Shown here piece after piece: positions 1 to 36,059 of a DNA stretch of 36,059 bases. The notes under the pieces are model-generated. The model was not told where the DNA came from. It made no database searches and saw only the letters and a list, made by a program, of their open reading frames with translations. Numbering within the stretch: position 1 is the first letter of the stretch; every line of letters starts with the position of its first letter. The DNA comes from a virus, in IMG/VR virus record IMGVR_UViG_3300042549_000398, positions 1-36,059 of that record, one strand, 5' to 3'. The translations under genes and the position numbers were made by a program.

Positions 1-315
1 AGTGTTGGCGGTAAACTTTGGGTTGTTGCAATAGATGAGTCTGCTACAGGATCAGATACCCAAACTGCTAGGGTTATCTTTACTGGCACTGTATCAGAAT
101 TGGTACAAGCATCTGCAACGGTTTCTACAATTAGAACAGTCAACGCAAATGTCACAGGTATTCAACTGTACGTACGTATTGGCGACGTTTTAATCTGGAC
201 GGTAATAGATGACAACCAGACTCCAAACTGGCAAAATATAGACAATACGCAAGGCTCAGGTTGGGTTTCAATTGCTAACTCTCAAACCCCCGGTTGGGAC
301 GACATACCGTCGTAA
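1..315 (+). CDS. Partial tail/virion protein, C-terminal 104 residues
   Basis: The reading frame is open from base 1 and ends at TAA 313-315, so only the C-terminus is here. A TTG at 100 could serve as a start, but the frame continues upstream without interruption, so a longer gene beginning outside the window is more likely. The visible part is rich in Thr, Val and Ser with short beta-type stretches. It ends in a Trp-rich tail with two similar segments (NQTPNWQNI and SQTPGWDDI), a small internal repeat. It lies 9 bases before the tail fibre gene on the same strand, which suggests a tail or baseplate component. No catalytic motif is visible and no specific family is recognised. Confidence 0.6.
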   Translation, partial: SVGGKLWVVAIDESATGSDTQTARVIFTGTVSELVQASATVSTIRTVNANVTGIQLYVRIGDVLIWTVIDDNQTPNWQNIDNTQGSGWVSIANSQTPGWDDIPS

Positions 316-324
316 GGATTAAAA

Positions 325-3108
325 ATGGCTATCGTATTAAAAGATCGGGTTAAACAAAGCGCAGCCGCTCCCGGAACGGGCACGATTACGCTTGGCGCTA
401 CAGCTACAGGCTTCCAAGCCTTTTCAGCTATTGGCAATGGCAACGTCACCTACTTTGCTATTGTTGATGCCGCATCAGGCGCGTGGGAAGTTAACTACGG
501 CACGTATACATCGTCAGGCACTACACTAAGCCGTAACGCCACACCACTGTCTTCTTCTAACGCTGGCGCTTTGGTTAACTTCACAGGCACAGTGGATGTG
601 TTCTGTACGTACCCATCATCTAAAGCTATCTACGAAGAGACAACCGGCAACGTTTTGATTGATGGCGGCCCAATCACAGTTGTTGGTGCGGGTGTTACAA
701 GCTACACAACATTTGGTGCGGCCTTAGCAGAGTTGTATGCCAACGTAAACAGCTTTGCGCAGATGTATGCGCAGAACTTAAGTGATGGAGCGTCCGCTTC
801 TACTGATATTGTTGCCTACAACGACTTGGGTGATGGCACTAATAATTTCATTGACATGGGTATTGCTAGTTCCAACTATACGGAAGTGGCTTACCCAATT
901 TTTACACCCGGTTCCGGTTATCTTTATAACGATGGCGGTGAACTACTTATTGGTAGTGCTACAGATGACGTAGTGTTGTTTGCCGGTGGTGTAGATACTA
1001 CTGATGAAGCTGTTCGTATTAACAAAACCACAAAGGCTGTTACTACACAAGCAGCTTTAAACGTTGGTGGCGCTTTGGATATTACCGGCGCGGCTACGTT
1101 TGGTTCTACTGTTTTGCTTGATGCCAACCCTACCATTGCGTTGCAAGCTGCTACCAAACAGTACGTTGATAACCAAGTCACTGCGGGTCTGCATATTCAC
1201 GAACCTGTGCGCGTAGAGACAACGGGCAATTTGAACGCAACGTATGCACGGGCAGGCGCAACAAACATCAACATCACTGGAATTGCCAACGGTACAGACG
1301 TGTCGTTTTTTGGTACGGTCGCAGTGAACGATCAAGTCTACACCGGCACAGCAGTCAACGGCCTACTTGCCAATACAGCGTATTTCATTGTCAATGTTTT
1401 GTCAGCGGGAGTAGCGCAAGTTTCTCTTACTTTTGGCGGCGCAATCGTTACGGGCCTTACAAACGGATCGTTTACACAGCCCGCAGTCATTAATTCCGGC
1501 GTTGGCGCAACACTGACCAATGCAGGGACGCAAGCTGCACTGCAAATTGATAGTGTTAATTTGGCAGCCACAAATCGCGTAATGGTTCGCCTGCAAACAA
1601 ATGGCGCAGAGAATGGTGTTTATACGGTTACTACTGTAGGTGACGGCTCTACAAATTGGGTGCTTACTCGTGCCACCGACTCTGACCGAGTTAACCCCGC
1701 CAGCCCTGATGGTGTGGGTACAGGCGACTACTACTTTACCCGAGAAGGTACTTTAAACGCTGGCGACTCGCACGTCTTGACCACTGAACCCAATACGATG
1801 ATTATTGGGTACACCACGCTGACATACACGCAGTTTAGCGGTGGTGTTGTTTACACGGGAACAGCGCCTATTAACGTAACGGGACAAGTTATATCCCTCA
1901 CAGGTACGGTTGCAGCCACAAACGGCGGCACAGGTCAATCTACAGTTACAACAGGCGACCTTCTGTACGGTTCTGCTACCAATACATGGAGCAAACTAGC
2001 CGCAGGTGCTGGCTACAAGTCTTTGACAATGAATGCTGGCGGCACATTGCCTGAGTGGAATGCTGTCGCTTTAAACCAATCTGGCGCTGTTTCTGGCGCT
2101 CTTCCTGCTACTAACGGCGGTACAGGCTTAACTGGCTACAACGTTGGAGAGATGATCTACTCCAACACAACAACCACGTTTGATGTTGTTACCCGCAATA
2201 CAACCACCACCAAGAAGTTTTTGACACAAACAGGTACTGGCAGTTCAGCCCAAGCGCCCGGATGGAACACGATTGATGGTGCTGACGTAACGGGTAATAT
2301 TTCTGGATCGGCTGGGTCTGTGGCGAATGCGCTGACGTTGGGTACATACCTAACAGGCACAAGTTTTAACGGCTCTGCTGCTGTAACAGCAACTGTTGAC
2401 GCGACTTCGGCTAACACAGCTTCCAAGGTTGTGGCGCGAGATTCTTCTGGCAACTTTTCCGCTGGGACAATTACGGCTACATTGAGTGGTGCTGCAACGT
2501 CCGCGACTACGGCTACCAACTTAGCTGGCGGCGCAGCAAACCAGATTGCCTACCAAACATCGTCTGGCACAACATCGTTTATCACTGCGGCGTCTGGCAC
2601 AAACTACGTATTGAACTACAACGGCTCTACGTTTACGTGGGTTGCCGGTACAATCTCTGGCGTCGCGTTGGGTTCTAATTTAAACTCTTTAACGTTTGGT
2701 ACGTATTTAACCGCCGGAGGCTCAAGCTACAACGGCTCCTCTGCGGTCACAATTTCTACCAATGCCACTAACGCAAATACTGCTTCAACAATCGTCGCCC
2801 GTGATGCCTCCGGTAATTTCAGCGCCGGTACGATCACAGCCGCGTTGTCAGGTAATGCAACCACTGCAACATCTGCTACGACAGCGGGTTCAGCTACTAC
2901 GGCTACTACAGCTACCAACATTGCTGGGGGCGCGGCTAATCAAATCGCGGTTCAAACTGGATCGGGCGCTACATCGTTTATTTCTAACGGTACAACCGGT
3001 CAAGTTTTAACAGCAAATGCTAGTGGCGCACCAACGTTCCAAACACCGGCGGCATCGGGTGCAACTAAATCTTATGTGCAGGCAATTGGTATCCTGCGCG
3101 GTCTGTAA
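325..3108 (+). CDS. Tail fibre protein with NGGTG motifs and duplicated C-terminal unit
   Basis: This is a 927-residue fibre-like protein expected in the virion tail, where such proteins contact the host surface. The N-terminal ~100 residues (MAIVLKDRVKQ..., ending near FCTYPSS) match the N-terminal module common to many environmental phage fibres, probably the particle attachment part. Around residues 272-285 is an ALQAATKQYVDNQV stretch that precedes a beta-rich domain also common in phage fibres. NGGTG motifs occur in the second half, and the last ~260 residues contain two copies of a 119-residue-period unit (starting at bases 2332 and 2689) with VARDxSGNFSAGTIT and AANQIA motifs. Composition is strongly Gly, Thr, Ala and Ser with almost no Cys, as expected of trimeric fibres. 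The start has an AGGA element (315-318) just upstream. A collar or side-fibre role is possible instead of the main receptor-binding fibre. Confidence 0.85.
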   Translation: MAIVLKDRVKQSAAAPGTGTITLGATATGFQAFSAIGNGNVTYFAIVDAASGAWEVNYGTYTSSGTTLSRNATPLSSSNAGALVNFTGTVDVFCTYPSSKAIYEETTGNVLIDGGPITVVGAGVTSYTTFGAALAELYANVNSFAQMYAQNLSDGASASTDIVAYNDLGDGTNNFIDMGIASSNYTEVAYPIFTPGSGYLYNDGGELLIGSATDDVVLFAGGVDTTDEAVRINKTTKAVTTQAALNVGGALDITGAATFGSTVLLDANPTIALQAATKQYVDNQVTAGLHIHEPVRVETTGNLNATYARAGATNINITGIANGTDVSFFGTVAVNDQVYTGTAVNGLLANTAYFIVNVLSAGVAQVSLTFGGAIVTGLTNGSFTQPAVINSGVGATLTNAGTQAALQIDSVNLAATNRVMVRLQTNGAENGVYTVTTVGDGSTNWVLTRATDSDRVNPASPDGVGTGDYYFTREGTLNAGDSHVLTTEPNTMIIGYTTLTYTQFSGGVVYTGTAPINVTGQVISLTGTVAATNGGTGQSTVTTGDLLYGSATNTWSKLAAGAGYKSLTMNAGGTLPEWNAVALNQSGAVSGALPATNGGTGLTGYNVGEMIYSNTTTTFDVVTRNTTTTKKFLTQTGTGSSAQAPGWNTIDGADVTGNISGSAGSVANALTLGTYLTGTSFNGSAAVTATVDATSANTASKVVARDSSGNFSAGTITATLSGAATSATTATNLAGGAANQIAYQTSSGTTSFITAASGTNYVLNYNGSTFTWVAGTISGVALGSNLNSLTFGTYLTAGGSSYNGSSAVTISTNATNANTASTIVARDASGNFSAGTITAALSGNATTATSATTAGSATTATTATNIAGGAANQIAVQTGSGATSFISNGTTGQVLTANASGAPTFQTPAASGATKSYVQAIGILRGL
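2332..2586 (+). repeat. Tail fibre repeat unit, copy 1
   Basis: First copy of a diverged in-frame repeat in the fibre gene. It begins with LTLGTYLTG and runs through ANTASKVVARDSSGNFSAG to AANQIAYQTSSGTTSFI. Copy 2 begins 357 bases (119 codons) downstream. The copies are clearly homologous in protein but diverged in DNA, so this is an old duplication of a fibre shaft module. Confidence 0.75.
2689..2985 (+). repeat. Tail fibre repeat unit, copy 2
   Basis: Second copy of the fibre module, beginning LTFGTYLTA and running through ANTASTIVARDASGNFSAG to AANQIAVQTGSGATSFI. Compared with copy 1 it carries an extra Ala/Thr-rich insertion (ATSATTAGSATTATTA) before the AANQIA motif. This suggests slippage in ACT/GCT-rich codons. 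Confidence 0.75.
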
Positions 3109-3121
3109 CTAGGAGTCACTA

Positions 3122-3844
3122 ATGACAACAGGAACAACAACACTCCTTGGGCTGGCGCTGCCGGTTGAAGGTGAACTCGACGGTACGTGGGGCGATGTCG
3201 TTAACTACGGCATTACCGACTACGTTGATATTGCAGTTGCAGGTACGCTCACTTTAAACGGTGATGGCGCGGTAACGCTTGCTAATACAAACGGCGATGC
3301 ACTGGGCACAAATATTGGGTCGACCACAGCTCAGTACGCAATCATTAAAGTTACAGGTACGCTAACTACAACCAAAATTATTACAGCCCCAAGTTACAGC
3401 AAAACATACGTAGTGGACAATGCTGCTACCGGCGGAGCGGTTACATTCAAGGCATCGGGCCAGACAGGTGTTTCCGTTGCAGTTGGTGAAAAATGCACTG
3501 TTTATTTTAACGGCACTGACTATGTCAAGGTGGCTTCAAGCGTAGCCGACGGCGTTACTTCTGTTGGCGGTACAGGCACGGTTAACGGTATTACGCTTAC
3601 GGGCACTGTCACCAGTACAGGCAACTTGACCCTTGGCGGCGCTTTGTCGGGTGTGAATCTGACGTCACAAGTAACCGGCACACTACCCGTGTTAAATGGC
3701 GGCACAGGGACAACAACCCCTAGCTTGGTGCAAGGCTCCAACATTACAATCACTGGGACTTGGCCAAACCAAACTATCACTGCGGCGTCCAGTACAGGTA
3801 TTTCCGCTGGCAAATCAATCGCTTTTACATTAGTATTCAGTTAA
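3122..3844 (+). CDS. Small tail fibre-like virion protein
   Basis: A 240-residue protein. It opens with TTLLGLALPVEGELDGTWGDVVN, a recognisable opening of a family found next to tail fibre genes in many aquatic phages. The middle is beta-rich with alternating Thr/Val. Near residue 191 it carries an LNGGTG motif, shared with the preceding fibre, followed by a GSNITITGTWPNQTITAAS segment that looks like a fibre knob or shaft module. A TAGGAG ribosome binding site sits 7 bases before the ATG, and the gap to the fibre gene is 13 bases, so it is co-transcribed and probably assembled with it. It could be a fibre tip or short accessory fibre; no enzyme motif is seen. Confidence 0.75.
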   Translation: MTTGTTTLLGLALPVEGELDGTWGDVVNYGITDYVDIAVAGTLTLNGDGAVTLANTNGDALGTNIGSTTAQYAIIKVTGTLTTTKIITAPSYSKTYVVDNAATGGAVTFKASGQTGVSVAVGEKCTVYFNGTDYVKVASSVADGVTSVGGTGTVNGITLTGTVTSTGNLTLGGALSGVNLTSQVTGTLPVLNGGTGTTTPSLVQGSNITITGTWPNQTITAASSTGISAGKSIAFTLVFS

Positions 3845-3856
3845 TAAGGAGCTATC

Positions 3857-4255
3857 ATGGCAAATCCAAATATCGTCAATGTCACTGCCATATATGGCGT
3901 CACAGATTACTTAACACCATCCGGCACAACTGCGGTTGTTTTGCTGCCAAATGCGGCATCGTCTGGGTTGGTTTATAAAATTAACAATATTGTTGCGGCT
4001 AACGTCAACGGTACAACTGCGGTTAATGCCACGGTTTCAATCTATACCAATGGCGCGGTAGCTAAAGGATCAGCTCCTTCTGGCGGTACGGCATTCCCTA
4101 TTGCATCAACTATCGCGGTGCCAGCAACGGCTTCATTGATTGTTGCTGATAAAACCACAGGCATTTACTTGATGGAAGGCACCTCAATTACGGTGACTTC
4201 TGGAACCGCAAATGGTATTACATACAGTATTAGCTACGAATCCATCGCGTCTTGA
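3857..4255 (+). CDS. Small conserved virion protein, beta-rich
   Basis: A 132-residue protein starting MANPNIVNVTAIYGVTDYL, with a regular beta-strand pattern (VYKINNIV, ATVSIYTNG, TASLIVADKTTGIYLMEGTSITVT, ITYSISYES). This pattern recurs in small proteins adjacent to fibres in environmental phages and suggests a compact beta-sandwich that decorates the particle or tail. A consensus AAGGAG lies 6 bases before the ATG. There is no signal peptide, transmembrane segment or catalytic motif. Its exact role is unknown; the position between fibre-like genes supports a structural one. Confidence 0.7.
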   Translation: MANPNIVNVTAIYGVTDYLTPSGTTAVVLLPNAASSGLVYKINNIVAANVNGTTAVNATVSIYTNGAVAKGSAPSGGTAFPIASTIAVPATASLIVADKTTGIYLMEGTSITVTSGTANGITYSISYESIAS

Positions 4256-4267
4256 TAGGAGTCTGAT

Positions 4268-5170
4268 ATGAGCAGACGCTACACAGGAGCCCTTATAACT
4301 TCGGGCGCTAACGCTTTGTTGTTAAACGGCGAAGCGGTATACACAACGGCTGGAACGTACACATGGACTGCACCCCCGGGCGTTTTTTTAGTTTCCATTC
4401 TGTGTGTGGGTGGCGGCGGAGCTGGCCGATCAAACGATACTTATGCCAATGCAGGTGGTGGTGGCGGGCTTCGTTACTACAATGATTTTGCTGTGACCCC
4501 CGGGAACCAATACCAAGTTACTGTTGGTGTGGGCGGTGCGGCTGGCGCTACGGCGGGTGCTGGTGGTGATAGTTGGTTTAATGGCACATCTACAGGAACA
4601 GCCACAGTTTGGGCGGGCGGTGGCGGCGTAAATAATGCCTCTAATGCCACAGGCGGCGCGGGTGGCACAGGTTCAACCATTGCGGGTTCTATTGGTGGCG
4701 GTAATGGCGGTGCTGGTGGGGCTAGGCCAAGCACATCTACATCTGGTGGTGGAGGTGGCGCGGGTGGCTACTCTGGAAGTGGTGGTATAGGCGCAAGTAC
4801 AGCGGCGGCTGGTACTGCTGGTGCTGGTGGCGGTGGTGGTGGTGGCGGTGGTGGTAATACTTCCGCCTCTAGTGGTGGCGGGGGCGTCGGTCTATATGGC
4901 TCAGGAACAAGCGGTGCGGCTGGCGCAAATGCAAATACCACTGGAACGCTAGGCGGTGGCGGTGGTAGCGGTGGGGTACAAGGGTATCCTTCAGGCTCTT
5001 CCAGTAACTTTTCAGGTGGAGGTGGGGCGTTTGGCGGTGGCGGTGCTGGAGATGACATTGCGTCAGCACGAGGTTTAGGCGCGGGCGGTAGCGGCGCAGT
5101 ACGGATTATTTGGTCAGGTTATCCAACAATTGTGCGAAACTTCCCGTCAACAAATGTGGGGTATCTATAA
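4268..5170 (+). CDS. Glycine-rich adhesin-like protein, paralogue 1
   Basis: A 300-residue protein. After a short head it has a beta-rich segment, TAGTYTWTAPPGVFLVSILCVGGGG. Then comes a long glycine-rich region (about residues 60-270) full of GGGGAGGYSG-type motifs, and a conserved C-terminal cap, SGAVRIIWSGYPTIVRNFPS, followed by TNVGYL. The architecture is repeated in the next two genes. Poly-glycine bundles of this type are known in phage adhesins such as the S16 gp38 tip, where they support variable receptor-binding loops; extending that role here is inference. The ATG follows AGGAG closely. The region is GGT/GGC-rich at DNA level (for example 4820-4855), so codon-level slippage and assembly errors are possible. 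Confidence 0.75.
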   Translation: MSRRYTGALITSGANALLLNGEAVYTTAGTYTWTAPPGVFLVSILCVGGGGAGRSNDTYANAGGGGGLRYYNDFAVTPGNQYQVTVGVGGAAGATAGAGGDSWFNGTSTGTATVWAGGGGVNNASNATGGAGGTGSTIAGSIGGGNGGAGGARPSTSTSGGGGGAGGYSGSGGIGASTAAAGTAGAGGGGGGGGGGNTSASSGGGGVGLYGSGTSGAAGANANTTGTLGGGGGSGGVQGYPSGSSSNFSGGGGAFGGGGAGDDIASARGLGAGGSGAVRIIWSGYPTIVRNFPSTNVGYL

Positions 5171-5962
5171 ATGGCAATCGGTTTATTTACTCGTCAACAG
5201 CAAGCCCAAGCAAGGGTCGGCGGCACTTGGCCTGCTCAAGAGACTGCCACAAGTCAGCAAGCGTATACCTCATCTGGTACTTTTACTTGGGTGTGTCCCG
5301 CTGGTATTACATCGGTATCCGTGGTAACTGTTGGCGCGGGTGAGGAAGCGCGCGGTACATCGCTTGGTGGGTTTGGTGGAGCCTTATCGTATAAAAATAA
5401 TATAGCTGTTACCGCTGGTGCGTCGTACACGGTCAGAGTAGCTCCTGCTGATGCAGTTGCCAGCGACCCATCATATTTTATAAATCCCGCATTGCTCAGG
5501 GCAGGCATAGCAATAGATCGAATGGGCGATGGCGGAGGAAGCGGAGCAATAGTAACTACCACTGGAGGTGGCGGTGCAGGTGGGTATTCTGGGGATGGAG
5601 GCACTGGTACGGGCGGCAGTGGTGGTAATGGCGGAATTATTAGTGGCTCTAATGGCGCAGGAGGAGGTGGTGGCGTTGGCATTCTTGGCTCTGGCACTAG
5701 CGGCGCTAATGCGGCGTCGGCCACACTTGGTGGTGGTGGGGGTAGTAGTGGTTCTACTGGGGGATCAGGAGGCTACAATTGCGGAGGTTGCTGTTTCCCA
5801 TGTCAAACAGGGTCTGAAGGTGGCGGCGGCGGTAACTACGGCGGTGGTGGTGGTAGTCCTTCATCAGGGACATTCAACGGCGGTGGCGCTAGAGGCGCAG
5901 TGCGCATTATTTGGCCCGGCTCCACACGTTCCTTCCCTTCAACTAACACAGGTAACTTATGA
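5171..5962 (+). CDS. Glycine-rich adhesin-like protein, paralogue 2, with Cys cluster
   Basis: A 263-residue paralogue of the genes on both sides. The N-terminal head (GLFTRQQQAQARVGGTW) differs. It is followed by the shared AYTSSGTFTWVCPAGITSVSV segment and by GGFGGALSYKNNIAVTAGASYTV, then the glycine-rich region and the C-terminal cap RGAVRIIWPGSTRSFPS. It contains an unusual cysteine group, NCGGCCFPCQTG, inside the glycine region at a place where the paralogues also vary. The ATG directly follows the stop codon of paralogue 1 with no strong ribosome binding site nearby, so translation probably depends on reinitiation. Its last codons overlap the next gene as ATGA (5959-5962). Confidence 0.75.
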   Translation: MAIGLFTRQQQAQARVGGTWPAQETATSQQAYTSSGTFTWVCPAGITSVSVVTVGAGEEARGTSLGGFGGALSYKNNIAVTAGASYTVRVAPADAVASDPSYFINPALLRAGIAIDRMGDGGGSGAIVTTTGGGGAGGYSGDGGTGTGGSGGNGGIISGSNGAGGGGGVGILGSGTSGANAASATLGGGGGSSGSTGGSGGYNCGGCCFPCQTGSEGGGGGNYGGGGGSPSSGTFNGGGARGAVRIIWPGSTRSFPSTNTGNL

Positions 5963-6807
5963 GTACACAGTACCCCGGTGGGTTCATTAGGGCAACCCCG
6001 ACAGTTCCAACACTGCTAGGTGTGACTGGTATTTGGACAGTAGATCAAGCTCTGTATTATCAGAGTCAAGGGATATGGCCAGTAGCTAAAGGCGCTCAGG
6101 CATATACGGCGGCTGGTACTTATACGTGGGTCGCACCCGCAAGCGTGACTTCTGTTTCTGTTGTAGTGGTTGGTTCAGGACGAAATGCCACTGCCTCTAT
6201 TGGTGGAGATGCTGGAGCCCTTGCATATAAAAATAATATTGCAGTGACCCCCGGGGCTTCATACACTGTTTTTATCGGTGGCACATCCTCGGCATCTACC
6301 AATTATTTTTCAAGCACTGGGCTTGTAAGCGCTGGACAAGCAACAACTCGCACAGGTGACGGCGGGGGCAATGGTGGTACTGGAACCAGCAGTAACGGAG
6401 CTGGAGGTGGCGCTGGTGGTTATTCTGGCGCTGGCGGTAATGGTAACGGTAGTGCTGGCTCTGGTGGCGGTGGAGGCGGTGGTATCTCTTTTGGCACTGG
6501 AGGTAGCGGTGGTGGAGGCGTTGGCCTATATGGTGAAGGATCAAGCGGAGCTGGCGGGTACGTCTACGCCTCTTGCTGTTGCACAGAAACAACTGCGGCA
6601 GGGGGTGGACGAGGAAGCTTTTTTACTGGTAGCGGGGCTAGTAGCGGTGGAAACAATGGTACTGCTTATGGGCCCGGTTCTGGGAGCGGTGGTAATTATG
6701 GCGGCGGCGGCGGTGTAAACGGCGCACTAGGTGGTACTGGGGCTGTTCGGATTGTCTGGCCCGGCAACATTCGCCAATTCCCATCAACTAACGTAGGAAA
6801 CATTTAA
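5959..6807 (+). CDS. Glycine-rich adhesin-like protein, paralogue 3
   Basis: The third tandem paralogue, 282 residues. The head (YPGGFIRATPTVPTLLGVTG) is unrelated to the others. Then come AYTAAGTYTWVAPASVTSVSV and GALAYKNNIAVTPGASYTV, a glycine-rich region with GGGAGGYSGAGG motifs, and the cap GAVRIVWPGNIRQFPS. A CCC-containing loop (YVYASCCCTETTAAGG) lies at a position comparable to the cysteine group of paralogue 2. The start overlaps the stop of the previous gene (ATGA), so the two are translationally coupled. It is expected in the virion as a tail adhesin; the three copies could be alternative tips or could assemble into one structure. Confidence 0.75.
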   Translation: MSTQYPGGFIRATPTVPTLLGVTGIWTVDQALYYQSQGIWPVAKGAQAYTAAGTYTWVAPASVTSVSVVVVGSGRNATASIGGDAGALAYKNNIAVTPGASYTVFIGGTSSASTNYFSSTGLVSAGQATTRTGDGGGNGGTGTSSNGAGGGAGGYSGAGGNGNGSAGSGGGGGGGISFGTGGSGGGGVGLYGEGSSGAGGYVYASCCCTETTAAGGGRGSFFTGSGASSGGNNGTAYGPGSGSGGNYGGGGGVNGALGGTGAVRIVWPGNIRQFPSTNVGNI

Positions 6808-7305
6808 ATGAAACTTTTTATTCAAATACGTGATGGTCAGCCTTTTGAGCACCCCATCATGGAAGACAACTTCTATCAGGCTTTCCCGCATATCAGCCCC
6901 AATGATCTGCCACCCCAATTTGCGCACTTTGAACGCATTGAACCACCGAATAATGTGGGGGTTTATGAAATAGCCGAAGTTTCCTACCAGTGGGTGGATG
7001 GCATCGTTAAAGATGTTTGGACTATTCGCAATATGACCGCCGCTGAGCGCGACCAAAAAACACAATACCTTACTGGCAACGCGATGGCTACGGTCGAGCA
7101 TTTGAAAGGCATTGCCCAAAACGGTATCGACACTTCTGTAAATGATGAAGTCAAACAGCTATGGGTAGATTATTTAGCGGCATTAAACGCTTGGACTTTG
7201 GTTGACCCAGCCAATCCAGATTACCCACGGGCTCCAGACATGCAACCGAATGGAACCAATCTATCCACTTTTGCATCTGGGAGCGCACCTAATGTTATTG
7301 GTTAA
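6808..7305 (+). CDS. Probable tail fibre assembly chaperone-like protein
   Basis: A 165-residue soluble protein. It begins MKLFIQIRDGQPFEHPIMEDNF, continues with a segment containing VWTIRNMTAAERDQKT at about residues 72-88, and ends in a helical region with TLVDPANPDYPRAPD. This layout resembles phage tail assembly chaperone-type proteins (the Phage_tail_APC group) normally found just after fibre or adhesin genes. The position immediately after the adhesin array (TAA then ATG at 6808) fits a chaperone for those adhesins. An AGGAAACATTTAA element precedes the ATG. It could instead be a small structural subunit. Confidence 0.6.
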   Translation: MKLFIQIRDGQPFEHPIMEDNFYQAFPHISPNDLPPQFAHFERIEPPNNVGVYEIAEVSYQWVDGIVKDVWTIRNMTAAERDQKTQYLTGNAMATVEHLKGIAQNGIDTSVNDEVKQLWVDYLAALNAWTLVDPANPDYPRAPDMQPNGTNLSTFASGSAPNVIG

Positions 7306-7600
7306 TCCACTGCAAAATCTTGGTGATATTCGAGGCGCTATCTACGACTTTGAAAAAGCGGGCGATATTCTGCCAAAACACAACCACGATGAAAACACAG
7401 TGCATATAACCATTGTTGCGCGTGGCAAAGTAAAAGCGTATTCCCATGATTGGGAAATGGAAGCAACTGCGGGTCAACTGCTTGATTTCCGCCCCGGCGA
7501 ACCCCATGAAGTAATGGCGCTTGAAGACAACACACGTATATTCAACATCATCAAGAAACATGGTGGTGTTTCTAACGACTACGTTGCTGTGCAGGAATAA
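7292..7600 (+). CDS. Small cupin-fold protein
   Basis: Translation probably starts at ATG 7292 rather than at the upstream in-frame ATG 7202: GGGAG lies at 7279-7283, and the overlap with the previous gene falls to 14 bases. The resulting 102-residue protein is a single cupin barrel. It has GDILPKHNHDENTVH (motif 1, with HxH and a nearby Glu and His as candidate metal ligands) and GQLLDFRPGEPHEVMAL (motif 2, with PGxPH). Such cupins usually bind a divalent metal and may act on sugars or serve as non-enzymatic beta barrels. Small cupins near phage tail genes are known, but their role is unclear; here it may act with the adhesins or modify a host metabolite (inference). Confidence 0.75.
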   Translation: MLLVNPLQNLGDIRGAIYDFEKAGDILPKHNHDENTVHITIVARGKVKAYSHDWEMEATAGQLLDFRPGEPHEVMALEDNTRIFNIIKKHGGVSNDYVAVQE

Positions 7601-7601
7601 A

Positions 7602-7694
7602 ATGAAAGACTGGGCTGAAGCGTTCATCGTTGCGGCCTTTTTGACCATCTTCATTGTGTGGGGTACGTTTACCCTTGTTTGGCTTTGGGGTTAG
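7602..7694 (+). CDS. 30-residue single-TM membrane peptide
   Basis: A micro-ORF from ATG 7602 to TAG 7692-7694. It encodes MKDWAEAFIVAAFL followed by TIFIVWGTFTLVWLWG: a short charged head and one hydrophobic segment of ~22 residues rich in Trp and Phe. An AGGA ribosome binding site (7593-7596) lies 5 bases before the ATG, and the spacing to its neighbours is 1 and 3 bases, so it looks like a real operon member. It begins the lysis cassette and could be a pinhole-type or holin-regulating membrane peptide. No homologue is recognised with confidence. Confidence 0.6.
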   Translation: MKDWAEAFIVAAFLTIFIVWGTFTLVWLWG

Positions 7695-7697
7695 CCC

Positions 7698-8315
7698 ATG
7701 AGTGACGAAAAATTAAACCCCAATTCAACGTTAGACAAAGTGCTGGGCTACGTAGATAGTCCATTTAAGCTATTTGCAATTCTCGTCATGGGAGTTGTTG
7801 CGTTTGTTGGGTATATGTTTTGGCAAAACCAATCGTTTCTAATCTCTGCGTATCAAGAACAGAAGCGGATGCCAAGTATCCACGAAGAGCGAGTTGATGA
7901 TGCGGCTTCTGTGTTGTTCAAGCACACTGATGCTAAGTTTGTAGCCATCTTTAAAGTCAACCCAATTTTGGGTACTCGGGTGTTGTACCGGCTCTACACC
8001 AAAGACGGGCGCAGTAAGGACATGGAAGGTTTGGACGTTGGTCTGTTTACGTCTAACCACGCAAACAACAACGATGTCGTCAAACTCATGGCGGGGGATA
8101 TCCCATGCAGTCAATACCTGCGCCCGCAGAGTGAGTTGGGTATTTGGTACATAGCGCAGGGCGCTAACTACACTTGCCGTATATCTGTGCCGCCTGACCG
8201 CAGTCGGTTCATTGGGCAGATTACAGCGGGGTGGGCGGCTCAACCAGACAACTTAGAACATACCATTTCAATGATGGATATTGCCGCAACCATGCTGACT
8301 AAACGAGGTAACTAA
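7698..8315 (+). CDS. One-TM membrane protein, T4-holin-like topology
   Basis: A 205-residue protein. It has a ~22-residue polar N-terminus, one transmembrane segment (about residues 23-42, FKLFAILVMGVVAFVGYMFW) and a ~160-residue soluble domain. The soluble domain contains exactly two cysteines beyond the membrane (C137 and C160). The layout (short cytoplasmic head, one TM, large periplasmic domain with a possible disulfide) parallels the class III holin T of phage T4, but no sequence homology can be claimed by eye. The position directly before the endolysin, with a TAATG overlap (8313-8317), supports a lysis or lysis-timing function. A sensor-like or antiholin role is also possible. Confidence 0.55.
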   Translation: MSDEKLNPNSTLDKVLGYVDSPFKLFAILVMGVVAFVGYMFWQNQSFLISAYQEQKRMPSIHEERVDDAASVLFKHTDAKFVAIFKVNPILGTRVLYRLYTKDGRSKDMEGLDVGLFTSNHANNNDVVKLMAGDIPCSQYLRPQSELGIWYIAQGANYTCRISVPPDRSRFIGQITAGWAAQPDNLEHTISMMDIAATMLTKRGN

Positions 8316-8830
8316 TGGCTCAGTTTGAACCAGCTTTTGAGCAGATGATTAGAGATGAGGGCGGCTACGTCCTCCATGAAGTGCCCGGTGATACAGGCGG
8401 GATGACCTACGCTGGCATTGCCCGTAATAAGAACCCGCAGTGGAATGGCTGGGCGCTTGTGGACAAAAAGGAGTTTGGTGGCTCCCTAACGCCTATGGTG
8501 CGGGAGTTCTACCGTGTTGAGTTCTGGGACAAGATGCGAGGCAACGAGATTTCTAACCAAGACGTAGCCAACAGCATCTTTAACTTTGGTGTCAATGCAG
8601 GAATGGGCATGGCGGTCAAGCTGGCTCAGTTGGTTGTTGGTGCTACGCCGGACGGCGGTATTGGTGCTAAGACCATAGAGAAACTCAACCAGATTACAGA
8701 CGGCCAGCGGTTTAAAGAGTCTTATGCCTTGGCAAAGATTGCCCGTTACGTTGAGATATGCAACAAAAACCCAGTGCAGGTTAAGTTCCTCAAGGGTTGG
8801 ATTAACCGCACATTGAAAGGTCTAGCATGA
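8315..8830 (+). CDS. Endolysin, GH108 N-acetylmuramidase
   Basis: A 171-residue lysozyme that should cleave the glycan strands of peptidoglycan to release progeny. The N-terminal half shows the GH108 signature: DEGGYV at residues 14-19, with E15 as the expected catalytic glutamate, followed by VPGDTGGMTYAGIA (23-36). The C-terminal half, including FNFGVNAGMGMAVKLAQ and ending FLKGWINRTL, matches the associated peptidoglycan-binding type 3 domain. There is no signal peptide or signal anchor, so export would need the holin. It overlaps the upstream membrane protein by 1 base and the downstream holin by 4 (ATGA 8827-8830), making a tightly coupled lysis unit. Confidence 0.92.
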   Translation: MAQFEPAFEQMIRDEGGYVLHEVPGDTGGMTYAGIARNKNPQWNGWALVDKKEFGGSLTPMVREFYRVEFWDKMRGNEISNQDVANSIFNFGVNAGMGMAVKLAQLVVGATPDGGIGAKTIEKLNQITDGQRFKESYALAKIARYVEICNKNPVQVKFLKGWINRTLKGLA

Positions 8831-9264
8831 GCTTGCTTGCCGTTGGATCAATCATTGAAGCTGTTGGTAAGGTTGCAGGCGACCTGATTACGACCGACAA
8901 AGAAAAGATGGAGATGGAGATTGAGCAACGTAAGCTCGATCTAGAGGAAAAGCGTATTGACCAAGCCACTGACTTGGCTCAGATTGAGGTCAACAAGATT
9001 GAAGCGGCCTCATCTAACGTGTTTGTTTCCGGCTGGAGGCCAGCTATTGGTTGGATCGGCGTAGCGGCTATGGGCTATCAGTTTCTACTGTATCCGCTGT
9101 TTCAGTGGGGGTGGAAATGGGCGCAAGCAACGGGCTGGGTTCCAGCGGGGTTAGAGCCTCCTCCAGTACTGGACGCAGACCAACTATGGGTGATATTATC
9201 AGGCATCTTGGGCATTGCCGGTATGCGTTCTTTTGAGAAGAGCAAAGGCGTTGCCAGCAAATAA
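8827..9264 (+). CDS. GTA-type 3TM holin
   Basis: A 145-residue protein. The N-terminal ~60 residues form a charged helix (KEKMEMEIEQRKLDLEEKRID), a likely coiled coil. The hallmark VSGWRPAIGWIGV follows at residues 67-79, then hydrophobic segments at about 74-98 and 118-134. SGWRP next to a GW and membrane segments is the signature of the gene-transfer-agent 3TM holin family (PF11351 as recalled). It should permeabilise the inner membrane to let the GH108 endolysin through. The start overlaps the endolysin stop as ATGA. Together with the two preceding membrane proteins, the phage has up to three candidate lysis membrane proteins. Confidence 0.9.
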   Translation: MSLLAVGSIIEAVGKVAGDLITTDKEKMEMEIEQRKLDLEEKRIDQATDLAQIEVNKIEAASSNVFVSGWRPAIGWIGVAAMGYQFLLYPLFQWGWKWAQATGWVPAGLEPPPVLDADQLWVILSGILGIAGMRSFEKSKGVASK

Positions 9265-9273
9265 AGGTCATCC

Positions 9274-11157
9274 ATGCCTCTCAAAAAACTAACACTGAAG
9301 CCGGGTGTAAACAAAGAAAACACCAGATATACCAACGAGAACGGTTGGTATGTGTCCGACAAGATGCGGTTTCGGCAAGGTACGCCTGAGAAAATTGGCG
9401 GCTGGGTACGTATTTCTGCGTATACTTTTGTAGGTGTGTGCCGTTCTTTGTGGAATTGGATCACCCTTGGCGGCTTAAATCTGATTGGTGTCGGTACTAA
9501 CCTAAAGTTTTACATTAACCGTGGTGGCCAGTACTTTGATATTACGCCTATCCGTGCTAGTAGCACAATTAACAATAACCCTTTTACAGCGACAAATGGT
9601 TCAGCAGTTATTATTGTTACAGACACAGCCCACGGTGGAGTGACGGGCGACTTTGTTACGTTTAGTGGGGCTGTAAGTCTTGGCGGAAATATCACGGCGG
9701 CGGTTTTAAATGCAGAGTATCAAATTACAGTAATTGGGGTTAATAGCTACACATTTACAGCTTCAGCTACCGCTAATGCTACCGATGCTTCAGGATCTCC
9801 CGGTGGCGGAGCTTCTGTTGTAGCGGCATACCAAATTAACGTCGGCCCAGAATATGCAGTGCCTTTGACGGGCTGGGGTGCTGGCACTTGGGGTAGTGGT
9901 GTTTGGGGTACTAGCGCGCCTTCAAACTCTTCTTTGCGTATTTGGAACCAACAGAACTTTGGTGAAGACTTAATATATGGCCCTCGTGGTGGGGCGCTTT
10001 ACTACTGGGATGCCACAAACACTGTAAGTTCTCGTGGAGTTTTGGTGTCCAGCATGATGGGGGCTGTTGATGTCCCGTTGATGCAAAACTTTATGATTAT
10101 TTCTGACGCTAGCCGATTTGTGTTTGCGTTTGGGACTAATGACTACGGCAGTTCGACAAAGAATCCCATGCTAATTCGTTGGTCAGACCAAGAGTCTGTG
10201 GTGGATTGGTCTATCTCCGCTATTAACCAAGCCGGTAGTGCGCAGTTGTCGCATGGCTCTGAGATTGTTACCGCTTTGCAGACTCGTCAAGAGATTGTGG
10301 TGTTTACGGACTCCGCTCTTTATTCTTTGCAATACCAAGGGCCACCGGTCATTTGGAGCACTCAGCTCTTGGGCGATAACATTTCTATAGTTGGTTCTAA
10401 TGCAGCCGTCGTTGCTTCTGGCGTGGTGTACTGGATGGGCGTAGATAAGTTCTACAAATACGACGGTCGTGTGCAGACATTACGCTGCGACTTGCGCCAA
10501 TACATTTTCCAAGACATTAACTTGTCTCAAACCGAGCAGATCTTTGCAGGGACAAACGAGGGCTTCAATGAAGTCTGGTGGTTCTATTGCTCTGCTGGTA
10601 GCACTGAGGTAAATCTATACGTTACCTACAACTACATGGAAGACGTATGGGCTTACGGCACTATGGGTCGCACGGCTTGGCTTGATTCTGGCCTTCGTAA
10701 CTACCCAGTGGCAGCTACATACAGCTACAACTTGGTCGACCACGAAAACGGTAACGACGACAACGTAAGCGGAACACCTGTAGCTATTAACGCAATCATT
10801 GGCTCGGCTGAGTTTGACATTGACGACGGCGATCACTTTGGCTTTGTGTGGCGCATGCTCCCAGACATTACGTTCCGTGGTTCAGACACTGAGTCTCCAA
10901 ACGTGACTATGACGCTGATTCCAATGCAGAACTCTGGCTCTGGTTACAACGACCCCATCTCTTTGGGTGGGAACTCAAGCGCTACGATTACGCGCACAGC
11001 CACTGCTGTTATTGAACAGTTTACAGGTCAAGTATACGTTCGCGTGCGTGGCCGACAGATGATCTTGCAGGTTGAGTCTAACCAGCTTGGATGCGCATGG
11101 CAGTTGGGCAGTCCCCGCATTGACATCAAACAAGACGGTCGCAGGGGTAACTCATGA
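9274..11157 (+). CDS. Structural tail hub/DNA stabilisation-type protein
   Basis: A 627-residue virion protein. The N-terminus, with KPGVNKENTRYTNENGWYVSD and RFRQGTPEKIGGW, resembles the phage stabilisation protein family (P22 gp10-like) and functionally equivalent T7 gp12-type nozzle proteins. These sit at the portal-proximal tail and are beta-propeller rich. At about residues 94-185 there is an inserted beta domain (NNNPFTATNGSAVIIVTDTAHGG ... AYQINVG) typical of environmental phage versions. The remainder is a Trp- and Gly-rich repeated beta pattern (GTWGSGVWG, LYYWDATN, VYWMGVDKFYKYDG, EVWWFYCSAG), consistent with propeller blades. Placing it in the P22 gp10-like family rests on memory of the N-terminal pattern. 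The final codons overlap the next gene by 4 bases (ATGA). Confidence 0.65.
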   Translation: MPLKKLTLKPGVNKENTRYTNENGWYVSDKMRFRQGTPEKIGGWVRISAYTFVGVCRSLWNWITLGGLNLIGVGTNLKFYINRGGQYFDITPIRASSTINNNPFTATNGSAVIIVTDTAHGGVTGDFVTFSGAVSLGGNITAAVLNAEYQITVIGVNSYTFTASATANATDASGSPGGGASVVAAYQINVGPEYAVPLTGWGAGTWGSGVWGTSAPSNSSLRIWNQQNFGEDLIYGPRGGALYYWDATNTVSSRGVLVSSMMGAVDVPLMQNFMIISDASRFVFAFGTNDYGSSTKNPMLIRWSDQESVVDWSISAINQAGSAQLSHGSEIVTALQTRQEIVVFTDSALYSLQYQGPPVIWSTQLLGDNISIVGSNAAVVASGVVYWMGVDKFYKYDGRVQTLRCDLRQYIFQDINLSQTEQIFAGTNEGFNEVWWFYCSAGSTEVNLYVTYNYMEDVWAYGTMGRTAWLDSGLRNYPVAATYSYNLVDHENGNDDNVSGTPVAINAIIGSAEFDIDDGDHFGFVWRMLPDITFRGSDTESPNVTMTLIPMQNSGSGYNDPISLGGNSSATITRTATAVIEQFTGQVYVRVRGRQMILQVESNQLGCAWQLGSPRIDIKQDGRRGNS

Positions 11158-11819
11158 TTGTTATCTCTGAATTTGAACTCAACCAAGTTGCTGCGCCTAA
11201 TTTACCGCTGGCTACTATTGAATATAACGAACAGTATCAAAACCAACTGAACAACGTTTTACGTCTGTACTTTAATAGGCTTGATGCTATTTTGGAGCAG
11301 TTAAAGACATCGGATTCAATTGATCCCTCTAACGTCAACTTTCCTAACGGGCTATTCTTTAACACCGCAGACCAGACATTAGCCGCTGTAAATACGGGCT
11401 ATCCCATCACGTTTAATCAAACGTACCTTAATAACTTTGTGGCCCTCCAAACTGCCAGCACTTCTAAGATTGAGGTGGCTGTTGGTGGTGTGTACAACTT
11501 TCAGTTGTCGGCTCAGTTAAAAAGCACCAATGCATCAGCCAAAGATGTTCAAATTTGGATCAAGCGCGGCACAACAACAATTGGTTATTCGGGTCACAGA
11601 TACACAGTTGAAGGCTCAGATAACCACATGAATGTGTCTTGGAACTTTGACATTGATTTAGCGGCTAATGAATACATTGAGATGTACTGGGGCGCAGACG
11701 ATACAAATGTAACGATGGAGGCTATTGCCGCATCTGCCCCATACCCTGCTATTGCTTCGGCAGTAATGGCTGTAAACTTTGTTGCGCGGTTGCCCGACCC
11801 ACGCCCAACCCCTCCTTAA
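11154..11819 (+). CDS. Virion protein, coiled coil plus beta domain
   Basis: A 221-residue protein coupled to the preceding hub gene by an ATGA overlap. Residues ~20-55 (ATIEYNEQYQNQLNNVLRL continuing into YFNRLDAILEQLK) form an amphipathic helix suited to a trimeric coiled coil. From about residue 85 there is a jelly-roll-like beta pattern (YNFQLSAQLKSTNASAKDVQIWI, TIGYSGHRYTVEGS, MNVSWNFDIDLAANEYIEMYW) recalling TNF/C1q-like trimer caps, and a Pro-rich tail ends the protein. It is probably a trimeric fibre or head-tail decoration. No catalytic residues stand out. Confidence 0.6.
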   Translation: MIVISEFELNQVAAPNLPLATIEYNEQYQNQLNNVLRLYFNRLDAILEQLKTSDSIDPSNVNFPNGLFFNTADQTLAAVNTGYPITFNQTYLNNFVALQTASTSKIEVAVGGVYNFQLSAQLKSTNASAKDVQIWIKRGTTTIGYSGHRYTVEGSDNHMNVSWNFDIDLAANEYIEMYWGADDTNVTMEAIAASAPYPAIASAVMAVNFVARLPDPRPTPP

Positions 11820-11828
11820 TATTTATAT

Positions 11829-14800
11829 ATGGCACAAGTTTCAGACCAACAGATATTTGACTGGTTTTTGGCAAACCCAGAGGCGGATGACGCCACTATT
11901 GCCGCTACGATGAATCAGTTTAGTGTAAATCCAGAAGACATTGCCCGCGCTACTGGAGCTGATATTGGCAACGTGCAGTCTCGATATGAAGCGGTTACAG
12001 CCCCCGAACAAAACAACTTAGCTGCTGTTACTCAGGGTAACAACGTAGTCTTAGAAGACACTTCGGACACATCCATACCCCCCACTGGGATTGCCACTCT
12101 TGCACCGACTACGCAAGTTGCGGATACAACTCAAACTCAAGTAGCTGATACCACTCAAGCCGCTGATACAACTCAAGCCGCTAATACAACTCAAACCCAA
12201 ACAAACACTCCACCAACAATTGCCAGCTTAACAGACGCATATAACAGATTAGGTGCTACTTACACAACTTCCGACATCACTGAGGCAGGCGAGCAAGTTC
12301 ATGTTCAATCAAGAGACTTAGGTGGTGGTTTTGGCGCTTGGGAAAAGCCGGGTGAGATTATTGGCTTTGATGGTCAAGGTATGGATGCAACTCCAATTAG
12401 CGCCCCCGCTACTCTTGGTGGGTTTACTAATCGTGGGGATAAACAGACTAACTATTACGATACCAACGGTAACTTTCTGTTTGCGCAAAAAGATGTTAGT
12501 TTAACTAAACAGATACTCAGTGATTTGAGCCCTGTTATATCTATGGTAGTGCCTTTTGCAGGGGCTGAATTAGCATCCTTGTTAAACGTATCTACTGCGG
12601 CAGGAACTGCCATCGTTAATGCGGGTATGCAAGTAGCTGGTGGAGCTAGTGTCGAAGATGCGCTAAAAGGTTTAGCGGTCTCGCAAGTATCTAACGCTGT
12701 CTCTAATACAGTTTCAGGCGCGATTAACCAAGAACTAGGTAACATTACATCTGACCCATTAACTGCTAAGTTAATAACAAACGTTGCTTCGGCTGTTACT
12801 GACGGCGTACTATCAGGTAACACAGCAAATTTAGATAAAAAAATTATTGGGTCTGTAGTTGACTCTGTAGTTAGCGACCAAACAGGTAGCAGTGCTGTTG
12901 GTAAAGCAGCGGGTACTCTGGCTACAACTGGCAGCGGAGATGCAGCTACAAAATCGCTAATTAGTACTCTAGGTGCTGATGTTGTTAAAGGCGCGGGTAA
13001 AGATACAAGTACAAAAACAGGTACGGAAGATACGCTAACTAAAGCTGGGCTTACCCAAAAACCAGATTCTATTGCCGACATACTGGATAGCCAGCTAACT
13101 GTTGATGCTTCTGGTGCTCGGGATATTGACGCCGCTGCTAAATTTGCGTCTGATAGCGGCTATAACAAATTTACGTTTGACGGCAAGGCCTACACGCTTG
13201 GCAATAACAACGCTGAAAATACAATTAAGCAACTTGAAGCCGATGCCGCTGCCACTAACAAAGCAAATACCACCGCTGCAAACTTAAAAGGTGGTGAGTT
13301 TGAAGGCATAGATGCCCAAATAGCTGCTAATGCTGCTGCAAACGCGGCTAAGGTTGTAAAAATTGGTAATGCAGAAGCAGACAACCCCGACGAAGCGGCT
13401 TATTTAGCTAAACAGCGCGACCCTAATGCGACTCAATTTACGTTTGGCGGTAGTACCTACACAATGGGCGTATCTAATACGGCTGTAAATAAAGCTATTA
13501 CCGAAGCTAAATCAGAAGAAACAAAAAACAATATCAATAACGCCGCTACAAGAAGCGAAGCCTATGCGTTAGCTAGAAATGCGTACGGCCCTAACGCTAC
13601 GTTTGAATACGACGGCAAAAAGTACACAACTGAGTCGGCCACAGAAGCGGAGAAAAAAGCTGACGCTAAGATTGCCTCAATTAACCAGTCTAACTTAGCC
13701 GCAATAACCGACGCATCCAAAACTGTTGCTGCTCAAAACGACACCGCTACTCGCAATGCTTCACTTGACGCAACTGCTGCACGAATTGCCGCACTCAAAA
13801 CCTCTAATGCCGACAACGGTGGTAGCTACGTAAACGACGTTCAATACGATGCAAACGGCAATGTGACCGGTGGCAGTATGAACTTGTCTGAGCGCGGCAA
13901 GATTGCCGAGTACGCTGGCGCGTTGGCAGTAGACTCCACGTCTCAAATTGCTTCGTTTGTTACCGGTACGCTAAAAGCTATTAACGTTCTTGAACGCGGC
14001 GGTACAGTTGATAAAGCTGTTAGTGATTACGCTGCTTTTTCTAAAGCTAAAACGCCGGAAGAAATGAAGGCCGCTAGCTCGGACTTTAATAAAAATATGG
14101 CTGCGGCTAAAGACGGCTGGGAAGCTTTGGCTGTTGTAGGTAAAACCATTGTTAGTAACCCCGGTTATGTAGCTTACAACGTAGCGTCTGAAATCCTTCA
14201 AGAGGGAGCGCAGCTTATTGCCTCAGGCGGCGTATTAACTGCGGCTAAGTTAGTTGGCGCTGCTCCTAAAATTGCAAGAGCCCTTGGTATTGCTACTGAA
14301 GTTGTTTTTGACATGATGGAGTCAGGTGGCGGTGCTGCTGAAGACGCCTATGCCCGTGCTAAAGCCGCTGGTATGTCAGAAAAAGACGCTCAAACTGCGT
14401 CGCAAAAGGCGCTGGCTCTTGGCGCAGTAACTACAGGTACGCTTAATTTAGTTCCCGGCGGTAACGCACTGACCAAACAAATCTTTAGCGACTCAGCGGG
14501 TAAGATTGGCGCAAAAGAAGTAGTTACAACCGCCACTAAAGTGGGCTTAAAAGAGGGCGCTGGTGAAGGTGTAGAAGCCAGCGTTATTGAAGGCGGCACG
14601 CAAAAGATTATTAAACCCGACGATGATTTAAACTGGACTAAGATTGCTGGTACTGGCGCATGGGAAGCAGTTATTGGCGGAAAAACAACAGCCGCAATTA
14701 GCGCCGCCGACTCTACTGTTTCAGCGCTTCAAGATTCTGGTTTATCTGAGACTCAGGTTAAGTCTGTTGCGGATACTGCGGCAGACACTATTAAAAATAG

Positions 14801-16025
14801 CTCTAGCCCAAAGGGAGCGTCGGACACACTCATTACTCAACTGCAAGACGCTGGACTTACAGAAGACCAGTCTATTACTGCGTCCAATGAAATTATTGGC
14901 GATCAGATTCTGGGTAGTAAAGAGACACTTGACAACTTAGGTGTTACAGAACTCAACGGTGACCAAGTTGTAGCTACAGACTCTGAGGGCAATCAAGTTA
15001 CTCTAGCCGAGCTGCTTGGTGAGTCGGCAACTGGCAAAACTTCTGGTGAAGTAAAGGTTGATACGTCTACAGTAATCGGCACAAACGCTAAGGGCGAGAG
15101 CGTTACCCTTGCGGAATTAAACGCCATTACGTCAGGCAAAACAACCACAGATACAAAAGCTGATACCAAAGCAGATACAAAAGCTGATACCAAAGCTGAC
15201 ACTAAGGCAGATACAAAAGCTGATACCAAAGCAGATACAAAAGCTGATACCAAAGCTGACACTAAGGCTGACACTAAGGCTGACACAGTTACAGATACCA
15301 AAGCTGACACTAAGGCAGATACTAAGACAGATACTAAAGCTGATACCAAAGCTGACACTAAGGCAGATACAAAAGCTGACACTAAGACAGATACTAAAAC
15401 TGACACTAAGACAGATACCAAAACTGACACTAAGACAGATACCAAAACTGGCACTAAGCTAGACACTAAACTAGACACTAAGACAGATACCAAATTAGAC
15501 ACTAAGGCTGAAACTAAGACCGAAGTTGAAACTAAAGACGAAGTTAAGACTACCCCAGATGAAATTATTGACGAGCTAGATGACGACGTAATTGATAAAG
15601 TTACTACCCTGATAGATGACCCAATCATTGATAAAATTATCAGTGATCCACCAAAAGATCCGCCTAAGCCACCTAAAGATCCAAAGAAGCCCAGCAAGGC
15701 AACGGGTCTGACTTGGCCGCAGTCAACTGCACTTGCGGCGTCTTTTGGCACACCTCAGTTGGCAAATGTGTTTTACTACGGCAAAGACTTTGGCTCCAAG
15801 AAGCAAAAGGTCAGCAAATCTGGCAAACTGGAGCAAGAAGAGTACAGGGCGCTGAGCGTTACCAAAGCCGGTGCTGAGGGTGAAAAGATTGAAGAAGAAG
15901 CACTTGCTCGAAAAGACAAAACCGACGAAAATGACGTCGAAGAATTGCTTAAACAAATTGAAGGGTCAAGTGACAATGCTGCGACCCCTGAAGAAATTGC
16001 AGAAATCATAAGGCAGGGAGCTTAA
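11829..16025 (+). CDS. 1398-residue internal virion (ejection-type) protein with DTK repeats
   Basis: A very long Ala/Thr-rich protein. Residues ~5-56 (SDQQIFDWFLANPEAD ... NVQSRYEAV) form a small helical domain also present in the next gene. A Thr/Gln linker and a hydrophobic stretch (~226-260, VISMVVPFAGAELASLLNV) follow. Around residues 435-610 there are three copies of a motif FxFxGxxYT preceded by a helical segment. Residues ~760-930 are helical and Gly/Ala-rich, with membrane-compatible segments (AQLIASGGVLTAAKLVGAAP). Residues 1108-1231 are 31 tandem DTKA/DTKT units. The C-terminus is acidic, then GLTWPQSTALAASFGTPQLA. Size, composition and position suggest an internal core or ejection protein that enters the host with the DNA (inference). 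The ribosome binding site is weak (AT-rich leader only). Confidence 0.6.
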   Translation: MAQVSDQQIFDWFLANPEADDATIAATMNQFSVNPEDIARATGADIGNVQSRYEAVTAPEQNNLAAVTQGNNVVLEDTSDTSIPPTGIATLAPTTQVADTTQTQVADTTQAADTTQAANTTQTQTNTPPTIASLTDAYNRLGATYTTSDITEAGEQVHVQSRDLGGGFGAWEKPGEIIGFDGQGMDATPISAPATLGGFTNRGDKQTNYYDTNGNFLFAQKDVSLTKQILSDLSPVISMVVPFAGAELASLLNVSTAAGTAIVNAGMQVAGGASVEDALKGLAVSQVSNAVSNTVSGAINQELGNITSDPLTAKLITNVASAVTDGVLSGNTANLDKKIIGSVVDSVVSDQTGSSAVGKAAGTLATTGSGDAATKSLISTLGADVVKGAGKDTSTKTGTEDTLTKAGLTQKPDSIADILDSQLTVDASGARDIDAAAKFASDSGYNKFTFDGKAYTLGNNNAENTIKQLEADAAATNKANTTAANLKGGEFEGIDAQIAANAAANAAKVVKIGNAEADNPDEAAYLAKQRDPNATQFTFGGSTYTMGVSNTAVNKAITEAKSEETKNNINNAATRSEAYALARNAYGPNATFEYDGKKYTTESATEAEKKADAKIASINQSNLAAITDASKTVAAQNDTATRNASLDATAARIAALKTSNADNGGSYVNDVQYDANGNVTGGSMNLSERGKIAEYAGALAVDSTSQIASFVTGTLKAINVLERGGTVDKAVSDYAAFSKAKTPEEMKAASSDFNKNMAAAKDGWEALAVVGKTIVSNPGYVAYNVASEILQEGAQLIASGGVLTAAKLVGAAPKIARALGIATEVVFDMMESGGGAAEDAYARAKAAGMSEKDAQTASQKALALGAVTTGTLNLVPGGNALTKQIFSDSAGKIGAKEVVTTATKVGLKEGAGEGVEASVIEGGTQKIIKPDDDLNWTKIAGTGAWEAVIGGKTTAAISAADSTVSALQDSGLSETQVKSVADTAADTIKNSSSPKGASDTLITQLQDAGLTEDQSITASNEIIGDQILGSKETLDNLGVTELNGDQVVATDSEGNQVTLAELLGESATGKTSGEVKVDTSTVIGTNAKGESVTLAELNAITSGKTTTDTKADTKADTKADTKADTKADTKADTKADTKADTKADTKADTKADTVTDTKADTKADTKTDTKADTKADTKADTKADTKTDTKTDTKTDTKTDTKTDTKTGTKLDTKLDTKTDTKLDTKAETKTEVETKDEVKTTPDEIIDELDDDVIDKVTTLIDDPIIDKIISDPPKDPPKPPKDPKKPSKATGLTWPQSTALAASFGTPQLANVFYYGKDFGSKKQKVSKSGKLEQEEYRALSVTKAGAEGEKIEEEALARKDKTDENDVEELLKQIEGSSDNAATPEEIAEIIRQGA
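13131..13635 (+). repeat. Three diverged FxFxGxxYT repeats in the ejection-type protein
   Basis: Three in-frame copies of a ~50-70-residue module lie here. Each has an Ala-rich helix followed by an aromatic beta hairpin: NKFTFDGKAYTLG (near 13164), TQFTFGGSTYTMG (near 13434) and ATFEYDGKKYTTE (near 13596). Each is followed by a Lys/Glu/Ala helix. The copies are diverged in DNA, so the duplication is old. Confidence 0.7.
15150..15521 (+). repeat. 12-bp coding tandem repeat (31 units of DTKA/DTKT)
   Basis: Thirty-one consecutive 12-base units encode Asp-Thr-Lys-Ala/Thr, with late variants GTKL, DTKL and ETKT, and one interrupted unit (DTVT). Two synonymous forms alternate (GAT ACA/ACC AAA and GAC ACT AAG). 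Bases 15150-15209 and 15210-15269 are the same 60-base block except for the last base, showing recent unit duplication. Because the unit is a multiple of three, gain or loss of units keeps the frame. Confidence 0.95.
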
Positions 16026-16026
16026 T

Positions 16027-17022
16027 ATGACATCACTAGCGCCAATAGACTGGAGTGTAGACGACACTAATTTTGATTCCTATTCCACAGATGGTGGGAC
16101 TATAGGTTACGGCGATGACGTAGGTTACTCTGACACCGGTGAAGATGTGCAGTCTTGGCAGAACGTATCTACCACAGGGGATACTACCTCCGGTAATATG
16201 TTTGATACTTCAGACCTTACAAAACTGTTTGAAAAATCACCCGCACTTAAGGGCTTGCTTAAGACTTTAGGCGCTGCTGGTATTGGCTCGTTAGCCGACA
16301 AACTGATGGGTGTTACCGGTGGCCCCGGTGGTTACAAAGGTAGCATCCCTGATTTAGTTGCGTCACGTCAACAATACGCAGTGCCCATGACTGGCCCCGC
16401 TGGTACATACAACCCTTCCGATAGTGAGATTCGTGACTACATAACCCGCCCCGGCATGAGCGATGCTCTGGTTGCTCGCGGTATGAATCAGTTTGGTATC
16501 AGCCCAGATCGTATTGCAGGTATTACAGGTCTTCCCGCAGCAACCGTAAACCAACGCTATCAAGCAGCTCTAGGGCCAAACATGATGGCTCGCCGACCCG
16601 GTTCTGGCGGTGTTACGTATTTCAGCCCAATGCAGTACTCTAAGGCTGGCGCGGCTCCTATTAAAGAAGAAGTTGCTGTTGACCCTGCGCAACCCAACAT
16701 GGACGAACAAGGTAAAACTTGGGACTATGCGGCTGGCGGTATTGCTAATTTGGGCGGTTACTCAGACGGCGGTCGGTTACTCAAAGGCCCGGGCGATGGT
16801 GTGTCTGATAGCATTCCAGCTATGATTGGTAAACGCCAACCTGCTCGGTTAGCCGACGGCGAATTTGTAATCCCAGCACGTATTGTTTCTGAACTGGGCA
16901 ACGGCTCAACAGAAGCTGGCGCACGTAAACTATACGCAATGATGGACAGAATCAAAAAGGCTCGTGGCAAAACCAAGAACATTGCTGCCGACACTAAATC
17001 AGACAAGCACTTACCCGCTTAA
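16027..17022 (+). CDS. Virion protein with DGEFVIPA motif and shared helical domain
   Basis: A 331-residue protein. An acidic, Tyr/Gly-rich N-terminus is followed by a helical stretch (~60-95). Residues ~130-181 form a domain homologous to the N-terminus of the previous protein (SDSEIRDYITR ... MNQFGISPDRIAGITGLPA ... VNQRYQAA). From ~235 come AAGGIANLGGYSDGG, GPGDGVSDSIPAMIGKRQPAR, then LADGEFVIPARIVSELGNG and STEAGARKLYAMMDRIKKAR. That C-terminal motif recurs in uncharacterised virion-associated proteins of many environmental phages. A GGGAG ribosome binding site precedes the ATG, and the gap to the previous gene is 1 base. It is probably a minor internal or tail component; the function is unknown. 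Confidence 0.65.
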   Translation: MTSLAPIDWSVDDTNFDSYSTDGGTIGYGDDVGYSDTGEDVQSWQNVSTTGDTTSGNMFDTSDLTKLFEKSPALKGLLKTLGAAGIGSLADKLMGVTGGPGGYKGSIPDLVASRQQYAVPMTGPAGTYNPSDSEIRDYITRPGMSDALVARGMNQFGISPDRIAGITGLPAATVNQRYQAALGPNMMARRPGSGGVTYFSPMQYSKAGAAPIKEEVAVDPAQPNMDEQGKTWDYAAGGIANLGGYSDGGRLLKGPGDGVSDSIPAMIGKRQPARLADGEFVIPARIVSELGNGSTEAGARKLYAMMDRIKKARGKTKNIAADTKSDKHLPA

Positions 17023-17031
17023 GGAACAAAC

Positions 17032-18390
17032 ATGGCTACTCCCGCAGCATCTACTGGAAACACTTCAGCTTCTAATCTACCAGCCGCTGGTGGTATTTCG
17101 GAATCCACAATCTCTAGCTGGGCTGGCCCGTATGTAACTAATATGCTTGGTAAAGCCCAAGCTATTGCAAACGAGCCCTATCAGGTATACCAAGGCCCAA
17201 TGACTGCGGGCCAGTCTAATTTGCAGAGTAAAGTATTTCAGGGTTTAGGTAACCTCTCATTCCCCGGCAACCTCGGCAAAAGCTTTGCTTCTCCTATGGG
17301 TGGCAACACTAATAACTATGGCGGCCCCGGTGGGCCTGCGGTAATGCCGCAACAGGGTGGGTTTGGCCCCGGTGTAAATAACTTTGGTGGCCCAGTTTCT
17401 GCTGGCCCCGGTGCTATGCCCCCCGGTGGCTCAATGGAGTTGTATTCGCCACAAGTTATGCCGCAGCAAGGGCCGCGAGGGTTTAACCAAGGCCCAAAAA
17501 CTGAGGCTGATTGGAATAGATTTTCTGCACAAGCTCGTTTTGCTCCCGGCACAGACATGGAGAAAGCAAAGGTTGACTTCTTGGCTGGGGGTCAAAGTGG
17601 TGGCCCAACTTCTGCTGGCCCCGGTGCTATGCCCCCCATGGGTGATACCGGTGGTGGAATGGTAGGTACAATGGGCGGCACAGGAGCATACGATCCGGCC
17701 ACTGGCAGATACGATTTGGGGACTGCTGGCAGTGGTATGTTGCCTTTCAGTGGTGGCCCATCAGATGGCCCTAATATGCCAAGACCCGGACAAGACTACG
17801 GAAGTCCTCAAGGTATCGCCGGTCTAACCGCGCCTCAAACATCTCAGCAGCCTAGCAGTATTGCTCAGTCGTACATGAACCCCTATTTGGAGTCGGTGCT
17901 TGCACCCCAGATGGAAGAGTTACGCCGTCAGTCTAAGCTAAACCTACAACCCAGTATGGCCAAGCTTACGCAAGCTGGTGGTTTTGGTGGTGGGCGTCAG
18001 GCCATTATGGAAAGCGAAGCTAATCGCAACTTGCTCTCTAAGCAAAACGAAACTGTTGGGCAAGGGTACGCAAGTGCGTACGACAAAGCTATGGGTCAGT
18101 TTAATACTGAACAAGGCCAGTCTAAAGACTTGGTTAATATGTTGGCTAACGCGGGTCAAGCAGAGCGCGGTATTGAGCAAGAAGGCATCACTGCCGACTA
18201 CAATGAGTTCTTGGCGCAGCGTGACGATCCAATGAAGAAGACTCAGTACTTGCAGTCTATGTTGCAAGGCTTGCCATACCAAACAGCGACTAACACACCC
18301 CTGCCTAAGTCTGGCATCGGTCAGTTGGTTGAAGCCTTTGGCGGTATGACACAGTTGGAAGATGCGTTGAAGAAACTTAAATTGGGTTAA
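17032..18390 (+). CDS. Probable internal virion protein, Gly/Pro-rich middle
   Basis: A 452-residue protein. The N-terminal helix region (ESTISSWAGPYVTNMLGKAQAIA) leads into EPYQVYQGPMTAGQSNLQ. A Gly/Pro-rich low-complexity middle (residues ~85-265) follows, in which the segment SAGPGAMPP occurs twice (near bases 17398 and 17611). The C-terminal helical part (SYMNPYLESVLAPQMEELRR, AGGFGGGRQAIMESEANRNL, then GQGYASAYDKAMGQF) is a recognisable pattern in uncharacterised structural proteins of environmental podovirus-like phages. AAGGA lies 6 bases before the ATG. Its place between two other presumed core proteins suggests a role in the ejection machinery. Confidence 0.6.
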   Translation: MATPAASTGNTSASNLPAAGGISESTISSWAGPYVTNMLGKAQAIANEPYQVYQGPMTAGQSNLQSKVFQGLGNLSFPGNLGKSFASPMGGNTNNYGGPGGPAVMPQQGGFGPGVNNFGGPVSAGPGAMPPGGSMELYSPQVMPQQGPRGFNQGPKTEADWNRFSAQARFAPGTDMEKAKVDFLAGGQSGGPTSAGPGAMPPMGDTGGGMVGTMGGTGAYDPATGRYDLGTAGSGMLPFSGGPSDGPNMPRPGQDYGSPQGIAGLTAPQTSQQPSSIAQSYMNPYLESVLAPQMEELRRQSKLNLQPSMAKLTQAGGFGGGRQAIMESEANRNLLSKQNETVGQGYASAYDKAMGQFNTEQGQSKDLVNMLANAGQAERGIEQEGITADYNEFLAQRDDPMKKTQYLQSMLQGLPYQTATNTPLPKSGIGQLVEAFGGMTQLEDALKKLKLG

Positions 18391-18401
18391 AAGGTAGCAG
18401 T

Positions 18402-19931
18402 ATGAACTTACTTGAAGTACAAGACGACCTTAACAAACTGCCAGCCCTACCCCAGTCAATCCAGTATTTGACGGCGGCGGCTCAAGGGGGTAACCCACAA
18501 GTGCCTCCATTCATGGCGCTTGCTCGTATTAGCGAAATGAATAAAGAGATTCAGTTGGCGCAGAATAGGCCACAACCCCCTGCTGAACCTCTAAACCAAA
18601 GCCTGCCTAAACAAGCCCTGCAAAACATGGGCATTGGTGCTTTGGGTCAAGGTCAACCCGTTGCAACAGGTTCGGGCGCACAGTTACAAACAGGTTCTGG
18701 CGGTCAAGTTATGTCGGGTGCGCCGCAACAAGCGCCCCAAATGCCTCCTCAGCAAGCACCGCAACAAGGAGCTCCTCAACAAGTTATGATGGCAGCGGAT
18801 GGCGGTTTGATGAGTATTCCTGTTGACGATAGCATGTTTGAGTACGGCTCAGGCGGTATTGTTGCTTTCCAAAGTGGTGGGCTTAATAAAACAGAGGAGG
18901 CCCCCGCTGAAGAAGTTGCAGTTGCTGAAGAAGCCGCAGTTGAAGACGAACCCGGCTACGACGCAGAAGCAGAGTTAAAGAAACTCATGCCGCAAATTCA
19001 AGCGCTAATGAAGCAGGGCGTACGCCCCGTGCGTTCAAGAACCGACATTGAATCCAAGTTAACCAAAGATTATGGCGTTGATACAGGCCCAGTTGGTACT
19101 AAGTACTTAGAAGGTCTTGCGTCTCTTAAAGAAGCTAAAGCCGCCGAGCGTGCTTTGCAACAAGAAGATATTACACAACGCGAAAAGATGGCTGTAGCTA
19201 GGGCTTTAGCCGACTGGAGTGAAGGCTCTCGCGGTCAAAAAGGTCTTGGCGGACTCAATGCGTTTACTCGCTCCTATACCGGCTCCGCTGAAAAGTTAAT
19301 GGGTGAAAAAGCTGATTTGCGTGAAGACGCGATCAAGCAAGACTCGTTAATAAACGAAGCTAAGTACAAGTTGCAAGCCCTGCGTCAAGCGCAAAAAGAC
19401 GGTGACATTAAAGCGGAACAAAAAGCCGACATTGACTTGGCTAAAATTGCTAAAGACTTGGGCGTGTCTAAGAATAATCTTATGGCTCGACTGGTTACAG
19501 GTAACCTCAACCTCATGGGCAAGTACGAAAGTGCTCAGGCTTCACGCGATGTTGCCGCTACTAGAGCCGCAAACAAAAACGCTGCTGGTAAAACACCTAG
19601 AGAAACAGATCAGCAAAGGGGTGTAAGAGCTATTGCTGCGGGTTTAAAAGAAAAATTCCCAAACATGTCTGAAGCGGAAATTGAAGCTTTGGCAACTAAC
19701 CTTTACAGACAGTCGGCTGCCGCACCTGCTGTTTCTGCCCGTGAAAGAAAAGACATAAACGAAGACTGGCGTAAGCATCAGTTTACCGTCCCTTACCTTG
19801 ACGCTAAAGATAAAGATGCGTACGAACGTGAGTGGAGAAGAAAGTGGATGGCGGCTAACCCCGATGCGGCCCCCGCCGCCGCTCCAGCGGCAAAAGCAGG
19901 TACGGCAGACAACCCAATAAAAATTAAGTAA
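18402..19931 (+). CDS. Probable internal virion protein, Gln/Pro linker and helical C-terminus
   Basis: A 509-residue protein. Residues 1-50 (MNLLEVQDDLNKLPALPQSIQ ... FMALARISEMNKE) resemble the N-terminus of a family of phage structural proteins that open with MNLLE and a 'leader-R' helix. A Gln/Pro/Gly linker (~85-130) and the motif AADGGLMSIPVDDSMFEYGSG then GGIVAFQSGG (~130-165) follow. The Ala/Glu/Lys/Arg-rich remainder is predicted helical with coiled-coil potential. The end is an Ala/Pro tail (AAPAAAPAAKAG). The protein has no cysteines and no visible membrane segment. The context (five collinear large low-complexity proteins) supports an internal core role. AAAGG precedes the ATG. 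Confidence 0.6.
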   Translation: MNLLEVQDDLNKLPALPQSIQYLTAAAQGGNPQVPPFMALARISEMNKEIQLAQNRPQPPAEPLNQSLPKQALQNMGIGALGQGQPVATGSGAQLQTGSGGQVMSGAPQQAPQMPPQQAPQQGAPQQVMMAADGGLMSIPVDDSMFEYGSGGIVAFQSGGLNKTEEAPAEEVAVAEEAAVEDEPGYDAEAELKKLMPQIQALMKQGVRPVRSRTDIESKLTKDYGVDTGPVGTKYLEGLASLKEAKAAERALQQEDITQREKMAVARALADWSEGSRGQKGLGGLNAFTRSYTGSAEKLMGEKADLREDAIKQDSLINEAKYKLQALRQAQKDGDIKAEQKADIDLAKIAKDLGVSKNNLMARLVTGNLNLMGKYESAQASRDVAATRAANKNAAGKTPRETDQQRGVRAIAAGLKEKFPNMSEAEIEALATNLYRQSAAAPAVSARERKDINEDWRKHQFTVPYLDAKDKDAYEREWRRKWMAANPDAAPAAAPAAKAGTADNPIKIK

Positions 19932-19939
19932 GGTAGGCA

Positions 19940-22900
19940 ATGCCAATCTACGAATACAAAGGTCTGCATTACGATATTGATACAGACGATGCGGCTGCGG
20001 CGAAGGCAAAAATCCTTGGGTTTTTAGGAAGTCAAGGCCAACCTGCTCCCGCCCCCGCGCCTGTTGCTCCTGCCCCCGTTGCTGCGCCTGCTACCGCTCC
20101 CGCACCTGAACTCGATGCAGAAACTCAAAAACTTGCACGTTTAGCGGCTAACCCCCCAGCCGCACAAAATATAAATCCTGCTTTACGACCAACGCAGCAA
20201 GTAGCTCCTACTCCAGCTACTCCAATAGCACAAAAGCCCGCAGCCCAATCGTTCTTGCCACCACCCGCGCCTAAGCCAGAACCGGACAAAAGCTTTTCGC
20301 CCCTTGAAGAAGGTAAAAAAGGCGTCATTAGCGCGGCCACTGTTGGCATTCCAAGCATGGTTGAGCAGTTTAAACTGGCTGGCAGTGCCGATGTTCTTGG
20401 TAATACGATTCAGCAAATGCAGTTGTTGGATAAGATTGATAAGGGGGAAATTAAATCTCCCAATGAATTGCCTCGTGACCCGCAAGTGCGCATGTACTTT
20501 GCCTCTAACCCAAATGTGCGTGGCCAACTGCGTGAGTCAATCAACAAAGATTTGGCTAACAATAAAGAGTTTGTAAACGCTTCCCTTAGTTTGCTGTCTC
20601 AATACCAACGCGAAAACCAAAAGTACAAGCCACGGCAAGAAAAACTTTTAGAAGTTGAAAGCGCCGCTGATTTTGGTAATTGGCTAGCTAACAGTATGGG
20701 CGCAGGCGCGGTGTATGCCGTACCTTCTATCCTTACCGCAGTGGCTACAAAACAGCCGGGCTTAGCCGCTTTTAGTACGGGCATGGGCTACTCTGAAGCG
20801 GTTAGTAATCGACTTGAGGCCATGGCTGCGGAGCTTAAAGCACTGCCGCCGGAGCAAAGAGCCGCACGTGTGGCTCAAAGGTTACAAGAAACCGACGACG
20901 TTAATTTAGCCGTTGCAATTAGTTCTGGCGCATTAGATTTAGTGCTTGGCCCTGCGGCTAAAGTAGCTAAAGAAGGCGTTAAAGGTTTTATCAAAGCGGC
21001 GGGTCGTGCAGGCGCGGCTAAAGAATTAGTTAAAGAAATACCTAAACAGAGCGGTCAAGAATTTGTAGCCGGTGCTGGTCAAGAAGGCGCACAGGCCGCA
21101 GGTAAAGTTCAAACTGGCGAACGTAAAAACTTTGCCACCGTGCAAACCGCCAAAGAAATGTTTGAATCCGGCGCAAAGGAAGCCGCTGGTTCTATTGTCC
21201 CTACAGCAGGTCTAGGCGCTATTAACATAGCTACAACACCCGGCGCTCCAAAAACAGTTACGGAAGAAAAAGAAAAAATCGAGCCAATTTTTGAGCCAGA
21301 AACAGAACAGGAACAACCTGCGCCCCCCGTTGATAAGCGCCAAGCACTTAAAGATGCCCTAGCTAAACGCATGAAGCCTGCGGTTGAGGAACAATCTGCG
21401 CCCCCTACGGTGGTATCGGAAGCTGCTCCTATTAAAGAACAAGCAACACCAGAACAAATTAAAGAAGCAGCCGCTATATTAGAGCGTCGTGGTATTGACC
21501 CTGTTGATGCGCTACGCATTGCAACTGCTAGACTTGGCGGAACACCAGAGGTTACAGAAACAAATGCGCCTATTGAAGAGGGAGCAGAAGATGCTACAAA
21601 ACCTATCAGTGAAGCAGGTGGAGAGAGCTCTGCGCTATCTGCACAATCAGCCGACAACGTTTCCACCACCACAGGAGTTAGAGAAGCTGAACGAGATGGA
21701 ATGGTTTCTCCTAGAACGGATGTTACAGAGTCTACTGAAGGAAAAGGAACTGAGCCCGTTGCAGTAACCGACGAAGAAGCATACGCCAAGCGTACCAAAG
21801 ACGACCCAACAGCCCCTGCATATAACGATACTGATGCTCGTATCAAACGTGTCGCCGACCGGTATGAACAAGCGGGTGATACAGGTATGGCTATGTTGGT
21901 TCGCAACATACCAAATAAACGTCGCCCTAGTTATGAAGAAACAGCGGGGCTAGAAATTGACCAAGACCAAACACTCAAAGAACGAGCTAAGCCCGCTCCA
22001 ATAACAGACGCAGACGTAACAGATACCGTAAAGTATTTTGAAAAACGCGACGAACTTCTTAAACAGCTTGATGAAGTAAGCGAAGAAAGCTCGGCTTTAT
22101 TAGACAAACTAATTGATTTAGATAGTATTCGCGCAGCGGACGTTTTAGATGACAATGGCAAACCGTTAGTTCTTGATGAAAACGGTAACTATGATTCAGA
22201 CAAAAAATACGAAGCTGCAAAGGCTTTAGAAGCCAAGCGCAAGGAGGCTTCAGCTAAATTTGACGCCATTAGTAAACAACTTGATGAACTTGATGCTGCT
22301 AGAGAAGTAGCAAGGAAAACCCCTGTAGAAACTAAAGGAGCCGACGTTGGCACTCAGACCTCTCAAACCCAGCAAACAGCGCAAGAAGGACAAGCGGCAT
22401 CAACAGCCGCAGGAGTAAGCAAAGGCAAACGTGGTCGGCCAAAGGCTGACATTACCGAAGAGCAACGTGCGGAGAAAGAGAAAGCCCGTACCGAAGGCCG
22501 TGCTGATTACATGAAGGGTGAGCGTGCCCTGCCTAAGTTGCAAGCTGATCTGGACAAAGCCAATGCGCCTATTGACGAGACCAACATTGCCGACGATGAA
22601 GGTCTAAAGAACGCAGAAAACGACAAACGTGCGGCTAAGCGCAATGCAATTAACGCAATGCTGGACTTAGAGGCTAAACACCGTGGCACTGCTTTAGGCA
22701 ACCGTGTTAAAGCCGCACTTGCTGACCGCTCAAAGATTTCCCAGAAAGAATACGACGACGTAGTTGCCGGACGCAAGTACAAAGCGCAAGAACGTATAAA
22801 CAAAAGCTCCGCGAGCAACGATGAAGTTGAAGCCGCAGACGAAGGGTTTAAGAACGCTAAGAACGCCTCGCAAGCGCTGGGTCAAGTTATTAAGACGGGA

Positions 22901-25900
22901 ACTGGCTTTCAAAAGTATTTGGCCAAACGCCTTCGCCGCCTAGTAGCTGGCGTCAAATTTGTTGTAGTCGAAGAAAGCGACCCACTGCCAGAGCAATTGT
23001 CTCGCCATCAAGAGGCATGGGGCAATGAAGACTCTCGCGCACGCGGCGTGTACTTTGAGAATACTGCTACTGGCGAACGTGCTATTTTTGTGCGTGGTGC
23101 TAGCGCAGGTAGCTTCCAAGGTATCAATAACACCACAGTACTGCACGAAGCATTGCATGCTGCACTGCAACAAAAACTTGAACTAGCCCTCCTTGCGGTT
23201 CAGCGTGGGTTCTCAGGTGATGCCAAGCTGGTACGTGCGTATAACGATCTGATTGCGGTGATGAACAACGCTAAGGATGAGTACAACCGCCTAGCTAACT
23301 TGGGCGAGCTGCCCGCAGAAATGTTCTACCTAAAGACCGTGTCTGGTGTGTTCAGCAACCCGCACGAGTTTGTTTCCTATGGCATGACCGACCCCTTCTT
23401 CCAGAAGTTTTTGATGGGTGCTTATGGCTTTGAAGAAGAGACAGGTTTCTTTAATCGCTTTGTAGATGCGCTTCGTGAAATGCTCGGCATGGCTACAGAC
23501 ACCATCAATGCGCTGTCAGATTTGATTGTAGTTACCGACAAGCTTGTGTCTTCTAAGCTAACACCCACAATGAAGATGATTGCTAAGGCTGACAAAGCCA
23601 ACGCAATACGTGAAGCCCGTGTCGGCAAAATCTACACTCAGACACCTAAAATGCCGCAACCTACAACTGCGGTAATACAGGAAACGCAAGCAGAGATTGA
23701 TGATCGGGTGCAATACCACCTTGAGCAAATTCAGCGAAGCAGGGATGCGGAAGAAACGGCTAAACAAGCTTCCTTGCTGTTTGCATTGCGCAACCCCAAA
23801 AAGATTTTGCCAGCAATTAATCGTCTGGTTAAGTCCATGGACAGAGTGCAAATAAAGACTGTCTTAGCGCAGATGAATATTGACGTTGCCGCAAGTTGGG
23901 GTTCTTCTTACGTCCCTGAGTTAGCAAACACAAACGTGTTGATGCAAAAGATGGCGGGCTTGACCAACATATTGTTAGAAAGCGCCGCAGACATAAGCAC
24001 TGATGCTATGCGCGTATTTGCAAAGCACCCCGGTGAGATGAGAAAGATTGAAGATGTGGCACTTGCGGCTACGTTAGCAAAGATTGATCCCGCCGACAAA
24101 TCCGCAAAGGTACGTGCTCCTGAGTTAGACAGAATGTTTAACGGTTTGACAGAAGACGGTAAGCGTGTATACACAGAGATGCGCGATCACCTCAACGACA
24201 TGACCGACTACTACATGTTCTTACTTGAGGAAAGTATCAACAAAGAAAACATTCCAGAAGACGGCAAAGCGCTAATCATGGCGCGGATCAAACAAATCTA
24301 CGAAGCCAGCAAAAAGATTACTCCCTACTTTGCTTTGACTCGTGAAGGCCCGTACTATATATCGGTTAAAAAAGGGTTGGGTGGTGAGCGAGAGTTTTGG
24401 ATGCGCCCGTCTATGGCCGAGCGGGATGCGTTGGCGGAACAATTTGTAGCGGATGGCATCCCTAAAAGTGACATTACTACCGGAAATAATATTGCTGATT
24501 TGCGCAAAGATACTTACCAAAAAAGCGACCTGCTTAAAGATGTGTTCACTGCCATCGACAATGTAAAAGACACCGACCCCAACGCTAAAGAAAATTTAAA
24601 AGACTCAGTATACGAGTTGTACTTGCGCACGATGCCAGAGAATTCTTTCCGTGGGCAGTTTACTGAGCGTCAAAACGTTACCGGCTTTAGTACTGACGTA
24701 CTGCGTGGCTTTAACGAAACCTCAGTCAAGATGGCGGTGCAACTGTCAAGGCTAAAGTACGGCCCACAACTGCGTCTTTCTATATCTGCTGCAAGGGATT
24801 CGGCTAAAGGCAGACCTGAAGTTGAAGTGTTCATTGACGACATGGAGCGTCGAGTTGTATCGGAGTTAAACCCAAGAGAGCGTAGTGGGTTTGATACGTT
24901 TGCAACCATTATGAATAGGCTGTCGGCAGTTACTTATTTGTCTGCCCCGTCTACTGCGCTTATCCAGCCAATCAGCATTTTGCAGACTGGCGTTGTTATT
25001 TTGGGTGCAAGGCACGGATTTGGAGCAGCCTTCACTGAAATTGGCAAAATGGCTAAGTTTTGGGATGAGTATGCCGTCACCAAAAAACGTCTTGATGGTA
25101 CTACCGCATGGGTAATGCCAACCATTGAGAACTCAAAAGCACTTAATCTTAACGAAGAAGAAAAACGAGCTGTACAGCAGATGCGTTTACGTGCAGTTAC
25201 TGCATCTACTTACGCAAGTGAGTTGTTTGAGTTTAATGTTAAGTCTACCGAACAGGTAATGTCTAAGACAGAAAAAGCTAAAGTTGCGGCTGCGTCCATG
25301 ACTTTTGGCTTGCTTCATTCTGCCGACCGCATGGCACGCGAGATTGTTTGGATTGCGTCTTACCGCCTCAACCGGAAAAATAAAACTTTTGAAGAGGCTG
25401 TAGACCAAGCGGTTATTGATACTAACGAATCACAAGGTAACTTTTCCGAGTACGCTAAACCCGCAATAATGAAAGCCCCCGGCGGTAGACTTGCGTTGCA
25501 GTTTATGACGTTTGCGCTAAACATCATGGTGCTGTTGATTCGCAACTTCTACCGCATGATTGCGGGGTTAAACGGCGAAGGGCGTGCTGAAGCGTTCAAG
25601 ATTTTCTTTGGTGTGCTAAGCAGTACAACTTTGATTGCGGGCGTTACAGGCTTGCCTTTCTACGGCGTTGTTATGGCGTTGCTAAGTTTTGCGTGGGAAG
25701 ACAAAGAGCGCCCACAGGAACTTAAAGATCTTAGCCGCGACGTATGGTTTACCGAAGTGTACTTACCAGAAATTCTTGGCGACGTAACTGTAGCTGGCTA
25801 CAAACTTGGCGACCTTAGCGACTTGGTATCTAAAGGCGTGCTTAACAAACTAACGGGTCTTGACTTTTCTAGCCGCACGTCTTTAAGCAATATGTTCTTC

Positions 25901-26566
25901 CGTGATATTAAAGAAACTCAAAGCCCCCGCGAAGAAGTAATAGCACGAGCATTGGAGCGTGCGGGCCCCGCCGCAAACATGGTCTTAAATTGGGCTGATG
26001 CTTATGACGCATTCCAACAAGGCGACCAGCAAAAAGCTTTAGAAAAAGTAGCCCCCGCTATTTTGCGTAACATCGTAGTTGCTAACAAGTACGCAAAAGA
26101 AGGCGCTAAAGATAACAAAGGCGCTGTGATTGCAAAACCCGAAGCGTTTGACAACTGGGACTACTACGGTCAAGCAATTGGTTTTAGGTCGGCTCCGTTA
26201 GCTAACGCGCAGGCAGTTAACTTTAAACTGACGGCTATTGAAAAGCGTATTGAAAACGAACGCACTGATTTGCTAAACAACCTTGATCGCGCTTACAGAA
26301 ATAAAGATTTGAAAGAGTACGCTAAGATTAACGATGACATTAACAAACGCTTTAATCGGATGTACCCCTCTAAGCGTATTGACGAGATTGAGAAGTCACT
26401 TGAGACCCGTGCGGAAGCTAGAGGCAAATCATGGCGTGGTGTTGAGATAACTGAACAAAATGCGCCATTTGCTTATGAAGCCGGTAAAGCATCCCGCAAA
26501 GCTCTTAGAGAAAAAGAAGAAGAGGGGATTAGACGCATTGAGCTTAGAGGGTTAGCTAACAAATAA
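19940..26566 (+). CDS. 2208-residue polyvalent-type virion protein with HExxH metallopeptidase motif
   Basis: The largest gene in the window. Residues 1-30 (PIYEYKGLHYDIDTDDAAAAKAKILGFL) form a small domain, followed by a Pro/Ala linker (~35-115). A helical region (~230-430) contains Gly/Ala amphipathic segments and QSGQEFVAGAGQEGAQ. Long charged low-complexity and coiled-coil stretches run to ~960. At ~1065-1145 there is a zinc metallopeptidase-like block: H1069-E-A-L-H1073 (HExxH) and NPHEFVSYGM with E1143 as candidate third ligand. The C-terminal third is helical with PGGRLALQFMTFALNIM (~1846) and hydrophobic segments at ~1887-1918. That arrangement resembles the large polyvalent proteins of phages and mobile elements, which enter cells with DNA. 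It probably cleaves a target after or during entry and helps make a membrane channel (inference). Confidence 0.7.
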   Translation: MPIYEYKGLHYDIDTDDAAAAKAKILGFLGSQGQPAPAPAPVAPAPVAAPATAPAPELDAETQKLARLAANPPAAQNINPALRPTQQVAPTPATPIAQKPAAQSFLPPPAPKPEPDKSFSPLEEGKKGVISAATVGIPSMVEQFKLAGSADVLGNTIQQMQLLDKIDKGEIKSPNELPRDPQVRMYFASNPNVRGQLRESINKDLANNKEFVNASLSLLSQYQRENQKYKPRQEKLLEVESAADFGNWLANSMGAGAVYAVPSILTAVATKQPGLAAFSTGMGYSEAVSNRLEAMAAELKALPPEQRAARVAQRLQETDDVNLAVAISSGALDLVLGPAAKVAKEGVKGFIKAAGRAGAAKELVKEIPKQSGQEFVAGAGQEGAQAAGKVQTGERKNFATVQTAKEMFESGAKEAAGSIVPTAGLGAINIATTPGAPKTVTEEKEKIEPIFEPETEQEQPAPPVDKRQALKDALAKRMKPAVEEQSAPPTVVSEAAPIKEQATPEQIKEAAAILERRGIDPVDALRIATARLGGTPEVTETNAPIEEGAEDATKPISEAGGESSALSAQSADNVSTTTGVREAERDGMVSPRTDVTESTEGKGTEPVAVTDEEAYAKRTKDDPTAPAYNDTDARIKRVADRYEQAGDTGMAMLVRNIPNKRRPSYEETAGLEIDQDQTLKERAKPAPITDADVTDTVKYFEKRDELLKQLDEVSEESSALLDKLIDLDSIRAADVLDDNGKPLVLDENGNYDSDKKYEAAKALEAKRKEASAKFDAISKQLDELDAAREVARKTPVETKGADVGTQTSQTQQTAQEGQAASTAAGVSKGKRGRPKADITEEQRAEKEKARTEGRADYMKGERALPKLQADLDKANAPIDETNIADDEGLKNAENDKRAAKRNAINAMLDLEAKHRGTALGNRVKAALADRSKISQKEYDDVVAGRKYKAQERINKSSASNDEVEAADEGFKNAKNASQALGQVIKTGTGFQKYLAKRLRRLVAGVKFVVVEESDPLPEQLSRHQEAWGNEDSRARGVYFENTATGERAIFVRGASAGSFQGINNTTVLHEALHAALQQKLELALLAVQRGFSGDAKLVRAYNDLIAVMNNAKDEYNRLANLGELPAEMFYLKTVSGVFSNPHEFVSYGMTDPFFQKFLMGAYGFEEETGFFNRFVDALREMLGMATDTINALSDLIVVTDKLVSSKLTPTMKMIAKADKANAIREARVGKIYTQTPKMPQPTTAVIQETQAEIDDRVQYHLEQIQRSRDAEETAKQASLLFALRNPKKILPAINRLVKSMDRVQIKTVLAQMNIDVAASWGSSYVPELANTNVLMQKMAGLTNILLESAADISTDAMRVFAKHPGEMRKIEDVALAATLAKIDPADKSAKVRAPELDRMFNGLTEDGKRVYTEMRDHLNDMTDYYMFLLEESINKENIPEDGKALIMARIKQIYEASKKITPYFALTREGPYYISVKKGLGGEREFWMRPSMAERDALAEQFVADGIPKSDITTGNNIADLRKDTYQKSDLLKDVFTAIDNVKDTDPNAKENLKDSVYELYLRTMPENSFRGQFTERQNVTGFSTDVLRGFNETSVKMAVQLSRLKYGPQLRLSISAARDSAKGRPEVEVFIDDMERRVVSELNPRERSGFDTFATIMNRLSAVTYLSAPSTALIQPISILQTGVVILGARHGFGAAFTEIGKMAKFWDEYAVTKKRLDGTTAWVMPTIENSKALNLNEEEKRAVQQMRLRAVTASTYASELFEFNVKSTEQVMSKTEKAKVAAASMTFGLLHSADRMAREIVWIASYRLNRKNKTFEEAVDQAVIDTNESQGNFSEYAKPAIMKAPGGRLALQFMTFALNIMVLLIRNFYRMIAGLNGEGRAEAFKIFFGVLSSTTLIAGVTGLPFYGVVMALLSFAWEDKERPQELKDLSRDVWFTEVYLPEILGDVTVAGYKLGDLSDLVSKGVLNKLTGLDFSSRTSLSNMFFRDIKETQSPREEVIARALERAGPAANMVLNWADAYDAFQQGDQQKALEKVAPAILRNIVVANKYAKEGAKDNKGAVIAKPEAFDNWDYYGQAIGFRSAPLANAQAVNFKLTAIEKRIENERTDLLNNLDRAYRNKDLKEYAKINDDINKRFNRMYPSKRIDEIEKSLETRAEARGKSWRGVEITEQNAPFAYEAGKASRKALREKEEEGIRRIELRGLANK

Positions 26567-26593
26567 AAAAACCCCCGGGGATTAGCCGGGGGT
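26565..26593 (-). terminator. Intrinsic terminator of the leftward (replication) transcript
   Basis: An 8-bp perfect stem ACCCCCGG (26571-26578) / CCGGGGGT (26586-26593) with a 7-nt loop is preceded on the plus strand by a run of A (26565-26571). In the minus-strand RNA the stem is therefore followed by seven U residues, a classical Rho-independent terminator for transcripts coming from the right. On the plus strand no T-run follows the hairpin. It lies directly behind the stop codon of the 2208-residue gene (26564-26566), so the end of the plus operon depends on another mechanism or on the hairpin alone. Confidence 0.9.
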
Positions 26594-26652
26594 ACAAGGA
26601 GGGCAACCAAAATAAACCGTCGGCAACTGCTTCCCGACAACTTAAGTTTAGC
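26594..26652. other. Convergent intergenic gap
   Basis: These 59 bases lie between the terminator hairpin and the end of the leftmost minus-strand gene. No open frame, convincing promoter or second hairpin is seen. Confidence 0.6.
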
Positions 26653-26847
26653 CTAAAGCCTCCACACTCGCAAACCTTTTATGCCGTCTTCTACGACTAC
26701 TTTCGTAAGTAGTTCCATCTTTAGTCGGCGGGCCACTCGGTTAAGTTCCGCTTTAGCTTTCACCGTGTCAATGCAGGGTACAAAAAACGAGTACCCCTTG
26801 CGGAACTTGGCCCAGTTAACCTCATAGTGAACTGTCTCGATTTTCAT
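26653..26847 (-). CDS. Small conserved phage protein, 64 residues
   Basis: Last gene of the leftward operon. It encodes a basic 64-residue protein with WAKFRKGYSFFVPCIDTVKAK in the first half and EDGIKGLRVWRL at the end. The pattern (W-x2-F, G-SFF-P, a central helix, then a GLRVWR end) recurs in small uncharacterised phage proteins. It may be a compact alpha/beta nucleic acid or regulatory protein, but no function is established. The ATG (26847) lies 26 bases inside the end of the primase-helicase gene, so it is translated from the same message. The ribosome binding site is weak. Confidence 0.65.
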   Translation of the reverse strand: MKIETVHYEVNWAKFRKGYSFFVPCIDTVKAKAELNRVARRLKMELLTKVVVEDGIKGLRVWRL

Positions 26848-29662
26848 CGGTGGTTTCTATGTGAATAAAATCAGCTTGAGACGCATCAAACATGAGCGCA
26901 CGCACTGCGGGAGACACAACCTTCATGCCCTTAGCCATACGCTTGTTGACTGCTTCTTTAAATACATTGACCTCTTTTAATTCCCGAAGTATGTCTTTGT
27001 AGTTAATTTGGCGCTCGACACAGAAGTCTTTGAACGCCTTGGCCGCAATCCATAACAACTTGGTGTCTGGCTCGTAGCGTATGAATAGCTCGCCTCGTGG
27101 CTCCATAGTCGGCATAGCCATCATGTTGCTTCGTGCATCGTTCTCGCCGTTCACAACCAAAGCGTGGTTCATGTTGCCGTTAATGAATTCACCAAGGGTA
27201 GAGGCAGGGTTGCTGATTGGCGGCTTTACGTCTTCACGCATCTCGCCGAGCATGCCCACCAACCATGTATAGACTAGCTTCATGTCGTAGTCGTGCAGTT
27301 GCAAGTTCTTGGCAATCAAACCACCGGCGATGTTGCATGCGGCTACGGCTGACCAGAAACGCTCACGCTGTGTGAACTTAACTTCCTTGTCGAGCTTAGC
27401 CTGAATCTGACGCACCAAGTCTTTGGCGTCTTCCAAGTTGTTAACGAGCCACTGGGCGTAAATCTCACCGGCAAACCCATAGTTCTCACGCAGTTGGTGG
27501 TCAAACATCTGCTTACCTACCTGCACATCAATCAGGTTGTTAGGCTTGATCTCATACTCAAGTAGACGCATAGACTCACCATCGGGGGAATCCTTGGCCG
27601 CACCAAGTTTTTGGTAAAAGCTAGCGTTTGAGGACGTTAATGTCATGCCGTTCCAGCTAGTCAAGTTAACACGCTCCTCGTTAACCGAGCCACGCATCTT
27701 GTTCTTGCCTCGACCCTGCGAAATGCTGTACGACAAGTCAGAGAACTCCGTAGGGCTGGTGTTCGTAATCTCGTCAATGGTATTAGGCAGGTTGTTCATC
27801 ACGCCGAGCCTGTGCATCTTTGCGTTGAATGTATCCTTCCAGATCGAGGCGTTCTTAACTGGGTGACCCCATACACTGTTGCACATAAACAACGCTGTCG
27901 ACTTACCCGAGCCTGAGCTACTGTGAATCACGTTGATGATCGCACCAGACATACCTGTAAATTTCAACAGTGGTGAACCAAACGCTGTCAGTGCGGCAAA
28001 GGCATGAGGCTCAAGGCCGGGCCTAGCGTACATGTTGAAGACTTCTTTCCACTTGTCAAAGTCACCGTGTTCAACAAGGTGCTCGGCTACCGACTTGGTA
28101 ATGTGTGAGGGTGGACTGTAATACACGCCATCCTTTGTGATCTCTCTGTCGCCGAGAATGAACTTGCTGTCATTGTCGACCCAACCAAACTGTGTTCTCA
28201 TAATATCTGCCTTCCGCATAACTTGTAAATTTTTAACTGCTGTAATCACATACACGCACATGAGGTCAACTTGCTTACTAAACAAGCCCACACCCTTAGA
28301 CGCTAGTGCTTCTCGCAGTTTGTCTTTTGATGAAAGTACTCCGAGTGGGATTGCAAACTCCTTCATGCCGTCCCTTGGTAGGTGCAATCGGAATAGCAAT
28401 GTCTCCCCAATATCGGGGTCGGTTAACCGCTTGATGATGTATAGATCATGCTCATACACGAGGTCTGGTTCTGCTTCATCAGTTGCGGGTCTGCGGTATA
28501 TGCCGCCGTTCTTACCCCTGAAGAATGGGAATGGATACTCAGGTATGCGTACTGTCTCAACCTCACCGTCTTCGGCTTCAACTACAACGTCGTAGTCTTC
28601 GTCTTCGGCTTCTTCAATCTCCACACCAAGCATGATGGGGGACTTAATCTTGCCCTTGTGTTTACACCCCTCACAACCTGTGGGGTTCTGCTTTTCAAAG
28701 GTAGCGCAGTGATGCGGCCCACCCGTGCGTTGCAAGTCTTCAACTTTGTACTCGGTCTTAAACCGGTCGTAGTCTGGATGCTCCGCAGACATTTTGTGTA
28801 TTGCGGAATCTCGGTCGACGCAAAAAGTTGCAATCGAAAGCGCTGAGCGCCATAAGTTGTAGTCGAGTGTGGCTTGATTCTCGTAGCAGTGCATCAGTTG
28901 GTTGCAACCTTCGCCCTGCGCTGATTTCAGCATTATTGTTTTAAAACGCTTAATTTTATTCTGCATCACCGATTCCATCAAAGGACTCATGGTGCGCGGG
29001 ATAAAGTCTGGCCGCTCGTCTTCCGGCTCTGGGTCGGGTGCGCCGAGTAGCTCTTTCACTTGCGCGTAGGTCATACGCTGAGTGACTTCGTTAAGAACCG
29101 TTACTTCTACTGGTTCAGATTTAAAGTTGTATGTGCCGGGGACACGCAGTACTCTGGATGCTTCAAATACAGCAGGGTCGACAATGAATCCTTGCTCTAC
29201 GCACAACTCACGAAGGCGGTTTGCAAGGGGTTCCCATTCGTGGCGAGTTAAGGTCTCTTCAAGCAACCAGTATGCGTGGATGCCGTAGCCTGAACTAACT
29301 AAGATTGGTTGTGGTAACCCTACGTTTTTGCAGAATTTCTTGAACTCGGCGAGACCTGTGGCTTGGTCAATATAACCTTTGATAACTCCCTTTTCATCGG
29401 GTACAGCCTTCGTGGGGCCGCAATCAATGTCCATCCACAGTGCGCGAACATGGGCTACGTTTTCGTGTGTGCGGTTGTTGAGTGGGCCGAACTTGGCACA
29501 ACCAAAAAACACATCAAACTTAGCTTGTACTAGCGTCTCAATTTGCTCATCTACTTCTGCTCTCGTACTAAAAAACTTCTGATCTGGATACTTCCCTAGC
29601 CCAAACACACAGTACCGACCCCCTGTGGGTAGTACTGCGTCTAGTAGGTCAAAGTGGGACAT
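26822..29662 (-). CDS. Primase-helicase fusion: AEP-type PrimPol plus DUF927-type ATPase
   Basis: A 946-residue replication protein that should unwind the template and make primers. The N-terminal module shows archaeo-eukaryotic primase-like motifs: W-M-D78-I-D80 (metal-binding DxD), SSGYGIH129 (S/T-G-x-G-x-H) and a late block with D162, R170, R173, PGTYNFK181. A Cys/His group (C319, C330, C333, H335) may bind zinc. The C-terminal module is a P-loop ATPase with SSSGSGKST (581-589, Walker A, K587) and NTIDEITN (D630, E631, Walker B), matching the DUF927/D5-like superfamily 3 helicases of mobile elements. Its ATG overlaps the upstream HTH gene by 14 bases; the ribosome binding site is weak. The primase assignment rests on motif order, so a primer-independent polymerase activity is also possible. 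Confidence 0.85.
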   Translation of the reverse strand: MSHFDLLDAVLPTGGRYCVFGLGKYPDQKFFSTRAEVDEQIETLVQAKFDVFFGCAKFGPLNNRTHENVAHVRALWMDIDCGPTKAVPDEKGVIKGYIDQATGLAEFKKFCKNVGLPQPILVSSGYGIHAYWLLEETLTRHEWEPLANRLRELCVEQGFIVDPAVFEASRVLRVPGTYNFKSEPVEVTVLNEVTQRMTYAQVKELLGAPDPEPEDERPDFIPRTMSPLMESVMQNKIKRFKTIMLKSAQGEGCNQLMHCYENQATLDYNLWRSALSIATFCVDRDSAIHKMSAEHPDYDRFKTEYKVEDLQRTGGPHHCATFEKQNPTGCEGCKHKGKIKSPIMLGVEIEEAEDEDYDVVVEAEDGEVETVRIPEYPFPFFRGKNGGIYRRPATDEAEPDLVYEHDLYIIKRLTDPDIGETLLFRLHLPRDGMKEFAIPLGVLSSKDKLREALASKGVGLFSKQVDLMCVYVITAVKNLQVMRKADIMRTQFGWVDNDSKFILGDREITKDGVYYSPPSHITKSVAEHLVEHGDFDKWKEVFNMYARPGLEPHAFAALTAFGSPLLKFTGMSGAIINVIHSSSGSGKSTALFMCNSVWGHPVKNASIWKDTFNAKMHRLGVMNNLPNTIDEITNTSPTEFSDLSYSISQGRGKNKMRGSVNEERVNLTSWNGMTLTSSNASFYQKLGAAKDSPDGESMRLLEYEIKPNNLIDVQVGKQMFDHQLRENYGFAGEIYAQWLVNNLEDAKDLVRQIQAKLDKEVKFTQRERFWSAVAACNIAGGLIAKNLQLHDYDMKLVYTWLVGMLGEMREDVKPPISNPASTLGEFINGNMNHALVVNGENDARSNMMAMPTMEPRGELFIRYEPDTKLLWIAAKAFKDFCVERQINYKDILRELKEVNVFKEAVNKRMAKGMKVVSPAVRALMFDASQADFIHIETTDENRDSSL

Positions 29663-29918
29663 ATTTTGTTTTTGCTTCTCTTTGGGCTTTTTTGTAGGTT
29701 CTCATCCATCCAATAATCCGAGTACCGTTTTCTTTTGAGGGGTGGGTCTCCCCCATCAGCCAGTTGTAAATCGTCATTCGACTTACCCCTAGGGCTTCAG
29801 ATGCTTCGGTAACCGGAATATTGTTGCGGAGTAAAAACTTTCCTAAAGCCACATCCAACGACTTAGAAGTATCGTTTTTAATAGATTCAACTAAGCGTTG
29901 GCTGTAACCATAGGTCAT
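29649..29918 (-). CDS. Small helix-turn-helix DNA-binding protein
   Basis: An 89-residue protein. The start ATG 29918 is chosen because GAGGAG lies 5 bases upstream of it; an upstream in-frame ATG at 29939 would overlap the preceding gene and has no such site. The central segment IPVTEASEALGVSRMTIYNWLMG (~34-56) is a clear Xre/Fis-like helix-turn-helix, with a conserved Tyr-Asn-Trp in the recognition helix. The C-terminus is basic (TYKKAQREAKTKY). It lies 2 bases after the Cys4 protein and overlaps the primase-helicase by 14 bases. It could regulate the operon or bind the origin; the palindrome at 31369-31381 is one candidate target (inference). Confidence 0.8.
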   Translation of the reverse strand: MTYGYSQRLVESIKNDTSKSLDVALGKFLLRNNIPVTEASEALGVSRMTIYNWLMGETHPSKENGTRIIGWMRTYKKAQREAKTKYVPL

Positions 29919-29920
29919 AC

Positions 29921-30811
29921 TTACTCCTCTTCGCTCCAAGCCTTAACCACGGAATCCAAATCCTTCTTGGTCACGGGTGCTGGCGCGGCTTTAGCGGGGC
30001 GTTTGATTGGCTCATCAATAGGGTCAGCTTTAGCGGGTGCTTCTGCTTTAGGGGCAGGGGCTTCCAACTTAGCAGGCTTACCTGACATGTCTGCTTGGTA
30101 TGGTGTCATAACGACCATCTTCTGCGCTTCAGGAGTGTTAGCCACTTTGCTAGTCACAGCGTACTGTGTCTTGTTAATGTACTTAGTCGGCGTAAACAAC
30201 ACAGACTGGTTGTCATTGTCTTCGTTAAAACTAATCTGCGTCACAACGTAGTCCAAGCTCTTGCCGTTATTGGACAAGTACTTAGAGTAGTTTTCAAACG
30301 TGTGCGTGTTATCGCCTACGCTATCACCAAACAAAGACTTGGATGCCAAGTTCATTTGATAGACTGAACCTTCAAGGGATGTGCCAAAGTCTTCTTCCAA
30401 CACAAGCGCAATGCGACGTGAGTAGCGGCAAGCCTTAGAGTTACCTTGGCCTGAGCCTTTGATATTCTGACCGCAACTATCGCAACGATCTGCTTGTGGG
30501 TTAGCTGAACCTGCATCGGGTGCACGCCCATCATTAGAGAAGCAGTCAGGTGCAGTCGGCTCAGCATCAGGGCTCCACTGTTTAGCGTAGAAGATACGAC
30601 CAACAGCAGGGGATGCGTTAACGATGACGGCATTTACATTGCCTTTGACCTTGCCCATCTCTTCGCCGCCGACTGTCTTACGGAAAATGCCATTCTTAGG
30701 CACGATGCGTTTGACTCCGGTACGACCTGCGAGTTGTCGTGTAAGGTCGCTAACTCCTGCTGTTTGCAAGAATTCGGGGAGGTCTTCGTTGAGGATTGTA
30801 ATGTTACTCAT
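29921..30811 (-). CDS. Cys4 replication-associated protein, candidate ssDNA-binding protein
   Basis: A 296-residue protein. The first ~75 residues (LTRQLAGRTGVKRIVPKNGIF ... EEMGK ... NAVIVNASP) are beta-rich. A four-cysteine group follows (C90, C110, C113, C128, with CDSCGQNIKGSGQGNSKAC) that probably binds zinc. The SRRIALVLEEDF and VYQMNLASKSLFG blocks resemble an OB-like beta core. The C-terminus is a Pro/Ala/Lys linker ending in an acidic tail, VVKAWSEEE, as in SSB proteins that recruit partners. The family is recognisable as common in environmental phages near replication genes, but its biochemistry is not established to my knowledge. It sits between the promoter-proximal gene and the HTH/primase genes, supporting the candidate role. 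Confidence 0.65.
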   Translation of the reverse strand: MSNITILNEDLPEFLQTAGVSDLTRQLAGRTGVKRIVPKNGIFRKTVGGEEMGKVKGNVNAVIVNASPAVGRIFYAKQWSPDAEPTAPDCFSNDGRAPDAGSANPQADRCDSCGQNIKGSGQGNSKACRYSRRIALVLEEDFGTSLEGSVYQMNLASKSLFGDSVGDNTHTFENYSKYLSNNGKSLDYVVTQISFNEDNDNQSVLFTPTKYINKTQYAVTSKVANTPEAQKMVVMTPYQADMSGKPAKLEAPAPKAEAPAKADPIDEPIKRPAKAAPAPVTKKDLDSVVKAWSEEE

Positions 30812-30813
30812 TT

Positions 30814-31227
30814 TCAGCTTTCTTTAGAACGTCTAACTACCACGGTGTATTCACTTTCGACATTTAGCCCCTTGGGGTAAAGGTCAGGATTCTCAGCGAG
30901 AAAGTCTTTCATGTTTGTTTGATGAAGTCTTTTCTCTAACAGGCCAAATGCTCCAGTCTCTTCGATGAAACTGTAGATTGAATCCCAATCATTTGTCCAA
31001 TACCGTGACTTAATTGAACGCATGATCGTGCCATGTGGGGTGCGAATGCTGTCGGCATTCATGTCTTTGCATACGTCTAGCATCTCTTGCGCTAACACTT
31101 GCATTTGAGCTTCAAGGTCTTGATCTTCAGCTTCAAACACTTTCTTATTCGCAGATCGCTTGTCGCGTATCTTGATGTAGAGTGAAGTCAGTTTATCTAA
31201 CGACACCTTCTCTTGAACTTCTTCCAT
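30814..31227 (-). CDS. Conserved phage protein, first gene after the leader promoter
   Basis: A 137-residue mostly helical protein. An N-terminal coiled coil (LYIKIRDKRSANKKVFEAED ... LEAQMQVLAQEML) is followed by SIRTPHGTIMRSIKSRYW. Then come NDWDSIYSFIEETGAFGLLEKR and a beta end (EYTVVVRRS). A helical hairpin followed by a 'T-x-x-GT' strand and W-D pattern is reminiscent of Gam-like or recombination accessory proteins, but this is only a resemblance. The ATG (31227) has a good AGGAG 8 bases upstream (31232-31237) and lies ~20 bases after the structured leader. Being the first gene of the downstream replication unit, it is probably made early and abundantly. Confidence 0.65.
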   Translation of the reverse strand: MEEVQEKVSLDKLTSLYIKIRDKRSANKKVFEAEDQDLEAQMQVLAQEMLDVCKDMNADSIRTPHGTIMRSIKSRYWTNDWDSIYSFIEETGAFGLLEKRLHQTNMKDFLAENPDLYPKGLNVESEYTVVVRRSKES

Positions 31228-31247
31228 CTGATTCTCCTAATAAAAAT

Positions 31248-31347
31248 GTGCGGCAATGACAGTTCACATAAAGCAGTGTGTTTTAGCGTTTCGTCCGCTA
31301 ATAAGGGATTTATAACGGCGCTAACCCGTTACCCATCACTGCCACAC
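31248..31347 (-). ncRNA. Structured leader RNA candidate with four-stem junction
   Basis: On the minus strand the RNA would begin about 31347, just downstream of the promoter. Its first 12 bases, GUGUGGCAGUGA, pair with 31259-31248, UCAUUGCCGCAC, forming a 12-bp closing stem (10 Watson-Crick and 2 G-U pairs, extendable by 3 more). Inside are two perfect 6-bp hairpins with 7-nt loops (31331-31313, UAACGG/CCGUUA; 31301-31283, UUAGCG/CGCUAA) and a 4-bp hairpin (31280-31265). The two non-identical positions in the closing stem are G-U pairs only in the minus-strand RNA; in the plus-strand RNA they would be C-A mismatches. It is followed by a U5 run (31246-31242) and the ribosome binding site of the next gene. 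It could be an attenuator, a processed small RNA or an RNase III site. Confidence 0.5.
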
Positions 31348-31353
31348 AACTCG

Positions 31354-31381
31354 AATATAACACAACATTTGACAATGTCAA
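31354..31381 (-). promoter_or_regulatory. Near-consensus sigma-70 promoter for the leftward replication unit
   Basis: On the minus strand there is a perfect -35 TTGACA (31381-31376), a 16-base spacer, a TGT extended -10 element and the -10 box TATATT (31359-31354, 5 of 6 to consensus). The predicted start is G31347, seven bases downstream, exactly where the leader stem begins. The -35 overlaps the stop codon of the helicase gene. This is the only long intergenic gap on the minus strand, so it is the expected promoter for the genes from 31227 to 26653. Confidence 0.85.
31369..31381. promoter_or_regulatory. Palindrome over the -35 box, candidate operator
   Basis: TTGACAATGTCAA is a perfect inverted repeat of 6-bp arms around one central base. 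One arm is the -35 hexamer. A dimeric repressor bound here would block the promoter; the small HTH protein (29649-29918) and the winged-helix protein (33200-33556) are candidates. It could be accidental, since the -35 itself supplies half of it. Confidence 0.45.
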
Positions 31382-32763
31382 GAGGCGTCTAAAAATTCTT
31401 GTCGATAAAGATCAATTATTTTGTTGTGGTTTGCCACGTTGTTGCGCAACAAAGCATATAAACGCTTCTCCGTTGCGCTTCCGTGTATGTGTACGATAGT
31501 CATTGGATTGCGTTGGCCGGGCCTGTCGATGCGTGCGTTTGCTTGCAGATACGTTTCAACACTGGAGGTGGGAGCGTACCAAATAACAGTGTTAGCCGCA
31601 GTCAGTGTTAACCCGTGTGATGCCGCTTGCGGTTGAATAACAAGCACCTTGGGGTCAGTGCGTGTTTGAAATTCTTTGACAATCTCTGCACGTCTGTTAG
31701 CAGACACAGCCCCGTTAATGACATCGCATGTGATGCCGTTCTTAGTTAAGTATTTCGTTAACAACTCAATCGTGTGCGTGAATGGTACAAACACCAACAC
31801 CTTGTGGCTTGACTCGTCAATCACTTCTTTGATTACCTTGAGGCGATCAGACACATCAAACTCAATCACTTCGCCGTTGTCTGAATACACTGCACCGCCT
31901 GAGATTTGCAAGAGCTTGTTGAGCTTTACTGCGGCGTTGATAGCCGTAATCTCTTCTCCTGCTGCCTCAATAAGCATCTGCTTCTTGAGTATGTTGTAGT
32001 ACTTCATCTGCTGTGGTGAGAGTGGAGCCTCTCTGTCAACCGCAGTAACCTCGGGCAAGTCAAGGCAGTCGGCTTTTTCAAACCGAATAGCAGGCTGGAG
32101 TATGTTGTGTACAGTTGCTTCCGCAGTGGGCTTAGGTATCCACCGGTAGTCGGTTATCTTGTGCATGACTGAATCGCGGAACTGGCCAAAGAAAGGTGAC
32201 ACACCCTTGGGGTTCACGAGCTTTGCCAATCCGTAAGCATCCACAGGCGACTGAGCCGCCGGGGTTCCCGTCAACATCCACAGACCCTTGACCACTTTGG
32301 TAATGTCCCGCATGGTTCTCCATCTGTCGGTCTGTGCGTTCTTATACGCAGACGCTTCATCAATCACAATGAGATCAAACCCACCCGCCATGATTTCTTT
32401 CTTAACGATTTCAACGCCATCAAAGTTAATGATGACAAACTCGGCAAGTCCGTTAATGATTTCTTTGCGCTTCTCTCTTCCACCGTGCGCTACGGCTACT
32501 GTGCGATGCAGAGCAAACTTAAACAGATCTTCTTGCCATGCGGCCTTCATCACCGATAGTGGGCAGACGATAAGCACTCGGTTAATTACCCCAACTTTCA
32601 TCAAATAATCCACCGCCCAAATCACTGATGCGGTCTTGCCTGTGCCCTGCTCATTGAAGCAAAAGCTCTTGCGGTTGCCGATTAGAAACTCGGCGGTGGT
32701 CTTCTGATGATCGAACGGGGTGAAGCCGTGTGGCCTTGGCCAGTCATACTCTGATAATTTCAT
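31378..32763 (-). CDS. SNF2-family (superfamily 2) DNA helicase/ATPase
   Basis: A 461-residue two-lobed ATPase with all main SF2 motifs in order: FDHQ (17-20, Q-motif-like), EQGTGKT (38-44, Walker A), VIDEASAYKN (133-142, Walker B, DEAS), LTGTPA (164-169, motif III), QPQAASHGLTLTAAN (377-391, motif V) and QANARIDRPGQ (407-417, motif VI with arginine finger). The DEAx box, 'LTGTP' and 'RxxRxGQ' combination is typical of SNF2-like phage helicases, which lack the large insertions of eukaryotic remodellers. It should translocate on double-stranded DNA, helping replication, recombination or removal of bound proteins. The start is ATG 32763; its first 20 bases overlap the small upstream gene. Its stop codon overlaps the -35 of the leader promoter. 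Confidence 0.92.
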   Translation of the reverse strand: MKLSEYDWPRPHGFTPFDHQKTTAEFLIGNRKSFCFNEQGTGKTASVIWAVDYLMKVGVINRVLIVCPLSVMKAAWQEDLFKFALHRTVAVAHGGREKRKEIINGLAEFVIINFDGVEIVKKEIMAGGFDLIVIDEASAYKNAQTDRWRTMRDITKVVKGLWMLTGTPAAQSPVDAYGLAKLVNPKGVSPFFGQFRDSVMHKITDYRWIPKPTAEATVHNILQPAIRFEKADCLDLPEVTAVDREAPLSPQQMKYYNILKKQMLIEAAGEEITAINAAVKLNKLLQISGGAVYSDNGEVIEFDVSDRLKVIKEVIDESSHKVLVFVPFTHTIELLTKYLTKNGITCDVINGAVSANRRAEIVKEFQTRTDPKVLVIQPQAASHGLTLTAANTVIWYAPTSSVETYLQANARIDRPGQRNPMTIVHIHGSATEKRLYALLRNNVANHNKIIDLYRQEFLDAS

Positions 32764-32920
32764 GTGGTTTTAATCTAATTGTGTTTCTTGCAAGTTCTAG
32801 TTCAAGTAAGTCACGTTCATACAAGTCGTTAAAAAGCGGCATCTGGTCGTGGTTGTGAATTTCCATCCAATCAACCCATCCACTACCAAAGATAAGTAGC
32901 CACTTATCCTCGGATGTCAT
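32744..32920 (-). CDS. 58-residue acidic protein between HNH and helicase genes
   Basis: The frame runs from ATG 32920 to TGA 32746-32744 and encodes MTSEDKWLLIFGSGWVDWM then EIHNHDQMPLFNDLYERD and a Leu/Glu-rich helix. The start overlaps the stop of the HNH-like gene as ATGA (32920-32917) and the end overlaps the helicase start by 20 bases. This overlap pattern argues that the frame is real and translated by coupling. No family is recognised; the Trp-rich first half and charged helix could mediate protein contacts. Confidence 0.6.
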   Translation of the reverse strand: MTSEDKWLLIFGSGWVDWMEIHNHDQMPLFNDLYERDLLELELARNTIRLKPHEIIRV

Positions 32921-33231
32921 TTCTTCTTACGTTCCTTGGTGCTTGTCTCAGTCACCAACTTGTGCTGTGAGTTACGCTTAAACGAGCGGTTGGCCGTTGG
33001 GGATTGCACCTTCGTGCCATCCTTGTTAGCGCCACCTTTGCTCAGCGCTTTAACGTGAGCAATGTCTTTGCCTTCCCTAGAATCAGCAGTGCCATCGTTG
33101 TTTTTATCGGGGTGCTTTTTATCGTACTCGTTACGGGCACGTTGGCGCTCCATCCGGTCAGGCAACTCGCCACGGGCAACTTGCTGTTGGTATTCTTTTT
33201 TATAAGGTCTTGGTTTGTTTACGTAAGGCAT
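32917..33231 (-). CDS. HNH endonuclease-like small basic protein
   Basis: A 104-residue protein when started at ATG 33231 (an upstream ATG at 33279 would add 16 residues and overlap the previous gene more). It is very rich in Lys and Arg. The C-terminal half reads EGKDIAHVKALSKGGANKDG ... VQSPTANRSFKRNSQHK, which follows the HNH pattern: H59 in the D-x-x-H-x-x-x-L-S-x-GG strand, and N81 in the NRSF turn. The usual D-H pair is here D-I-A-H, and a second classical metal ligand is not obvious, so activity is uncertain. Phage HNH proteins of this size often act near packaging or in recombination; here it lies among replication genes. The stop overlaps the next ATG (ATGA). Confidence 0.65.
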   Translation of the reverse strand: MPYVNKPRPYKKEYQQQVARGELPDRMERQRARNEYDKKHPDKNNDGTADSREGKDIAHVKALSKGGANKDGTKVQSPTANRSFKRNSQHKLVTETSTKERKKK

Positions 33232-33556
33232 TTTGTTTAACTCTTTCTTGATATACGGCTTCGTTAATAGCCCATTCACGTTCGTTACGACCGCTACGCG
33301 ACTGAACCTTCTCGCCCGTGGGGGATACTAAACCCATCTTCTGCAACTCAGGCAGTCGGCGGGATACAGCAACGCCATCTTCACGGCTATTCATGTTCGC
33401 CATCTTAGCAATACCATCTTTACCTAATGGGCCGTGGTCTAGCAAGGCATGTAGTATCTGATAGTAGTGGGCATGGGCGAACTCCCCTACTTTATCTGCC
33501 GCCTCGTGACTTGTCGAGGGGTCTGTGTTACGTGCGCGTACATAATCATCTGACAT
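33200..33556 (-). CDS. Winged-helix DNA-binding protein
   Basis: A 118-residue protein. It begins with ARNTDPSTSHEAADKVGEF, followed by HAHYYQILHALLDHGPLGKDGIAKM, VAVSRRLPELQKMGLVSPTGE and SRSGRNEREWAI. The helix-helix-wing pattern (IL-AL-HGP, IA, VSRRL-EL-GLV, wing with SGR-REW) matches winged-helix phage proteins of the MarR-like or Rep-like type. It is probably a transcription or replication initiator accessory. AGGA (33566-33563) lies 6 bases before the ATG. The gene starts 3 bases after the nuclease stop, and its end overlaps the HNH start by 32 bases. Confidence 0.75.
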   Translation of the reverse strand: MSDDYVRARNTDPSTSHEAADKVGEFAHAHYYQILHALLDHGPLGKDGIAKMANMNSREDGVAVSRRLPELQKMGLVSPTGEKVQSRSGRNEREWAINEAVYQERVKQNALRKQTKTL

Positions 33557-33559
33557 AGT

Positions 33560-34225
33560 TCATCCTTTGTTATATTCACATTGCTTCACTGAACACCACT
33601 TGCAAAGTGGCCCTGTTTTGGGGTTCCAAACCCCGCTCATGAATGCACCTTCGAGTCGCTCAATATCGGGCAACACTTTCTGCACATACACTGACTTCAT
33701 CTTGGCATCATGCTCGGCCTTGACGAATTCTTTACTGACTACGAACATAAGCGCAGACTTGACCCGCTCGATCTCGGGGTACTTGGCAAACAAGGCGGCG
33801 GCAATCAAATCGAGCTGACCCATGTCGGCATAGCGTGCGTTCTTACTTGTCTTGTAGTCGACCGAGTAGGCTAGCTTCTTCTCGCGGTCTAAGATAACCA
33901 AGTCGGCAATCCCATGCCACCACACGCCCTCGGCTGAGAACTCGCAAGGCTCTAGGTCTTTGGTCAATCCTAGTTTTACCTCGCAATGCTTCTCCCCGGG
34001 GATGGCGTTTAGTCTATCTAGAGAAGACTTAATGTACGCAAACTTCTCTGGTATGGGCGTGCTATCTCGAATGTATTCCTCAGCAACCGTGTGCATCTCC
34101 TTGCCGTACAGCGTAGCTGTTGTGTCACCCTCGATTACGTCCTTGGCAACCTTGGTATGGTAGTACTTCTTAGGGCACTGCTGAAAGGTCTTGAGACTAC
34201 TGAATGACCAAATGAGTTGTTTCAT
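33560..34225 (-). CDS. PD-(D/E)XK nuclease with Cas4/AddB-like Fe-S cysteines
   Basis: A 221-residue nuclease. ATG 34225 is chosen over the TTG at 34240 because it overlaps the stop of the preceding micro-ORF as ATGA. Motifs in order: SFSSLKTFQQCPKKYY (C17), GKEMHTVAEEY (H45), WHGIADLVILD (D108), YSVDYKTSK (D123, K125, the D-x-K core), MGQLDLIA (Q137) and the C-terminal C208-x2-C211-x4-C216. One N-terminal and three C-terminal cysteines around a RecB-like core is the Fe-S cluster arrangement of Cas4 and AddB exonucleases. It should degrade single-stranded or double-stranded DNA ends and probably works in recombination or host DNA degradation. No other CRISPR genes are present, so an adaptation role is not supported. 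Confidence 0.88.
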   Translation of the reverse strand: MKQLIWSFSSLKTFQQCPKKYYHTKVAKDVIEGDTTATLYGKEMHTVAEEYIRDSTPIPEKFAYIKSSLDRLNAIPGEKHCEVKLGLTKDLEPCEFSAEGVWWHGIADLVILDREKKLAYSVDYKTSKNARYADMGQLDLIAAALFAKYPEIERVKSALMFVVSKEFVKAEHDAKMKSVYVQKVLPDIERLEGAFMSGVWNPKTGPLCKWCSVKQCEYNKG

Positions 34226-34314
34226 AAAAAATAAATCCAAATTCGGTTATATAGCCACGCCCAAAAAGCTACAAGAAAAATAAACAAAGCTGAGTAAGTG
34301 TTTTTATTGTTCAT
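34222..34314 (-). CDS. 30-residue single-TM membrane peptide
   Basis: A micro-ORF with ATG 34314-34312 and TGA 34224-34222. It encodes MNNKNTYSALFIFLVAFWAW followed by LYNRIWIYFL: one hydrophobic segment flanked by Asn/Lys and Arg. It overlaps the preceding gene as ATGA (34314-34311) and the nuclease start as ATGA (34225-34222), so all three should be translationally coupled. Both overlaps make chance occurrence unlikely. No known family is recognised. It could be an early membrane effector (for example superinfection or host membrane modulation) or a tether; this is inference. Confidence 0.6.
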   Translation of the reverse strand: MNNKNTYSALFIFLVAFWAWLYNRIWIYFL

Positions 34315-34583
34315 GCTTGTCCCCTTGCTCGGATGGCGGTGGCACATTCTTCGCCATCATCCATGTACTTGTTCATTGACTCACACACCTTCGCACATGC
34401 CTCACGCTCAAGAGACATTGCTACATCAACTGCTTTCTCAGCCGCTTTCATTGCGGCATCATAAAATCGCTGATGCTCATGTTGTGCAACTAAATTGGCA
34501 AAGATTTCAAGGGTTTTAATCACATTTTGTGGTTGGATAATCCCTGCCTCATAAGCCATCTTAATGATTTCATCTTGTGTCAT
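34311..34583 (-). CDS. Conserved hypothetical phage protein, 90 residues
   Basis: A helical protein, MTQDEIIKMAYEAGI at the start, then LEIFANLVAQHEHQRFYDAAM, and ending REACAKVCESMNKYMDDGEE followed by CATAIRARG. The C-terminal 'EREACAKVCE ... ECATAIRARG' pattern is very common in small uncharacterised phage early proteins. ATG 34583 is preferred to an upstream codon at 34616 because it overlaps the stop of the sigma-like gene as ATGA. Three cysteines occur in the second half. The function is unknown; coupling to the micro-ORF on its other side suggests a shared expression unit. Confidence 0.7.
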   Translation of the reverse strand: MTQDEIIKMAYEAGIIQPQNVIKTLEIFANLVAQHEHQRFYDAAMKAAEKAVDVAMSLEREACAKVCESMNKYMDDGEECATAIRARGQA

Positions 34584-35305
34584 ATATTGTCCAATCCTTT
34601 TGTGTACTTCTTCCAAATGTCTTTAGCGCACATGCCCCACAGATCGCCTACCAATTCCTTTAGCTCTTGGTACATCTCGGGCTTGTGTACCTTCAAGTTT
34701 ATAACCCACGTTGCATCTTGAAGCGCGGGTTTAAGTTCTTGCCATAGTTCCTTCTGTTCAGGAGGCATGGTCTTTTCTCTGTAGTGCATTCGCTGTCTAC
34801 GTTCTACGTCTTCCCGCCATTCCTTCTGCCGTGCTTCAATCTCGCGTTTCTTTTGTTCGGTTGTCTTGTAATACTCGGTGGCATAAAACTGCCTCAATAT
34901 CTCACTACGAAATGGATGCTTCATCTTGCGCATGGCTCTAGCTTCGATCTGCCTGATGCGCTCTCTTGTTACATCAAACCTTTTGCCAACTTCTTCTAGG
35001 GTGTAGTCGCAATCCATTTGGATACCAAACCGCATCCGCAATACTTTGGCTTCCCTAGGGGTCAGGCTGTCCAACATCTCTTGCATGTACTCGGCTAACT
35101 CTACCTTGTATAGTTCTTCTTCGGGGTCGATGGTCGGCTCTTCCTCGTATGGTAGGCATGGGAACTCAGGCAACATTGAGTCTTCTTTGTACCCATGGTA
35201 GTAATAAACTTTGATAAGCTCTTGGCTTGCATCCGCAAGTGTGCCGTAGGGTATGGTATGCCCTTTGTACGTGCTACCGTGTTGCCTTCTTTTAGCAAGA
35301 GCCAT
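34580..35305 (-). CDS. Sigma-70 region-4-only regulator with charged C-terminal extension
   Basis: A 241-residue protein when started at ATG 35305 (GGGA 6 bases upstream; a start at 35317 would add four residues). Residues ~77-140 are a sigma-70 region 4: LTPREAKVLRMRFG, YTLEEVGKRFDVTRERIRQI, then EARAMRKMKHPFRSE. They are very close to E. coli RpoD as recalled and keep the -35-reading helix (TRERIRQIEA). No region 2, 3 or 1.1 is visible; the first ~75 residues are unrelated (Tyr/Glu/Pro-rich). After region 4 comes a highly charged helix (KTTEQKKREIEARQKEWREDVERRQRM) and a ~65-residue tail. It should bind RNA polymerase beta flap and/or TTGACA DNA but cannot melt promoters alone, so a competitor, appropriator or replication-linked switch is likely (inference). 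Confidence 0.85.
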   Translation of the reverse strand: MALAKRRQHGSTYKGHTIPYGTLADASQELIKVYYYHGYKEDSMLPEFPCLPYEEEPTIDPEEELYKVELAEYMQEMLDSLTPREAKVLRMRFGIQMDCDYTLEEVGKRFDVTRERIRQIEARAMRKMKHPFRSEILRQFYATEYYKTTEQKKREIEARQKEWREDVERRQRMHYREKTMPPEQKELWQELKPALQDATWVINLKVHKPEMYQELKELVGDLWGMCAKDIWKKYTKGLDNI

Positions 35306-36059
35306 AGGTTTTCCCATACCCTGATTCGCAATTTAGCGGTAACTCAAGCGCCCACTTGGGTCGCACGCGCATACACATCTCTACGTATTCTTGCGCAGTG
35401 TTAGCCTCGGGTGTCGGCGCTATGCAAGCAATCGCATCATGCACAGTCATCACAACCTTGTACTTCTTGGCAATCAGTAGCATCTGCTCACCGATCACGA
35501 TACGGGCTAAGGCTTGGCATACGTTCTCAATGACCTTGCCGCCATAGATTCGGTTGGGTATCGTAGCCTTGCCCCGCTTGGTGTCGTACACCATTTCAGC
35601 TTTGCCTTCTTCACTCTGAAGTATGCGCAGGTTCGGATAACGCAAGTACAAACCATTGGGTAGAAGGATGCCGTTGTTTCCTTCGATCTTTAATATCCCA
35701 TCCCTGCCCAATCCCATTGCGCTATTACGCAGTACGGCTTCAAGGGCTAGGCCCGCTTTCTTCCAAAGCGCAGTAATTTTCGGATACGTTTCGCGGTAAG
35801 TGTTGATAATCCGTTTAGCTTCATCCAATTCAATCGCCACATTAAAGTTCTTGAGTTGCGCTTGGAATTTGGCCGCCCCCATCCCATACCCACAACCAAG
35901 GATAGTGGTCTTACCAACGAATCTCTCATCCTTTGTAATCTCCGAGGCGTCCTTGCCATAAATAGCAGATGCCATGATTTTGTATACATCCTCGCCACGA
36001 TCAAATGCCTCCACTAAGTCGTTCTGTTCCGCAAGCCATGCTAGCGTACGGGCTTCAAT
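35292..36059 (-). CDS. Family A DNA polymerase, C-terminal part (truncated by window)
   Basis: The frame is open from the right edge (36059) to TAA 35294-35292, giving 255 residues of the polymerase domain. The edge begins IEARTLAWLAEQNDLVEAFDRG, the continuation of motif A (normally D-Y-S-Q-I-E-x-R). Next is the motif B helix, KTTILGCGYGMGAAKF (near 35870-35920), with the conserved Lys, Tyr and Gly of the nucleotide-binding helix. Motif C is VMTVHDAI (near 35433-35456). The glutamate of the usual HDE is Ala here, a form I recall from other phage polymerases. It should replicate the phage genome with the PrimPol-helicase. A 3'-5' exonuclease, if present, lies outside the window. The end overlaps the sigma-like gene by 14 bases. 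Confidence 0.93.
   Translation of the reverse strand: MEARTLAWLAEQNDLVEAFDRGEDVYKIMASAIYGKDASEITKDERFVGKTTILGCGYGMGAAKFQAQLKNFNVAIELDEAKRIINTYRETYPKITALWKKAGLALEAVLRNSAMGLGRDGILKIEGNNGILLPNGLYLRYPNLRILQSEEGKAEMVYDTKRGKATIPNRIYGGKVIENVCQALARIVIGEQMLLIAKKYKVVMTVHDAIACIAPTPEANTAQEYVEMCMRVRPKWALELPLNCESGYGKTYGSC

Follow-up and report, generated by a model that had tools for sequence, protein, structure and literature searches.

The ~100-nt structured RNA described here, encoded in the window (by which we mean the whole 36,059-nucleotide stretch of viral DNA analysed, IMG/VR record IMGVR_UViG_3300042549_000398), belongs to an RNA family that is widespread in phages, occurs in many freshwater phages of betaproteobacteria and had not been catalogued before. 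Computational analysis established the family and its paired core, its RNA strand, its position at a predicted +1, the lack of a fixed downstream gene, and its gain, loss and replacement among relatives. Judged from comparisons of sequences, family and fold are almost certainly real. As to what the RNA does, we tentatively prefer, a little short of an even chance, a role as a gene-independent 5'-terminal leader, which would seal the end of the transcript and carry a core of two loops, probably for contact with a host factor; a main function exercised in cis at the 5' end may come close to an even chance.

An earlier note on this DNA had described a four-stem RNA beginning exactly at a strong promoter, and its sequence, coordinates and promoter are as claimed (Table 1). 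In a consensus scan the promoter agrees with consensus at 11 of 12 positions and it is conserved in homologous leaders; the predicted start is the seventh base past the -10 box, which is normal for a +1. Comparison with shuffled controls, which the note had proposed, bore it out: RNAfold gives the minus strand from 31347 to 31248 a minimum free energy of -39.9 kcal/mol, as against a mean of -24.6 for shuffled sequences (z -4.73; none of 200 shuffles folded as well), and the opposite (plus) strand reaches just -28.2. The R1 covariance model matches the window at 31348-31247 with 92 bits. The sequence does contain the 12-bp closing stem, both G-U pairs included, and RNAfold lengthens it to 15 bp, with P2 stacked directly upon it. 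The two reported hairpins of 6 bp with 7-nt loops fared differently, one being P2, which is conserved in 46 homologous leaders, and the other, at 31301-31283, falling in a hypervariable linker. The reported 4-bp hairpin corresponds to a conserved hairpin, P4, although its register is probably shifted; pairing of CAC with GUG around UGCUUYAU is more likely because the covariation of CAC/GUG to CCC/GGG and CGC/GCG in P4 stems fits that register. The U5 said to follow the closing stem is not a family feature, as runs of at least four T within 12 nt of P1 occur in 7 of 81 elements, as against 4% of random sites. The 137-aa protein encoded under the leader has a weak Mu Gam-like similarity (Pfam Phage_Mu_Gam, E 0.009, below the curated cut-off). 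Elsewhere in the window, minus-strand positions 34580-35317 encode a protein of 245 residues that has a sigma-70 region 4 domain and is a possible phage-encoded transcription factor.

Table 1. Features of the leader RNA locus in the window, and sites of two known RNA families in other loci
Feature	Position	Strand	Description or evidence
Whole leader RNA element	31248..31347	-	predicted +1 at 31347; fold and z-score, R1 and R2 model matches
Sigma-70-type promoter	31354..31381	-	TTGACA 31381-31376, 16-nt spacer, TATATT 31359-31354
P1 5' strand, 15 nt	31333..31347	-	begins at the predicted +1
P1 3' strand, 15 nt	31248..31262	-	compensatory changes in A2 and A4; phylogeny-aware test
P2 hairpin	31312..31332	-	7 bp; loop GUUAGCG 31325-31319; loop-adjacent G-C pairs almost invariant
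Variable linker	31279..31311	-	6-bp hairpin 31301-31283 private to the window phage, unconserved (A2)
P4 hairpin	31265..31278	-	CAC 31278-31276, loop UGCUUUAU 31275-31268, GUG 31267-31265
Shine-Dalgarno AGGAG of first gene	31234..31238	-	outside the fold; from sequence
137-aa gene under the leader	30814..31227	-	phrog_13900 ('minor head protein' annotation), E 2.9e-23
int-alpA and Betaproteobacteria-1 sites	L140:588-655, L102:1481-1598	-	Rfam matches

When viral contigs were scanned with the 137-aa protein, at least 599 stretches matched; most of the best 80, which were taken further, have the same leader after the promoter and ahead of the start codon, and in it GGGTTAGCGCC and CACTGCTTYATGTG have not changed. 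The 46 distinct homologous leaders were aligned without regard to structure (alignment A2), and the consensus fold that RNAalifold derived from them has P1 with 15 bp, P2 with 7 bp and P4 with 3 bp, with both-side (compensatory) changes in 12 of 25 pairs. In these leaders 98.4% of cells are paired, double-changed cells number 80 as against 15 in shuffles, and covariation stands at 0.320 as against 0.172, a value that none of 500 shuffles attained; shifting the pairing partner by one to three columns destroys it. Only P1, P2 and the hairpin at 31278-31265 are conserved across this set. In a broader alignment of 98 members, which was fitted to the structure and is hence biased towards it, 594 double-changed cells were counted (157 in shuffles). 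A test independent of that alignment exchanged the P1 flanks between elements, the best junction offset being chosen for real and swapped flanks alike, and gave a pairing score of at least 12 in 90% of real but 8% of swapped combinations. A MAFFT alignment of the diverse set (A1) misaligned P1 and was excluded from the statistics.

Covarying pairs were also found in a phylogeny-aware test of all pairs, which we built after R-scape with a fixed register taken from the invariant loops and two junction types assigned by best pairing. In the two junction subtypes, 12 of 24 and 9 of 24 structure pairs were significant at E <0.05, and not one significant pair fell outside the structure in either. 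The close set A2 by itself yielded two significant pairs, since it varies too little. The earlier note had argued for selection on the RNA from its two G-U pairs, and the compensatory changes and pair counts strongly support it: G-U cells are much more frequent than A-C cells (141 as against 9 in A2; 171 as against 30 in A4) and the transcribed strand is more stable than its complement in 74 of 81 elements, which together indicate that selection acts on the RNA of that strand. Neither an absence of covariation nor a folding energy like that of shuffled sequence, either of which would have spoken against the claim, was observed; a transcript start far from 31347 was checked indirectly, through the conserved spacing from the -10 box.

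The conserved core consists of P1, P2 with the loop (G)UUAGC(G), here called L2, and P4 with the loop UGCUUYAU, here called L4. L2 reads GUUAGCG in the viral set, and bacterial variants found with the covariance model keep UUAGC (UUUAGCC, CCUUAGCAC). L4 is present in all 143 elements found by pattern, the pattern itself having demanded it, and is kept in the model-found bacterial variants. L2 stands at a distance of 7 from the junction in 57 of 81 elements, a constancy that suggests a fixed geometry. Few nucleotides are conserved at the junction, and the hypervariable linker ranges from 16 to 45 nt across the family. A kissing contact (AGC:GCU) between L2 and L4 is only suggested, because the loops vary too little for covariation. 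Linkers with at least six consecutive bases identical to the 3' end of 16S rRNA number 15 of 81, as against about 3 in shuffles; CCUCCUAA or CUCCUUUC, which resemble that 3' end, occur in the linkers of L020, L031, L033, L037, L062, L068 and L085. General anti-SD sequestering, an idea prompted by CCUCCUAA in the linker, was set aside, as it holds in some lineages only and the motif is also found where no Shine-Dalgarno (SD) sequence follows.

The loop pattern alone was found in at least 119 viral stretches. A covariance model of the 46 leaders, the approach that the earlier note had proposed, retrieved 94 elements at E <1e-4 from a broad set, the next match appearing only at 0.2, with E-values that are rough; family size and diversity are lower bounds, being counts from scans of collections. 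Rfam 15 at the gathering threshold placed no family on the element in the window or in 14 other loci, and at a relaxed threshold nothing meaningful on the element in 12 sources; relaxed matches to McaS, snoRNAs and cspA lay far below threshold and were rejected. Three different elements compared by blastn with 50,697 deposited phage records gave short chance matches and no credible copy. A tRNA-like structure was likewise discarded, as ARAGORN reports no tRNA in the window and only tRNA-Met genes, away from the element, in two loci. Two leads from the literature, one on the glutamine riboswitch of a marine methylophage and one on small RNAs of Bordetella, turned out to have no connection with the element.

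Across 84,980 species genomes the exact pattern gave eight matches, of which five are betaproteobacterial, one is in Vreelandella (Halomonas-type) and two are in contigs of metagenome-assembled genomes (MAGs). In the order to which the Curvibacter strain belongs, the covariance model matched 2 of 399 genomes, and in the Achromobacter strain's family 5 of 268; a Variovorax strain is also among the bacteria found. The two MAG contigs, one from Aeriscardovia and one from Clostridia, carry the same phage sequence as the Vreelandella contig, at 100% identity over 7 kb (L200, L201, L202), which suggests contamination shared by the assemblies.

Promoter and +1 positions are predictions throughout, and they place the element at the very start of its transcript. 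Among 38 strong -10 boxes near P1 (from 8 nt inside it to 40 nt upstream), 31 sit 5 to 7 nt before P1, with a peak at 6; such a box lies 2 to 13 nt upstream in 34 of 81 elements, as against 1% of random sites. From this spacing the RNA appears to be paired from its first nucleotide, and, as in a 5'-terminal stabilising stem, few or no nucleotides are left unpaired at the predicted +1. About half of the elements have no good -10 box just upstream, which tells against the leader reading, and these often follow another structured module. By simple gene calling in phages whose genes mostly run one way anyway, the next long open reading frame (ORF) is on the element's strand in 60 of 73 elements outside gam-type leaders, and an opposite-strand ORF upstream with a same-strand ORF downstream is found 17 times, as against 5 for the reverse arrangement. 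An intrinsic terminator lies within 200 nt past P1 in 2 of 59 cases, the same as at random sites, and the elements do not carry a stem with a conserved U run of the kind expected of a terminator or attenuator (7 of 81). In the gam-type phages an SD sequence and start codon follow directly. Some promoters outside gam-type leaders (L086, L127, L133, L140) lack a -35 box; in its place stand palindromes resembling GTTATTAAC, which might hint at control by an activator or repressor.

The genes that flank the element encode Gam-like proteins, the terminase small subunit, primosomal proteins, primase, Holliday junction resolvase, single-stranded DNA-binding protein (SSB) followed by RdgC, and portal protein. 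In three loci (L087, L100, L130) it lies about 1.5 kb downstream of the start of the gam homologue, and in G004 it stands behind the capsid gene instead of before gam, after a terminator and with a -10 box of its own. Among 47 phage records with a match, 43 hold one copy and 4 hold two close together. Of 15 gam-type records without the element in the gam leader, most of them fragments (G002 is 60 kb), a search of the whole record found none in 14, G004 being the exception. In seven relatives (L024-L027, L048, L056, L057) a plain hairpin beginning at about +1, GUGGG...CCCAC or GUGC...GCAC, takes its place, and the homologous leaders of L015, L016, L018 and L019 have neither. This variation in position and downstream gene, together with absence or replacement in close relatives, makes a gene-specific riboswitch or attenuator unlikely.

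Other RNA-like features share these loci. A second recurring module, a stem AACACGCATGGGGATTG ... CAGTCCCCAGCCGTGTT with interchangeable inserts of 26-104 nt, adjoins the element on the same strand and occurs in 33 element entries (including L084, L086, L093, L103, L126, L133, L144, L146, L151 and L180). One extra match to this module lies on the opposite strand in L095, and the element core itself serves as the insert in L095, in L134 and, judged by eye, in L091. Minus-strand positions 3327-3442 of L117 match a tRNA model with 33.7 bits over 116 nt, much above normal tRNA length. Sites of int-alpA (RF02996) in L140 and Betaproteobacteria-1 (RF02932) in L102 follow the element on its own strand, at a distance of a few hundred bases; both are separate families and neither overlaps it.

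The preferred reading, a 5'-terminal leader, would work as follows. P1 would stack on P2, and the fixed 7-bp distance would bring L2 (UUAGC) near L4 (UGCUUYAU), so that the two loops probably touch, possibly through AGC:GCU pairs. The sealed 5' end would keep the host enzymes RppH and RNase E off the phage message and so may protect it from decay. The invariant two-loop core would either give the fold a compact shape or attach it to a conserved factor of betaproteobacteria. RppH and RNase E are known to be hindered by secondary structure at the 5' end (review PMC3997798), and end-sealing appears to be the part of the mechanism best tied to the evidence, namely the pairing at +1, the replacement by a plain hairpin at +1, and the RppH/RNase E rule. 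Since a plain hairpin suffices for end-sealing, the two invariant loops need a further function; the single copy in most records also counts against a general stabiliser of mRNA, which would not predict it. It is because end-sealing leaves the invariant loops and the single locus unexplained that a core facing a host factor is proposed. A more far-reaching proposal, which we consider possible but lean against, is that the element is a host-directed phage effector whose two invariant loops would jointly present a single surface to a conserved machine of betaproteobacteria (RNA polymerase, RNase E/RppH or a defence system), exchanged between phage families as an accessory RNA gene and often chained with other interchangeable RNA modules.

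The same observations can be read in favour of an RNA acting in trans, a discrete molecule of about 80-105 nt that would either be synthesised as a transcript's 5' end or be cleaved from it, with its invariant loops binding a conserved host factor such as RNA polymerase, an RNase, or a ribosomal or defence component. It would fit that a record usually has a single copy, that the site of this copy can differ between members of a single clade (G004), that the loops do not vary among unrelated phages, that the element is present or absent like an accessory, and that bacterial matches are almost confined to betaproteobacteria; the T run that follows P1 in a few phages also speaks against the leader, as a small RNA could end there. 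We nevertheless regard it as unlikely, though deserving some weight, given that terminators follow the element no more often than they do random sites, that SD and start codon directly follow in gam-type phages, and that the element shares the strand of the downstream gene. Start at +1, strand agreement and rare terminators lead us to favour the leader over a self-terminated small RNA; many elements have a promoter of their own, and few a terminator after P1. Of the four functions that the earlier note had offered, 5'-end element and small RNA are thus both carried forward, whereas gene-specific riboswitch and attenuator are not supported.

Processive antitermination of the kind known from the put sites of phage HK022, in which the nascent RNA would bind RNA polymerase and let it read through the terminators of one main phage operon, seems improbable. 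HK022 putL lies just downstream of a promoter and is about 70 nt long, and put consists of two stem-loops (PMC9378689). Like put, the element is a short structured RNA near a phage promoter, present in few copies per genome, specific to a host lineage and with its first paired base near +1 (PMC9378689); it occupies the promoter-proximal end of phage operons, and some copies are found where replication genes meet terminase genes, or immediately after the terminator of a capsid gene. Its architecture is unlike that of put, as a closing stem, P1, encloses P2 and P4 with their invariant loops. Relatives also do without the element in the same operon, and in the window operon there is no strong internal terminator for it to read through: none is found on the minus strand from 31248 to 26822, nor before the end of the gam-to-primase genes, and the first strong one, at 26593-26571, guards convergent structural genes.

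A ligand-sensing riboswitch or attenuator that controls the 137-aa gene we consider very unlikely. Position in the leader, a junction fold with conserved loops and the ability of the linker to pair with the SD sequence in some relatives (for example L033, L037 and L068) would suit it; yet the element precedes unrelated genes with no coherent regulated function, few junction nucleotides are conserved, and no expression platform, whether terminator or SD sequestration, is conserved with the aptamer. Of 38 distinct linkers just 10 pair significantly with the SD sequence, the linker of L001, a near-identical relative of the window, not being among them, and attenuation was rejected for want of a conserved terminator. 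A DNA-level palindrome serving as a protein-binding or recombination site, though in keeping with presence and absence and with the differing positions in related phages, is scarcely credible in view of the excess of G-U over A-C cells and the greater stability of the transcribed strand.

Among known RNAs, 5' stabilising stem-loops of the ompA/papA type share pairing from the first nucleotide, and it is for such a plain hairpin that relatives swap the element; the present fold differs in being much larger and in its conserved two-loop core, common to unrelated phages. GOLLD and ROOL RNAs are several hundred nucleotides long. They resemble the element as conserved phage-borne RNAs with possible loop-loop contacts, whereas the element is about 100 nt and has no Rfam match.

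More than a hundred phage contigs carry this RNA family, which Rfam does not cover. As a strongly covarying object of 100 nt with two invariant loops, it allows its partner to be sought directly. The leaders of freshwater phages hold modular structured RNAs that annotation centred on proteins has overlooked. If the element seals or redirects transcripts, it would be a means, acquired by many lineages, by which phages counter RNA decay or the control of transcription in the host.
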